Below are positions 1-53,707 of a DNA stretch of 53,707 nucleotides, piece after piece; positions within the stretch are counted from its first letter, which is position 1, and every line of letters starts with the position of its first letter. Source of the DNA: Methanolacinia paynteri (GTDB taxonomy: Archaea; Halobacteriota; Methanomicrobia; Methanomicrobiales; Methanomicrobiaceae); NCBI RefSeq assembly GCF_000784355.1, contig NZ_KN360943.1, positions 93,654-147,360 on the forward strand, written 5' to 3'. Position numbers and translations under genes: made by a program. The notes below the pieces were generated by a model. That model saw only the letters and a list, made by a program, of their open reading frames with translations, searched no databases and was not told where the DNA came from.

Positions 1-1
1 C

Positions 2-2077
2 GGAGAAAAAGCAATCGACCTCTCCCGGTGGCTTCCGGGACACGGGATCGCGGTTGCGAGCGAAAGGCCCTGGCAGGGCGGAACACTCTTCGTCCTCGAA
101 GACTGCCCTTTCTCCTCGGCCCATAAGGACGGGGCCTTCGCGATACAGTTCGACAACGGTGCGATCTATGCCGGCTGCCACCGCAATTCCTGCGGCGGTG
201 GGAAACAGCGTTGGGCCGAACTCCGGGCGATGTACGAGATCAGGAAAAGCAAAAAGGAACGGGCTAAGAAAAGATCGGAGCCGCCGGCCCCCTCTTCCCC
301 GGAGAGCGAAGAGTCACCGGAAAGAACAGAGGCCCTTGAGATCCTCCGGACCGGTGACCCGATCGCTTTCATGCTCGACACATTCAACATCGAGCATGTC
401 GGGGACCGTATCGTCGCCGAGTGCCTGATAATGTCGGTCGTCTCCCAGTCGGTCCTGAATACGAAGGGCCTGCACGTCTCGATCTCCGGAAACTCAGGGA
501 AGGGAAAGACCCACGCCTGCAGCACAATGCTCAACCTAATCCCGCCGGCTTACCGACTCAAAGGAACGGTCTCGAACAAGGCCCTCTTCTATCATGAAAA
601 CCTGCGGCCGGGAACCGTGCTGCTCTTCGACGACGTGACGATGTCCGAGGACATCCAGGAGCTCCTCAAGTCCGCGACCGCAAACTTCCGGGAACAGATC
701 GAGCACCGGACGCTCACCACCGACCGGCAGCTCCGGGTCTGCACCATACCCGAGCGGTGTGTCTGGTGGCTCGCGAAGGTCGAGAACATCGGCGACGACC
801 AGGTGATGAACAGGATGCTCACGGTCTGGATCGACGACTCCGCCGACCAGGACCGGGCCGTCCTTGACCACATGAAGAAAGTCGAGGCCGGGGAGATCAA
901 ACCGAACGAGTCGGCAGCCGAAATCTGCCGGACCATGTGGGATATCCTCAAGGAAGACTGCCTGAATGTTGCGATCCCGTTTGCGACCCGCATCCAGTTC
1001 CTCGCCTCGTCCAACAGGCGGAACCCGGCGATGCTCTTCGACCTCATCAAGTGCCATGCCAGGCTAAACTTCTGCCAGAGGAAGAGAGACGAAGAAGGAA
1101 GCATTATCGCACAGAGGGAAGACTTCGATTCCGGAAAGAACCTCTACACCAGAATCAACGGCGACACCGGAGGACAGGAGACCAAGCTCACGCGGAATGA
1201 AGCGGCCGCACTTTCGGCGGTTGCAAAGGCGGGCATGACATCTTTCTCCGTCCGCCATATCCAGGAGCTGACCGGCCTTTCGTACTACCAGACATACCGG
1301 ATGTTTCACGGTTACAACTCACGCGGAACGAGTTACGCGGGCCTTCTTGAAAAGTGCCCGGCCCTGACCTGTGTCGATACGACGGTGACGCTCGACGAGG
1401 ACGGCTATTGTGTCCGGAGGCGTGAGAACCACTACACCTTCGATATCGAGATGTATAAGGCATGGATCGGAGGCGGGGATGTCTGGCTCGACGAACCTTT
1501 TGACGGTGAAGGAAACGACAACGATGACGGGGAGGATGACTCCCCCGATTCTCCCGAGAACCTTTGCAGCATTGCAGCAGATTTACAGCAGGTACGCAAA
1601 GGTTGCTGCAAAGATCAAAAATCCGAAATTTTATCCGGATCTCTAAAAGAAGATGATAATGTATGTACTAGTACATGTACAGATAGTATTTTGCGTACAT
1701 CCACAGGAACACAGAAGGAAGGGTGTGTGTCTCCTTCAAACTGTGACTCTTGCTGTGAATCAGGCGATGCTGCAAACAAAATCAATCGAGACAATAATTA
1801 TCATGCGTTTACCAAACTACCAAAGGATATTCGCCTTTTAGGATTGCAAGACTGCTGCAAAACCCTCCACAGCGGGAAAAGTGCTGCAAAGGTCCGGCCA
1901 CTCCCTGGCGTTCTCGACCACCGCGATTTTGAAAGAGTGAACAAGGAGCTCGGGAAGTGTGATCTCTGTGGAGAGGGCAAGGCCGTTTTTTCTTCGAAAG
2001 AGTTGAAGACGAATATCTGTGAGGGATGTTTCGGGAGGCTTTTGAGAGAGGATTTGAAAAAAGAAGGGGTGAGGTGA
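2..2077 (+). CDS. Primase/helicase-like replication protein of the mobile element (5' end outside window)
   Basis: The reading frame is open from base 2, so the gene starts left of the window; the ATG at 230 is internal. Numbering from base 2, residues about 35-64 hold a Cys/His cluster (CPF...H...AGCHRNSC) like the zinc-binding segments of mobile-element primases. A P-loop follows at about 163-170 (GNSGKGKT) and a Walker B-like strand at about 206-213 (LLFDDV). A winged-helix-like stretch lies around 330-370. A hydrophilic, unusually Cys-rich linker (several CC pairs) leads to a C-terminal zinc ribbon (CDLC...CEGC). Known of such architectures: DNA unwinding or priming by plasmids and proviruses. 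Inferred: a replication protein of the integrated element. The linker is more AT-rich than the core. A decayed copy of the 3' end lies at about 4120-4312. Exact family not identified. Confidence 0.7.
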   Translation, partial: GEKAIDLSRWLPGHGIAVASERPWQGGTLFVLEDCPFSSAHKDGAFAIQFDNGAIYAGCHRNSCGGGKQRWAELRAMYEIRKSKKERAKKRSEPPAPSSPESEESPERTEALEILRTGDPIAFMLDTFNIEHVGDRIVAECLIMSVVSQSVLNTKGLHVSISGNSGKGKTHACSTMLNLIPPAYRLKGTVSNKALFYHENLRPGTVLLFDDVTMSEDIQELLKSATANFREQIEHRTLTTDRQLRVCTIPERCVWWLAKVENIGDDQVMNRMLTVWIDDSADQDRAVLDHMKKVEAGEIKPNESAAEICRTMWDILKEDCLNVAIPFATRIQFLASSNRRNPAMLFDLIKCHARLNFCQRKRDEEGSIIAQREDFDSGKNLYTRINGDTGGQETKLTRNEAAALSAVAKAGMTSFSVRHIQELTGLSYYQTYRMFHGYNSRGTSYAGLLEKCPALTCVDTTVTLDEDGYCVRRRENHYTFDIEMYKAWIGGGDVWLDEPFDGEGNDNDDGEDDSPDSPENLCSIAADLQQVRKGCCKDQKSEILSGSLKEDDNVCTSTCTDSILRTSTGTQKEGCVSPSNCDSCCESGDAANKINRDNNYHAFTKLPKDIRLLGLQDCCKTLHSGKSAAKVRPLPGVLDHRDFERVNKELGKCDLCGEGKAVFSSKELKTNICEGCFGRLLREDLKKEGVR

Positions 2078-2322
2078 TAAAAAAACGGAGGGACATCTGA
2101 AATTAATGGCGGAAAAAGATAATCAGTTTCAATAGACAATATAAAAATTAAAGATATGATATTTGCTCTTGCGGTAATCAAAAACTGAGGACTCAAATGA
2201 TAAAACCGCTGCAGAAATGTTCAGTGATCCAGGCGAATAGAACTGTGGCGCTGAAAAATACAATAAAAACCGAATTTATACCCGGCTTCGCACCCGACAC
2301 CAGACAGAGAGTGATCTAAAAT

Positions 2323-3375
2323 ATGGAAGATAAGACCCAAATCGAATTACTCAGAGGCCAGATTTTAATCTACCAGTCGAAAGACAACACCTTCAGGCTT
2401 GATGTCAGGTTCCAGGACGAATCCGTTTGGCTCACACAACAGCAGATGGCCGAACTCTTCGACACCACAAAACAGAACATAAGCCTGCATATAAGAAACA
2501 TCTATTCAGAAGGCGAACTCGTCCCCGAGGCAACTGTCAAGAAATACTTGACAGTTCAAAACGAGGGCGAAAGGGAGATCCGGCGCTCGATCGACTACTA
2601 CAATCTCGATATGATAATCTCCATCGGCTATCGTGTCAGAAGCGCAATCGCCACGCGTTTCCGGATATGGGCGACACAGCACCTGACGGAATTTATAAAA
2701 AAGGGATTCATCCTCGATGACGAACGCCTAAAAGAGCCCGGCAACGACAGGTACTTCGAGGAGCTCTTAGCAAGGATACGCGATATCCGGTCGTCGGAAA
2801 AAGTGTTCTGGCGAAAGGTTCTGGACATATATGCAACCAGCATAGACTACGATCCCGAATCCGGGTTAACAACACAGTTCTTCAAACAGGTTCAGAACAA
2901 GATGCACTGGGCGGCCCACGGCCACACCGCCGCAGAACTGATCTACGAACGTGCAGATGCAGACCGGCCCTTAATGGGGATCACGAATTATCCGGGAAAC
3001 AAACTTCTCAGGCGCGACGTGGAAGTTGCGAAAAACTATCTGAATGAAGACGAACTGGAAGTCCTCAACAGAATCGTCACGGCATATCTTGAAATTGCAG
3101 AATTGCAGGCACTGAACCGGATACCGATGACGATGCAGGACTGGATCGAGCGCCTTCACCAGTTCCTTACAATGACCGGGAGGGAGCTGCTTACAGATGC
3201 CGGAAGCATAAGTCATGAAATCGCAATGAAAAAGGCCCGTGAAGAATACGAAAAATACAGCACGAGGCAATTGAACGAACCCTCGGAGGTTGAAAGGCAT
3301 TTCATCGAGATGGAAGACGAGATAAAACAGATTGCCGAAAAAAACGAGACCACAAATAGAGAGCCGGAGAGATAA
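2323..3375 (+). CDS. RhuM family protein
   Basis: A 350-residue protein with the hallmark RhuM layout. The N-terminal domain runs from a short beta segment into a helix-turn-helix-like stretch (VWLTQQQMAELFDTTKQNIS), followed by the conserved YYNLDMIISIGYRV motif at about 90-105 and the RIWATQHL segment. The helical C-terminal part carries the HGHTAAELI motif at about 205-213. Length and motifs match the family (COG3943). RhuM proteins are common on genomic islands and next to restriction systems; the biochemical role is not established and the 'virulence' label is historical. The gene stands alone between the helicase and a convergent small operon. The ATG at 2323 is used, with a weak purine-rich leader upstream. 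Island cargo, possibly DNA-binding. Confidence 0.8.
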   Translation: MEDKTQIELLRGQILIYQSKDNTFRLDVRFQDESVWLTQQQMAELFDTTKQNISLHIRNIYSEGELVPEATVKKYLTVQNEGEREIRRSIDYYNLDMIISIGYRVRSAIATRFRIWATQHLTEFIKKGFILDDERLKEPGNDRYFEELLARIRDIRSSEKVFWRKVLDIYATSIDYDPESGLTTQFFKQVQNKMHWAAHGHTAAELIYERADADRPLMGITNYPGNKLLRRDVEVAKNYLNEDELEVLNRIVTAYLEIAELQALNRIPMTMQDWIERLHQFLTMTGRELLTDAGSISHEIAMKKAREEYEKYSTRQLNEPSEVERHFIEMEDEIKQIAEKNETTNREPER

Positions 3376-3444
3376 AACTACATTCAGCGTCGAATCCCTG
3401 GTGAATAAAAAATTTTTATGAGAATTCCCGTGGCTCTGAAAAAA

Positions 3445-3490
3445 TCGCACCACTGGTGCGAGAAATAGGCTGAAGTTATAATATCAGCCT
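3445..3490. terminator. Pair of inverted repeats between convergent genes
   Basis: Two consecutive dyads lie between rhuM and the convergent 80-residue gene. One is at 3445-3461, with eight-base arms TCGCACCA/TGGTGCGA around one base. The other is at 3467-3490, with six-base arms AGGCTG/CAGCCT; its right arm overlaps the stop codon of the minus-strand gene. The position between convergent genes suggests a bidirectional transcription end. No strong T-run follows, so this is inferred. Confidence 0.4.
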
Positions 3491-3731
3491 AAACCCCTTC
3501 CTGGATGTGATCTTCTTTCATCCCTTTCATAAGCGCAACTGCCAAATCATAACTCTCAACGGCAAGACCCGCAAGAAGAACCTCCTCTGTCGCCATCTCC
3601 CTCAGAACCTCTATTCTGGACAAAGCTTCCCACTCGGCACGGGTTTGAGCAATTTCCGCTATTGATGACTTTAGAGATTCGAAAAGAAATTTTTTATCCG
3701 GATCAATAATCGAGGGAATGTACTCCATCAT
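3489..3731 (-). CDS. Small acidic helical protein, 80 aa, unknown function
   Basis: The minus-strand frame is open further upstream, but the start chosen is the ATG at 3731. It overlaps the TGA of the preceding 24-codon frame and sits just after a GGTGGTGATG ribosome-binding stretch. The product is predicted mostly alpha-helical (segments around residues 13-30 and 33-75) with no recognised motif. It shares a two-cistron arrangement with the tiny upstream frame and is transcribed away from an AbrB-like gene. This resembles small regulatory or toxin-antitoxin-like cargo, but neither family was recognised. Alternatively, the 24-codon frame and this one were once a single gene split at the TGATGATGG junction. 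Confidence 0.45.
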   Translation of the reverse strand: MMEYIPSIIDPDKKFLFESLKSSIAEIAQTRAEWEALSRIEVLREMATEEVLLAGLAVESYDLAVALMKGMKEDHIQEGV

Positions 3732-3805
3732 CACCACCTGAAGAAATATCTCCACTTGGGACCGCCGCCGATCTCTTTGATCTCTTCCACATTTGGTATG
3801 AACAT
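3731..3805 (-). CDS. Tiny ORF (24 aa) translationally coupled to the 80-aa gene
   Basis: The frame runs from ATG at 3805 to TGA at 3733-3731. It encodes a 24-residue peptide beginning MFIPNVEEIKEIGG and ending in an aromatic, basic tail (WRYFFRW). Its stop codon overlaps the ATG of the next gene (TGATG), and its last codons supply that gene's ribosome-binding site. It is either a leader peptide for translational coupling or the 5' part of a gene broken by a frameshift. The ATG follows a purine-rich GGGGGAGAAC stretch, which supports real translation. Confidence 0.4.
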   Translation of the reverse strand: MFIPNVEEIKEIGGGPKWRYFFRW

Positions 3806-3830
3806 TTTTTGTTCTCCCCCACATACTCTG

Positions 3831-3850
3831 TATTATACTACAGTATATTA
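3831..3850. promoter_or_regulatory. Inverted-repeat operator candidate in divergent intergenic region
   Basis: The 20-base dyad TATTATACTACAGTATATTA has nine-base arms with one mismatch (TAnTATACT / AGTATAnTA). It lies between the minus-strand operon start (3805) and the AbrB-like gene start (3904) and overlaps TATA-like sequence. By position it could be bound by the AbrB-like protein to control both genes. Confidence 0.4.
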
Positions 3851-3903
3851 CTATGTATATTGGGCTACCCATATATAGCTACTGGTGTAAACTACATTGT
3901 ATC

Positions 3904-4077
3904 ATGGCATTAACAGGTAATGGCAAATTCATATCCGCTGGTAGGGCGAATACAAAATACCTCACAATTCCTGCAAAATTAATTACTGATTCAGCATTTC
4001 CCTTTGAAGAAGGGGAGGAGGTCAAAATCACAGTAGACTCACAAAACAAACGTTTGGTTGTCGAAAAGATTAGATAA
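3904..4077 (+). CDS. AbrB/MazE-type swapped-hairpin DNA-binding protein
   Basis: A 57-residue protein from the ATG at 3904; an in-frame ATG at 3853 would add 17 poorly structured residues and was rejected. The pattern GKFISAGRANTKYLTIPAKL, then FPFEEGEEVKITVD and a short basic end, is the SpoVT/AbrB fold: two beta-hairpin halves around the conserved (L/I)TIPAKL and G-(E/D)-x-V positions. Family members bind DNA as dimers and are often antitoxins or self-regulating repressors. No toxin follows on the same strand. The divergent 24/80-residue operon is the only plausible partner and shares the intergenic dyad at 3831-3850. Confidence 0.65.
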   Translation: MALTGNGKFISAGRANTKYLTIPAKLITDSAFPFEEGEEVKITVDSQNKRLVVEKIR

Positions 4078-4119
4078 TCTCAAAAATGGCAGGAAACAAT
4101 TCCCTTCTATTGAAAATAT

Positions 4120-4312
4120 AAAGAGTACATTCATAAAACCTCCTAAACCTCATACGACTCTCCTCGATCACCACGATTTAAAAAGAGTGACTCAGGAGCC
4201 TGGGAAGTGTGATCTCTGCAGAAAAGGCAGGGCCTTTTTTCTTCGAATTATTTGAGGACGAATATCTGTGAGGGATGTTTCAGGAGACTTTTGAGAGAGA
4301 ATTTGAGGAAAT
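4120..4312 (+). pseudogene. Decayed duplicate of the primase/helicase 3' end
   Basis: The sequence closely matches the last part of the first gene. The peptide L-DHHDLKRVTQEPGKCDLC corresponds to L-DHRDFERVNKELGKCDLC there. A one-base loss within a T-run around 4235 shifts the frame, so the current frame stops at 4255. The remainder of the homology (the NICEGCF zinc-ribbon half) continues in another frame to about 4312. The copy has no P-loop or primase part. It abuts the 3' end of the methyltransferase gene and marks an old duplication or recombination joint enclosing rhuM and the AbrB-like gene. Confidence 0.75.
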
Positions 4313-5178
4313 TAACAATGAGTAAAAACTCGATTAAAATTTTTCGAGATTGGATCTATATCTTCTAAATTATAATTTAGAACGAAAATCTCATTTCCTT
4401 TAGTTACTGTCGACTTTTTAACATTTGTCATTCCATAATTCAAACTCCAAGGTATAATTTCTGCAAAATCAAATAAATCCCGCATTTCAGGTGTATCGTC
4501 GCATGTTATTAACCATTTATGGGAACATTTCCGGACTTCATCAGCAAATTTCCTATGATCAAATACTTTATGCAAATCTCCATTTTTACCATAAAGACTG
4601 GATTCTTTTGCAGAGAGATACGGAGGATCGAGAAATAAGAAAACATCTTTCCCCGTTTCATGTAGTAGATGAGAATAATCATAATTTGAAATAATTACAT
4701 CAGACAATAATTCCGAAAGAGGAGTTATTTTATTGATCATTGATTCTGTGAACCTTTTGTCATATGATTGTTGAGAAAAACCTCCTGAATCAATTAGCCC
4801 AGAAAATGTAATTCTATTCAAAATAAAAAAACGAATGGCCTTCTCAAAATTATCTAAATTTTTGTGACTTTTTTTATAATATTCATATAATTCTTTCCCG
4901 GTTTTAAATTCATTTTTCATAGAGAACACTTTTTCTCGAAATCGTTCTCCATCCTGTTGGACGCAACGCCAAAAAAGATATAGATCTGGATTTATATCAT
5001 TTATTTTAAAAGAAACATCTTCTTCAATATTTTGCTTTACTTTGACGAAAACCGACCCTCCTCCTACAAAGGGTTCTCGGTACTCATTTATATCTCGTGG
5101 AATAAGGCAAGATATTTTTTTTAAAGCTTTACTTTTTCCTCCAGGATAACGCAGTACAGCGGTGGTTTCTTGTGTCAT
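4312..5178 (-). CDS. Dam-type (D12 class) adenine-N6 DNA methyltransferase
   Basis: A 288-residue protein from the ATG at 5178, which follows an AAGGA ribosome site; an in-frame ATG at 5205 is possible. It has the D12-class order: an SAM-binding LRYPGGKSKAL motif at the N-terminus, EPFVGGGSVF (motif I) around residue 40, DINPDLY, a helical target-recognition stretch, and the catalytic FLDPPY (motif IV) around residue 188. Known chemistry: transfer of methyl from S-adenosylmethionine to adenine N6, often at GATC-like sites. No restriction endonuclease is adjacent. It is divergent from the NurA-HerA operon and equally AT-rich, so it may mark self DNA for that operon or be an orphan methylase. 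The recognition site cannot be read from sequence. Confidence 0.85.
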   Translation of the reverse strand: MTQETTAVLRYPGGKSKALKKISCLIPRDINEYREPFVGGGSVFVKVKQNIEEDVSFKINDINPDLYLFWRCVQQDGERFREKVFSMKNEFKTGKELYEYYKKSHKNLDNFEKAIRFFILNRITFSGLIDSGGFSQQSYDKRFTESMINKITPLSELLSDVIISNYDYSHLLHETGKDVFLFLDPPYLSAKESSLYGKNGDLHKVFDHRKFADEVRKCSHKWLITCDDTPEMRDLFDFAEIIPWSLNYGMTNVKKSTVTKGNEIFVLNYNLEDIDPISKNFNRVFTHC

Positions 5179-5302
5179 CTTTTTCCTTGAATATTCAGAT
5201 TTCAATAGTAGATATGTAGAAATTGATATATGGCCTTGCTGGTTAATTTAATAAAAAGAATTTAAGGGCTTATTCAAATAAATTATTTGCTTCGAAACCT
5301 TT

Positions 5303-5337
5303 ATAATTGTATAATAATTATTTCAATAATTGTATAA
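5303..5337 (+). promoter_or_regulatory. Direct-repeat promoter/operator upstream of nurA
   Basis: A 12-base sequence, ATAATTGTATAA, occurs twice (5303-5314 and 5326-5337), 23 bases apart, immediately before the nurA ATG at 5339. The first copy is within the dyad TTATA-ATTG-TATAA and overlaps the TATA region. The short distance from the TATA region to the ATG suggests a leaderless or near-leaderless transcript. The spacing of about two helical turns suits a dimeric repressor. Confidence 0.4.
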
Positions 5338-5338
5338 C

Positions 5339-6382
5339 ATGATTGAGTCTGAATCAGGAATTGATTTAGGAAAAATATTAATTCATCCTGAATTTTTTAA
5401 TTGTCTAAACGAATTAAAAGAAAAAAAAATATACTTAAATAATATTCCGATCCCTGATTCAGTTAACTTTAATTCAGAACTATTCCCTTCAGATGAAGGA
5501 ATATTATCATTTATTGAGAAGAATTTAAAATATAAATTAGATCCTTTAGCTGGAATTGATTTAACAGATCGAGGTTATCTTATTGCTGCATATGACGAAT
5601 CAATCGATAAATTTGAAGCAATTGAAGGAAGTGCATATCTAACTGCACATAGTATAGTCTTTTTATCTGAAAATGATTATTTACCATTAATAAGTCTTAG
5701 TTTGAATTTTTATACAAGATCGTCCATTATTACAAAGAATTCCAAATATATACAATATTCTAAGGACATAGAAAATTGTAGAAAGGAGAATTATATAAAA
5801 GAGAGAGATGTTCTCTTTAAAAATTGTTTCTCGCAGTTTCCAAAAAACACCATAGTTTTTATAGACGGACCAATCATCGGAGGTCAAATCAGTTCATATA
5901 CGACTAAATTGAATTCATGGATGATAGAAAATAATTTAATTCCAATATTTATTGTAAAAAATAGTTCAAGCAACCTTGTTACAGATAGAATTCAAGAATT
6001 TAAGAATAAATATAATTCAGATCTTCATTGGTCATATGCTCTTTTAAAAGAAGGAGAAAGAACTGGATTTATTCAATATCAGGATTTGTATAACAAAGAT
6101 AATGGGAAAATATTTTGCTATATTAAGACTTTTAACCAGAGCCCTCAAAGAGTGGAATTTCATATTAAAACCTTGGAAAAATATGGAATTGAATTACTGA
6201 GTCAGATTATCGAACTTGTTTATTATTTAATCTTAGTACAAGGGGAATGGAAAAATCCACAAATAAGGCCCATTGCAATTGCTGAAAAATTTGCTAGAGA
6301 ATCGATTAAATTGTTTAATTTAAAATTATCAATGAAAAATCTTGGATTAATATCAACAATGAATCAAGAGAGGTTTGGATGA
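5339..6382 (+). CDS. nurA: NurA-domain nuclease
   Basis: A 347-residue protein from the ATG at 5339; an upstream TTG at 5330 is less likely. It shows the NurA pattern: a first metal-site region read as AIEGSAYLTAHS where the family usually has DGS, a second site VFIDGPI at about 175-181, a lysine-containing strand (IFIVKNSSS) and a C-terminal RPIAIAEKFARES helix. NurA acts as a 5'-3' nuclease that works with the HerA translocase in archaeal end resection. The next gene, four bases downstream, is a HerA ATPase, so the pair is intact. The Glu for Asp change at the first site is unusual and could affect metal use. The gene is very AT-rich and separate from any chromosomal mre11-rad50 set. Confidence 0.8.
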   Translation: MIESESGIDLGKILIHPEFFNCLNELKEKKIYLNNIPIPDSVNFNSELFPSDEGILSFIEKNLKYKLDPLAGIDLTDRGYLIAAYDESIDKFEAIEGSAYLTAHSIVFLSENDYLPLISLSLNFYTRSSIITKNSKYIQYSKDIENCRKENYIKERDVLFKNCFSQFPKNTIVFIDGPIIGGQISSYTTKLNSWMIENNLIPIFIVKNSSSNLVTDRIQEFKNKYNSDLHWSYALLKEGERTGFIQYQDLYNKDNGKIFCYIKTFNQSPQRVEFHIKTLEKYGIELLSQIIELVYYLILVQGEWKNPQIRPIAIAEKFARESIKLFNLKLSMKNLGLISTMNQERFG

Positions 6383-6385
6383 AAT

Positions 6386-7951
6386 ATGAGTTGGATAGTA
6401 GCTGATGCTGAAAGAGAAAAAATACTTCTCGTCTCCAAAAGTGGTACAGACGGGATTTTACATCAAGGATCGTATTTAACTATTGAAGATATTGAATCTG
6501 AGAAAAAATTTATTGTAAGAGTTGAGGATACTTACCAAAATAATCCATATAAACCTTCCCCATTGATTGTTGATCTCGATCTTCCTACATTAAGGCAAGA
6601 TCAGAATTGTCAAAATATTTTATCAGCTGTCCGAATAAAAGAAATTCCTGAGAGAGAAGATGGAAGCAGCAGTTTCATTCGACCACAACTAAAAGCCCGT
6701 CGTTCTAGCCAAGAAGAAGTTCATTCCGCATTTGGAGATGTTAAAAAGGGAATTCCAATCTTTCCAGCAACGGTTTTTTCCAGATCAGTTCAACATCTCT
6801 ATGATGAAAATAAAAAATATATTCATATAAATATTCCAGAATCTGTTTTCTTTTATCAAATGCTTATTACTGGCCGAACAGGTTCAGGAAAAACAGTTGC
6901 AATGAAGTATTTTGCACAATACTTTATTGAAAATATGAAAGGTGCTGTTCTTGCAATTAATGTAAAAGAAGAAGATATGCTTGCTATGGATAAAGCAACA
7001 AAAACCAATAGCAAAGAGGTTTTTAAAGAATGGAGAGATATTGGAGTAGATCCAAAAGGTATAGAGAGATTTAAGATTTACTACCCTGGTAATAAAAAGC
7101 CTAATTATTCTGATAATGTTGATATCGATCTGACTGAAAGCATAACTCTCAATACAAGAAATTTAGATCCAGAAACACTCACTGGTTTAATACAAAACAT
7201 ATCTGATCTTGCAGCTGATCAACTTCCAAAAATCTTCCGATATTGGAAAAACAAAGTCGCAAATGAAAATGACACATTAGAAGATTTTATTCAATATTTT
7301 TCAGACCCAAATAAAAATGGAATATATGAAACTGAAAATGAATTAGGAAATGTATTACCTAGTACTGTTCATGCATCAACAAGAGGAAATATCGAACGAG
7401 CTCTTACAAATTCTGTAGGATATTTTGATGTTAAAGGCGCAAAAGAATTAGAAGCAGAAGATATTCTTCAACCAATGAAAATGTCAGTAATAGATGTTAC
7501 AGGTAAAAGCGGGTTTGGATTCGGGTCTGTTCTTTTAAGAGATTTGCTTGATAAGATATATGATGTAAAAAGCAATAAGAGCAATACAACTCCTGTTTTA
7601 ATAATCATTGATGAAGTCCATGAGTTCTATGGTAATACAAGAAGTAAAGAAACATTAAGTACACTCGACTCAATAAGTCGAAAAGGTAGAAGTCTTAAAA
7701 TTGGAGTTATTTTTGCTTCACAAAACCCTGAAGATATGCCAAAAGGAATCGCGAATGTTGTAAATTCAAAAATATATTTCAAATCAGATGCATCAAACAT
7801 AAAATCTTTAGGTATTTCTATTTCTGGTTTTGATCCAGAGGGTTTTGGATCAGGTTATGGAGTTGCTAGAATACATGGTTTGAGTCAGTTGAAATATGTA
7901 AAATTTCCATTATGTCTATCGGGGGTATTGGATGACACAAAAGAAAATTGA
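6386..7951 (+). CDS. herA: HerA-family hexameric DNA translocase ATPase
   Basis: A 521-residue protein starting at an ATG preceded by GGATGAAAT. The N-terminal beta-rich region fits a HAS-barrel. Walker A is GRTGSGKT at residues 163-170 and Walker B is LIIIDEVHEF at about 403-412. The C-terminal SRKGRSLKIGVIFASQNPED sensor/arginine-finger region is typical of HerA/FtsK-like hexamers. HerA pumps DNA and drives its partner nuclease. The last 20 bases overlap the next short gene, so the operon is translationally tight. In several described bacterial immune systems HerA is paired with other effectors such as Sir2 or DUF4297; here the nuclease is NurA and an SMC-like ATPase follows. Confidence 0.85.
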   Translation: MSWIVADAEREKILLVSKSGTDGILHQGSYLTIEDIESEKKFIVRVEDTYQNNPYKPSPLIVDLDLPTLRQDQNCQNILSAVRIKEIPEREDGSSSFIRPQLKARRSSQEEVHSAFGDVKKGIPIFPATVFSRSVQHLYDENKKYIHINIPESVFFYQMLITGRTGSGKTVAMKYFAQYFIENMKGAVLAINVKEEDMLAMDKATKTNSKEVFKEWRDIGVDPKGIERFKIYYPGNKKPNYSDNVDIDLTESITLNTRNLDPETLTGLIQNISDLAADQLPKIFRYWKNKVANENDTLEDFIQYFSDPNKNGIYETENELGNVLPSTVHASTRGNIERALTNSVGYFDVKGAKELEAEDILQPMKMSVIDVTGKSGFGFGSVLLRDLLDKIYDVKSNKSNTTPVLIIIDEVHEFYGNTRSKETLSTLDSISRKGRSLKIGVIFASQNPEDMPKGIANVVNSKIYFKSDASNIKSLGISISGFDPEGFGSGYGVARIHGLSQLKYVKFPLCLSGVLDDTKEN

Positions 7952-8069
7952 TCAAGAGATGGATAAATTAATTGGAAAATTACTTGATTCTGAGGAATAC
8001 GAGGTATTACAAAAAATTGTGAAAAATAAAGGAATTCTTAGTGAAGACGAATTGGAGGGAAAAAAATAA
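7932..8069 (+). CDS. Small acidic operon protein, 45 aa
   Basis: A short frame from ATG at 7932 to TAA at 8067-8069, encoding about 45 residues starting MTQKKIDQEMDKLIGK. It overlaps the herA end by 20 bases, and its last stop base is the first base of the next ATG (TAATG). Such double overlap strongly supports translation. The product is predicted as one or two amphipathic helices with a charged tail and no known motif. It may be an adaptor between HerA and the SMC-like protein, or an inhibitor of one of them. The role is unknown. Confidence 0.6.
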   Translation: MTQKKIDQEMDKLIGKLLDSEEYEVLQKIVKNKGILSEDELEGKK

Positions 8070-10135
8070 TGTTTACCTTGAACTACGAATTCCAAGCCGG
8101 TGGACCTATTTATGAATGTAGTTTCCCTTTAGAAAAAGATAAAGAAAATAATATTTTTTTTGTCCGCGGGAAAAATGATCAAGGTAAAACAACATCATTG
8201 GATCTTATCGCAATTGGTCTATATGCAACACAGAATCTTAAAAGTAATGAAGAAATTATTTCTGATGCGCTTAAATCAAAAATTGATTTTCTCACATCAA
8301 ATGATATTGATAAACTAAAATTCAATTTTGTTATGGAAAGCATTGATAATAAGATTCTAATAAAATCCAATTATGATAAAGGTGATTTAACTACCGAATT
8401 CAATGGCCTGCCTGTTGCCTCTGAAGAAATGCATAAAAATATTCAGGTACTCTATGATGTTCCAGATAATCCAATTGTAAAATTACAATCATCCATTTAT
8501 TTAATAAAAGACAATATTTCGAGATACTTAATATATTTAAATAAATATTCTAATGAGATAGAAAATAACATTCAACATATCTATGAATTTGAACGGAAAG
8601 AAGAACAACTAAAAAAATATAAAAAAGAGTTATCTGAAAAAGAGGAACAATTAAAAATCCAGGAACAGATCAAGGAAGAAAAAAATAGTGAATTGACTGA
8701 ATTAGAAAATATAAAGAAAATATTTGATATTAATGACATTTTAACTGAATTTAATGGGTTGGAAGAACAAAATCGTGTATTAAAAGAAAAAAAGACCGAA
8801 TTAAAAAGACAAGGAATTGACGGAGGTACTCAAAAATATAAAAAAGCAGTACAGGATTTTAATGAAAAAAGGGATAATATAAAAAAAATTCTTGCTCAGA
8901 TAATACAGTATGATCCTTTATTAATCGGAGATTCATTAAAGGATCTCAAAAAAATTCGTACAACTCTATTAGGTCTATCTACACCAATTGACATAACTTC
9001 TAAAAATATTCAAAAATGGGAAGAAAAAATTGATGAATCTATTTTCAATTTAGAGAGCAACCCCATAAATAATCAAAATTCAGAAGATGAAGAAAAATAT
9101 GAATTAATTGAGGGTTTAATGTCCATTTTAAAACCTCATTTAACTGTAAAAATGAAAATACCCGGTACAGATCAACTTATATTTGATTTTTATAGAGAAT
9201 TAGAAAAAATAAAAAAAGAAATTCATCCTATGATCGAAGGAAAAAAGAATTTGTCATCTTTATTATTGAAAACAAGGGAATTAAAAGTCCAAATAAATGA
9301 TTTATTAATAAAACGTATAAATATCCCAGAAGTTGATGACAAGCAAGTACTGGAATATAGAGATATTGATAAAGAAATTAAGGAAATTGAAAAAAGACAA
9401 AATGAATTAAATTTAGAATTAGAGAAAAATGAAGATATTGTCACTGACATCATTGAAGGAAATTGTGACAAAATATTACAAAATAAAAGTAAATTAGACG
9501 ATTATAATATATTAAATGGTGAACATGATGAAGCCGTTACGGCAATACAAAGTTTAAATGGTAATATTATAAATTTAAAAGGTAGAATTGAGGGGTACGG
9601 GGAATTAACTGAACCAAATAAATATGACATAAATTGGTTAAATAATGAATATAATATTTGTTCAAATCTTATAAAAAAATTGAATGAATGGAAAAGAAAC
9701 CTTGAAAATGTTAATTTTCGAAAATCTGATCTTGGAATAGCTCCAAATCACTCTGAAGAATTTTTTGATGCCTTATCAGAATATTTTGCAGATATTTTGA
9801 AGGTTGTTTACTTTGAAAAAAAATCCTGGGATGTAAAAAAAGTAGACTTATTAAATAACCAATATATTGTTGAAAATAGAGCTCCAATTAAGTTTCCACA
9901 AATAGGTACTGGTCATACCGCATTAAACTCAATTCGTTCGAGTATTAATCAAAAATTTGGCGGAAAAAAGAAGGTTATATTAATTGACGATATTTCTCAG
10001 ATGGATGAAGATAATATTCAGACATTAGTAGGTGACATAAAGAAACAAATCATTTCCGGAGAAACGTTATTTGCTCTAATAACAATTGCGGATAATACTG
10101 TTTCTGAAATAAAATGGGAGCCAGTAGCAATTTAG
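8069..10135 (+). CDS. Compact Rad50/SbcC/SMC-like coiled-coil ATPase
   Basis: A 688-residue protein. The N-terminal head has GKNDQGKT (Walker A, residues 34-41), followed by long Lys/Glu-rich coiled coils at about 165-250 and 370-480. The C-terminal head carries a degenerate ABC signature (IGTGHTALNS) and Walker B VILIDDISQMD. It differs from true Rad50/SMC proteins in three ways: it is short, no CxxC zinc hook is visible, and the usual Walker B Glu is an Asp. By family it should dimerise through ATP and clamp or loop DNA. Its place after NurA, HerA and a 45-residue gene suggests it senses or delivers DNA to the NurA-HerA machine. No Mre11 gene is nearby. Confidence 0.75.
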   Translation: MFTLNYEFQAGGPIYECSFPLEKDKENNIFFVRGKNDQGKTTSLDLIAIGLYATQNLKSNEEIISDALKSKIDFLTSNDIDKLKFNFVMESIDNKILIKSNYDKGDLTTEFNGLPVASEEMHKNIQVLYDVPDNPIVKLQSSIYLIKDNISRYLIYLNKYSNEIENNIQHIYEFERKEEQLKKYKKELSEKEEQLKIQEQIKEEKNSELTELENIKKIFDINDILTEFNGLEEQNRVLKEKKTELKRQGIDGGTQKYKKAVQDFNEKRDNIKKILAQIIQYDPLLIGDSLKDLKKIRTTLLGLSTPIDITSKNIQKWEEKIDESIFNLESNPINNQNSEDEEKYELIEGLMSILKPHLTVKMKIPGTDQLIFDFYRELEKIKKEIHPMIEGKKNLSSLLLKTRELKVQINDLLIKRINIPEVDDKQVLEYRDIDKEIKEIEKRQNELNLELEKNEDIVTDIIEGNCDKILQNKSKLDDYNILNGEHDEAVTAIQSLNGNIINLKGRIEGYGELTEPNKYDINWLNNEYNICSNLIKKLNEWKRNLENVNFRKSDLGIAPNHSEEFFDALSEYFADILKVVYFEKKSWDVKKVDLLNNQYIVENRAPIKFPQIGTGHTALNSIRSSINQKFGGKKKVILIDDISQMDEDNIQTLVGDIKKQIISGETLFALITIADNTVSEIKWEPVAI

Positions 10136-10146
10136 AGGGTCACAAA

Positions 10147-11025
10147 ATGGAATTTTTTAAAATAGAAGCTAAGCAAAAAGAGTTTTTGTTAGACAGAATA
10201 AAAGATTCAAATACTGGAAAAAATTCTTTTGTCATTTTGGATCAACAGAATAAGAAAAAGCAGGGTTTTTATCTCTCTACAAAATTTTTTGAAAAAGATT
10301 GGACCTTTTCTAAAGATTCGCTGAATAATCTGTTAAAGTATAATATTATTTATTTTGTTGAAAAAGATGGATTCTATATTTTAACATATAAAGGGGTAGC
10401 TGTGATAGAATATGATATTGAATTGACAAATGAAATTGATATCTATTTAAATGATCTAAATAAGGTTTTCTTCGATAAGCAAATCAAAGAAAAGGATAAA
10501 CCACTAAAAGAGAAAGAAAAAGCAATATTATTAACTACAATTGGATTATTAGCCTTTTCATCAGATTATTCATTCGTTGCAAATGAAGAAAATAAATATG
10601 AAGCAAAAGAATCGACTTCTTATGCGATCGATTTTTTAGAGACAATTTATCCGAAATATAAGGATAAATTCGACAAAATGTGGGACGGTTCTGTTAAAGG
10701 AGAAGATGAAATCCTTCAAAATTTTAGACGATTAGATGAAATTCCAAAAAAAACAGGTAATTTATTCAAAGCTTCAAATAGAGAAAAGCATGGACTGTAT
10801 CTTGATCTCCTGGATGAGGATTTTGTAATAAATAAAGATAAAACACTATATGTTCTTCGTAGGGTTCTAGGAAGAAAAAAATTATCTCCTGAAGAGAAAG
10901 ATGAACTGATAGATGCAATCTCAAAAATAGGGCAGAATTCTTATTCACTAATTAAATCTAAAGTAAATATAAATAGAATCAAGCTGAAGATGGAGTTAAA
11001 AGATATTATTTTAGACGAGTTCTAA
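10147..11025 (+). CDS. Unknown protein closing the NurA-HerA-SMC operon
   Basis: About 292 residues from the ATG at 10147, which follows a GAGGGTCAC ribosome site; an in-frame ATG at 10114 inside the previous gene is less likely. The N-terminal 90 residues alternate short helices and strands (LSTKFFEKDWTFSKDSLNNL..., then DGFYILTYKGVAVIEYDIE), compatible with a winged helix. The rest is helical, with a charged linker around residues 105-125. No catalytic motif was recognised. It is separated by only 11 bases from the SMC-like gene and is equally AT-rich, so it is part of the operon. It could be a kleisin- or MksE-like partner, a regulator or the effector; none of these is shown by sequence. 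Confidence 0.6.
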   Translation: MEFFKIEAKQKEFLLDRIKDSNTGKNSFVILDQQNKKKQGFYLSTKFFEKDWTFSKDSLNNLLKYNIIYFVEKDGFYILTYKGVAVIEYDIELTNEIDIYLNDLNKVFFDKQIKEKDKPLKEKEKAILLTTIGLLAFSSDYSFVANEENKYEAKESTSYAIDFLETIYPKYKDKFDKMWDGSVKGEDEILQNFRRLDEIPKKTGNLFKASNREKHGLYLDLLDEDFVINKDKTLYVLRRVLGRKKLSPEEKDELIDAISKIGQNSYSLIKSKVNINRIKLKMELKDIILDEF

Positions 11026-11208
11026 TATCTAATCAAGATCAAATCTCCCTCAATTTTTCCTTCGGTTTCATGCTTCTCAGAATAATAACCCTTATCAATT
11101 TTCACTTACGAATTCACTTCTAAAAGAGACTATATTAGGAAACAATATACCTAAAAAATGATAAGAGGAACCCGTAAGAAATAAGTATTAATTTTGGGTT
11201 GAAAAGTT

Positions 11209-12330
11209 TCACAAAACCTTCAAGATCTCCCCGGCTTCATAATCCAAGGAAATCTCTCTGGTCTGTCCCCTCACCTGGAGCGATTTCATAGAAATAATTT
11301 CCATCGACTCCAGCTTATTCAGCCGTTTGTGAAAGTTGGCATAACCCATTGAAAGCTGTTTATTTACAATCTCATAGAGGGCCCCGGAGGTCGGCGACTC
11401 TTCACTATCCCGGACCTCTTCAGCCAGGACCGCCAGAAATTTCTTCTCGTCCGGAGACAGGCCGCCGATTGCATCCCTTAACCGGATATCCTTCGCAGAG
11501 ACCGATGTCGATACATCCTCTGCCAGGACTTCTTTCCTTGCCGCCTTCTCAGCATTTGCAACTGATTCTTTTATTATCGCAAGGCCGACACGGAGATCCC
11601 CCGCTGTAACCGTTCTTTGAGTAATAAGATCCAGGACCTCACCTGACATCGCCCCCGGATAAAGACCGCAGCGTACTCTCCGGGAAAGGATCTCGCGGAC
11701 CTCTTCATATCCATAAGTGGGGAAGTAAATATCAACGGGCCTGAAGACCGACCAGACGGCAGAATCGACTTTGGTCATAAGGTCGATCTCCATGTTGCTC
11801 ACCGCCGCAATCACCCCGAGTCTTGCACCGGGGAATTCTTCGTAAAGACGGAGCAGTACATAGAGGATATCATTCAGCCGGTTCTCGTACATCAGGTAAT
11901 TCATATCGTCGAGACATACGACTGCAACCGTCCGCGACTCCGAAAGGTAATTTCCTATCTCATTGTAGATCTTCCGGAACGCAATCCCGGTGGTCGGCGG
12001 ATAGTGCCCGAAGATCCGGTTGAATATTGAACCGAAGATCGAAACCCGTGTCCGGTCGTTCTTGCAATTGATATATACAGGCAGGACCCGTTTTGTCGTC
12101 TGCTCGATCTCGGAGAAGAGCACCCGGACCGAGGTCGTCTTCCCCGTTCCGGGAAGGCCCCGGAGAACTGAGTTGAACGGACGGCCCCCGCTCATCGCCG
12201 GCCGGATGGCATAAGCCAGTTCGCTGAGCTGCGTATCTCTGAAATTAAACTGCTCCGGTACGTGATCTATCTCAAAAATATCGGGGGTCCTGAAGAGAGT
12301 CTGATCCCCCATTAGCAAGTTTCTCTTCAT
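11209..12330 (-). CDS. Orc1/Cdc6-family replication initiator
   Basis: A 373-residue AAA+ protein. Walker A is GLPGTGKT at 58-65 and Walker B is VAVVCLDDM near 136-143, with Asp at the second acidic place instead of the common Glu. A sensor-1 strand IAAVSNME follows, and the C-terminal 85 residues form a winged helix (FHKRLNKLESMEIISMKS). Chromosomal Orc1/Cdc6 proteins bind ORB repeats and load MCM; mobile elements often carry diverged copies for their own replication. It is inside the element, convergent with the unknown protein gene, and its upstream region (12331-12693) contains several perfect inverted repeats. Alternative: a regulator rather than an initiator. The start at 12330 is used; ATG at 12312 is a possible alternative. 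Confidence 0.8.
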   Translation of the reverse strand: MKRNLLMGDQTLFRTPDIFEIDHVPEQFNFRDTQLSELAYAIRPAMSGGRPFNSVLRGLPGTGKTTSVRVLFSEIEQTTKRVLPVYINCKNDRTRVSIFGSIFNRIFGHYPPTTGIAFRKIYNEIGNYLSESRTVAVVCLDDMNYLMYENRLNDILYVLLRLYEEFPGARLGVIAAVSNMEIDLMTKVDSAVWSVFRPVDIYFPTYGYEEVREILSRRVRCGLYPGAMSGEVLDLITQRTVTAGDLRVGLAIIKESVANAEKAARKEVLAEDVSTSVSAKDIRLRDAIGGLSPDEKKFLAVLAEEVRDSEESPTSGALYEIVNKQLSMGYANFHKRLNKLESMEIISMKSLQVRGQTREISLDYEAGEILKVL

Positions 12331-12693
12331 TCTTATGAAATTTTATGAAATGATATAAGCGCAGATTCCGGGTGGCGTGAAAGTGGAAAATATTAAATCG
12401 TTCACTTTCACCCCTTCCGCTCCCCGGTTAAATATCCATCCACATAATCTATGATCGTCCCCGGTCGGGAAAATTGGTCATTTCTCACAACTCCGAACTG
12501 TTGAGTCAACGGGTCTTCACAATATGCCGTACCGACTTGTTTCTTTGAATGCAGTCAATAATCCGGCCGGGACACCTTACCCCCAATCTAAAGAGATCAC
12601 CAAAAATCCATTTAACAGAAAATTCCTACAGAATTTTCTTCAATAGTGCCTGAAACATTCGTTTCACGCCCAATTTTTTAAGGAGCCTTAACA
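12331..12693. other. Intergenic region upstream of orc1/cdc6 with three perfect inverted repeats; origin candidate
   Basis: No gene is seen in these 363 bases. Next to orc1 is a nine-base perfect inverted repeat, GTGAAAGTG (12377-12385) and CACTTTCAC (12403-12411), enclosing 17 mostly AT bases. Further on are AGAAAATTC/GAATTTTCT around CTACA (12617-12639) and TGAAAC/GTTTCA around ATTC (12651-12666). Tandem TATGAAAT-like words lie at 12334-12350. Origins in archaea commonly sit beside orc1/cdc6, so this is a candidate replication origin or autoregulatory region. It also holds the promoters of the two flanking divergent genes. Confidence 0.4.
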
Positions 12694-13011
12694 ATGACAA
12701 TTACAGAACTACTCGCAGCCATCGACCCCCTTCAGACCATCGCCGTAATCCTGGGAATATCAGGGGCCGCCCTTGTAGCAGGGAAGAAGGCCGCATCAAG
12801 ACTTTCCGGATTCTCATGCTGGATTATTGCAAACCTGATATGGTTCTTCGAAGGCGTCTACTCATCGAACTATTACCTGGCGGCGATGTTCGGGTTCTAC
12901 TGGATAACAGCCGTTGCAGGGTTTTGGAACTCGTTAAAATTAAAGGAGAAAACTGTTAAGAAGAGCCATTCGGCAAGTGTGCCGCTTCCGTTTAAATCAC
13001 AGGACCAGTGA
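12694..13011 (+). CDS. Small membrane protein (provirus-like cassette)
   Basis: A 105-residue protein starting after AAGGAGCC at a good distance. Three hydrophobic segments are visible (about 13-32, 38-55 and 60-80), with GAALVAGKKAASRLSGFSCWIIANLIWF spanning the first two. The pattern recalls PnuC- or YgjV-like small membrane proteins of phages and plasmids, but no substrate residues can be assigned. The hydrophilic tail (KEKTVKKS...) is probably cytoplasmic. It is the first of three small genes between the initiator and an empty intergenic region, all of a type seen in archaeal proviruses. Confidence 0.55.
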   Translation: MTITELLAAIDPLQTIAVILGISGAALVAGKKAASRLSGFSCWIIANLIWFFEGVYSSNYYLAAMFGFYWITAVAGFWNSLKLKEKTVKKSHSASVPLPFKSQDQ

Positions 13012-13078
13012 ATTAAAACCCACCAAAAAACCCCATGAAATTGCTCCGTAATTTCAAAGAGTTCGCCAATGACGTCCG

Positions 13079-13309
13079 TCATTGCAGAAACCTCATCAGT
13101 ACAGCAACAAGACCGCCCGCACCGGCCCCGACCCCGGCGGAGATCTGCCTCTCGCGGCCCGCCGACTCCGACTTGAAACCTTCGAGATCCCGGATGCGGT
13201 TCTCGTGGTCCCCGATGGACTCCTTCATCTCCTCAAGCGTCCTGCAGATCCACTTCACGTCCCGGTTCGTCTCGACGATCATGTCCCTGTTACTCTTCTC
13301 TTCTTTCAT
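13079..13309 (-). CDS. XhlA-like coiled-coil/membrane small protein
   Basis: About 76 residues from the ATG at 13309; upstream in-frame sequence to 13372 looks unstructured. The first 50 residues are a charged helix with heptad spacing (IVETNRDVKWICRTLEEMKESIGDHENRIRDLE split by a short turn). A Gly/Ala/Val-rich membrane helix (GVGAGAGGLVAVLM) follows at the C-terminus. This layout, a short coiled coil then one membrane helix, is that of phage XhlA/hemolysin and holin accessory proteins. It is convergent with the preceding membrane protein gene. The function is inferred only from architecture. Confidence 0.5.
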   Translation of the reverse strand: MKEEKSNRDMIVETNRDVKWICRTLEEMKESIGDHENRIRDLEGFKSESAGRERQISAGVGAGAGGLVAVLMRFLQ

Positions 13310-13465
13310 TGTGCGTTCGTTTACTCCTGCGGATAAATTCGGCAGAAACAGGGATAAATCGAACTGTATCAACTACCTGATACAGTCACGCTAATTACCC
13401 AAAAGATCGAGTAATTAAATGCCTGTTCCAGTACCCGGGGAAAAGGCAGGCAGGAGAAAAAACGA

Positions 13466-13969
13466 ATGGCAGATTTCATCGAAACTACCAACACCAAGTC
13501 GGCCACTCGTGAGCTTGCAGCCTCCATCGCAGACGTTGCAACTTTCCAGAGTATCATCCAGTCGGTGATCAATGACAACCCCTTCGGCTGCACCGCGTAC
13601 ACTCAGAGCGGTGTGTCGCATGACGGGGTAGAGGTCAACCGTGAGAGTTATACTGCGAAGATCGTCTTCGAGGACAATGCGGCAGAAAAGGTCGGAACTC
13701 TTTCCGTCAAGTGTCCCACTGTTTCTTCAATGAACAGTGCTGCCGGCGCAATCGTCGCAGACGCCGATCTTGCCGTTGCCGTTGGCGGTGATCCCGTCCG
13801 CGATGCAGACAGCGATACTTATTCCTGCCAGCTCAAGTGCCATGACGCAAACAGCGAAACCTACTATGTCACCTTCAGTCGTGACAAGGTCAGGATCAGT
13901 TCTTACGAGGACGACTCCATCCTGACCGTTGTCGAGACTTGGGCCGACACTGTGTCCGCTCTTGCCTGA
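13466..13969 (+). CDS. Beta-rich protein of unknown function, provirus-like
   Basis: 167 residues, starting at an ATG preceded by a strong GGCAGGAG site. No signal peptide or membrane helix is seen. The N-terminus is helical (TRELAASIADVATFQSIIQSV), followed by a beta-rich body with regular alternation (ESYTAKIVFED, GTLSVKCPTV, TYSCQLKCHD, TYYVTFSRDKVRISSY). Composition and context (beside membrane/holin-like small genes in an integrated element) suggest a virion or other element-specific protein. No family was recognised. It has its own promoter space and is followed by a 640-base region without genes. Confidence 0.5.
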   Translation: MADFIETTNTKSATRELAASIADVATFQSIIQSVINDNPFGCTAYTQSGVSHDGVEVNRESYTAKIVFEDNAAEKVGTLSVKCPTVSSMNSAAGAIVADADLAVAVGGDPVRDADSDTYSCQLKCHDANSETYYVTFSRDKVRISSYEDDSILTVVETWADTVSALA

Positions 13970-14609
13970 ACAGAATTTCGAACACCGGGGAGGGAGACTC
14001 TTTTCGACCCCCTTTCCGGGGAAAATAAGCTTATTTTGGGCTCCTTTCGGGCTTTTTTGAGATCGGATTATACCTTGTTGGAGTTTAGTTTCATAAAAGG
14101 GCATTATTTGGGCAATTTTTAGGATTAACGCTTATTTTATTGATTTTCATATGAGGGCGGAGAGGGCCTCTAATTTTCCAGACGATGTTTACCCCTTCGG
14201 AGCCTGAGATCGTCCATTCTGAGGCTTCTGTGTGGGTCCGAAAAATGGCGATTTGGGCGTTTTTTTAGGACAGGCGTTATTTCTAAGATTCGCATAGCAG
14301 AAAGATGATTTTTTTTGTTTCTTGAAAAAATTGAAAATATTAATCAAATATGGCAGATCATACGGAGGATTATGAGAACTAAATGAGAGGATTTATTCGA
14401 TGGTTGCCGTGTTTTTCAAGAGGAGATTGGATTCTAAGTCTTCGGCATTTCCGAGCTCCTCAAACATCCTGTCAAAAATTGGCAGTTTTTTGGGGGGATG
14501 AGATTTGATGAAAAAAGAGTGGTAAGATGAGTACGTCCAGACGGAATCAGGGGTAATTGGACGCACTCAAAGTATTAATAGTTGTTATACAACAGTTATT
14601 AATTAATAG
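13970..14609. other. Gene-free region with palindrome and imperfect direct repeats
   Basis: No credible gene is seen. Just after the preceding stop is a 16-base perfect palindrome, AAAATAAGCTTATTTT (14022-14037), next to a T-run at about 14053-14058, which may end the upstream transcript. Two imperfect direct repeats of about 42 bases follow, at 14108-14150 and 14253-14295; both read TTGGGC...TTTTTAGGA...CG...TTATTT...GATT..CAT. Near the next gene GTTGT-TAT-ACAAC (14581-14593) is a short dyad in its promoter. The function is unknown. Confidence 0.4.
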
Positions 14610-17600
14610 ATGAAAAATGCGTGTTTATTAATAAATAGAGATAAGATTAACCAATTTAAAATTTGTATTTTTATGGCCTTACTTTTTATTATAGTCGCTA
14701 TTATTTTATATATACTTAACATTTCTGCTCATTCAGATTTTAGTTATTTACACCCTTTATTAGTTGCAGTAATTGGAATTCAAATAGTTGTTATCTCTCT
14801 AATTTTATCATCATTAATTATAATATCTCAGTTAATAGGGAGATATCAGACTCCTAATGCGACAGATTCAGTGATAAATGATAATGATATTAGGATGCCT
14901 ATATTTGTTTATGGTTTATGTATTGTAATAGAAATTTTAACTCTTATTTTTATAGATGTTTTAAATAGTGGAGATCACGATTATCCATTATGTTTAGATA
15001 TTTTATATGCTTTGATTATAATAATAACCTTCTATGTATTCTGGAGTTTTCATAAATTAATAAGACATATAATTAAATACACAAATGTTAAAAATACTCT
15101 TAATAGATTAACCTCTAATCTTAATGAAACTATAATCTCAAAAAATAAGGATGATAAGGATAATGATTTTTATATTCAACAGATATTGGATATTTTATCA
15201 AAATCAATATTAAATCATGAAAGTTCAACTTTTTTTCATGGTTTAAACCAACTGCAAAAAGAACTATTTAAACCGTTCTGCCAATACAAAGATCCAAATG
15301 CCAATGAAGATAATAAGTCTAAAAGAGTTTCAAATAATATTACTACTGCTGAATTAGAAAATTTAGAGAAAGATAATCTTTATAGTTTTTTCAATCTTCT
15401 TTTCCAAAATAGTAAAAAAGAATTGTCTAATGAAAGAGATCCAACATTAGATCTCGCTCCAATACAAAGAGAAGAAATTAACTCACTATTTATCTTTGTT
15501 TTAAATGATTGCTGTTCGATGTCTGTAGAGAGTAAATATGAACGCGGTTTCATCATTATAATAGAAATATTAACAATTCATGTTCAAGCAATAATTAATT
15601 TAGAAAAAAAATTGGAACCAAATGACCAAAAAGATAATGGCTCCTCTCAAAAATTAAGTAATATAATATATAGAGATTCTTTAATCTTTTTAGATTTAGC
15701 TTATAGAAATGCTTATTCTAAAAAATTAGAAACGGCATTAGTTGCTATAGGATGGGGGTTTTTTTATCTATTTTATCAATTCATTGATAATGGCATAGAG
15801 AATTCTGATAACATCCTTCCAAAACTTAATTATTACTTAGATAGTTGGGATCAAGAAAAATTCTATTCAATATACCCACAATATTCATTTATCCTCACAT
15901 ATATCTGTATTTCATTATATGAAAGATCTACAGGTATTTCAGGAAATAAGCAACTAGATGATAATTTTTCACAGCAATTAGAAGAAGTAATGATTACACT
16001 GAAACGTTTAAAAGAAAGAACAATGGAACATGGAGGTAATATAGAAAATGATTTATATATTGTAGATTTCTGCATTGAAATAATTAAAACAATTAATGAT
16101 CCAGATTCAAAAATCGATTATAATTTCAATAAAAAGTTTATTTTGATGTTAGGTGAAATATTACGGTTTATTCGAATAAATTTAGGTACTGAGTATCTTT
16201 CCTACGCAAATTTACTTACATACCAAGCAAATTATTGTTTTATCAATGGGGACTATCTTACTGCTGAAGGCCAATTAATCCGTGCAAAGGAGATTCTATT
16301 AAAGAAATACGGTGAAAATATTAATTATGCAGCCTCAGTAGGCCATTTAGCACGGTTATATACCGACTGGGGAAGAATAAAATTAGCAAAAGAAAATTGT
16401 AAAATTGCTACTACCATTCATTATAAAGAATATGGTCAATGCCATAAAGCCATTGCGGCTATTCTTTCATCTTATGTATCCATATTTCGACTGGATTTTA
16501 ATAATGATTTAGCACTAAAAATTATGGATACAGCTTTGAAAATTCGAGAATATGCTTTTAATGGTAGAAATAATCATTTGTACGCGGCTGGTTGTCTGTA
16601 CGCTTCATTTTTAAATATTGAATTGGGAAATTTCAAATTAGCATTTCAATATGTCAATGAAGGAAGTGAAATTAGATACGAAATATGTTCTTCTTCGTTA
16701 TCGACAATACGTTCGATGCTAAGAGCCATGCATTTAAAAAAATATGGTGAAAATTTAAAAAAAATTCCAGCCTTAAAGTTAAAGGGTGATACTCTTAGTG
16801 AAATAAAGAAAATCGACGTTGAAATTAAACTTAGAAAAAAATTATACTTTGGAAAAAAATTTCCTTCTTTATCGATAATATGTTCGATGCTAAAAGCTAT
16901 ACATTTAAACGAATATGGTGAATATTTAAAAAAACATCCAGACTCAAAGTCAAAGGATGAAATTTTTGAAGAAATAAAGAAAATCGACGCTAAAATTAGT
17001 TTTGATTATAGTTCCTGTTTTAATTCTGCTTTAAATTGTTGTGATAAAGAGCTAAATTCTTTCGAAAAATCCAGTTCACGTGAAAATTTGGATTATTTAT
17101 CGATTTTATTAATAAAGACAAAAATATTATACAATTTAGAAGATTTCGATGAAGCTGAAAAATTGTGTTCTGATGCAATAAAGATTAAACCCGAGGGATT
17201 GAACGAGTATCATCCTAGTTATATTCTTCCCCTACAAAACTTAACAAGAATCTGTTATGCCTGTAAAAAATTTGAAACTGGATTGATAAATATTATTGAA
17301 GCTTTTCAACTCGCTAAAAAATTTTACAAAGAAGATAGTATTTATTATATCGCCAGTTTATTGAATCTGGCTAATGCTCTTTATATCTATGGATTATATT
17401 CAAAAAACAATGGTTTAGATCCAAAAGAGGGTCCTTTAGGAGAGGCAAAAGAAAAATATATAGAAATTCTTGACCTTTCGTTCAAATATGGGCCAGTTAA
17501 TGGATTACATTGCCTTTATATGGGGACCGTTTTAAACTTAAGCAGATTGTATTTAGATTTCGGTGACCGCATTAAAGGATTGGAGCTGTATAATAATAAA

Positions 17601-17963
17601 ATATCAGTTAATATCAATGATTTACGCTGTCTATACGGTTCAGAATCAGAATCTTTCAATAGTGAATTGAAGAATTACAATGTATTTTTAAGTATTAATA
17701 AAAATTCAGTTAACATAAAATTTATTGATTTAATAAAACTCGTAAAAAAAGGTACAAAATCCGATTATTTGAACCTCCATTGCTTTTATGACGAACTTAT
17801 TAATCAGTACAAGAAAATGCAAAATAATGATGATAAGACACAAAAAATTGATTACTCTAAAAAATATGAAATGTTATACTATTACAAATTTAAGGTGGAA
17901 CTATTAGCAACAGATCATCTCCCTACTCAAAATTACTTTTTCAGTCTGGCAACATATTTTTAA
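14610..17963 (+). CDS. Large membrane-anchored TPR protein, unknown function
   Basis: 1117 residues, very AT-rich. The first 160 residues contain four hydrophobic segments (about 17-37, 48-72, 96-115 and 128-150). The region LLVAVIGIQIVVISLILSSL followed by IGRYQTPNATDSVI recalls the DUF2254-like membrane domain. A long helical region follows. From about residue 525 there are tandem TPR-like repeats (Y...A..Y...GDYLTAEGQLIRAKEIL, GHLARLYTDWGRIKLAKENC, LDNLEDFDEAEKLC). TPR arrays bind proteins, and membrane-anchored TPR proteins are common in genomic-island defence and signalling, but no catalytic domain is present here. A tandem duplication of roughly 57 residues lies inside. The ATG at 14610 follows an AT-rich promoter with no clear ribosome site. 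Confidence 0.65.
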   Translation: MKNACLLINRDKINQFKICIFMALLFIIVAIILYILNISAHSDFSYLHPLLVAVIGIQIVVISLILSSLIIISQLIGRYQTPNATDSVINDNDIRMPIFVYGLCIVIEILTLIFIDVLNSGDHDYPLCLDILYALIIIITFYVFWSFHKLIRHIIKYTNVKNTLNRLTSNLNETIISKNKDDKDNDFYIQQILDILSKSILNHESSTFFHGLNQLQKELFKPFCQYKDPNANEDNKSKRVSNNITTAELENLEKDNLYSFFNLLFQNSKKELSNERDPTLDLAPIQREEINSLFIFVLNDCCSMSVESKYERGFIIIIEILTIHVQAIINLEKKLEPNDQKDNGSSQKLSNIIYRDSLIFLDLAYRNAYSKKLETALVAIGWGFFYLFYQFIDNGIENSDNILPKLNYYLDSWDQEKFYSIYPQYSFILTYICISLYERSTGISGNKQLDDNFSQQLEEVMITLKRLKERTMEHGGNIENDLYIVDFCIEIIKTINDPDSKIDYNFNKKFILMLGEILRFIRINLGTEYLSYANLLTYQANYCFINGDYLTAEGQLIRAKEILLKKYGENINYAASVGHLARLYTDWGRIKLAKENCKIATTIHYKEYGQCHKAIAAILSSYVSIFRLDFNNDLALKIMDTALKIREYAFNGRNNHLYAAGCLYASFLNIELGNFKLAFQYVNEGSEIRYEICSSSLSTIRSMLRAMHLKKYGENLKKIPALKLKGDTLSEIKKIDVEIKLRKKLYFGKKFPSLSIICSMLKAIHLNEYGEYLKKHPDSKSKDEIFEEIKKIDAKISFDYSSCFNSALNCCDKELNSFEKSSSRENLDYLSILLIKTKILYNLEDFDEAEKLCSDAIKIKPEGLNEYHPSYILPLQNLTRICYACKKFETGLINIIEAFQLAKKFYKEDSIYYIASLLNLANALYIYGLYSKNNGLDPKEGPLGEAKEKYIEILDLSFKYGPVNGLHCLYMGTVLNLSRLYLDFGDRIKGLELYNNKISVNINDLRCLYGSESESFNSELKNYNVFLSINKNSVNIKFIDLIKLVKKGTKSDYLNLHCFYDELINQYKKMQNNDDKTQKIDYSKKYEMLYYYKFKVELLATDHLPTQNYFFSLATYF
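16691..17000 (+). repeat. Internal tandem duplication inside the TPR gene
   Basis: Two related stretches of about 135 bases begin near 16691 and 16863. They encode SLSTIRSMLRAMHLKKYGE...EIKKIDVEI and SLSIICSMLKAIHLNEYGE...EIKKIDAKI. Bases such as TTCGATGCTAA and AAATAAAGAAAATCGACG are identical in both, so the duplication is fairly recent. It interrupts the regular TPR spacing. Confidence 0.7.
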
Positions 17964-18039
17964 TTTTCTTCAGAAATTTCTGGATTCCTATCAATTAAAC
18001 TTTTTATAACATTCAATGTCCATTATGGGTGCCAGAACA

Positions 18040-18337
18040 CTAGCAGTGGTTATTCACCCCCGCGGAGCATGCCCGGCCACCGGCCGGTGATGCGGAGCGG
18101 CGGGGATCCCACACACACAGCCGGCAGGGGCCGAGACGAAAAGGCAAGGACCCGGCGGGCGTAAAACAATCCAGCTCAGCCGGAGAAAACAAGGCCGGTG
18201 TTGCGAAGCTCGCCGGAATCCGAATGGGTTCCGGCATTGAGCATGAACTCGTTTCATGCGAAGCACTTACTCGAAGAGTTAGTGCGAGAGCAAGCAATCC
18301 CGGCCGGTACACAAAAAAACGAATTGCCTTTTTTGTG
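18040..18337. repeat. GC-rich multi-hairpin element, possible non-coding RNA or repeat relic
   Basis: A GC-rich block sits between two AT-rich stretches with no credible gene; minus-strand frames here look like chance frames. Consecutive dyads are CCGGAA/TTCCGG near 18210-18235, GCATGAA/TTCATGC at 18241-18259, GCACTTACTC/GAGTTAGTGC at 18263-18285 (one mismatch), the CCGGCCGG palindrome, and CACAAAAAA/TTTTTTGTG at 18310-18337. The 18 bases AGCAATCCCGGCCGGTAC and the 10 bases GCATGAACTC recur at 19394-19448. It is either a repeat family or a structured RNA gene; strand unresolved. Confidence 0.45.
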
Positions 18338-18519
18338 CGCGTATATTCTCAAAGCAATGTTATTTATTAACACTATTTTTAATAAAAATTATATCTTATA
18401 TTAATTTTCTTAGTTCTTTTTACAATAATTGTTACACATACAACATATTTTAATAATTATTATAAGCCTTTAAAAAAAGACCTGTAATTCTAATAAAATG
18501 CATAATCCCTATCCAGGAG

Positions 18520-19071
18520 ATGATGTCAGATATGGAAGAGAAACAGTTGACTCCGATGGAGCGTTATAGGAAAGAAAAAGAAAGGCGTGGAGAAGAAAAC
18601 TTCGATATATATGTCGCACAACTAAATCACCCCCATTTAACGTACCGTATTAAGGCTGCGGAAGCTCTTGGAAATTTCGGGGATCTGCGTGCTGTAAAAC
18701 ACCTGGAACAGACGCTTAATCCTGAAAATGAATCCGAATATCTATTTATCGCAATAAACTCTCTGGGAAATCTCGGAAATCCCGGATCAGTCCCGCTTTT
18801 AGTGCCTTTTCTAAAAAGCGATGATAAATGGTTAAGACTTTGTGCTGTTCGTGCTCTCGGGATGATCGGTGATGACAGAGCGGCATTGCCGGTGATCCCT
18901 CTTCTCCAGGATAAAAAGGTGGATGTACGTAAATCTGCTGTTGAATCTCTTGGAAGGATGGGATACATAGAGGCGATGGATTTCATTTCCCCGCTGCTCT
19001 CTGATGATGATTCTAGTGTCAGGGAGGTAGTCCGAAATACCTTGTCAGGGCTGGAAAAAGTAAATTCATAA
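18520..19071 (+). CDS. HEAT/PBS-lyase-repeat protein
   Basis: A 183-residue soluble protein. After a charged N-terminus (PMERYRKEKERRGEEN) come four HEAT-like repeats of about 31 residues, each with the (R)xxAAEALGxxGDxxAVxxL pattern: residues about 45-65, 75-100, 108-130 and 138-165. Such repeats form a curved helical scaffold that binds proteins; no catalytic residue is visible. The start could be ATG 18520, 18523 or 18532 because all follow the CAGGAG site closely. It is not in an operon. It could be element cargo or a displaced host gene. Confidence 0.75.
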   Translation: MMSDMEEKQLTPMERYRKEKERRGEENFDIYVAQLNHPHLTYRIKAAEALGNFGDLRAVKHLEQTLNPENESEYLFIAINSLGNLGNPGSVPLLVPFLKSDDKWLRLCAVRALGMIGDDRAALPVIPLLQDKKVDVRKSAVESLGRMGYIEAMDFISPLLSDDDSSVREVVRNTLSGLEKVNS

Positions 19072-19133
19072 CTCAAAAATTTATTCGAATCCATAACTCT
19101 AAATGCCTATTCGAATTCAGAGTGATAAAGAAT

Positions 19134-19191
19134 AAACAGGTCGACCGGAAAGAAGCAACAGGGGCTTTACATCCCTCCCGCAGACCTGTTT
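19134..19191. other. Long-loop inverted repeat downstream of the HEAT gene
   Basis: Nine-base perfect arms, AAACAGGTC (19134-19142) and GACCTGTTT (19183-19191), enclose 40 bases. They lie just after the HEAT-repeat gene in a stretch without a firm gene. This could be a transcript 3' structure. Confidence 0.3.
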
Positions 19192-19393
19192 AGAACCTCT
19201 GAAGATGACGATCATGTATTTTTTTTCTGTTGAAGATACGGACTCCACCCTGAGTTTCCTCATTAGTGATCTCAAGATCGGAACCGGATTAGTCTCCACA
19301 TCAACCATTACATGAACATTCATCCGGGCTCTACGACATTTTTTAAAAGCATCATTTCATTTTTCTTATACATATGCATGGATTCCGATTCGG

Positions 19394-19448
19394 GCATGAA
19401 CTCTGTTCAGGGGAGTGAGTATAACAAGCGAGCAATCCCGGCCGGTAC
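19394..19448. repeat. Second copy of the 18.2-kb element core, at the ardC 3' end
   Basis: The copy shares GCATGAACTC and AGCAATCCCGGCCGGTAC with 18241-18310, 27 bases apart here versus 42 there, without the large hairpin between them. Read on the minus strand it follows the ardC stop: an imperfect hairpin, a run of seven T, then the shared core. It may therefore act as the ardC transcription end. Confidence 0.5.
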
Positions 19449-19461
19449 AAAAAAAGAGAAT

Positions 19462-20292
19462 TCATTCTTCCCCTCCCCCGGTGAGGAAGTCCGCCGCCCG
19501 CTGTGCATCTCCCGCAGCCCGGATGACATCGACGACCGTGCCGTTCCTGATGTGCCGGAGCCATCCCGCGACATAAGCCGCCTGGTTCTCGATGACGGGC
19601 ATGTCGATTCCGGTCATCGCACACAGGAAGGCAGAACCCATCTCGGCCGTCAGCTCCTCGCGGGAATACCGCTCACTCCCGAACCGGATCGGCCCGGTTA
19701 TTCCCGGACGCTTCAGGCGGGATTCATGCCCGGTCCAGTGAGTCAGTTCATGGAAGTAGGTCGAGTAGTATTCTTCCGGAGATTCGAACCGCTCCATATC
19801 GGGCATGTGGATGATATCCGGAGTCGGGAGATATGCCGGCGGCCCCTGGGTGACTTTCGGAGAGTTCCTTTCGATCACTTCATCGCAGGACGTGATCGCC
19901 CGGACCTCGCCGACCTCTTCCTTCTCGATCCCTTCGCACTGCGAGAGGTTGAAGACCCAGTAATACCTGACAAGTGGTTTTTCCCGCTGCGACATCACAA
20001 GGACCTCGTCGCCCTGGTCATTCACAATCGGCCTTGCCTCTTCGAAGGACCAGAAGACAACAAGCCCGGATGCCTTCTCGCCTTTCCGGACATACCCGCC
20101 GAGCTGCTTGATCTGCCGGTACGTCCCCCACCATTCATGCCCGGAGAGGAGGAGACGGTTAATGCCCCGGTAGGGCCTTCCCGTCAGAACATTGCACGGC
20201 GACAGGTTCTTCCACGATTGATGCCAGGGGATAGTTCCGGAGGAAAGAGAGGAGATGATCCTCTCCCGGACCATCTCGTAGACGTTCGCCAT
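19462..20292 (-). CDS. ardC: ArdC-like antirestriction/zincin protein
   Basis: 276 residues. The N-terminal domain (about 1-115) has the ArdC single-strand-DNA-binding pattern, including IPWHQSW at about 21-27, GRPYRGIN at 38-45 and YWVFNLSQCE at about 111-120. The C-terminal domain is a zinc metallopeptidase with HELTHWTGH (H181, E182, H185) and a downstream EELTAEMGSAFL helix that usually gives the third zinc ligand. Known role: conjugative plasmids use ArdC to protect incoming DNA from host restriction. It is the last gene of a three-gene minus-strand operon; its ATG overlaps the stop of the 82-residue gene. A T-run after the stop probably ends the transcript. Strong sign that the region is mobile. 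Confidence 0.88.
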   Translation of the reverse strand: MANVYEMVRERIISSLSSGTIPWHQSWKNLSPCNVLTGRPYRGINRLLLSGHEWWGTYRQIKQLGGYVRKGEKASGLVVFWSFEEARPIVNDQGDEVLVMSQREKPLVRYYWVFNLSQCEGIEKEEVGEVRAITSCDEVIERNSPKVTQGPPAYLPTPDIIHMPDMERFESPEEYYSTYFHELTHWTGHESRLKRPGITGPIRFGSERYSREELTAEMGSAFLCAMTGIDMPVIENQAAYVAGWLRHIRNGTVVDVIRAAGDAQRAADFLTGGGEE

Positions 20293-20540
20293 CAGCAGAC
20301 ACCCCTTGCCCTTGCGGTGTAGCAGTTGTCATCGGCCTGGGCCCGGCGAACACATTCATCGTATCCGTGCTTCCCGACCTCGTCCCGGTAGTGCTCACGG
20401 ATGCACTCTCCCCGCCGGTGGAGGTCTTCGGCCTCGTAGAGCATCGAGTGTGCCCTTCGTTCAAGCTCGACTGCACGCTCATCGAGGAGTGCAATGTCTT
20501 CAAGTGCATGCAGAGGAATCGCGTCGCTCAGCCGGGACAT
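20292..20540 (-). CDS. Small charged helical protein in the ardC operon
   Basis: 82 residues from the ATG at 20540. The gene starts two bases after the stop of the 45-residue gene and its last stop base overlaps the ardC ATG, so all three appear translationally coupled. The product is almost entirely helical and charged (LDERAVELERRAHSMLYEAE, HRRGECIREHYRDEV) with several Cys near the end. No family recognised. A role in the same antirestriction or transfer function as ArdC is inferred from the coupling only. Confidence 0.55.
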   Translation of the reverse strand: MSRLSDAIPLHALEDIALLDERAVELERRAHSMLYEAEDLHRRGECIREHYRDEVGKHGYDECVRRAQADDNCYTARARGVC

Positions 20541-20541
20541 T

Positions 20542-20679
20542 TCAGTCCACCTCGGCGGGCAGGTCAGCGAAAAGCTGATATGTTTTCTGGTCGAATTCGA
20601 TACTTAGCTCGACGAGAGCTATGCGGGCGGCGATCTTTTGCGGGAAGGCCGCCCCGTTTCTGTTCATTATTGTAGTCAT
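20542..20679 (-). CDS. Small operon protein, 45 aa, first gene of the ardC operon
   Basis: A frame from ATG at 20679 to TGA at 20544-20542, encoding about 45 residues (MTTIMNRNGAAFPQKIAA...). The ATG follows TGAGGTAGATCTAA, which has a ribosome site at normal spacing. The next gene begins one base after the stop. One amphipathic helix (FPQKIAARIALVELSIEF) dominates. Function unknown. Confidence 0.5.
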   Translation of the reverse strand: MTTIMNRNGAAFPQKIAARIALVELSIEFDQKTYQLFADLPAEVD

Positions 20680-20991
20680 TTAGATCTACCTCAGCCGGTG
20701 CTTAACCGCGACCGACTGAATGCGGGGGTAAAACGGCAAACGGAGTATGGCTGTCGCTCCCCAGGAGCGACCGGCTTACCCGTTTGACGGAGACCCGCGT
20801 TTGCAAGAGGAGGTTTACAGTGCCGTGCAGGGGAGCGACGAAAAGATTTGAGGAGCGGATTCGCACGGCTGTTTGGGCGGTTATTTAGGAATGTCTTCGG
20901 GTTCAACTGAAATAATTTTGCAGAAGAATTAACTTCTCCTAGCTCTCAAAAAGCAAATTTTCGGTAAAAATAAAATTGCATATTTTACTTT
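20680..20991 (-). promoter_or_regulatory. Leader/promoter region of the ardC operon
   Basis: About 310 bases without a convincing gene. The half near the ardC operon is GC-rich and contains the hairpin GTCGCTCC-CCA-GGAGCGAC (20753-20771). Another GGGGAGCGAC lies near 20832, so alternative pairings are possible. The half near the NHL gene is AT-rich. It may be a structured 5' leader; no promoter can be fixed. Confidence 0.3.
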
Positions 20992-22737
20992 TTAAAGCAT
21001 TTTAATCGTGCTATATCCAAAATCAACGACGTAAATATTATTTGAACTATCAACAGCTAAAGCAGAGGGCTCTTTTAATTCTTCTCCGCCACATTCTTTC
21101 TTATACATTCTCCAATTTCCGATAAATTCTCCTTCAGAACTAAACTTTTTAATTTGGTTGTTACCAGAATCAATAATATAAATATTATTTAATTTATCAA
21201 TAGCGATACCTGAAGGATCATTAAATTCTTCTCCACCACATTCTTTCTCATATCCTCTCCACGTATCGATAAATGTTCCTTCAGATGTGAACTTTTGGAT
21301 TCGATTATTACCAGAATCAGTCACATAAACATTACCAAAACTGTCGATTGCAATATCTTTTGGATATTTAAATTGGTTTTCCCCTGAACCCTCAGAACCC
21401 CATTTAGTGATAAAAGTTCCCCCAGGAGTAAACTTTTGAATACGATGTACTGAATGATCGACAATATAAAAATTCCCCAATTTATCAAACGAAATAGCTG
21501 AGGGATATGAGAATAATCCGTCATTGACCAGATCGTCTATTTCATAAGTTACAATGTAATTAATATCAAATATTTTAATTTCTGAGCCGATTGAGTCTAT
21601 AAATTCACCCTTTGATGAAAATACTTGAATTCGGTGATTGCTACTATCAACAACATAAATATTTCCAGTGTTATTAACAGCAATACCTTTTGGTTGATGA
21701 AACATCCCAGAAGATTCTCCCCCCAAACCCCACTTAAGGACGAAGTTCATATCAGGTGAGAATTTCTGAATACGATTATTTCCAGTATCAGAAATATAGA
21801 TATCTCCTGATCCATCAACTGCTATGCCCTCTGGACAATTTAATTCTCCACTAACATTCTCATAGGAGGTCCATTCTGTTATGAATTTGCCTTCTTGAGT
21901 AAATTTTTGGATACGTCTATTGTTGACATCTGCAACATAAGTATTTCCAGATTTGTCAATTGTAATAGCTTTTGGATTTTTAAATTCACCTTCATTGGAT
22001 CCATATGTACCCCATTTAAGAATAAACTTGAAGTTAGGAGTTAACTTTTGAATACGGTGATTCTCCGAATCTACAATATAAAAATTGTTCTTTTTATCTA
22101 TAACAATGCCTTTAGGGTGATTAAATTCTCCATCACCTGTTCCATAAGAACCATAGCTCGCTATTAATTTTAATTGTTTCTCAAATAATCCACTAAGTTT
22201 ATATTTTAAAATGCGATGGTTCCCGGAATCTACAACAAAAATATTACCAGAGGAATTTACAGCAATATCAAAAGGTTGATTAAATCTTGTTTCCCCGGGG
22301 TATGGGTATGGTTCTCCAAATGATGTTGCTAAAGTTAACCCATTAGAATCGAATACATGTATTCTGCTATTTTCAGTATCAGCAATATAGAATTTTCCTG
22401 ATTTTACTACTATTCCGCCTGCTTTACCAATACTACCTTCAGTATATCCACCAACTGAATATGAACAAGCAACAATCTTCCAATTCCCTTGAAGATCAAC
22501 TTTAATAATATTACCAGACCAGAGATCAGATACATATGTATTACCATAAGGTTCAACATAAATTGCGCCTAATTGTTCGCTGTTTGAAAAAATAGCCCCT
22601 CGCAATTCAATTTTTTGTACATTTTTATCTTTGGAAGGAATTTTTATTATATAGCTTTTAGATCTATCTGTAACATAGATATTTTCGAAGTCATCTACTC
22701 CAATATCGAAAGGAATAAATATTTCATTTATCATCAT
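20992..22737 (-). CDS. NHL-repeat beta-propeller protein
   Basis: About 581 residues from the ATG at 22737; a TTG start at 22776 is less likely. Roughly twelve NHL repeats of 45-50 residues are present, with the cadence F..P.GIA(V/I)D..GN(I/F)Y(V/I)VDSGNHRIQKF, enough for two six-bladed propellers. No signal peptide or membrane helix is seen, so it is probably cytoplasmic or uses non-classical export. NHL propellers bind proteins, RNA or ligands, or can be enzymes; nothing here fixes the role. The last two repeats are near duplicates (KECGGEE motif in both). It is AT-rich like other element cargo and lies between the recombinase and the ardC operon. Confidence 0.75.
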   Translation of the reverse strand: MMINEIFIPFDIGVDDFENIYVTDRSKSYIIKIPSKDKNVQKIELRGAIFSNSEQLGAIYVEPYGNTYVSDLWSGNIIKVDLQGNWKIVACSYSVGGYTEGSIGKAGGIVVKSGKFYIADTENSRIHVFDSNGLTLATSFGEPYPYPGETRFNQPFDIAVNSSGNIFVVDSGNHRILKYKLSGLFEKQLKLIASYGSYGTGDGEFNHPKGIVIDKKNNFYIVDSENHRIQKLTPNFKFILKWGTYGSNEGEFKNPKAITIDKSGNTYVADVNNRRIQKFTQEGKFITEWTSYENVSGELNCPEGIAVDGSGDIYISDTGNNRIQKFSPDMNFVLKWGLGGESSGMFHQPKGIAVNNTGNIYVVDSSNHRIQVFSSKGEFIDSIGSEIKIFDINYIVTYEIDDLVNDGLFSYPSAISFDKLGNFYIVDHSVHRIQKFTPGGTFITKWGSEGSGENQFKYPKDIAIDSFGNVYVTDSGNNRIQKFTSEGTFIDTWRGYEKECGGEEFNDPSGIAIDKLNNIYIIDSGNNQIKKFSSEGEFIGNWRMYKKECGGEELKEPSALAVDSSNNIYVVDFGYSTIKML

Positions 22738-22862
22738 GCAGTTTCCATACCTATAAGTGTAATTAGAATGTTTCAAAATATATATGATTTTTTATATTAT
22801 GTAGAACAGTAAGCCATATAAAAAATATATTTTTCCTGTTTTATTCTTTAATTAAAGACAAA

Positions 22863-24002
22863 TCATGCAATCCCAAGATCCTTTTTCAGTTTTTCAAGAA
22901 GCATACTATAGTCATCACTCCCTTTTGCTTCATTTATTGACTCTTCAACATCGATTGCCTCTTCCTGGTTGAGCACCATCGAACAATTTGTACAATAGAG
23001 GGCCGAACTTGGATTACTTGTTTTACACCGGGGACAAATAACAGGCTCAAGAGTTTTTTCCTGTTTCTGATCCTCGTCAATGAGACCGGCGTTCTCAAGC
23101 ATCTTCCTCTCGATATCCCCGCCCGACAAGTGAACATAAACTTCAGGCATGTTGGAATTCTTCTCCCATCCGGCAAAAACACGGAGCTCCATTTCGGAAA
23201 GTCCACGCTTCCCGCCTTCGTTCTTCACAAGATCCGTTAATCTTGCATGACGGATGGCATGAGGATGAATCCTTTTGTGGACGTTCGCCCTTTGCGCAAC
23301 TCTCTTCAGCATGTTCTGAATAGTATGAAGATTGAGCCTTTTGTTCCCGTTCCCATATCTGGTGAATGTGGTGAATAAGGGTGCATCCGATCGATCTCTT
23401 AAGGGATGTACATTAATCCATGCCTGGAGGTCCGGAACAGAAGATATCAGCCTAAGCCTCCTCATCCCAGTCTTGCCCTTTACAATAACCACAGCACCGT
23501 ACCTGTCAAATTCTATGTGCCCGATGTTGAGGGATACGATTTCCCCGATGCGGGCCCCGGTATCCCAAAGTAACATTATAATTGCCCGGTCCCTCTGCCG
23601 GTCGCAGGCATTCACGAGTTTTTCAATATCGTATCTGGTTAGGAGCTGATCGGTTGGAAGACTTGATCGGACACGCTTTATCTTTACATTTTCAAACATT
23701 GCCTCTTCGGTTTCTTTTCCGAGAAGCCATCTGAAAAAAAGTTTGATCTCAAGGATCTCCCCGTTCACAGTAACCTGGCTGCACTCTTTTCTACGTTTGA
23801 TAAAATAATTCTCAACGTCATCCTGAGTAACCTGCTTTGAATCCTTGAATCCGTTTGAGATGAGGAAATTATAGTTCCTCCAGACCTTTGTCTGAATTGT
23901 CTGTTCAGATAACTGCTTTAATTCGAGATGCTTTACATAGCTTTCAAGATATTTTATATTGGCCTCGTCGATAGATGGCAGCTTTTCAAAATATGAGTCC
24001 AT
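22863..24002 (-). CDS. Tyrosine recombinase (integrase) with C-terminal zinc ribbon
   Basis: About 379 residues from the ATG at 24002, which has a GGAGGTG site eight bases upstream. The N-terminal SAM-like core-binding domain spans residues 12-100 and the catalytic domain about 118-300. Visible catalytic positions are R151 (DTGARIGEI), K177 (VKGKTGM), H248-xx-R251 (HPHAIRH), W279 in the His/Trp place and Y289 (VYVHLSGGD). A zinc ribbon CPRC...CTNC (323-340) is added at the end. The family breaks and joins DNA at att sites. The start lies about 60 bases from a tRNA-Leu 3' half, so this is most likely the enzyme that integrated the element. The zinc ribbon may help DNA or partner binding. Confidence 0.88.
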   Translation of the reverse strand: MDSYFEKLPSIDEANIKYLESYVKHLELKQLSEQTIQTKVWRNYNFLISNGFKDSKQVTQDDVENYFIKRRKECSQVTVNGEILEIKLFFRWLLGKETEEAMFENVKIKRVRSSLPTDQLLTRYDIEKLVNACDRQRDRAIIMLLWDTGARIGEIVSLNIGHIEFDRYGAVVIVKGKTGMRRLRLISSVPDLQAWINVHPLRDRSDAPLFTTFTRYGNGNKRLNLHTIQNMLKRVAQRANVHKRIHPHAIRHARLTDLVKNEGGKRGLSEMELRVFAGWEKNSNMPEVYVHLSGGDIERKMLENAGLIDEDQKQEKTLEPVICPRCKTSNPSSALYCTNCSMVLNQEEAIDVEESINEAKGSDDYSMLLEKLKKDLGIA

Positions 24003-24041
24003 TATGTTACACCTCCACGACACGGGTTTTAAGTGAAACCT

Positions 24042-24113
24042 GTGCCAAGTGGATGTAAGAGACTTAAGATCCAGTCATGTAGATGTTCGTGGGTTCGAAT
24101 CCCATCCCTCGCA
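24042..24113 (+). pseudogene. 3' half of tRNA-Leu(TAA): attachment site at the element boundary
   Basis: From about 24061 the sequence is a normal tRNA-Leu 3' half: anticodon loop CTTAAGA, long variable arm, T arm GTGGGTTCGAATCCCAT and acceptor strand CCCTCGC plus A. TGCCAAG-like D-arm sequence can be traced to about 24042, but the anticodon stem is broken on its 5' side and no GCGAGGG acceptor strand exists upstream. It cannot fold as a tRNA. Placed beside the integrase start, it is best read as the displaced 3' half left by integration into tRNA-Leu. The intact, rebuilt gene is then expected left of the window. Confidence 0.75.
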
Positions 24114-24116
24114 CTT

Positions 24117-24146
24117 TTATTTAAAATACACTTATTTAAAATACAC
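24117..24146. repeat. Perfect tandem 15-base repeat
   Basis: TTATTTAAAATACAC occurs twice in a row (24117-24131 and 24132-24146), directly between the tRNA fragment and the 3' end of the next chromosomal gene. It may be part of the tRNA transcription end or a small slip duplication. Confidence 0.7.
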
Positions 24147-24149
24147 TTC

Positions 24150-25106
24150 TTACCACAGGACAATCAGGATACCCAATACTATCATCATGATAATATTTCT
24201 CAATATGATCGATAAAACCTGAATCTCCGCACCTGTCTTAGGCCCGAAGATAGCGGCATAAGATGAACCGTAAAACCTTATTCCCCTTGTAACGCTGGTC
24301 AGTATATTTCCGGCGATAAGCGTGATGATTATCTCTTCGGACGACAACGTTCCCGATGCCATCAGTCCCGATGCAACACTCGCCCCTGCGATGAAAGATC
24401 CGAATTGTGCCGCAATAATGGCAAATCCTGCAGGGGGAATAGGGAAGTACCTGCCCAAAGCTTGAATATTTTCGGCAATTATATCGAATGCACCCGTATT
24501 GATCAATGCAGCAACGAAAATAAGCACAGGTATGCTGATCTTCAGGATATGAACAAGAGGTTTCACAGATGAATGAAGTGCATTCTTTACATGCCGGGCA
24601 AATCTAAGCCTCACTTTTTCCTCGACATAACAGATCTCGTAATCCCGCGGTCTCAGCAGAAACCTGCCGGAAATAATCAGGATGAAAGTTTTTATGAAAC
24701 CGACAAGAGTCAGAATTAAAAAATATACCAGCCCCGTTAATCCAAGAAGCGGAATATAAACCGGAAGAAGATATCGCCAGTGCATTACAATATTCGGAAA
24801 AGAATTCATCAGTGCTGCAAGCACCATTTCCTTATGGCTGATAATCCCTTCACGCTCGTATTTTACAAGCATCGCATTGGCAGCCTTAGGAGAGACAAAA
24901 GCCATCATGAAAGATATCCCGCAGTCAGGGTGGAGGTTGGCATAATCGGTTATCGGTCTTGAAAAACGTGACAATTTATCCGTAATATTAAAAGAAATTA
25001 TCAATTCGGCAATAAACACACCCACGGCCATCATCGGAACAGAAGCCAGTATCAGGTCCAAGGAAAGAACCAGTGTATCGATAGTGAATTGATAAAGATC
25101 GATCAT
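24150..25106 (-). CDS. Nucleoside-recognition (gate) domain membrane protein
   Basis: 318 residues with about eight hydrophobic segments. Two gate-like halves are visible: residues about 15-110, with the conserved FMMAFVSPKAANAML stretch, and about 190-310, with AAQFGSFIAGASVASGLM. A basic cytoplasmic loop (RPRDYEICYVEEKVRLRFARHVKNAL) separates them. The family is widespread in methanogens and related to SpmA/FeoB gate domains; the transported compound is unknown. It is convergent with the tRNA fragment and appears to be the first chromosomal gene outside the element. GC content returns to the host-like level. Confidence 0.7.
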   Translation of the reverse strand: MIDLYQFTIDTLVLSLDLILASVPMMAVGVFIAELIISFNITDKLSRFSRPITDYANLHPDCGISFMMAFVSPKAANAMLVKYEREGIISHKEMVLAALMNSFPNIVMHWRYLLPVYIPLLGLTGLVYFLILTLVGFIKTFILIISGRFLLRPRDYEICYVEEKVRLRFARHVKNALHSSVKPLVHILKISIPVLIFVAALINTGAFDIIAENIQALGRYFPIPPAGFAIIAAQFGSFIAGASVASGLMASGTLSSEEIIITLIAGNILTSVTRGIRFYGSSYAAIFGPKTGAEIQVLSIILRNIIMMIVLGILIVLW

Positions 25107-25343
25107 CTAAAAAAACTCCACATCAGATACTGAAACCAACATATGTGTAACTGAGTGCTACTACTTTAGAGCTTTCATCTTACTTTATTTGCGAAAATAA
25201 TAGTTATTTACACCAATTTTAATTAATCACCGACTTCGCCGTGACCTGAAAATTTTTACCGGATATACCTGAATAAATTAATTTTGAACTCCCAATATCT
25301 TTTTAATTCACCCCGCAATATTCTCTAATACCGTGGTGAAAAC

Positions 25344-27134
25344 TTGACTCCCGAGATCCTCCTAGTGCTGGCAGTCCTTTTGGCAGCGATCATCCTCTTT
25401 GTCACTGGCAAATTCAGGAATGACATCAATGCTGTCATAATAATGCTGACCGTAGGCATTCTCGGCCTTGTCAGTCCGCTCGATACAATTTCCGGGTTCG
25501 GGAGCAACGCGGTCATCTCGATAATAGGAGTAATGATCCTCGGCTACGGGATCGATCGCACCGGCATAATGGTCGTGATTGCACGAAGAATTATGGAGAT
25601 CGGGGAATCCAGTGAAAGGAAGATTACGACAATAATTTCATCCGTGCTCGGACTGGTCTCCGCCTTCATGCAGGACCTCGGCTCGGTCGCACTATTCCTC
25701 CCTGCCGTCCTGAGAATATCCCGGAAGAGCAAAATTCCCAAATCACGGCTCATAATGCCAATGGGAATTGCGGCAATACTCGGGGGAACCCTGACGATGG
25801 TCGGGTCATCACCACTTATACTGTTAAACGACCTGCTTGAGCAGGATGCCCTTGATCCGTTCGGGTTCTTTGCAGTAACACCGATCGGTGCTGCACTCCT
25901 TCTTTCCGGGGTCCTGTATTTCATGCTCCTCGGCAGGTACATTCTCCCTTCGAAAGACGAAGCAGAGGAATCGCAGAGACCGCAGGAGGAGCTGATCGAA
26001 TCGTGGAACCTCCCGGGGAGCATGCACCACTACCGGGTCCCGGAAGGATCGCCATTAAACGGAATGAAAAGGGAGGAGGCAAACCTGAAAAAAGGGTACT
26101 CTCTCTATCTCCTTGCCATCACGGAAGGCGATGACGTAATATACGGTCCGTGGAGGTACACCGTCTTTTCCGCAGGAGAGATCCTGACACTCCTCGGAAA
26201 TTTTGAGGATGCGGAAAGATTTGCGAAGGATTATGCCCTTGAAAGATATGAAGACCAGCAGGAATTAACCGAAAAGGTAGGTGACGAAAATGCAGGATTT
26301 GCCGAGATAATACTCAAACCACGCTCGAAACTGATCGGCAAAACCATAAGGGAGATCGCATTCAGGAAGAACTACAGCCTCGAGATAATAATCCTGCTCA
26401 GCGGAAACAACCCTAAAAGAGACGACTTTTCCGACACCCCGCTAAAGACCGGGGACACCATCGTAGTATACGGTCCGTGGAACAGGATCGAGGCGATTGG
26501 CAGGGACCCGAACTTCGTCCTTCTAACACCCGTTGAAGAGAAAGAGATGAAAACCGGAAAAGGTGCTGTTGCAGTAGGGTGCTTTGCAGGAGGGATAATG
26601 CTCTCGTTCGCCGGCCTTCCCATATCGGTTGGCCTTCTTACAGGTGCAATCGCAATGGTCCTCCTCGGGGTAATCGATATGGACGAGGCATATCATGCAG
26701 TGGACTGGAAGACTGTTTTTCTGCTTGCAGGACTTATCCCGCTCGGCCTCGCAATGGACCAGACCGGAACCGCCGCATACATTGCAGACTTCATCATCCA
26801 GTTTGCAGGGCAGAGCCACCCCATTTTGCTCATGTTTGCAATCGCAATCCTCACGACATTCTTTAGTCTGTTTATGTCAAATGCCGCTGCAACAGTTCTC
26901 CTTGTTCCGCTCGTGATATTTATAGGAAGTTCAACCGGACTCGACCCCCGCGGACTTGCACTGCTCGTAGCCGTATGCGCATCTAATTCGTTCATTCTTC
27001 CGACTCACCAGGTAAACGCATTCCTCATGAACCAGGGCGGATACAGAAATTCGGACTATATTAAAGCCGGAGGGGGAATGACCGTCCTGTTCCTTGTTGT
27101 GGCAGTGGGAATGGTTTATATAATGTTTGCATAA
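25344..27134 (+). CDS. SLC13-type (DASS/ArsB-like) permease with two RCK_C domains
   Basis: 596 residues. The TTG start at 25344 follows GGTGAAAAC and no other start fits. The first 210 residues hold five or six membrane segments, with the hairpin motif FMQDLGSVALFLPAV and GGTLTMVGSSPLILLNDLL typical of the SLC13/CitMHS fold. Two cytoplasmic RCK_C (TrkA_C) domains follow at about 225-290 and 310-380, then a second membrane half with NAAATVLLVPLV and NSFILPTHQVNAFLMNQ. Members carry sulfate, thiosulfate or dicarboxylates. The following genes encode persulfide-type and YeeE proteins, so a sulfur oxyanion is the likely substrate. The substrate is inferred from context. Confidence 0.75.
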   Translation: MTPEILLVLAVLLAAIILFVTGKFRNDINAVIIMLTVGILGLVSPLDTISGFGSNAVISIIGVMILGYGIDRTGIMVVIARRIMEIGESSERKITTIISSVLGLVSAFMQDLGSVALFLPAVLRISRKSKIPKSRLIMPMGIAAILGGTLTMVGSSPLILLNDLLEQDALDPFGFFAVTPIGAALLLSGVLYFMLLGRYILPSKDEAEESQRPQEELIESWNLPGSMHHYRVPEGSPLNGMKREEANLKKGYSLYLLAITEGDDVIYGPWRYTVFSAGEILTLLGNFEDAERFAKDYALERYEDQQELTEKVGDENAGFAEIILKPRSKLIGKTIREIAFRKNYSLEIIILLSGNNPKRDDFSDTPLKTGDTIVVYGPWNRIEAIGRDPNFVLLTPVEEKEMKTGKGAVAVGCFAGGIMLSFAGLPISVGLLTGAIAMVLLGVIDMDEAYHAVDWKTVFLLAGLIPLGLAMDQTGTAAYIADFIIQFAGQSHPILLMFAIAILTTFFSLFMSNAAATVLLVPLVIFIGSSTGLDPRGLALLVAVCASNSFILPTHQVNAFLMNQGGYRNSDYIKAGGGMTVLFLVVAVGMVYIMFA

Positions 27135-27167
27135 TATCTGCAACTATTAAAGGAGGGCCTTGTATAC

Positions 27168-28535
27168 ATGCTTCTGAGACACTTTTATGTAGAGAAAATC
27201 GCTCACAGTTCTTACCTTATCGGCGGAAACAAAACATGTGCAATCGTTGATCCGGCACGCGACGTCGAAAGGTATATCGATGCAGCGAAGGAAGAAGAAC
27301 TTGAGATAACCCACGTACTCGAAACGCATCTCCACGCCGACTTCATCTCGGGTCACATCGATCTTGCGGAGAAGACCGGCGCAACAATATATGCCCCGAA
27401 GAACGGGAACTGCGAGTTCGAACACGTCGCCGTCGGTGAAGGCTCCACGTTCTCTATAGAAGACATCGAATTTCATGTCCTCGATACGCCCGGACACACG
27501 CCCGACTGCCTCGTATACCTTGTAAAGGATCTGTCGAGGGGAGACGAACCAGTGCTGGCATTCACCGGCGACACCCTGTTCGTCGGGGACGTAGGAAGAC
27601 CCGACCTCTTCCCCGGTCGGGCGGAGGAGCTTGCCGGAAAACTCTACGATAACATAAACAACAAAATTGCAAAGATCCCGGGACACTGTATTGTCCTGCC
27701 TGCACACGGTGCAGGCTCCCTGTGCGGGAAGGCAATAGGAACGATGAAACTCTCGACAATCGGATATGAACTGAAATACAACAGGGAGATCCTGATAAAA
27801 GATAAAAAAGATTTCATAAGATCGCTTACAGTCGGAATGCCCCCGGCGCCGGATCATTTCGGCAGATGCAGCGAGATTAACAGAAAAGGGCCTGCCCCTG
27901 TTGAATCTCTCCCGGAGATCGTGCCGATGAAGCCCCCCGAATTCAGGGAGAAGATGAACGACGGAAAGACCATCGTCGTGAACACAAGGGACTATGCAGC
28001 ATTCGGCGGCCACCACATCCCAGTAAGCTGGCACATAGATATGAGCGGAAACTTTTCGACATTTGCCGGCTGGGTCCTTCCCCCTGAAAAAGACATTCTC
28101 CTTGTAACGGACAATCCGCAGCAGGCGCAGGATGCTGTAATTATGCTCAGGAGAGTTGGGCTGGATCACGCCGTAGGGTACCTGGAGGGGGGAACTCATG
28201 CCTGGGTTGCGGCAGGTTACGAGACCGAACATGTCCCACAGCTGTCCGCAAAAGAGGTTCATGAAAAACTAAACGGCGGCGGGTACACTCTCCTGGACGT
28301 AAGAACTGAGGATGAATACAGGGTTAAGCACGTTCCCGGCGCAGTAAATATGCTGGCAATGGATCTCAGGACGAGGTACAAAGAACTCGATCCCGAAGAG
28401 CCTTTAATTGCAATGTGCCGGACCGGCCGACGGTCGAGCCTCGCATGCAGCATCTTAAAGCAGTATAATTTCAGGAATATCTGCAATGCATCAGGCGGAA
28501 TTACCGGATACATTGCGGCAGGCTATCTTAAATGA
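27168..28535 (+). CDS. MBL-fold hydrolase fused to two rhodanese domains
   Basis: 455 residues. The metallo-beta-lactamase domain (1-230) has the metal motif THLHADFISGH, DTPGHTPD, FTGDTLFVGDVGRPDL and LPAHGAGSLCG, matching persulfide dioxygenase-type proteins. Rhodanese domain 1 (about 260-355) lacks the active Cys. Rhodanese domain 2 (about 365-455) has the loop CRTGRRS with the catalytic Cys. Such fusions handle glutathione-type or protein persulfides and transfer sulfane sulfur. In an anaerobe a hydrolytic or sulfur-carrier role is more likely than oxygenation. It starts after AAAGGAGGG and continues an apparent run from the SLC13 permease into the YeeE genes. Confidence 0.82.
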   Translation: MLLRHFYVEKIAHSSYLIGGNKTCAIVDPARDVERYIDAAKEEELEITHVLETHLHADFISGHIDLAEKTGATIYAPKNGNCEFEHVAVGEGSTFSIEDIEFHVLDTPGHTPDCLVYLVKDLSRGDEPVLAFTGDTLFVGDVGRPDLFPGRAEELAGKLYDNINNKIAKIPGHCIVLPAHGAGSLCGKAIGTMKLSTIGYELKYNREILIKDKKDFIRSLTVGMPPAPDHFGRCSEINRKGPAPVESLPEIVPMKPPEFREKMNDGKTIVVNTRDYAAFGGHHIPVSWHIDMSGNFSTFAGWVLPPEKDILLVTDNPQQAQDAVIMLRRVGLDHAVGYLEGGTHAWVAAGYETEHVPQLSAKEVHEKLNGGGYTLLDVRTEDEYRVKHVPGAVNMLAMDLRTRYKELDPEEPLIAMCRTGRRSSLACSILKQYNFRNICNASGGITGYIAAGYLK

Positions 28536-28544
28536 GGTGATGAA

Positions 28545-29042
28545 ATGGAGTGGACACCATATCTCGCGGGAATCGGCATCGGAATACTTAGCTGGATTGC
28601 ATTTCTGTTATCGGACAAGCCGCTCGGGTGCTCGACAGCCTTCTCGAATACAAGCGGAATGATCGAGAGACTGTTCAGGGGCAAAAAAACAGAGGATAAG
28701 GAGTATTACCAAAAATACAAGCTGGGAATTGACTGGCAGTGGATGCTTGTCCTCGGAATAATTATCGGTGTATTCATTACGTCGGTTCTCACGGGGGGGT
28801 TCGCAATCGAATGGGTGCCCGATACTTTCGCAGAGAAATTCGGCTATAACCCCCTGTTGAGATGGGTCTTCGCCATAGTGGGAGGAATCGTCATGGGCCT
28901 TGGGGCTCGATGGGCCGGCGGTTGCACAAGCGGGCACGGGATAAGCGGGGCATTGCAGCTTGCAATATCCAGCTGGATTGCCGTGATAATGTTCTTCATA
29001 GCGGGAATCGCCACTGCGATGCTGATATACGGAGTATTGTGA
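28545..29042 (+). CDS. YeeE/YedE-type sulfur transporter, first half
   Basis: 165 residues with about four membrane helices. It holds GCSTAFSNTSGM near residues 29-40 and GARWAGGCTSGHGISG near 120-135, both with the conserved Cys used in YeeE (TsuA) proteins to relay thiosulfate. Full-length YeeE is roughly twice this size, and the next gene supplies the other half. It starts ten bases after the rhodanese stop with TGAGGTG ahead. Likely imports thiosulfate or a related sulfur compound. Two-gene versions are common in prokaryotes. Confidence 0.8.
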   Translation: MEWTPYLAGIGIGILSWIAFLLSDKPLGCSTAFSNTSGMIERLFRGKKTEDKEYYQKYKLGIDWQWMLVLGIIIGVFITSVLTGGFAIEWVPDTFAEKFGYNPLLRWVFAIVGGIVMGLGARWAGGCTSGHGISGALQLAISSWIAVIMFFIAGIATAMLIYGVL

Positions 29043-29052
29043 GGTGGAAAGA

Positions 29053-29610
29053 ATGCTGACGGAAACAAGGAAGAATAAAAGACTCCAGCTTCTCATAGGA
29101 TTAATAATAGGATTGCTTTTCGGTCTCTTTCTCTATATAGGAGGAGTTACCGAGTACGATGTCATTATCGGACAGCTTCTTCTGACAGACTTCACAGTCT
29201 TAAAAGTAATTATGACGGCCATCGTCGTCGGTATGCCTGGCATCTATATAATGAAAGGAAGAGGCCTTGTCAGTCTCCACGTCAGGAAGGGATCAGTAGG
29301 ATCGACTGTCATCGGGGGACTGATATTCGGAATAGGGTTCGCCATCTTGGGATATTGCCCCGGAACGGTAGCAGGTGCAGCTGGCCATGGATCTATGGAT
29401 GCACTCTTCGGCGGAATCGTTGGTATATTGATCGGGACCTGGATCTTTGGATCGCTGTATCCCGCCCTGAATAAAAAAATACTCAACAGGGGAGAGTTCA
29501 GGCATATGACGATCCCTGAAAAATTCGGGGTGAACCCGTGGTTCGTTGTCATTCCGGCCGTGATCTTTATTGTGCTGGTACTCGCCGGCCTGGAGTATAC
29601 AGGCTATTAA
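29053..29610 (+). CDS. YeeE/YedE-type sulfur transporter, second half
   Basis: About 185 residues from the ATG at 29053, which sits six bases after GAGGTG; a GTG at 29044 is an alternative. Four or five hydrophobic segments carry the motif GYCPGTVAGAAGHGSMDALFGG with one Cys at the conserved site. Together with the upstream half it makes a complete YeeE-like channel. Eleven bases or fewer separate the two genes, so they are co-transcribed. Confidence 0.8.
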   Translation: MLTETRKNKRLQLLIGLIIGLLFGLFLYIGGVTEYDVIIGQLLLTDFTVLKVIMTAIVVGMPGIYIMKGRGLVSLHVRKGSVGSTVIGGLIFGIGFAILGYCPGTVAGAAGHGSMDALFGGIVGILIGTWIFGSLYPALNKKILNRGEFRHMTIPEKFGVNPWFVVIPAVIFIVLVLAGLEYTGY

Positions 29611-29651
29611 TATTAGTGTACCGTGTACATCGTGCTTCCACCCGGCGGTAC

Positions 29652-29670
29652 CAATAATAAATATTTATTA
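29652..29670 (+). promoter_or_regulatory. TATA-type promoter of the DUF1622 gene
   Basis: AATAATAAATATTTATTAC lies about 25-35 bases before the ATG at 29690 and no ribosome site follows. This fits a leaderless archaeal promoter. Confidence 0.4.
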
Positions 29671-29689
29671 CAACCTCCAATTGGTTTTT

Positions 29690-30022
29690 ATGTCACTAGT
29701 GTGGTTCGAGGAACTGATTCACCTGCTGGTTCTGTTTTTTGAATTCGTCGGAGGGCTACTGATAATATACGGCGGAATAGTTGCTACCGCAAAGGTTCTC
29801 CTGCTGGAAATTGCAAAAAAATCATATTCATACAACAGGATTCGTCTTGAACTAACAGGAAAGATAGTATTCGGTCTGGAATTCCTGATTGCGGCTGACA
29901 TTCTTGCAACTATAATCTCTCCTTCGCAGGAAGAGCTTATCATGCTTGCAGTGGTCGTGATTATAAGGACGATACTTGGCTACTTCCTTGAAAAAGAGGC
30001 AAAAGAGTTCCAGATTGAATAA
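29690..30022 (+). CDS. DUF1622 family membrane protein
   Basis: 110 residues from the ATG at 29690; the longer frame to 29570 overlaps the yeeE end and was rejected. Three membrane helices are visible: about 8-30 (LIHLLVLFFEFVGGLLIIYGGI), 50-70 and 78-98. The motif RLELTGKIVFGLEFLIAADI and the final TILGYFLEKEAKEF are diagnostic for DUF1622. The function of the family is unknown. It stands alone between the sulfur genes and the archaellin operon. Confidence 0.75.
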   Translation: MSLVWFEELIHLLVLFFEFVGGLLIIYGGIVATAKVLLLEIAKKSYSYNRIRLELTGKIVFGLEFLIAADILATIISPSQEELIMLAVVVIIRTILGYFLEKEAKEFQIE

Positions 30023-30229
30023 AATTTCTTGGTAGACCACTAAATAGAAGACTTTGAATAATGAGTGGCGAGACGAAGAATTAGAAAATTTTAATTTATC
30101 ATTTGAATGATATCACCGGGGAATTATTTTACAACAGGACCTTTTTCGGTTCACCATTTGATGAAATAAAACAAACAAAATATTGCTGGTTTTTACAAAT
30201 TAATTCCTCTCCTCAATGCTCTATTAATA

Positions 30230-30286
30230 AAACTTTTAAATGATATATTCGTAAAGTATAGTGATTGATATTGGAGGGATCCAATA
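30230..30286 (+). promoter_or_regulatory. Archaellin promoter and leader hairpin
   Basis: The TATA-like AAACTTTTAAATGATAT ends near 30246. A leader of about 70 bases follows, with the perfect hairpin TATTGGA-GGGA-TCCAATA at 30269-30286, about 55 bases before the flaB1 start. The decamer ACTTTTAAAT also occurs in the flaCE promoter at about 32337. The leader hairpin may affect mRNA stability. Confidence 0.5.
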
Positions 30287-30339
30287 CTGTCGCTTAGCGG
30301 AAAGCAAACAAAATAATTCATAAATTGGAGGAAAATTGT

Positions 30340-30924
30340 ATGAAGTTGAATAAAGAGGAAGCATTCACCGGTCTAGAGGCTGCAATTGTGCTTATCGCAT
30401 TCGTTGTTGTAGCGGCGGTATTCTCATATGTCGTACTCGGAGCCGGTTTCTTCACGACACAGAAGGCACAGGAAGTTGTCTATACCAGTGTCGATCAGGC
30501 AAGTTCGAGTATCGAGATACTTGGAGATGTATATGGACTCGGAGACAGTGTTGGCCCTACGTACATTGACAAGGTAAGGTTTACTGTAGGTCTTACAGCA
30601 GGCGGATCGCCTGTAGATTTCTCGCAGACTACACTGACATACAGTGACAGCACTAACGTTTCCAGACTTGACAGGCAAGGCACTACACTTGTAGTCGAAG
30701 CTGATGTTCTTTCCGGACAATGGGGAGTTATCAGAATGGCAAACAACGACAGTAATGACCTGCTTCTTGAAAACCAGGAGCAGTTTACAATCCTTGTCGA
30801 CCCAATAGATCAGATCGATGCAAATCAGGACTTCGAGATCCAGGTACGCCCCGCGGTAGGTACGGCATATGCGATAGAAAGGTCTGCACCTGCAAGGATT
30901 ACGGGTGTAAACACCTTATACTGA
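30340..30924 (+). CDS. flaB1: Archaellin (flagellin) 1
   Basis: About 194 residues from the ATG at 30340, nine bases after GGAGG. The class III signal is MKLNKEEAFTG followed by LEAAIVLIAFVVVAAVFSYV, with cleavage expected after the Gly by the prearchaellin peptidase. The long hydrophobic N-terminal helix forms the filament core. The C-terminal part is the beta-sandwich head, ending in ARITGVNTLY. The protein is secreted and assembled into the archaellum filament. First of three tandem archaellin genes; the gap to the next is short, with a shared messenger. Confidence 0.92.
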   Translation: MKLNKEEAFTGLEAAIVLIAFVVVAAVFSYVVLGAGFFTTQKAQEVVYTSVDQASSSIEILGDVYGLGDSVGPTYIDKVRFTVGLTAGGSPVDFSQTTLTYSDSTNVSRLDRQGTTLVVEADVLSGQWGVIRMANNDSNDLLLENQEQFTILVDPIDQIDANQDFEIQVRPAVGTAYAIERSAPARITGVNTLY

Positions 30925-30937
30925 GGAGATGATGGAA

Positions 30938-31558
30938 ATGAAGATGTTTAAATCAGAAGAAGGATTCACAGGTCTTGAAGCAGCTATTGTGCTTATCGCA
31001 TTCGTTGTTGTAGCGGCAGTATTCTCATACGTAGTGCTCGGAGCCGGTTTCTTCACCACACAGAAGGCACAGGAGACCGTATATTCAAGTGTCGACATGG
31101 CATCATCGAGTATCGAAGTTCTTGGTGATATCTACGGATGGGGAGATAATGAAAGTACCGCGATTGATGGTGTCCAATTCGTTGTAGGGCTGACAGCCGG
31201 AGGAAGTTCGGTAGACTTTGCCCAGACTACCCTAGTATTCACAAACACATCGGAGATAGTTGATCTTGAGAGGGACGCAGCTATAACAAGCAGTTCATCA
31301 AGCGTAGTAAACACATCTGCAAAAGGTGATCTTGTCGCCGATACATGGTATATCACAGACATCCAGAACAACGAAAGTGGAGATGGCGGAGCACTCCTTG
31401 AAAACCAGGAACAGTTTACAATCTTCGCAAAACTTGGAAAAGCAGTTGTAACTCCAAATGAAGCATTCACGATAGAGATTAAGCCGCCCACAGGTGCATC
31501 ATACGCAATAAACAGGAAGGGCCCTGCAAGAATCACTAACGTGAGTATTCTCTACTAA
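30938..31558 (+). CDS. flaB2: Archaellin (flagellin) 2
   Basis: About 206 residues. The ATG at 30938 is preferred because it is nine bases from GAGGAG; ATG at 30929 or 30932 would be too close to it. The signal MKMFKSEEGFTG is followed by the conserved hydrophobic helix. The N-terminal DNA is nearly identical to flaB1 over long runs while the outer domain has diverged, suggesting gene conversion of the core. Several N-glycosylation-type Asn-x-Ser/Thr sites occur in the head (NTS, NTS, NES). Confidence 0.92.
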   Translation: MKMFKSEEGFTGLEAAIVLIAFVVVAAVFSYVVLGAGFFTTQKAQETVYSSVDMASSSIEVLGDIYGWGDNESTAIDGVQFVVGLTAGGSSVDFAQTTLVFTNTSEIVDLERDAAITSSSSSVVNTSAKGDLVADTWYITDIQNNESGDGGALLENQEQFTIFAKLGKAVVTPNEAFTIEIKPPTGASYAINRKGPARITNVSILY

Positions 31559-31589
31559 AAATCTTTTTTTGACGGAGGGAGAGGAGATT

Positions 31590-32213
31590 ATGCAGGGGTA
31601 TCGCTCTTACGACGCCTTTACAGGTCTTGAAGCCGCTATTGTTCTCATCGCTTTCGTCGTAGTAGCAGCACTATTCTCCTATGTTGTTTTAGGAGCAGGA
31701 TTCTTTACTACACAAAAAGCGCAGGAGACTGTCTATTCCAGCGTCGGCATGGCTTCATCCAGTATGGAAATACTCGGAGATATTTACGGGAACAGTACCG
31801 GAGACGGTGGTGTAAATGCCGAAATAGATGGAGTTATGTTTGTCACAGGGCTTACAGCAGGCGGAAGTTCCATAGACTTCTCAAGGACCACGATCACTTA
31901 TTCGAATAAGGATAACGTAACATTAGTTCAACGCTCATCATCGATCAACAGTACATCACCAAATGTAGTAGTGGACAAATCAACAGTCGGACAGAACGAA
32001 TGGGCGATTGTTGACATTCAGAACGATGACAGTGACAAAGGTGCACTTCTTGAAAATCAGGAACAGTTCACAATATATGTTAAACTGGATACTCCAAATT
32101 ATATCAGCAAAAACGAGGATTTCAGTATTGAAATCCGACCTGATCAAGGTGCGGCATACTCTATAAAAAGGACTGCACCGGCAAGGGTCTACAAAATGAA
32201 TGTACTGTATTGA
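31590..32213 (+). CDS. flaB3: Archaellin (flagellin) 3
   Basis: About 207 residues from the ATG at 31590 after GAGAGGAG; upstream in-frame ATG at 31569 would lengthen the signal peptide abnormally. The signal MQGYRSYDAFTG precedes the same hydrophobic helix. Codons in this helix differ more from flaB1 and flaB2, so this copy is older or has escaped conversion. The head has several Asn-x-Ser/Thr sites. The stop codon lies at the base of a strong hairpin that ends the operon. It could be a minor or hook-like archaellin. Confidence 0.92.
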   Translation: MQGYRSYDAFTGLEAAIVLIAFVVVAALFSYVVLGAGFFTTQKAQETVYSSVGMASSSMEILGDIYGNSTGDGGVNAEIDGVMFVTGLTAGGSSIDFSRTTITYSNKDNVTLVQRSSSINSTSPNVVVDKSTVGQNEWAIVDIQNDDSDKGALLENQEQFTIYVKLDTPNYISKNEDFSIEIRPDQGAAYSIKRTAPARVYKMNVLY

Positions 32214-32245
32214 GGTAAACACCTCAATGCTGAACTACTTTTTTA
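32210..32245 (+). terminator. Terminator of the archaellin operon
   Basis: A perfect seven-base stem, TTGAGGT-AAAC-ACCTCAA (32210-32227), begins at the flaB3 stop and is followed eleven bases later by a T-run (32239-32244). It separates the highly expressed archaellins from the machinery genes. Confidence 0.6.
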
Positions 32246-32334
32246 TTTCAAACATAGAGTTAACAGGAAATATTTCCCCAATAAAAGCATAGTCATATGC
32301 AATATTTTTCATAGATAACACTACAGTAAAAAAA

Positions 32335-32348
32335 GACTTTTAAATAGT
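32335..32348 (+). promoter_or_regulatory. TATA-type promoter of the archaellum machinery operon
   Basis: GACTTTTAAATAGT, about 25-35 bases before the flaCE ATG at 32371, with no ribosome site between; consistent with a leaderless transcript. It shares ACTTTTAAAT with the archaellin promoter. Confidence 0.5.
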
Positions 32349-32370
32349 AAATATTAAATGATTAGTAACT

Positions 32371-33162
32371 ATGGCAGTTAATCAGTCGCAGGTAGATCAT
32401 ATATTATCAACCGCATCTGCTGATGATCCGGAAGTTAAACTTCAAAACCTTCAGGATGAAGTTGATCTCCTAAAAAAATCCGTAAAAAAACTCCTCATCG
32501 ACTTACGTGAAAGGATGAACGAAATGGATAACCCTTTCATTGTGGCGCCTAATCTTCCCCCATTAGCCGAACTGCCTGAAAAAAAGGTTGAAGAACTTCC
32601 TGAACCATTTGAAGAAGAAAAAGGAGACCCTGATATTAAAGAAATAACGGATATCAAATCAGCAGACACCGAATCCGCTTTGGAAGCAAAGGAAGAGATC
32701 CTTTCAAACCTCCATGAGAGATTTGAAGATATAAGGACAATGGCCCAGCCGGTACCGGCTGGAACAAACCCGGCCGAGAGACCCAGGCTGCAAAAATTAC
32801 ACCAATTGTTCGAGTGGATCTCCAGGATGGTAAAGAAATACGGCCATGACCGCCTGGAGATCATGACAGGAACTTATCATGAAATGGGATATATCAGCGA
32901 TGATGCCTATAGGCAGATAAATGAAATAGCCAGATTAATGCCGGAATCCATCGGGGAGTTTCATGAAATCAGTTCAGAGGAGTTTGTATCCGAGCTTTAC
33001 CTTCTAAACAGAATATTAATACCTGAGGATTCCTCACTGGACAGGGAGATGATAGAAGTAATAATGGAGAAGAAAGAAACTGAAGTAATTGAGACAAAGA
33101 AGGAATCAAAAGATGATTCCGGATATGAAGAGGACTGGATTGAACTCCTTGAGAAGGTTTGA
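32371..33162 (+). CDS. flaCE: FlaC/FlaE fusion archaellum protein
   Basis: 263 residues. The N-terminal part (about 15-60) is the coiled-coil FlaC segment (LQNLQDEVDLLKKSVKKLL). An acidic Pro-rich linker follows. The C-terminal FlaD/E domain (about 135-215) carries the conserved RLQKLHQLFEWISRMV, KYGHDRLEIMTGTYHEMGYI and NEIARLMPE motifs. FlaC/D/E proteins form the cytoplasmic ring-like part of the euryarchaeal archaellum motor and receive the chemotaxis signal through CheF. Fusion of C and E is typical of halophiles and Methanomicrobiales. First gene of the motor operon. Confidence 0.88.
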   Translation: MAVNQSQVDHILSTASADDPEVKLQNLQDEVDLLKKSVKKLLIDLRERMNEMDNPFIVAPNLPPLAELPEKKVEELPEPFEEEKGDPDIKEITDIKSADTESALEAKEEILSNLHERFEDIRTMAQPVPAGTNPAERPRLQKLHQLFEWISRMVKKYGHDRLEIMTGTYHEMGYISDDAYRQINEIARLMPESIGEFHEISSEEFVSELYLLNRILIPEDSSLDREMIEVIMEKKETEVIETKKESKDDSGYEEDWIELLEKV

Positions 33163-33173
33163 AGTGTTTTTAA

Positions 33174-33683
33174 ATGTCCAGTGAAACATTTGCGACGGCA
33201 ATATTCCTGATTACAGCCATAGTTGCAGCAGCTGTATTAATAAATGCTTTTTTCCCGATAATTTACCAGGCCTCATCTACATTCTCCGAATCATCCCAAT
33301 CTGCTGACGAACGCTTGCGTACAGAGGTCAAAGTAATCAATACATATGCAAACCATTCATCGGATCCAAATGCGGAAGTCTGGATCAAAAATATAGGATC
33401 TGCGAGGATTGCAAAGAACGACATCGATGTATCCGACGTATTCTTTGGCCAGGAGGGTGATTTCGAGTATCTCTTACTTGATCTTTCGGGAACTGTCGAT
33501 GACGGAGAATGGAGTTACACCGTTCTGGAAGATACTGTCAATGACTACTGGGACCCCAGGGAAACTCTGCGGATTGATATAAACAGCAACAAAATTCCAG
33601 GCACCAGTGGCCAGTATGTCTATTTCCAGTTTGTACTCCCTTCCGGCGTATCGGTAGCTAAAACATTTACAACGAGTGGTTAA
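33174..33683 (+). CDS. flaG: Archaellum stator-type protein FlaG
   Basis: 169 residues. One N-terminal membrane helix (about 6-30, TFATAIFLITAIVAAAVLINAF) is followed by a beta-rich pseudoperiplasmic domain with AEVWIKNIGSARI, the archaellin-like beta-sandwich. The SSET...A start and the KNIG motif fit FlaG rather than FlaF; the order G-F is the reverse of Methanococcus. With FlaF it anchors the rotating filament to the S-layer. The stop is one base before the GTG of flaF. FlaF/FlaG naming between the two genes is the less certain part. Confidence 0.72.
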   Translation: MSSETFATAIFLITAIVAAAVLINAFFPIIYQASSTFSESSQSADERLRTEVKVINTYANHSSDPNAEVWIKNIGSARIAKNDIDVSDVFFGQEGDFEYLLLDLSGTVDDGEWSYTVLEDTVNDYWDPRETLRIDINSNKIPGTSGQYVYFQFVLPSGVSVAKTFTTSG

Positions 33684-33684
33684 T

Positions 33685-34158
33685 GTGGCCAGTGCGTCTT
33701 TAGTTGCAACAGCCTTTGCTTTGATAATGCTGATAATAACAGCATATTTTCTGGTAGGGGTCGTATTAACGACAGCCGAGGTTGTATCAACCGCACAGGC
33801 GGATCAGATTAACCAACAGGAAGAAAGGGTCAGGACCGCTATAAATATCAATAACACCTCAATCGAGTCAGGATCAATAATATACGCAGAAATCGAAAAT
33901 ATGGGGAGTGTTGTCATATCAGACATTAAATATATGGATGTCTATACAATTAATGGTAAGTCCTCTCCAATATATTATTCTCAGGGTACAGGGACAGGTA
34001 CCTGGAGTAAAATATCAATAGAACCGGATATTATTAATCCGGGACAATGGGATCCGAAAGAAGTAATGAACATTTCAGTAACCTACCCCGGAAGTGATCC
34101 CCCTGTCTGGATCCAGGTGACAACGCCGAACGGGATATCGGATTCAACATATATATAA
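33685..34158 (+). CDS. flaF: Archaellum stator-type protein FlaF
   Basis: About 157 residues from the GTG at 33685, giving MASASLVATAFALIML; a GTG at 33676 overlapping flaG is possible. One N-terminal membrane helix is followed by a charged linker (ADQINQQEERVRTAININ) and a beta-sandwich with IIYAEIENMGSVVISDIKYMDVY. FlaF binds the S-layer and serves as a stator with FlaG. The gene has almost no spacing from flaG and ends just before flaH. Confidence 0.72.
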   Translation: MASASLVATAFALIMLIITAYFLVGVVLTTAEVVSTAQADQINQQEERVRTAININNTSIESGSIIYAEIENMGSVVISDIKYMDVYTINGKSSPIYYSQGTGTGTWSKISIEPDIINPGQWDPKEVMNISVTYPGSDPPVWIQVTTPNGISDSTYI

Positions 34159-34170
34159 AAGGTGATCATA

Positions 34171-34917
34171 TTGGGAGATTCAGAAAAAAAATCGCTGGGT
34201 GACCTCCTTGGCGGAGAGGAAAGGGAGATCCTCTCTACAGGAAACCCCGAGATCGACAAAAAACTTGCAGACGGTTTGCCCCTTCAGTCCCTGACATTAA
34301 TTGAAGGAGAGAATGATACCGGCAAGAGTGTCATAACGCAACAGATTATCTGGGGAGCCATGAAAGCCAGCCTGAATGTCGATCTTTATACATCTGAAAA
34401 TACCTCAAAAAGTTTCCTGAACCAGATGCAATCAATGAGTCTGGACATCTCCGATTATTATGCCTGGGGTTATCTCAAGATCTATCCTATGCATACGATA
34501 GGTTTTGAATGGGGGGAGGATGAGATGAGCGGAATCCTGAAAAGGATCATTGCCAAAATCAGAAATAGCGACGCTGATGTCATAGTAGTCGATTCATTAA
34601 CGCTTCTGACAGAATCCACATCCCAGACCGACCTTCTGGCCTTCCTTACAAGTTGCAAAAACCTTGTAGACCATGGAAAGACAATTCTGATTACTCTTCA
34701 TACATATGCATTCGAAGAGGATACACTTGTCCGTATAAGATCAATCTGCGATGCACATTTATTCATGAAAAAGGCCCTTGTCGGAGATAAATATGTCATG
34801 GTTATGGAAGTCGTAAAGGTCAGGGGTGCACGGAAAACCACAGGCAATCTGGTTTCATTCGAGGTGCATCCCGGATACGGAATGAAGATTATTCCGATCT
34901 CCAGCGCGAGAGTCTGA
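34171..34917 (+). CDS. flaH: Archaellum RecA/KaiC-like protein FlaH
   Basis: About 248 residues. The TTG at 34171 is preferred because GGTGAT lies four bases upstream and the product then begins MGDSEKKSLGD; GTG at 34162 overlaps that site. Walker A is GENDTGKS at about 48-55 and Walker B is VIVVDSLTLL at about 138-147. FlaH binds ATP, usually without strong hydrolysis, and forms a ring under FlaI to regulate the motor. It has the expected family length and sits next to FlaI and FlaJ. Confidence 0.9.
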   Translation: MGDSEKKSLGDLLGGEEREILSTGNPEIDKKLADGLPLQSLTLIEGENDTGKSVITQQIIWGAMKASLNVDLYTSENTSKSFLNQMQSMSLDISDYYAWGYLKIYPMHTIGFEWGEDEMSGILKRIIAKIRNSDADVIVVDSLTLLTESTSQTDLLAFLTSCKNLVDHGKTILITLHTYAFEEDTLVRIRSICDAHLFMKKALVGDKYVMVMEVVKVRGARKTTGNLVSFEVHPGYGMKIIPISSARV

Positions 34918-34938
34918 AGATTAAAGGGGATTTAACAG

Positions 34939-36798
34939 ATGGGTGCTCTAAGTGCAAATATAAACCTGCCATTCCAGCCTGAAGAAGTAGACGAGGAAGA
35001 GGATATCTATTCCAACTATGAATCTTCCTCTCTTTTCAGGATGCTTCCTGCAAATGCCAAGGAGTACGTAGCAAAAAGCCCCCATCTTCTCGAATATCTC
35101 CAGATGTTTCCTGTGAACCTTTATGGGATTCCCCTCTTCTTCTCCGAATTAAAGAGAGAAGTAAAAAGCATGGAAAACCCGAACATCATCTACCCCGTTG
35201 ATGAATTCACCTTTATTCATATCTTCCCCGATCAGGACGATGTCAGAAACTTTTACATTCCAATTGAACCGTCCTTCATGCATACTGTAGCAGAAGCAAT
35301 GCCGATAATCGAGAAAAAGATGGTTGACATTATTGATGCTCTCGAAGAGGACCCTGTTACCGAAGAAGAAAGAACTGAGGTACTGAAGAAGGTTTTAAAG
35401 GAAATAATTTATGTTAAAAAACCGGACGAGTCCTTGGACGATATAACCGCTCTTGAAGGAGGAGATACCGGAGTCAAAGACAAAATCGTCAAATTTTTAA
35501 ATACCGATTTTTCAGCCAAAACCGATAAAAAAAACCTTGAAAAACATAACGTCAAAGAAACTCCCGATGGGAAAGTGATCCTGACGCTGGCAGAATACAG
35601 GTCCATAGAGTATCTCCTGATTCGTGATAAAATCGATATGGGAATTTTGAAGCCATTTCTATCCGACCCCTATATTGAAGATATTACCTGTGATGGTGTC
35701 GGGCCGATATTTATAGAGCACAAGATCTTCAAAGGACTTAAATCCGTTGTTGAATTTACCAATTCGGATGAGATCGATGATTTTGTAATAAAGATGGCCG
35801 AACGAATCAAAAGGCCGATAACATACAGGAATCCTATTGTCGACGCCACCCTCCCTGACGGCTCGCGTATCAACATAGTCTACGGTACCGAGGTCTCAAA
35901 GCACGGCAGTAATTTTACGATTCGTAAATTTGCAGAAGAGCCTGCAAGTATTCTCCAGTTGATCGAATGGAAGACGACCGACTATATGGTTGCCGGCTAC
36001 CTGTGGATGTGCATCGAGTTCGGAATGTCGCTATTCATGAGCGGTGAGACTGCGAGCGGAAAAACGACAAGTCTCAACGCACTTACGGCATTCATTGCCC
36101 CTGAAAGCAAGATCGTTACAATTGAGGATACCCCTGAACTTACCGTACCTCATAAAAACTGGACAAGACAGGTCTCCAAAGGGAAAGGAAAAGGTGAAGG
36201 AGGAGAGGGAGAAGTCACGATGTTCGACCTTCTTCGTGCCGCTCTTCGTCAGAGGCCGAACTATATCCTTGTCGGAGAAATTCGTGGTTCGGAAGGAGCG
36301 GTCGCATTCGGAGCAATGCAGACCGGCCACCCTGTCATGAGCACTTTCCACGCGGCATCCGTCGAAAAACTGATACAGCGTCTCTGCAGTGATCCGATCA
36401 ATATTCCAATGACGCACGTAGACAACCTAAACCTTGTCATTATCCAGAGTGCCGTTACAAGGCCGAACGGTGATAAAGTCAGGAGGATGCTCAGCATCAA
36501 CGAACTGGTAGGCTACGATCCGGATACGAAAGGGTTTTCATTCATCGCCATGTTTGTCTGGAACCCGACAACCGACGAATTTGAATTCCCGGGGAAAGGG
36601 AGCAGCTACCTGCTGGAGAACAAGATCGCCACGATGCTCGGTGTACCTGAACACAAAAGGTCCGAGATCTATTTCGAAGTAGAGAAAAGGGCACGAGTCC
36701 TCCAGAGACTGCATAAGGCAGGATATGTCGGTTTTTGGGATCTGTATCATATGATGACAAAAGTCAAAAAGCAGGGCCTCCTGAAGATCGATATTTAG
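34939..36798 (+). CDS. flaI: Archaellum motor ATPase FlaI
   Basis: 619 residues, a type IV secretion/pilus ATPase. The acidic N-terminal part (1-180) is longer than in crenarchaeal FlaI. The catalytic half has Walker A SGETASGKTT at about 367-376, an Asp-box region, a basic Lys/Gly-rich insert (SKGKGKGEGGEGE) near 413-425, Walker B ILVGEIRG at about 442-449, and a His box including MQTGHPVMSTFHA. It powers both assembly and rotation. It works on the platform FlaJ, encoded nine bases downstream. Confidence 0.92.
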   Translation: MGALSANINLPFQPEEVDEEEDIYSNYESSSLFRMLPANAKEYVAKSPHLLEYLQMFPVNLYGIPLFFSELKREVKSMENPNIIYPVDEFTFIHIFPDQDDVRNFYIPIEPSFMHTVAEAMPIIEKKMVDIIDALEEDPVTEEERTEVLKKVLKEIIYVKKPDESLDDITALEGGDTGVKDKIVKFLNTDFSAKTDKKNLEKHNVKETPDGKVILTLAEYRSIEYLLIRDKIDMGILKPFLSDPYIEDITCDGVGPIFIEHKIFKGLKSVVEFTNSDEIDDFVIKMAERIKRPITYRNPIVDATLPDGSRINIVYGTEVSKHGSNFTIRKFAEEPASILQLIEWKTTDYMVAGYLWMCIEFGMSLFMSGETASGKTTSLNALTAFIAPESKIVTIEDTPELTVPHKNWTRQVSKGKGKGEGGEGEVTMFDLLRAALRQRPNYILVGEIRGSEGAVAFGAMQTGHPVMSTFHAASVEKLIQRLCSDPINIPMTHVDNLNLVIIQSAVTRPNGDKVRRMLSINELVGYDPDTKGFSFIAMFVWNPTTDEFEFPGKGSSYLLENKIATMLGVPEHKRSEIYFEVEKRARVLQRLHKAGYVGFWDLYHMMTKVKKQGLLKIDI

Positions 36799-36807
36799 GC
36801 AGCAAAC

Positions 36808-38406
36808 ATGTTCGAAAGCACTATAGAGAATCTCAGGGAAAAGAACGGGGGAAAACTGCCATTTGAAGATACTTTGGGAGATCTGTTCAAAAAAATAAAC
36901 GATATCAGAGATAACAAGAAAATGGGAAATGATCTCCTTTTCATGATCACTTATATGGCATCGATTATTCATGCCAATGTTTCAAGACCGGAGATTTTTG
37001 CATATACTGCCGAAAGAAAAGAATACCTGCCCTCAAAAGCTATGAAAAGAGTGGAGTGTTTTGTCAAGAGGTGGAATTACAGTTATGCCGAAGCACTCCT
37101 TCTCGTAGCAGATCGCGTAAGAAATAAGATGCTCGAGAGCCTGTTCAACAGGTTCGGAAACTCCATCGAATCGGGTGTTCCTGATGAAGAATTCCTTACT
37201 TCGGAGCTTGGGACTGTCAGAAATGTCTATAGGAACCATTTCGAACAGGGTATCGAGATGCTGAAAAAATGGGGCGACGCATATATCGCACTTATGCTTT
37301 CTGCAACCATTGTAAGCATTATTATCATGGTCTCGGTTGCGATCTACGCCCCCGACGATCTCGAATCAACCCTCAACTCATCTTATTTCCTGACAATAGG
37401 GGTCTCCGCCTTCGGCCTGATTACAATGTATAAATCAATCCCCGACGATCAGAAAGCACACGGACTTGAAGACGGCGGCAGTTATGAACAGAACCTGATC
37501 GCAAAATTCGAACGGATTATTATCCCTGTAACTCTCCTGATTTCAATTATAATGCTTTTCCTTGGTATCAATTTTGGTGTTATCTGCATCCTAGTTGGGC
37601 TTATGCTCGGACCGATTGGTTACCTTGGATTTAAAGACGATCAAAATATCATAGCAAGGGATGAAGATTTCACTGTATTCATCAGGGGGTTGGGAGCAAT
37701 CATGGGGGGTATGGGCATGACTGTAGGACCTGCTATGTCAGAGGTCGACAGGAAATCACTTTCTGTACTCGGACCGTTTATAGACGGAGTTTATTCAAAA
37801 CTCAACCTTGGTCTTGATGAAAAACTCGTATGGACCAGATTTATAAAAGACTGTGGAAGCAACCTGATCTATAAATATCTGGGAATCTTTCGCGATTCGG
37901 TAGATCTTGGTGCGGGACCTTCGGAGGTATCACAGATCGTAAGCGGATCGATGCTCGAACAAACACTCCTAAGGCAGAAACGTGAGATGCTCGCCACGAG
38001 CTTTATTGTTCTGCTCATACCCATGCATATAGCGATGATTGCCATCTTCACTTTCCTGTACAGCATCCTCATTACTATGTCACGTGCAATCACGAGCGTT
38101 ATGACAACATTTACTGATACTGCTGCCGCCCTGAGTTCGTCCACATCCTCCCTGGGAGGATCAATGGTCAGTTCTATAAACATCTTTACTAATTTTCCCG
38201 AAGATAAAATGCAGACTTTCCTGATAATTAGTATAATGATTATCACCATAGCAAACATTCTTGCAGGAAAAATCGTTAAAGGAGGTCACCGATCAATGCT
38301 GTACTTTTTCGGAAGCATTTTAATTGGTCTGACGGGAATAATATATATAGTAACTCCGGTAATAGTAGCGGCTTTATTTACAATCCCAGGATTTGAGGCG
38401 ATTTAA
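36808..38406 (+). CDS. flaJ: Archaellum membrane platform FlaJ
   Basis: 532 residues. Two T2SSF-like cytoplasmic domains alternate with membrane bundles. Hydrophobic segments lie at about 160-180, 190-205, 235-280, 390-425 and 470-530. A conserved charged cytoplasmic loop (PAMSEVDRKSL, FIRGLGAIMGG) separates them. FlaJ is the only polytopic membrane protein of the archaellum and couples FlaI to the filament. The last base of its stop is the first base of the next ATG (TAATG), so the following unknown gene is translationally coupled. Confidence 0.92.
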   Translation: MFESTIENLREKNGGKLPFEDTLGDLFKKINDIRDNKKMGNDLLFMITYMASIIHANVSRPEIFAYTAERKEYLPSKAMKRVECFVKRWNYSYAEALLLVADRVRNKMLESLFNRFGNSIESGVPDEEFLTSELGTVRNVYRNHFEQGIEMLKKWGDAYIALMLSATIVSIIIMVSVAIYAPDDLESTLNSSYFLTIGVSAFGLITMYKSIPDDQKAHGLEDGGSYEQNLIAKFERIIIPVTLLISIIMLFLGINFGVICILVGLMLGPIGYLGFKDDQNIIARDEDFTVFIRGLGAIMGGMGMTVGPAMSEVDRKSLSVLGPFIDGVYSKLNLGLDEKLVWTRFIKDCGSNLIYKYLGIFRDSVDLGAGPSEVSQIVSGSMLEQTLLRQKREMLATSFIVLLIPMHIAMIAIFTFLYSILITMSRAITSVMTTFTDTAAALSSSTSSLGGSMVSSINIFTNFPEDKMQTFLIISIMIITIANILAGKIVKGGHRSMLYFFGSILIGLTGIIYIVTPVIVAALFTIPGFEAI

Positions 38407-39785
38407 TGGTTTCTATGAACGACTCCACAAGAAGACTGATAATGATGCTGACCATAATTTTTGCAGGGACAGCAGTAACATTTCTTGAATTAAGCCCAAT
38501 CCTCGTATTCCTGATATCCATTATAATCGGGGTTGTGATGCTCTTCGGACTTAATATCCTATCCTTTGAAGAACTGAAAGAGGATATTTTATCATTCAAA
38601 GAAAGACTCAATCAACCTATATCCCTTAAAAAATCCAAAACCGATAAAAAAACCGGAGATCTGAAAAGTAGTCCAAAGAAAAAGAAGGAAACTGATACAA
38701 AAAGCAATAAAGATAAGAAAAAAAGAGAGATTCCTTTCTCCGGCCTTATTGAAAAACTGCCATTTAAAAAAGAGAAGAAGGAAAAATCCGAAGGAACTCC
38801 GGATAAAAAATCCCCATTCTCAGGACTGTTTTCCAAAATAAAATCAAAAGACGGCAAGGATGATAAAACCAAAAAAATTGATGAACTGCTTGATAAAACG
38901 ATAAACGAACCTGTAGTCGGGCCTGGCAAAACAGAAGATTCTGCCGTAGCGGCGGCTGAAGTAGGCGAGGATGATTTTTCTGATTTCGACGATCTGGACC
39001 TGGGGCTTGAAGATGAAGATTCGGATTTCGGATTAGGAGATGGGGGCGAGATCCCGGAACCTGAAAGCAAAAGTGCTTCGGCTGCTGCAGGCATGGAGGA
39101 GGACATACCCGACTCGGCAATCGCCGAAATTCTTGCCAAGGAAGGTATAGAATTCGATCTCGAATCAGATGACGAATTCCCTGAACTTTCTGGGGATGAA
39201 GATAGCGCAGAACCTGATAAGGAGAGCGGCAGGAAGGGATTGAGTGATTTCGACGAACTTGACAGTGATGTTTCAGGACTTGATCTTGAAGACGAGGAGA
39301 TGGATGAATTCGATCAGATTGACCTCGACGAAATAGAGCCCGAAGAGGATCTGGATTTCGAAGAGGAGGAGGATTCTATAGAGATCGGAGATTCAGAGGA
39401 AGAAACACAGGAAGTAGTAGTTGCTCCCCCGGAAGAATCGGACGATCTATTCGCCGCTCCGCCTAAGGAATGGTCGCAAACCAAACAGGGTGCGGGTTCT
39501 GAAGAATTACCTGTAGACGAACCATTATCACTCTCCTTTGGCAGCGGAGGAGGTGGACTGGATGATGACGATCTCTTCGCAATGCTCAAGGCTGATACGA
39601 AAAAAGCGGTTGTCGTTCAGGAACTCAGTCTTGTCAGGGATTTAAAGGATACTAATGTAGACAGCACAGAACTGGTAGATGAACTGCAATCTGTACTCTA
39701 CGGTCTGGGAGTAAAGGTTGAAAAGATTGATGGTGAAGGAAATTCAAAACCTGAACATATAAATGAAGATGAATCCGGGGTTTGA
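38406..39785 (+). CDS. Archaellum-linked acidic membrane-anchored protein, unknown
   Basis: 459 residues from the ATG at 38406 (an internal ATG at 38415 is possible). Two membrane helices (about 10-28 and 31-51) are followed by a Lys-rich stretch (55-160). A long, strongly acidic, low-complexity region (about 180-355) has many DLDL, DFDDLD and EEEED runs. A short folded C-terminal segment of about 70 residues (DDDLFAMLKADTKKAVVVQE...LYGLGVKVEKI) closes the protein. No known domain was recognised. The overlap with flaJ and the position before cheF indicate a role at the motor-chemotaxis interface. It could be an anchor or scaffold, or a regulator. Disorder suggests flexible reach from the membrane. 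Confidence 0.7.
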   Translation: MVSMNDSTRRLIMMLTIIFAGTAVTFLELSPILVFLISIIIGVVMLFGLNILSFEELKEDILSFKERLNQPISLKKSKTDKKTGDLKSSPKKKKETDTKSNKDKKKREIPFSGLIEKLPFKKEKKEKSEGTPDKKSPFSGLFSKIKSKDGKDDKTKKIDELLDKTINEPVVGPGKTEDSAVAAAEVGEDDFSDFDDLDLGLEDEDSDFGLGDGGEIPEPESKSASAAAGMEEDIPDSAIAEILAKEGIEFDLESDDEFPELSGDEDSAEPDKESGRKGLSDFDELDSDVSGLDLEDEEMDEFDQIDLDEIEPEEDLDFEEEEDSIEIGDSEEETQEVVVAPPEESDDLFAAPPKEWSQTKQGAGSEELPVDEPLSLSFGSGGGGLDDDDLFAMLKADTKKAVVVQELSLVRDLKDTNVDSTELVDELQSVLYGLGVKVEKIDGEGNSKPEHINEDESGV

Positions 39786-39788
39786 ATA

Positions 39789-40598
39789 ATGACAGAGACT
39801 ACTTTAAAACAGGTCCCTGTAAAGATAGAACACGGCGGGAAATGGATATCTGCGAAAATCGGAGTTAACGAAGAGAGAATACTATTTCCTGACCCTATAT
39901 CTGCAGAAATAAAAATTAAGGCGATAGACGACCTTGAAGAAAAAAAGAATATTATCACGATCAGTACAAAAAAAGGAGAATCCTACAAGATTGCATCAAT
40001 CCCTAAAGTACTCCAGATATTGAAAAAGACAATAATCATGGGTTGTTCGGCATACAGGCTCATGGCATATTTCATGTCGCCCGCAATACGGGGGGGTGTC
40101 ATGGTAAGCAACGCCTCCTGGGAGAAAGGTGCAATTGCGGTTTTAAAAACAGGGATATGGTTCGTAAGCAAGAACAAGCAGATCTGCATACCTCTTGATG
40201 AAGTAACAGGAATCGAACTGACAAAAAGAGAAGTGCAGGGCAAAGACAATGATGTTGTACAGATTGTAAATATAGAAGACGAAGAGGTTGTAACGAGTTT
40301 CGTTCTCTGCCCCCTTACAACTCTCCAGATCCTGTTCAACTACCTGAAAGATGCCACGAAAGGTACCGAGGTAAGTGCAGGCGATGTGGATGATGTTTCT
40401 GCTCAGGTCGCAATGCTTGTATATTCAGGTATGGACTCCCATGCAATTGAAAAGATGGTGAATATTTCTCATAAGGAGATTGAAAAAATATACGACAAAC
40501 TCATCAAGCAGGGCCTTGTGGAAGTCGTCATGACAAGGCGTGAGGTCAAACTTACTACAAAGGGCGTAAGATTTGTAAATGAGGCAGTAAAGACATAA
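39789..40598 (+). CDS. cheF: Archaeal taxis protein CheF
   Basis: 269 residues. The N-terminal 180 residues form the CheF (DUF439) beta-rich domain, with WISAKIGVNEERILF, IPLDEVTGIELTKREVQ and FVLCPLTTLQILFNYL. The last 70 form a winged-helix-like end (SHAIEKMVNISHKEIEKIYDKLIKQGLVE...LTTKGVRF). CheF bridges phosphorylated CheY to FlaC/D/E in archaea. It starts four bases after the acidic protein gene, in the same operon. Its 3' end is followed by a T-run and a promoter region for cheY. Confidence 0.82.
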   Translation: MTETTLKQVPVKIEHGGKWISAKIGVNEERILFPDPISAEIKIKAIDDLEEKKNIITISTKKGESYKIASIPKVLQILKKTIIMGCSAYRLMAYFMSPAIRGGVMVSNASWEKGAIAVLKTGIWFVSKNKQICIPLDEVTGIELTKREVQGKDNDVVQIVNIEDEEVVTSFVLCPLTTLQILFNYLKDATKGTEVSAGDVDDVSAQVAMLVYSGMDSHAIEKMVNISHKEIEKIYDKLIKQGLVEVVMTRREVKLTTKGVRFVNEAVKT

Positions 40599-40699
40599 AT
40601 GTTTGCTTCAATCTCTTTTTTCGAAATATTTTTCCGATATAACCATGCATTTTTCGATAGTCTTAATAGCGGTTGTAGAAGAACTTATATTGATTCATA

Positions 40700-41062
40700 A
40701 TGGGAAGGATTTTAGTTGTAGATGATACCATGTTCATGAGAACACTATTGAAAAATATCCTCTTTTCAGGCTCTCATGATATCGTCGGCGAAGCTGAGAA
40801 CGGAGAAGAGGCTGTTGAAAAATACAAGAGCCTTAAACCTGATCTCGTCACGATGGACGTTGTAATGCCGAAGATGAACGGCATCGAAGCTTTAAAAGCA
40901 ATAATGGCTGAAGACCCTTCGGCCAAAGTAGTTATGTGCACCGCCGTGGGACAGGAACAGATGGTCAAACTTGCAATAAAATCCGGAGCAAAGGGCTATA
41001 TCGTGAAACCTTTCCAGGCTCCAAAGGTATTGGAAGAAGTGAACAACGTATTGAATTCATAA
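40700..41062 (+). CDS. cheY: Chemotaxis response regulator CheY
   Basis: 120 residues, a single receiver domain. Acidic pocket D8-D9, phosphoacceptor D53 (LVTMDVVMP), T81 and K103 (KPF) are all present. Phosphorylated by CheA, it acts on CheF and the archaellum switch. It has its own intergenic region upstream and begins the cheY-B-A-C-D run, with a gap of 16 bases to cheB. Confidence 0.93.
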
Positions 41063-41078
41063 AAGCAATGACCGTTGT

Positions 41079-42101
41079 ATGATAAGAGTTCTTGTTATAG
41101 ATGATTCCGTATTTATGCGGACGGTCCTTACAGACCTGCTGGGCAGAGACCCTTCGATCGATGTAGTAGGTACGGCAGAGGATGGCAGAGATGCACTCAA
41201 AAAAATAGAGGACCTGTCTCCGGACGTAATCACACTGGATATCCAGATGCCGAACATGAACGGGATAGAGGTTTTGGAAGTACTCCAGTCCTTCGAAAAT
41301 CCTCCGAAAATCCTTATGCTTTCAACTCTGACTTCCAGGGATGCAGAACTGACCAAGAAAGGTCTGGATCTTGGTGCGGACGATTTCATGCTCAAACCTA
41401 AGAATCTCGGTAAAATCCGTGGAATCGAACAGGAACTCATATCTAAAATCAAGCATCTGATAACTATCCCTTCCATAACGGAAAAACCAAGGATTATCCA
41501 AAAGCCTGCAGAAAACCTTGTCATGATAGGATCTTCAGCAGGCGGTCCCCCGATGCTTGACTCGGTTGTATCTTCTTTAAAAGAAGATCTTAATGCAGCA
41601 GTGGTGATAACACAGCATATGCCTGCCGGCTTCACTGCATCCCTTGCCGAAAGACTGAACAGGATTTCGCCGCTTAAAGTCAAAGAGACGGAGAATGCCG
41701 AACTGCTTCAAATCGGATGCATATATGTTTCAAAAGGTGGTTTTCACACAATTATCTCCGCAAACCCTTTATCAAACGGAAAGATGGGCGGAAAAATTAC
41801 CCATTCGAAAGCTCCTCCTGTCCATGCGGTCAGACCTGCTGTTGACAAAACATTCGCCTCAGGGGCTAAAGTATTCGGAAAAAAGACCATGGGGGTAATA
41901 TTAAGCGGCATGGGAAGCGACGGAGGAGAAGGGATGGAATATATAAAAAATGCCGGCGGGCGAGCGATAGTCGTTAAAGAGGAGGACTGCCTTGTCTACG
42001 GCATGGCAAGGTCTGCACTCGAAAGAAACAGCGTAGACAAAGTATTGTCACTTAAATCAATTCCCAGGGATATATCGAAATATATAGCGTCAATAGAGTG
42101 A
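41079..42101 (+). CDS. cheB: Receptor methylesterase CheB
   Basis: 340 residues. The N-terminal receiver domain has D8-D9 and phosphoacceptor D54. The C-terminal esterase has its Ser in IGSSAGGP, His in TQHMPAGF and Asp in SGMGSDGG. It removes methyl groups or deamidates receptor glutamates for adaptation. It lies in the expected order before cheA. No cheR is seen in the window, so the methyltransferase gene is elsewhere. Confidence 0.93.
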   Translation: MIRVLVIDDSVFMRTVLTDLLGRDPSIDVVGTAEDGRDALKKIEDLSPDVITLDIQMPNMNGIEVLEVLQSFENPPKILMLSTLTSRDAELTKKGLDLGADDFMLKPKNLGKIRGIEQELISKIKHLITIPSITEKPRIIQKPAENLVMIGSSAGGPPMLDSVVSSLKEDLNAAVVITQHMPAGFTASLAERLNRISPLKVKETENAELLQIGCIYVSKGGFHTIISANPLSNGKMGGKITHSKAPPVHAVRPAVDKTFASGAKVFGKKTMGVILSGMGSDGGEGMEYIKNAGGRAIVVKEEDCLVYGMARSALERNSVDKVLSLKSIPRDISKYIASIE

Positions 42102-42105
42102 TTAC

Positions 42106-44451
42106 ATGACAGACGAGGACTCTTACAGAAAATTATTTGTTGCGGAATCATTGGAGAACCATGAGACCATAGTGAATAATATTCTGGTTTTGGAAGAGGG
42201 TTCAGACGACACAGCTATCGATGAGATCTTCCGTGCCGCCCATACCCTGAAAGGAATGTCGGCATCGATGGGATATATGCAGATGGAACGTCTCTGCCAC
42301 AAGATGGAGGATGTATTCCACTGTATAAGAAGCGGTGAACTGGACATCTCTCCTGAACTGACAGATATACTCCTTGCCTGTACCGATCGGATCGAAGAGA
42401 TGATAGACGATATCGAAGGCGGCGGGGACAGTTCATCGATAAATGAAGACGATCTCGTTGAAAAATTAAAAGAATATGAAACTCAGGGGCAGCAGGAGGA
42501 TACATCCGTCCCGGCGGTCGATGAAATCTCCATCATAACTGAGTGCGAAGATGGAGAAGAGGGGATCGAAGAAGAAACCTTGTCTGAAAATCCTGTCATA
42601 CCAAAGATTCAAAGATATAAACTTACACTTAAGATCGATAAAGAATGCAATATGAAGGATGTCAGGGCCCTGATAGTCATCCAGAATCTTGAAGAGCTCG
42701 GACATATCATATCAAGCGAGCCTTCTGCCGAGGAGATCGACAACGGATCGATAGGAGAAGACCTCGAGATAATTATAGAAAGCGATTCAGGGGAAGAAGC
42801 TCTTATTAGTGCATCGCAGATTACCGATATAAAGAATGTTGAAATATTGCCGGTGGGAGAGGATGTCTCTGAAAAAATCCCCGAATATAAACTGAAAATT
42901 TTCATAGAGCCGGAATGCAACATGAAGGATGTCAGGGCAATGATTGTCCTGCAGAACCTTGAAAAACTGGGACAGATAATTCATACAATCCCCTCAATAG
43001 ATGAGATCGATTCAGGCGAAATAGATGATGCATTTGAAGTTATTATCTCCAGCGAATCTCCGGAATCACAGATTTTGACCAATGCCAGGGGAACAGAGAT
43101 CAAAGAAGTAAGGATCGAGCCGTATATACAGGATATCCAGGCCAGGAAAGAGACCCAACCTGAAAAATCTGCAAAAGAAACCGACAGCAAAAGTAAAATT
43201 CAGACTGAAAACAAGAGCTATGCAAAGGATAGCACCTCCAAATCGGAAGAACCTGCAAAAACAGACGACACGGATTCCAAAAACCGGGAAAAATGCAGGG
43301 ACAACAACAAAAAGAAAGAGGTCAAAAACCTCAGGGTTGATATCTCACGTCTGGACCAGATGATGAACCTTGTCGAGGATCTCGTCATCAATGGCGGCCG
43401 CCTGAAACAGATTGCAAAAGAGCACCAGATTAAAGAAATGGACGAAGCCCTGAACATGGTCAGCAGATCGATCTCAGATCTGCAGAACCTGACGATGTAT
43501 ATCAGGATGATCCCGCTCAACCACATCTTTAACAGGTTCCCAAGGGTCGTAAGGGATGTCGCTCATCACGATAAGAAGGAGGTCGAATTTACAATGATCG
43601 GAGGTGAGACCGAACTGGACAGGAGTGTCATCGACGGTCTGGGAGATCCACTCCTTCACCTGATAAGAAACGGTGTTAATCATGGTATTGAAACACCGGA
43701 TATTAGAATTGCGGCAGGTAAGGATCCAAAAGGCACGCTCACACTGTCTGCCTATCGCGACCAGGGGAATGTGATTATCGAACTCTCAGATGACGGAAAG
43801 GGCATCAGCAGGGAAAAAGTCCTTAAAAAAGCTATAGAAAAAGGATTTATAACCGGAGAAGAGGCTGACAACCTTCCTGATGAAGAGGTCCCAAAATTCC
43901 TGTTCCTCCCCGGATTTTCCACTGCGGAAGAGATAACCGACATCAGCGGAAGGGGGGTTGGCCTAGACGTTGTAAAGAGTACGATCGAATCGCTGAAAGG
44001 TTCAATAAAAGTCAAATCTGTTGAAGGACAGGGTTCTACCTTTACGCTAACCCTGCCTCCGACAATGGCGATTATTGAAGTGATGATGGTCAGGATCAAC
44101 AATCGTAGATGCGCAATCCCGATCAATGTGGTCGTTGAAGTCGCCAAGATTAACTTAAAGGACATAAACAGGATCGGAAAAAGCGAGGCCATCCTGCTAA
44201 GAGATGAAGTACTCCAGCTTCACAGGCTCGATGAAATGTTCGGGAAAGCACAGCCGAGCGGCATGATTGTTATTGTGCAGTACCAGGGTTCAAAATGCTG
44301 TATACCTGTTGACGTAGTCGAAGGACAGCAGGAGATCGTCGTCAAACCTGTAAGCAACATAATCGGAACATGTCCTGGAGTAGGAGGAGTAACTATACCC
44401 GGAGACGGAGATGTCATTCCTATACTTGATGTCAACACAATGATAATTTAA
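42106..44451 (+). CDS. cheA: Chemotaxis histidine kinase CheA
   Basis: 781 residues. The P1 domain has phosphorylated H46 (AAHTLKGMSASMGY). Two tandem P2-like domains are at about 171-250 and 261-340, sharing ECNMKDVRA(L/M)IV and (E)LG(H/Q)II, with a Ser/Lys-rich linker after them. P3 dimerisation is at about 405-470 (LDQMMNLVEDLVINGGRL), then the P4 kinase with HLIRNGVNHGIE, DDGKGI and GRGVGLDVV, and the P5 CheW-like domain from about 645. It starts four bases after cheB. The duplicated P2, which should bind CheY, is the notable point. Confidence 0.93.
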   Translation: MTDEDSYRKLFVAESLENHETIVNNILVLEEGSDDTAIDEIFRAAHTLKGMSASMGYMQMERLCHKMEDVFHCIRSGELDISPELTDILLACTDRIEEMIDDIEGGGDSSSINEDDLVEKLKEYETQGQQEDTSVPAVDEISIITECEDGEEGIEEETLSENPVIPKIQRYKLTLKIDKECNMKDVRALIVIQNLEELGHIISSEPSAEEIDNGSIGEDLEIIIESDSGEEALISASQITDIKNVEILPVGEDVSEKIPEYKLKIFIEPECNMKDVRAMIVLQNLEKLGQIIHTIPSIDEIDSGEIDDAFEVIISSESPESQILTNARGTEIKEVRIEPYIQDIQARKETQPEKSAKETDSKSKIQTENKSYAKDSTSKSEEPAKTDDTDSKNREKCRDNNKKKEVKNLRVDISRLDQMMNLVEDLVINGGRLKQIAKEHQIKEMDEALNMVSRSISDLQNLTMYIRMIPLNHIFNRFPRVVRDVAHHDKKEVEFTMIGGETELDRSVIDGLGDPLLHLIRNGVNHGIETPDIRIAAGKDPKGTLTLSAYRDQGNVIIELSDDGKGISREKVLKKAIEKGFITGEEADNLPDEEVPKFLFLPGFSTAEEITDISGRGVGLDVVKSTIESLKGSIKVKSVEGQGSTFTLTLPPTMAIIEVMMVRINNRRCAIPINVVVEVAKINLKDINRIGKSEAILLRDEVLQLHRLDEMFGKAQPSGMIVIVQYQGSKCCIPVDVVEGQQEIVVKPVSNIIGTCPGVGGVTIPGDGDVIPILDVNTMII

Positions 44452-44466
44452 AACCGGAGAATTAAG

Positions 44467-45072
44467 ATGGAATTAACCGAAGCACAACTTGACGCAATGA
44501 AAGAGCTGGGAAATATCGGTGCATCGCATGCAGCCACATCTCTGTCTACTATGCTCATGTCAGAGATATATATGACCGTCCCTGAAGCGAAGGTCATAGA
44601 TATTTCCGAGATCTCCGAACATTTCGGAGATGAGATCGCAGCCCTGGTCGTATTTGAGATCCAGGGAGAAATAAGCCCGGGTGGATATGTCATTCTGCAT
44701 ATTCCAAAGGATTCCGCGATTAATCTTACAAATACGATGCTTGGATCAACAGACTGCGACAGGGAATTAAATGAGATGGACGAGAGCGCCCTTCTCGAAG
44801 TAGGAAATATTATGGTATCCCAGTTCCTTGATGCTACGGCATCGCTGTTGGGTGTTGTTATGCTGCCATCTCCTCCTGCTATTGCCATAGATATGTCTCA
44901 TGCGGCCTTTGCCAGCATTGTCGCGCAGGTAGCTGTTGATATAAACGAGATAATTTTATTCAAAACCGAACTTACATCAAAAATGCATGATATCGAGAGT
45001 ACTATTGTCATGCTTCCCGACGAAAATACACTAAATATAATCCTTTCACTGTTAGAAAAGATGATCTCGTAA
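44467..45072 (+). CDS. cheC: CheY-P phosphatase CheC
   Basis: 201 residues with two phosphatase motifs: ELGNIGASHAATSL at about residue 13 and the second EVGNIMVSQFLDAT at about 115, each with the active Glu and Asn. CheC dephosphorylates CheY-P and is stimulated by CheD. It starts after CCGGAG, is followed 13 bases later by cheD, and is of normal length. Confidence 0.9.
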   Translation: MELTEAQLDAMKELGNIGASHAATSLSTMLMSEIYMTVPEAKVIDISEISEHFGDEIAALVVFEIQGEISPGGYVILHIPKDSAINLTNTMLGSTDCDRELNEMDESALLEVGNIMVSQFLDATASLLGVVMLPSPPAIAIDMSHAAFASIVAQVAVDINEIILFKTELTSKMHDIESTIVMLPDENTLNIILSLLEKMIS

Positions 45073-45085
45073 TATTTTATAGTAA

Positions 45086-45592
45086 ATGGTCGAGAACACG
45101 ATGGAAGACTCAAAAAAGCCTGAATTGAAGGGAATAAATATCGGAATTGGCGAACTGAAGGTAGGAGGTTTTGTAATGACTTCCATAGGCCTTGGATCGT
45201 GTATAGCTGTCGTTCTGCACGATAAAAAAAAGGCTGTAGGCGGCGTTGCTCATGTCATGCTTCCCAACAGCAATGACAAAAAAGACAGGCCGGGGAAATA
45301 TGCAGATACAGCTGTTCCCGAATTACTAGGAGAGCTGATTGCCGAAGGAAGCAACAAGAGGGACATCATTGCAAAAATTGCAGGCGGATCAAGTATGTTC
45401 AGGCAGTTCAAGGGGAACCTTGATATTGGGGGAAGAAATATCGAGGCTGTCAAGGAAGCACTGAACCTGAACAGAATTCCTCTGGAAGGTGAAGATACCG
45501 GAGGAAATGTCGGAAGATCAATTATGTACGATCCGGGCCAGAATGGTGCTATTGTAATCAGAAGGGCGGACGGTACATGTATAAATATCTGA
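45086..45592 (+). CDS. cheD: Receptor glutamine deamidase CheD
   Basis: 168 residues. The Cys of GLGSCIAV and the His of GGVAHVMLP form the catalytic core. It deamidates receptor glutamines and regulates CheC. ATG 45086 is used; 45101 is an alternative. The last 16 bases overlap the start of the propeller gene. The C-terminus (NVGRSIMYDPGQNGAIVIRR) is conserved in the family. Confidence 0.9.
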   Translation: MVENTMEDSKKPELKGINIGIGELKVGGFVMTSIGLGSCIAVVLHDKKKAVGGVAHVMLPNSNDKKDRPGKYADTAVPELLGELIAEGSNKRDIIAKIAGGSSMFRQFKGNLDIGGRNIEAVKEALNLNRIPLEGEDTGGNVGRSIMYDPGQNGAIVIRRADGTCINI

Positions 45593-46665
45593 TTTTACTT
45601 TTCCTTTCAGCTTTATTGGGATTTAATCCTGTATCGGCAGAGCTTGTCCAGTTCTGGCCTGATTCAAACTCCATAAGTACTGCGGATGTCAGGGATATAT
45701 GTGACGGAGCAAACGGAAGGATTATTTTCGCCACATCTAACGGGATCTCGATATTTGATAATGAAGAATGGAAGATTCTTCACGCTCTTCCCACGGACAA
45801 GAGAGGGTATCTTGAAGGCATACCTCTGAACGACTACGTTCTCCAGGCAGAATATGATTACCTGAACAACCTGTGGATTGGATACAGCAACGGTATCCAG
45901 ATATATAACGGCTACTCCAAACCGGTAACAATAAGGCAGGCAGATGATATTCTGATAGATCCTTCAATTAACAAGCTCAAACGCCAGGGAAGGATAATGT
46001 GGATTGCAACGGGGGATTCAGGTGTTTATTACTATTTTAACGGCAAATTTGGGTGGGTAAAACCCGGAGAAGAAACCGGTCTTCTCGGGAACCATATCAA
46101 TGACATTGAGGTGGATTACGCAAACGATATCCTGTATGTGGCATCCGCTTCAAATGGTCAGTTCTCGTACGACGGCGGTATAGAAGGACTCGACAACATA
46201 ACATTCAAACAGATAATCGATCCTCTCATTGCCAAAGATATGACAGAGATCGCATCATATCCATACGGAGGTGTTGTATTCTTCAACAGTACCGATGCAG
46301 TTTACTATAATGAATTGTCAGGGGCAGAACATATCTTCAACGTTAAGGACCTCTCGGGCGGTACAAATAAAATATATGATCTGGCAGTTACAAATGACGG
46401 CAAATATGTCATAGGAACCGACAACGGTATCTTCTGTTGGTATAAAGGCGAGGTCTGCAGGCACCTGACAAGATTTGACGGGCTTGCAGATTATAAAGTA
46501 GATAAGATTTATATCGATGATTCCGGCAGATGGTGGTTTTCAACAAAAGAGACCGTAGGTTACTACTATGAGCCAGAGTTTACAGCTGTCTCTTCCATTG
46601 AGATCAATCCCGGTTCTTTCGGGCAGGATTCTACGATTATCAATAATGTTCTTTCGGGTATCTGA
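45577..46665 (+). CDS. Secreted two-component-regulator-type beta-propeller protein
   Basis: 362 residues. A clear signal peptide (MYKYLILLFLSALLGFNPVSA) is followed by about six propeller repeats with the cadence D..G..(I/L)(W/Y)(I/F)A(T/S)..GI..(Y/F)(N/D)G (for example GRIIFATSNGISIFDNEEW and NLWIGYSNGIQIYNGY). This resembles the Reg_prop repeats of hybrid sensor kinases, but no transmembrane or kinase part follows. It starts inside cheD, so it is co-translated with the chemotaxis operon. A role as an extracellular ligand-sensing accessory or surface component of motility is inferred. Confidence 0.7.
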   Translation: MYKYLILLFLSALLGFNPVSAELVQFWPDSNSISTADVRDICDGANGRIIFATSNGISIFDNEEWKILHALPTDKRGYLEGIPLNDYVLQAEYDYLNNLWIGYSNGIQIYNGYSKPVTIRQADDILIDPSINKLKRQGRIMWIATGDSGVYYYFNGKFGWVKPGEETGLLGNHINDIEVDYANDILYVASASNGQFSYDGGIEGLDNITFKQIIDPLIAKDMTEIASYPYGGVVFFNSTDAVYYNELSGAEHIFNVKDLSGGTNKIYDLAVTNDGKYVIGTDNGIFCWYKGEVCRHLTRFDGLADYKVDKIYIDDSGRWWFSTKETVGYYYEPEFTAVSSIEINPGSFGQDSTIINNVLSGI

Positions 46666-46734
46666 AAAAAGGCTTTAGTATCCCTGATTCACCCGACAAC
46701 ATCTATAATTCCAGCAGATAAATCAGAACATCGC

Positions 46735-47002
46735 TGGCAACCCCACGCCGCGAGCCTCTCCAAGGCTCACGGATCGGCCCCGACCTCGGGGCCTCTTCAT
46801 GGTGATAACCACTCAGGGGATAGACGAGTATCCCCTGAGCGGAGAGATGCGGTAAATTCATGTATGGGACGAAATATGTAACAGCTTAGGGGACCCCCGC
46901 CGGTCCCCTGAGCGTGCCGTGAGATAGCTATCTTAAGGCAAGGCCCTTGGGTAGGGGCCGTCCGGCGGACCTGGGGCCGCCGGTGCCGGGGTCGCCCGAG
47001 TA
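46735..47002 (+). ncRNA. Structured RNA candidate, copy A (multi-hairpin, GC-rich)
   Basis: No gene is seen in 46666-47141. A chain of perfect or near-perfect hairpins is present: 46752-46768, 46776-46793 (GGCCCCG/CGGGGCC), 46812-46839 (11-base CTCAGGGGATA/TATCCCCTGAG), 46885-46912, a small dyad near 46923-46934, 46942-46959 and 46962-46983 (CCGGCGG/CCGCCGG). A second copy in opposite orientation lies at 53551-53707. The G-U pairs on this strand would be A-C mismatches on the other, so the plus strand is favoured. A T-run at about 47084 could end the transcript. Not recognised as RNase P, SRP or tmRNA. Confidence 0.65.
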
Positions 47003-47141
47003 AGGTATAGTAAGGTATGTAAGCAAGACGGCAGTGCCATGTATGTAATATCTGAACGTACGTGAAGATGAGAGAATGCAGAGCGTTTTTGGTAATTGTT
47101 TGCTGTCCTGAAATTATTTTAAAAAAAATTCAGCAGACTGT

Positions 47142-48338
47142 TTATTCCTGAATCTTGATGACCTGCATCGCGTATTTGTCAATGGATTCAAAAAATGCAT
47201 TCTTAGAAGTCTTATGTCTCAGGATATCATCATCAGAGAATATATCGTTCATGAGATAATCGAGTGCAACCAGGTAGAAATGAAGGGATTTAAACCTCTT
47301 CTTTAACTGCTTGAACTGGAGTTTTGCCTCACGCTGCTCATCACGCATAACGAATATTGCAAGATCGAATAACTGAACCAGGTAATTCGGCATTCCTTTT
47401 TCCAGCGCCTTGTCACGGAATTCATTGTAAGTACTCTTGCTGTTTGAAAGCAATGACAATTTGATCCCGTAATAGAACGGTTCAAGACTGTTCGGATTCT
47501 GCTGTATCATCTGTTTTACGATACCTGCGGCACCGACACCGTCTCTTTTTTCCAGTTTCAGGTAGAAATTCTCCCTCAGGAAGTCCTGGTCATTATAGAA
47601 CTTATCAACGGCATATGCAAGGAATTGTAATCTTTTTTCTTCATTGCCATCGTTTTTGGCCTTTTCAATCCCTATTTTTACGTACCACCGCTCATTGGGG
47701 AACCATTCAAGCGCCTTCTTTGTCATCAGCCAGAATGCACGATCCATTGATTCCGTATCTTTGATATCCAGCTGTTTGAAGCGGTTCACTGAGGGTTTTA
47801 CCTTGGCCATCTCAAGGAGGGTCTCCCTTGCCTGAAGTTCAAGACGACTCGGCCGGTCATCTATTTCCCCGTGAAGAGCCTTCTTCTCATTTCCGGAGAG
47901 AGCGTAATAGCAGTAAGCAATATACATGCCTATCCTGGCATCGTACTTCCAGTAATCACTAAAATAATCAATCGCTTCCCTGTACCTGCCGATATCCATC
48001 ATCTTGACGCCCGAGAGAATCCTGAGAGTGGATCTCCCGGACTTTTTCTTCTTGCACCTCAGGGCATTGGAAATTATTTTTTCGATGAATTCAACAGATT
48101 TAGCCTCGGGACTCGCCTTCATAATGCGGAAAGAGATGTCGTCGATGAAATTGTCGTATGAGTTATTGTCAATATCAGGAAATGCGTTATCGAGTGCCGA
48201 CATCACATGACCATAAAAAACAGGGATATTTGATGATATCTTATCCGGGTTGCTGTCGATGTATAAGAAGAGATCATTCTTCAGGACATCAACTTTTTCA
48301 TACCTTATGGCATCCGTTAATTTCTCCCCACGAGGCAT
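47142..48338 (-). CDS. Unknown helical-repeat (TPR-like) protein
   Basis: 398 residues, soluble and mainly helical, beginning MPRGEKLTDAIRYEKVDVLK. Pairs of amphipathic helices with TPR-like spacing are visible (IDYFSDYWKYDARIGMYIAYCYYALSG split over a turn; AKNDGNEEKRLQFLAYAVDKFYND; NSLEPFYYGIKLSLLSNS). No catalytic residue pattern was recognised. It lies downstream of abce1 on the same strand with about 50 bases between, so it could be co-transcribed or have its own start at 48338. A partner-binding role is likely by fold; the pathway is unknown. Confidence 0.6.
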   Translation of the reverse strand: MPRGEKLTDAIRYEKVDVLKNDLFLYIDSNPDKISSNIPVFYGHVMSALDNAFPDIDNNSYDNFIDDISFRIMKASPEAKSVEFIEKIISNALRCKKKKSGRSTLRILSGVKMMDIGRYREAIDYFSDYWKYDARIGMYIAYCYYALSGNEKKALHGEIDDRPSRLELQARETLLEMAKVKPSVNRFKQLDIKDTESMDRAFWLMTKKALEWFPNERWYVKIGIEKAKNDGNEEKRLQFLAYAVDKFYNDQDFLRENFYLKLEKRDGVGAAGIVKQMIQQNPNSLEPFYYGIKLSLLSNSKSTYNEFRDKALEKGMPNYLVQLFDLAIFVMRDEQREAKLQFKQLKKRFKSLHFYLVALDYLMNDIFSDDDILRHKTSKNAFFESIDKYAMQVIKIQE

Positions 48339-48387
48339 AATTCACCGTTATTCCAATTACAAAGGTTAAATTTATATAAACTTAAAT

Positions 48388-50163
48388 TTATGTTTTTGAT
48401 ATTTCAGCATAATAGTAATCCCCGGCCGACCTCTGCTCCCTGTCAAGATAACTGCCGGGTTTGTTGATTCTTGGTCTGCCGGTTTTGTCTCTCCTGAAGG
48501 TTACTCCCAGTTCTTTCAGGAAATGATTCATTCCCTCTCTCATATCCATAGGGCCAAGCGCCTTTCCTGAAATTCCGGGTTCACCGTCAAATACGAAGAG
48601 CCGTTCACTGATCATATCGATGACATAAATATCGTGATCGATCACAAGAACACCCGAACCGGACGATTCTGCATGGCGTCTTATTACCCTTGAGAGTATC
48701 ATACGCTGTTCGACGTCGAGATGAGCGCTCGGCTCGTCAAGGATGTAAAGATCGGCCTCTTTCGAAAGACACAATGCGATTGCAACTCTTTGAAGCTCTC
48801 CTCCTGACAGCTGGGAGACGGACGACTGGAGAATAGGCTCAAGCGAAAGGGGCTCGAGTATTTCATGCTTGTAGTAATTGCTGTCGAATTTGTTCGTTGC
48901 CTGCCTGAGCATGAATTCAACGGAATCATTGGAATCTGTTTTGATATACTGTGGTTTGTATGAGATTTTTACCGTAGATTCCATCTTCCCTTCATCGGGC
49001 TCCTCCAGCCCTGCAAGGATCTTTGCAAAAGTACTCTTACCAATTCCGTTCGGCCCGACAAGACCGAGGACCTCTCCGCATCTTATCTCACCTCCATGGA
49101 TGGTGAGCTCGAACTTCCCATCATAATTCTTTTTGAGCGCCGGAAAAGTCATAAGAATCTCTCTTTTCACTTCACGGTTGTGCGAATAAGTCTCGAAGTT
49201 TACCGAATAGTCACGGAACCTGACATTTTCCTCCTGCAGGAATCCCTCGAGGTACTGGTTGATGCCGACGCGGACACCCTTGGGACGCGTAAGTATTCCG
49301 AATACCGAAGGCTTACCGTAGGCGATATGAACATTTTCTGCGAGCATATCGAGGATTGCAAGGTCATGCTCTACGATTAGAACAGGCTTTTCCACAGAGA
49401 GCTCCTGGATCAGTTCTGCAGCAGTCATCCTCTGGTATATATCAAGGTAAGGAGTGATCTCATCGAGGAAATAGAAGTCTGCATTGCGGGAAAGGCATGC
49501 TGCAAGTGCAATACGCTGGATCTCTCCGCCCGAAAGTTTACCTATATCGCGATCGAGGATAGACTCAAGCTTCAGCTTTTGTACGTAATGCCCAAGTTTG
49601 CCTCTTTCGTCGGTTGATTTCAGCAGATCGATTACTTTTCCCTTGAATACCTTTGGTATGAAGTCGATATACTGCGGCTTTATCGAGGCTTTCAGGGAGC
49701 CTGATGAGATCATCTTGATATAATCGAAAAGTTCCGTTCCTGCATAATGCTTAAGAACTGCATCCCAGGACGGATCTGTTTCAAAATCACCGAGATTGGG
49801 AATAATCTGCCCAGATAAAATACTGACCGCTGTACTTTTTCCGATACCGTTCGGCCCAAGGATACCGGTAACTTTTCCTTCGAGAGGAATTGCCATTCCA
49901 TAGAGTGCAAAGCCGTTCTGCCCGTAGCGGTGTGTGGGAAATTCCAGTTCTTCGGGCAGGGTTACTATATCAAGGGCTTCAAACGGGCACTTCTTTACAC
50001 AAATTCCACAGCCTACGCACAACTCTTCAGATATTACAACTTTCCCGTCTTCGCCGATTACTACAGTCTCGTCTCCTGTACGGACCCTCGGGCAGTAGAT
50101 GATGCACTCTTTTCCACACTTCTTCGAATGACATCGATCCTTATGTACAACAGCAATTCGCAT
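48388..50163 (-). CDS. abce1: ABCE1 (RNase L inhibitor) ribosome-recycling ATPase
   Basis: About 591 residues from the ATG at 50163; an ATG at 50172 is less likely. The N-terminal two-cluster iron-sulfur domain has CHSKKCGKECIIYCP and CVGCGICVKKCP. The first ABC domain has GPNGIGKST and signature LSGGEIQRIAL, and the second has GPNGIGKST and LSGGELQRVAI, joined by the hinge region. ABCE1 splits archaeal ribosomes after termination or after Pelota-mediated rescue. It follows the EMC6-like gene by 27 bases and is divergent from NEMF and Pelota, its functional partners. Confidence 0.95.
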   Translation of the reverse strand: MRIAVVHKDRCHSKKCGKECIIYCPRVRTGDETVVIGEDGKVVISEELCVGCGICVKKCPFEALDIVTLPEELEFPTHRYGQNGFALYGMAIPLEGKVTGILGPNGIGKSTAVSILSGQIIPNLGDFETDPSWDAVLKHYAGTELFDYIKMISSGSLKASIKPQYIDFIPKVFKGKVIDLLKSTDERGKLGHYVQKLKLESILDRDIGKLSGGEIQRIALAACLSRNADFYFLDEITPYLDIYQRMTAAELIQELSVEKPVLIVEHDLAILDMLAENVHIAYGKPSVFGILTRPKGVRVGINQYLEGFLQEENVRFRDYSVNFETYSHNREVKREILMTFPALKKNYDGKFELTIHGGEIRCGEVLGLVGPNGIGKSTFAKILAGLEEPDEGKMESTVKISYKPQYIKTDSNDSVEFMLRQATNKFDSNYYKHEILEPLSLEPILQSSVSQLSGGELQRVAIALCLSKEADLYILDEPSAHLDVEQRMILSRVIRRHAESSGSGVLVIDHDIYVIDMISERLFVFDGEPGISGKALGPMDMREGMNHFLKELGVTFRRDKTGRPRINKPGSYLDREQRSAGDYYYAEISKT

Positions 50164-50190
50164 TGATACCACCAGTAAAAATATTCAAAA

Positions 50191-50547
50191 TTATTGTAAT
50201 GAAAGAAGAATCGTCCATGATATGAACCAGAAGGCAAAAGTCATGAATGCCTGGTAGAACCAGTCCTTTCCTCCCAGTTTGGTATAATCGATCTTAAACA
50301 CCATGAAGATGTGTTTCTGGAATACTATTCCGGCAAGCAGAAACAGCCATCCGAGAATCGATAGACTTTCTCCGGGGGGAACCGACGGATTTCCAATTAT
50401 GACATATGAGAGTATTCCTGTTAACATACCCATAAAGCAGGCTATACCTGTCCTGAGCATGCGCTCCCTGTGTCCGTCGACCTTATCTGTGGGGCTTTTC
50501 TTTATTTCCTCTTCGTTATTGATATCCAGTTGTTTCTCCTCGACCAT
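50191..50547 (-). CDS. EMC6-like membrane protein
   Basis: About 118 residues from the ATG at 50547; longer in-frame sequence upstream overlaps the NEMF gene and was rejected. A charged N-terminal 35 residues precede three membrane helices (about 38-55, 65-82 and 98-115). The end motif KDWFYQAFMTFAFWFISWTI is the signature of archaeal EMC6-like proteins. EMC6 belongs to the ER membrane insertase complex in eukaryotes; the archaeal role is presumed membrane-protein insertion or folding. Operon with abce1. Confidence 0.72.
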   Translation of the reverse strand: MVEEKQLDINNEEEIKKSPTDKVDGHRERMLRTGIACFMGMLTGILSYVIIGNPSVPPGESLSILGWLFLLAGIVFQKHIFMVFKIDYTKLGGKDWFYQAFMTFAFWFISWTILLSLQ

Positions 50548-50590
50548 CGAGACACCAGTGATTATTTTTTGGTTTTCAGACAATATGTAG

Positions 50591-50602
50591 TTTGGTATAT
50601 AA
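50591..50602 (+). promoter_or_regulatory. TATA-type promoter of the NEMF-pelota operon
   Basis: TTTGGTATATAA lies in the 54-base divergent gap between the EMC6-like and NEMF genes. A start site about 25 bases downstream would fall near 50620, which would make the internal ATG at 50620 (MSSIDIR) a leaderless start. Confidence 0.4.
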
Positions 50603-52512
50603 TGGCAACCCAGCAGGGAATGAGCAGCATTGACATCAGGACAATGCTCTATGAAATAAGAGAAAGGCTGCCCCTTTGGATCGGAAAGATCTACCAGTAC
50701 AACACCGATTCCTTCGGTTTCAGACTGAACGGGGAAGATAAATCCAAATATAATTTCCTGGTGGAATGCGGCAGAAGGGCACATCTTACAGATAATCTTC
50801 CGGATGCACCCCCGAATCCTTCGGGATACTCTATGTTCCTCCGTAAATATATCAGCGGGGGCAGGGTTCTGGATATAAAGCAGTATGGACTGCAGAGGAT
50901 TTTTATTATTAAAATAGGTAAAACGGAGAAAGAATACAACCTGATATTCGAACTATTTAATGAAGGAAACGCCGTTTTGTGTGACGAAAACTTTATCGTC
51001 ATAAATCCGCTGAAAAGACTGCACTTCAGAGACCGCGAGATCGTTTCCGGGACTGAGTATATCTTCCCGGAATCAGGTACGGACGAGATTACGATTGACA
51101 GCATAAGGACTGTACTTGAAAATTCAGAAAGGGATCTCGTAAGAACTCTTGCATCCGATTTTTTACTGGGGGGAAGATATGCAGAGGAGGTCTGTCGGAT
51201 TGCAGGTTATGACAAGACAATGAACCCTGCTGAGGCCGAACCGCAGACGATCCTGAATGCATTAGAGGGACTCCTGTCAAGGGGCACGAATGCCGTCATC
51301 ACGAAATCGGGATGCTGGCCATACCCGCTTCCGGGTGAAGAGCCGGTATCATCTTTTTCCAGCTTCAATGATGCTCTTTCGGCTTATTTCCCTCTCCCGC
51401 AACCGGCTGCGAAGGATGCTAAGAAAGAGAAACTCCCGAAATCCGAAATTATCCGCAGAAGACAGCAGGAAGCGATAGTAAACTTCGAAAAGAAGATCGC
51501 CGAACTACAGGAGAAAGTGGATGCGATATATGAGAACTACCAAGATATTTCAGGGATCATAGACACCCTCAGGGATGCAAGTTCAAAATTATCATGGCAG
51601 GAGATCGAGGAGACACTCAAAAACAGTTCTCTTCCTGCGGCAAAATCCATCGTAAGGATCTATCCTTCAGAATCCGCAGTGGATGTCATGGCCGGCGGAA
51701 AAAAGGTAAAGATATTCATAAACGAAAATCCCGAATCGAATGCGAACAGGTACTACGGGGAGATCAAGAAATACAAAAAGAAGAAGGCGGGTGCCCTCGT
51801 AGCGATGGAGAAGTTCATGCCGAAGGAGAAGCCGGCAAAAAAGAGGCAGGATTACAAACCACAGAAGAAGAAATGGTATCATAAATACCGCTGGTTCACC
51901 ACAAGCGACGGTGTCCTCGTAATAGGAGGACAGGATGCAGGCAGTAACGAAGATATCGGAAAAAAATACCTAGAAGGGAAGGATTATTTCGTTCATGCCG
52001 ACGTTCACGGCGGAAGCGTTGTTGTAGTTAAAGGAGAAACGGAGAATTGGGATGAGGTTGCGGAATTCGCAGCATCCTACTCGAATGCCTGGAAAGCCGG
52101 CCATTTCAACTGCGATGTCTATGCCGCAAAACCTGAACAGGTCAGCAAGACCGCAGAATCGGGGGAGTTCGTAAAGAGGGGTGCATTTATAATCCGGGGT
52201 GAGAGAAGATACTTCAGGAATGTGGGCCTGAAGATTGCAATAGGGCTTCAGCTTGAACCCGAACTTGCGGTAATCGGCGGGCCGGAGAGCGCTGTAAAAA
52301 GGACTGCCGCATACTATGCCGTGCTCCTTCCGGGAAAATTCGAGCCTAACGATACGGCCAAAAAAGTCCTGAGGGAACTGAAAAAGATGATCCCTGAAGA
52401 AGACATTAAGGATTTGAAGACTGTTCTCAATACCGAAAGCATAGCAGCCTTCGTCCCCCCGGGGGGATCGGATATCGTCGAAGTTGTGGATATGACAAAG
52501 GAGAACTCATAA
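50602..52512 (+). CDS. rqcH: NEMF/Rqc2/RqcH homologue (NFACT protein)
   Basis: About 636 residues from the ATG at 50602, or 630 from ATG 50620 (MSSIDIRTMLYEIRE), which the promoter position may favour. NFACT-N is at about 5-200, a helix-hairpin-helix-like middle at 180-260, long coiled coils at about 280-350, and NFACT-R (DUF814) at about 430-560 with KYRWFTTSDGVLVIGGQDAGSNE and DYFVHADVHGG. Known role: binds split 60S/50S subunits with stalled nascent chains and, in bacteria and archaea, can add Ala tails. Its stop overlaps the pelota ATG (TAATG). Confidence 0.9.
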   Translation: MATQQGMSSIDIRTMLYEIRERLPLWIGKIYQYNTDSFGFRLNGEDKSKYNFLVECGRRAHLTDNLPDAPPNPSGYSMFLRKYISGGRVLDIKQYGLQRIFIIKIGKTEKEYNLIFELFNEGNAVLCDENFIVINPLKRLHFRDREIVSGTEYIFPESGTDEITIDSIRTVLENSERDLVRTLASDFLLGGRYAEEVCRIAGYDKTMNPAEAEPQTILNALEGLLSRGTNAVITKSGCWPYPLPGEEPVSSFSSFNDALSAYFPLPQPAAKDAKKEKLPKSEIIRRRQQEAIVNFEKKIAELQEKVDAIYENYQDISGIIDTLRDASSKLSWQEIEETLKNSSLPAAKSIVRIYPSESAVDVMAGGKKVKIFINENPESNANRYYGEIKKYKKKKAGALVAMEKFMPKEKPAKKRQDYKPQKKKWYHKYRWFTTSDGVLVIGGQDAGSNEDIGKKYLEGKDYFVHADVHGGSVVVVKGETENWDEVAEFAASYSNAWKAGHFNCDVYAAKPEQVSKTAESGEFVKRGAFIIRGERRYFRNVGLKIAIGLQLEPELAVIGGPESAVKRTAAYYAVLLPGKFEPNDTAKKVLRELKKMIPEEDIKDLKTVLNTESIAAFVPPGGSDIVEVVDMTKENS

Positions 52513-53537
52513 TGAAGGCCGAGTTCGGCGACATGAAAAATTCATTCGGAGAGATCAGGCTGTTTCCCGAGAATACGGACGACCTCTGGCATATCGGCCA
52601 TATCATCAGGGAGAGTGATCTTGTCTTTGCCACGACCTTCAGGAGCCTTGACTCCGCAACAGACAAGGCAAGACCGGAAAAGATGGAGAAAAAACCTGTC
52701 AGGCTCGGGATAAGAGTCGAGAAGGTTGAGTTTCATCACAATGCAAACAGGTTGAGGATCAGCGGGGTCATCGAGCACGGCCCTGATACAGGATTCCATC
52801 ATACTATAAATCTTGAAGCGGGATTCGAGATCTCGGTTATAAAGAACTGGAGAAAGATCGATATGGAAAGGATCGACCGGGCCGTTAAGGCATCCGTGAC
52901 CGGTGTAGTTCATATCGTGGCGATCGAAGAAGGCGAGGCAGAGATCTACAGGATACGGCAGTTCGGCCCGGAAAGATTTACAACGATCTCCGGGGGCTCG
53001 GGAAAACGGGAAGGACTGGATATGCGAACAGGTTTCTTCGACGAGATCTTATCAAACCTTTCGAATGTCACGGGACCGGTTGTCGTTGCCGGGCCGGGAT
53101 TCATAAAAGAAGATTTCATGAAATATCTCGAAGGAAAAGACAGGGATCTTGTTTCAAGATGTGTGGTCGCCGACACTAGGAGGATCGGCAGGGGTGCCGT
53201 ACAGGAGGTCATCGGCCAGGGAGTCCTGAACCGGATCTCGGAGGATATCCAGCTTGCCCGTGAAGTTTCATGCATGGACGAACTTATCACCAGGATCTCA
53301 TCCAGTGGAAATGCTGCGTACGGTATTAATGAGGTTGAAAATGCAGTAGCGATGGGAGCCGCAGACGAGGTACTTGTAACGGACGAGATGATAAGGGATT
53401 TACGGGTCTCCGAACTGCTCGACAAAGCAGAGAATATGCGTGCAAAGATAACAGTACTCTCGTCAGAATTCGAACCTGGAAAACAGCTCGATGCTCTCGG
53501 CGGGATCGCAGCTCTGCTAAGGTATTCCATCGGCTGA
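52512..53537 (+). CDS. pelA: Pelota (Dom34/aPelota) ribosome-rescue factor
   Basis: 341 residues in three domains: an N-terminal Sm-like domain (about 1-130, with LWHIGHIIRESDLVFATTFRS and LGIRVEKVEFH), a central eRF1-like domain (about 131-255; VVVAGPGFIKEDF) and a C-terminal L7Ae-like domain (about 256-341). It lacks the GGQ motif, as expected. Pelota enters stalled ribosomes with aEF1A and then works with ABCE1. It is directly coupled to the NEMF homologue, so stalled-ribosome recognition and nascent-chain handling are encoded together. Confidence 0.93.
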   Translation: MKAEFGDMKNSFGEIRLFPENTDDLWHIGHIIRESDLVFATTFRSLDSATDKARPEKMEKKPVRLGIRVEKVEFHHNANRLRISGVIEHGPDTGFHHTINLEAGFEISVIKNWRKIDMERIDRAVKASVTGVVHIVAIEEGEAEIYRIRQFGPERFTTISGGSGKREGLDMRTGFFDEILSNLSNVTGPVVVAGPGFIKEDFMKYLEGKDRDLVSRCVVADTRRIGRGAVQEVIGQGVLNRISEDIQLAREVSCMDELITRISSSGNAAYGINEVENAVAMGAADEVLVTDEMIRDLRVSELLDKAENMRAKITVLSSEFEPGKQLDALGGIAALLRYSIG

Positions 53538-53550
53538 ATATATTGTTTTT

Positions 53551-53707
53551 CTCCGGCGACCCCGGCACCGGCGGCCAAAAACCGCCGGACGGCCCCTGCC
53601 TAGGGGCCTTGCGCTAAGATAATCTTCCAACGGCACGCCCAGGGGACCGGCAAGGGTCCCCGGGCTGTTTTTTGACATATTCCACTCCGTGTACACACCA
53701 TGAATCA
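53551..53707 (-). ncRNA. Structured RNA candidate, copy B (partial, runs off the window)
   Basis: This is the reverse complement of the 3' part of copy A (about 46850-46992). It shares GGCCGCCGGTGCCGGGGTCG and GTCCGGCGG, and the GGGGACC/GGTCCCC, GGCCCC/GGGGCC and CCGGCGG/CCGCCGG hairpins. Where copy A has a U-G pair in the 46942-46959 stem, copy B has C-G. The lower part of the GGGGACC stem also changes on both sides. Its 5' half lies beyond the right edge. It starts 14 bases after the pelota stop. Confidence 0.6.

Follow-up and report, generated by a model that had tools for sequence, protein, structure and literature searches.

The hairpin-rich segment at positions 46736–46996 of the window (the whole analysed stretch of 53,707 nucleotides from Methanolacinia paynteri), which a first-pass annotation had read as a structured RNA tied to a ribosome-rescue cluster, is no lone RNA gene but a degraded copy of a small mobile DNA element. 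Comparison with the related copies indicates, with a probability of about 85%, that it belongs to a non-autonomous ISL3-family transposable element (MITE), of which it is a truncated copy. The element is of a known mobile kind; its interior is unusual and is maintained.

Structure and surroundings of the window copy

The hairpin series and the gene-free character of the segment were correctly recognised by the first-pass annotation: seven local hairpins are present (Table 1), no gene lies at 46736–46996, and the + strand RNA has a fold energy of -151.4 kcal/mol, which corresponds to z = -6.9 against dinucleotide shuffles (z = -6.3 for the - strand). The two halves of this core are inverted homologues with co-linear matching blocks, and, past the core, the sequence remains homologous to the element's longer arm up to approximately position 47121. 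Since the terminal CGAAGAGCC inverted repeat is missing from this right arm, we consider the window copy to be truncated; it is without both terminal repeats, is assigned to the family by its core and truncated right arm, and is presumably immobile. No known RNA class was recovered: Rfam gave no match at the gathering threshold, and up to E 10 only chance-level matches, outside the core.

An inverted second copy near the window end, also noticed earlier, is present as a right half. Its remainder falls in an assembly gap, and the match stops at 53669 owing to a run of N that starts immediately beyond the window (locus L043, ~4360–4500); the repeat itself may be the cause of this scaffold gap.

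The window copy is flanked by a convergent gene pair and adjoins cheA-cheC-cheD. ABCE1-like, NEMF/RqcH-like and pelota genes adjoin each other at 48388–53537, a ribosome-rescue neighbourhood that looks incidental to the copy; in place of an RNA tied to that cluster we found a mobile repeat at the DNA level, which exists in dozens of copies, has ends like those of ISL3 elements and is associated with 8-bp duplications of the target.

Table 1. Features of the two copies in the window and of the genes flanking the first.
Feature	Position	Strand	Part	Basis
Core left half	46736..46857	+		profile match E = 6e-34; 59-copy alignment; pairs counted
GGCAACCCC end		+	outer end of core left half, 46736..46857	
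hp1L hairpin	46748-46772		core left half	
hp2L hairpin	46776-46793		core left half	
GATA motif	46804-46807		core left half	
hp3L hairpin, loop GACGAG	46809-46842		core left half	
Variable spacer separating the inverted halves	46858..46879	+		alignment of copies
Core right half, inverted homologue of left	46880..46996	+		profile match E = 8e-32; half-to-half homology; pairs counted
hp3R hairpin	46884-46913		core right half	
hpE hairpin	46921-46934		core right half	
hp2R hairpin	46942-46959		core right half	
hp1R hairpin	46962-46983		core right half	
GGGGTCGCC end	46988-46996		core right half	
Remnant of MITE long right arm, terminal CGAAGAGCC inverted repeat absent	46997..47121	+		comparison with complete copies, e.g. 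L003, L019
Right half of second copy, opposite orientation	53556..53669	-		profile match E = 1.4e-29
Left convergent neighbour, beta-propeller protein (Reg_prop)	45577..46665	+		
Right convergent neighbour, 398-aa protein, no Pfam match	47142..48338	-		

Dispersed copies, transposon ends and an ISL3 partner

We identified 49 matches in the M. paynteri genome (G000), about half of which are near full length, and 53 in the sister species Methanolacinia petrolearia (G001); the matches occupy ~40 or more places in G000 and about as many in G001; identity between copies is ~75–90%. Their forms vary, with half copies and tandem arrays also present. Such arrays, with a period of ~317–353 bp, occupy corresponding places in both species (L114, G001:1678000-1697990, and L115, G000:C39) and, by inspection, lie near a CheR-like gene. 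A covariance model of the left half, run over 150 genomes, matched strongly in M. paynteri and M. petrolearia alone; G002, G009, G012 and G014 contain related variants, and the weaker matches elsewhere include chance ones. The exact core pattern was absent from the named genomes and viral contigs searched, a set in which near records may be left out, and we found no literature on these MITEs.

In many copies the arms around the core terminate in GGCTCTTCG...CGAAGAGCC terminal inverted repeats. The ends of complete copies are sharp and asymmetric (reading inward, GGCTCTTCGCTAATCTGTGTGGGTA at the left end and GGCTCTTCGCTGTTTCATGTGGGTAA at the right), two-ended copies measure 351–539 bp, and the element, present in dozens of copies, contains no transposase gene; the reversed control of the end pattern gave zero matches in G000 and G001. 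In the majority of copies, a terminal repeat cannot be recognised at one end or at both. The MITE ends are not common to all copies, contrary to a first assumption, as several classes of left flank occur, some of them being linkers of the tandem arrays.

Target duplications accompany these ends. The flanking 8-mers are alike at 7 or 8 of 8 bases in half of the two-ended copies (8/16), compared with a mean of 0.87 copies and a maximum of 6 in shuffled controls (0/20,000 shuffles reached 8). At the L007 site the element seems to be missing from G001, where one target copy persists beside a diverged left flank, and we regard this as a probable empty site; at the L015 site the element is missing too, in diverged DNA.

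A type of partner transposase was found in genus g6 of the same family, in which ISL3 insertion sequences 1351 and 1292 bp long (G007/G012) are bordered by exact 8-bp duplications (CAAAAAGT, TTATTTAT, GTTTTTTA and AAGAAATA) and encode a protein with three ISL3 Pfam domains (DDE_Tnp_ISL3, HTH_Tnp_ISL3 and Zn_ribbon_ISL3). The two different ends of these insertion sequences match those of complete copies of the repeat end by end: the first 11 bases and a TGTGGGT block are common to the left ends, and 24 of the first 26 bases are alike at the right ends. Because both ends match and the protein carries the three domains, we assign the repeat to the ISL3-type MITEs. The ISL3 transposase (PF01610) was not found in G000, G001 or G009; an autonomous partner in the host genome is not strictly defining for a MITE, since partners can be lost. 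In G007, ISL3-type ends also enclose an AT-rich interior in a sequence of 332 bp (L167, positions 524–856), which is probably another MITE of the g6 insertion sequence.

The repeat resembles known ISL3 insertion sequences and MITEs in its GGCTCTTCG... ends, its 8-bp AT-rich target duplication, its short, multicopy form without a transposase gene and its matching autonomous element with DDE_Tnp_ISL3 in g6. It differs from them in having a long bipartite multi-hairpin module as interior, in a host genome without the autonomous partner and in the many copies that lack ends. Paired inverted hairpins in intergenic DNA and tandem arrays also recall bacterial REP/BIME repeats, but the Methanolacinia element is larger, its ends match those of ISL3 insertion sequences, and Y1 transposition is not known to produce target duplications or to involve long terminal inverted repeats such as those seen here; we regard it as very improbable that a REP-associated Y1 (RAYT) transposase spread the repeat.

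A complete copy of the ISL3-type MITE, ~350–540 bp long, has asymmetric terminal inverted repeats around a ~260-bp core, whose two arms, inverted homologues of each other, each comprise an outer hairpin, a GGCCCC hairpin, GATA and an inner hairpin, the loop of which is conserved. For its history we propose the following scheme. An ISL3 transposase acting in trans would have moved the element, with duplication of 8 bp of AT-rich target, and copies inserted between convergent genes would have survived best. Recombination between the inverted arms may occasionally flip the core in place, and selection on the single-stranded form would keep the hairpins.

Core orientation and conservation of the hairpins

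We compared 15 orthologous sites of M. paynteri and M. petrolearia (L016 and L020 being counted as one tandem site), at which core identity is 81–96%. The core has the same orientation at 11 sites and the opposite one at four, L001 (the window copy), L012, L013 and L027, so that the structured RNA annotated earlier at the window locus is not supported by the sister species. In the L027/L063 pair the flank aligns right to the core edge, which suggests that the core was inverted in place, whereas the flanks of the window pair differ close to the core, where independent insertion is a possible alternative to inversion. Together with the ISL3-matching ends and the target duplications, the four sites with opposite core argue for an ISL3-type MITE and against an RNA gene on a fixed strand.

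Nevertheless, the hairpins themselves are maintained over evolution. The stem changes cited in the first-pass annotation are present, and, in alignments of 59 left and 75 right halves, two-sided compensatory change affects 11 pairs of the left half (4.3 expected from shuffles) and nine of the right half (3.9 expected), also exceeding slid controls in both halves; the local hairpins were used for these pair counts, as the RNAalifold fold of the right half is partly different. Departures from Watson-Crick pairing are biased in opposite directions, GT 18/AC 65 in the left half and GT 148/AC 26 in the right one, and a contrast of that size is missing at unpaired positions. The bias holds when one sequence per 90% cluster is retained (left 10/30, right 69/10), although shared ancestry could be part of its cause and weakens the statistics. 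Given this opposite bias, the strand running from the centre outward is the one with protected pairing in each half. Of the first-pass reading, the strong conserved hairpins and their compensatory changes are borne out; selection may act on a single-stranded shape, but not on that of one full-length + strand RNA, as the wobble pairs of the left half favour the - strand.

These observations bear on whether the copies could be a gene family for structured non-coding RNAs, with transcription from a single strand and with multiple copies by chance. The strong fold, the covariation and the order-wide conservation of loop and GATA would agree with such a family, as would a TATA-like stretch ~25 nt upstream of the core in some left flanks. 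This stretch is, however, missing in many copies, the window copy included, the wobble pairs favour the - strand in the left half and the + strand in the right half, four of the 15 orthologous sites are in opposite orientation, and the repeat has target duplications and ends matching ISL3 insertion sequences; we hold this explanation to be improbable. We rejected the idea of one + strand RNA driven by a left-arm promoter, the TATA-like stretch not being general and the wobble bias of the left half being reversed.

The gene context of the MITE copies offers a further indication. Between convergent genes we found 26 of 60 copies, compared with nine of 51 background pairs (p = 0.004; crude gene calls, with orthologous copies counted in both species). 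Combined with the wobble asymmetry, this excess suggests that a transcript arriving from either flank may make use of the half lying farther away. The most likely function, which we put forward tentatively, is that each arm would act in outward-running transcripts, for example in forming the 3' ends, or in terminating the transcripts, of both convergent genes. Such a role would amount to domestication of the core, as an element that works in both directions in 3'-end formation, termination or mRNA stabilisation; this concerns the function of the same mobile element and is not a rival identity. The convergent-gene bias and the mirror-image wobble bias, with the outward strand favoured in each half, are consistent with this, and so is the placement of published G-quadruplex repeats (rPQS) bearing the same module, of which about half, according to their description, are tail-to-tail and 11% head-to-head (PMC8044849). 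Convergent intergenic insertion may, however, simply be the least harmful, the sequence diverges at orthologous sites, and at least one site is apparently empty in the sister species; domestication is possible, on balance not probable.

A GATA-plus-hairpin module common to G-quadruplex repeats

We counted the pattern GATA-N(4-18)-GGGATRGRCRAGYATCCC 46 times in G000, 49 times in G001 and 10 times in G002; 14 more genomes have one to three occurrences each, and altogether three Methanomicrobiales families are covered. The reversed control of the pattern gave zero matches in 199 genomes. Many of the G000 and G001 matches belong to a second subfamily, in which an rPQS lies ~30 nt upstream of GATA, an arrangement seen in most of the G000, G001, G002 and G009 copies checked. 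This subfamily is dispersed in G000 (C1, C5, C29, C31 and others; loci L153, L176–L187). ISL3-type ends were not found near its Methanolacinia copies and, since relatives of the core exist without such ends nearby, the core may be a separate module that the MITE took up.

In another genus, G023 contains a complete 351-bp element (L151, 1407–1758) with a G-rich arm and a GATA hairpin, whose ends are GGCTCTTCGTCGTTTTCTGTGGGTA and GGCTCTTCGCTAATTGGTGTGGGTG and whose flanks, AAAAGGTA and AAAAGATA, are alike at 7 of 8 bases. Judging from these sequences, a module of the GATA-plus-hairpin type lies between ISL3-type ends in at least two genera, and the window element has a module in common with the G-quadruplex repeats. 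In the consulted part of the published work, the rPQS of Methanomicrobiaceae are intergenic, multicopy and tail-to-tail biased, features that the element shares together with the GATA-plus-hairpin module; the module, the inverted arms and the transposon ends are absent from that part of the description (PMC8044849). The four G-runs of published spacing with a 3' C-rich tract that characterise rPQS are present in the second subfamily, beside the common module, but not in the window core, which has GC-rich hairpins instead. We consider it conceivable, though on balance not probable, that the module of the three families is a bidirectional element (for 3'-end formation, termination or mRNA stability) travelling in ISL3-type MITEs, with rPQS as one of its forms.

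What looked like an orphan RNA becomes, in this way, a mobile element for which the type of partner transposase has been identified, and the G-quadruplex repeats of these methanogens gain a possible vehicle. As the transposon hairpins are conserved with a mirror-image strand bias, a role at transcript ends is directly testable.
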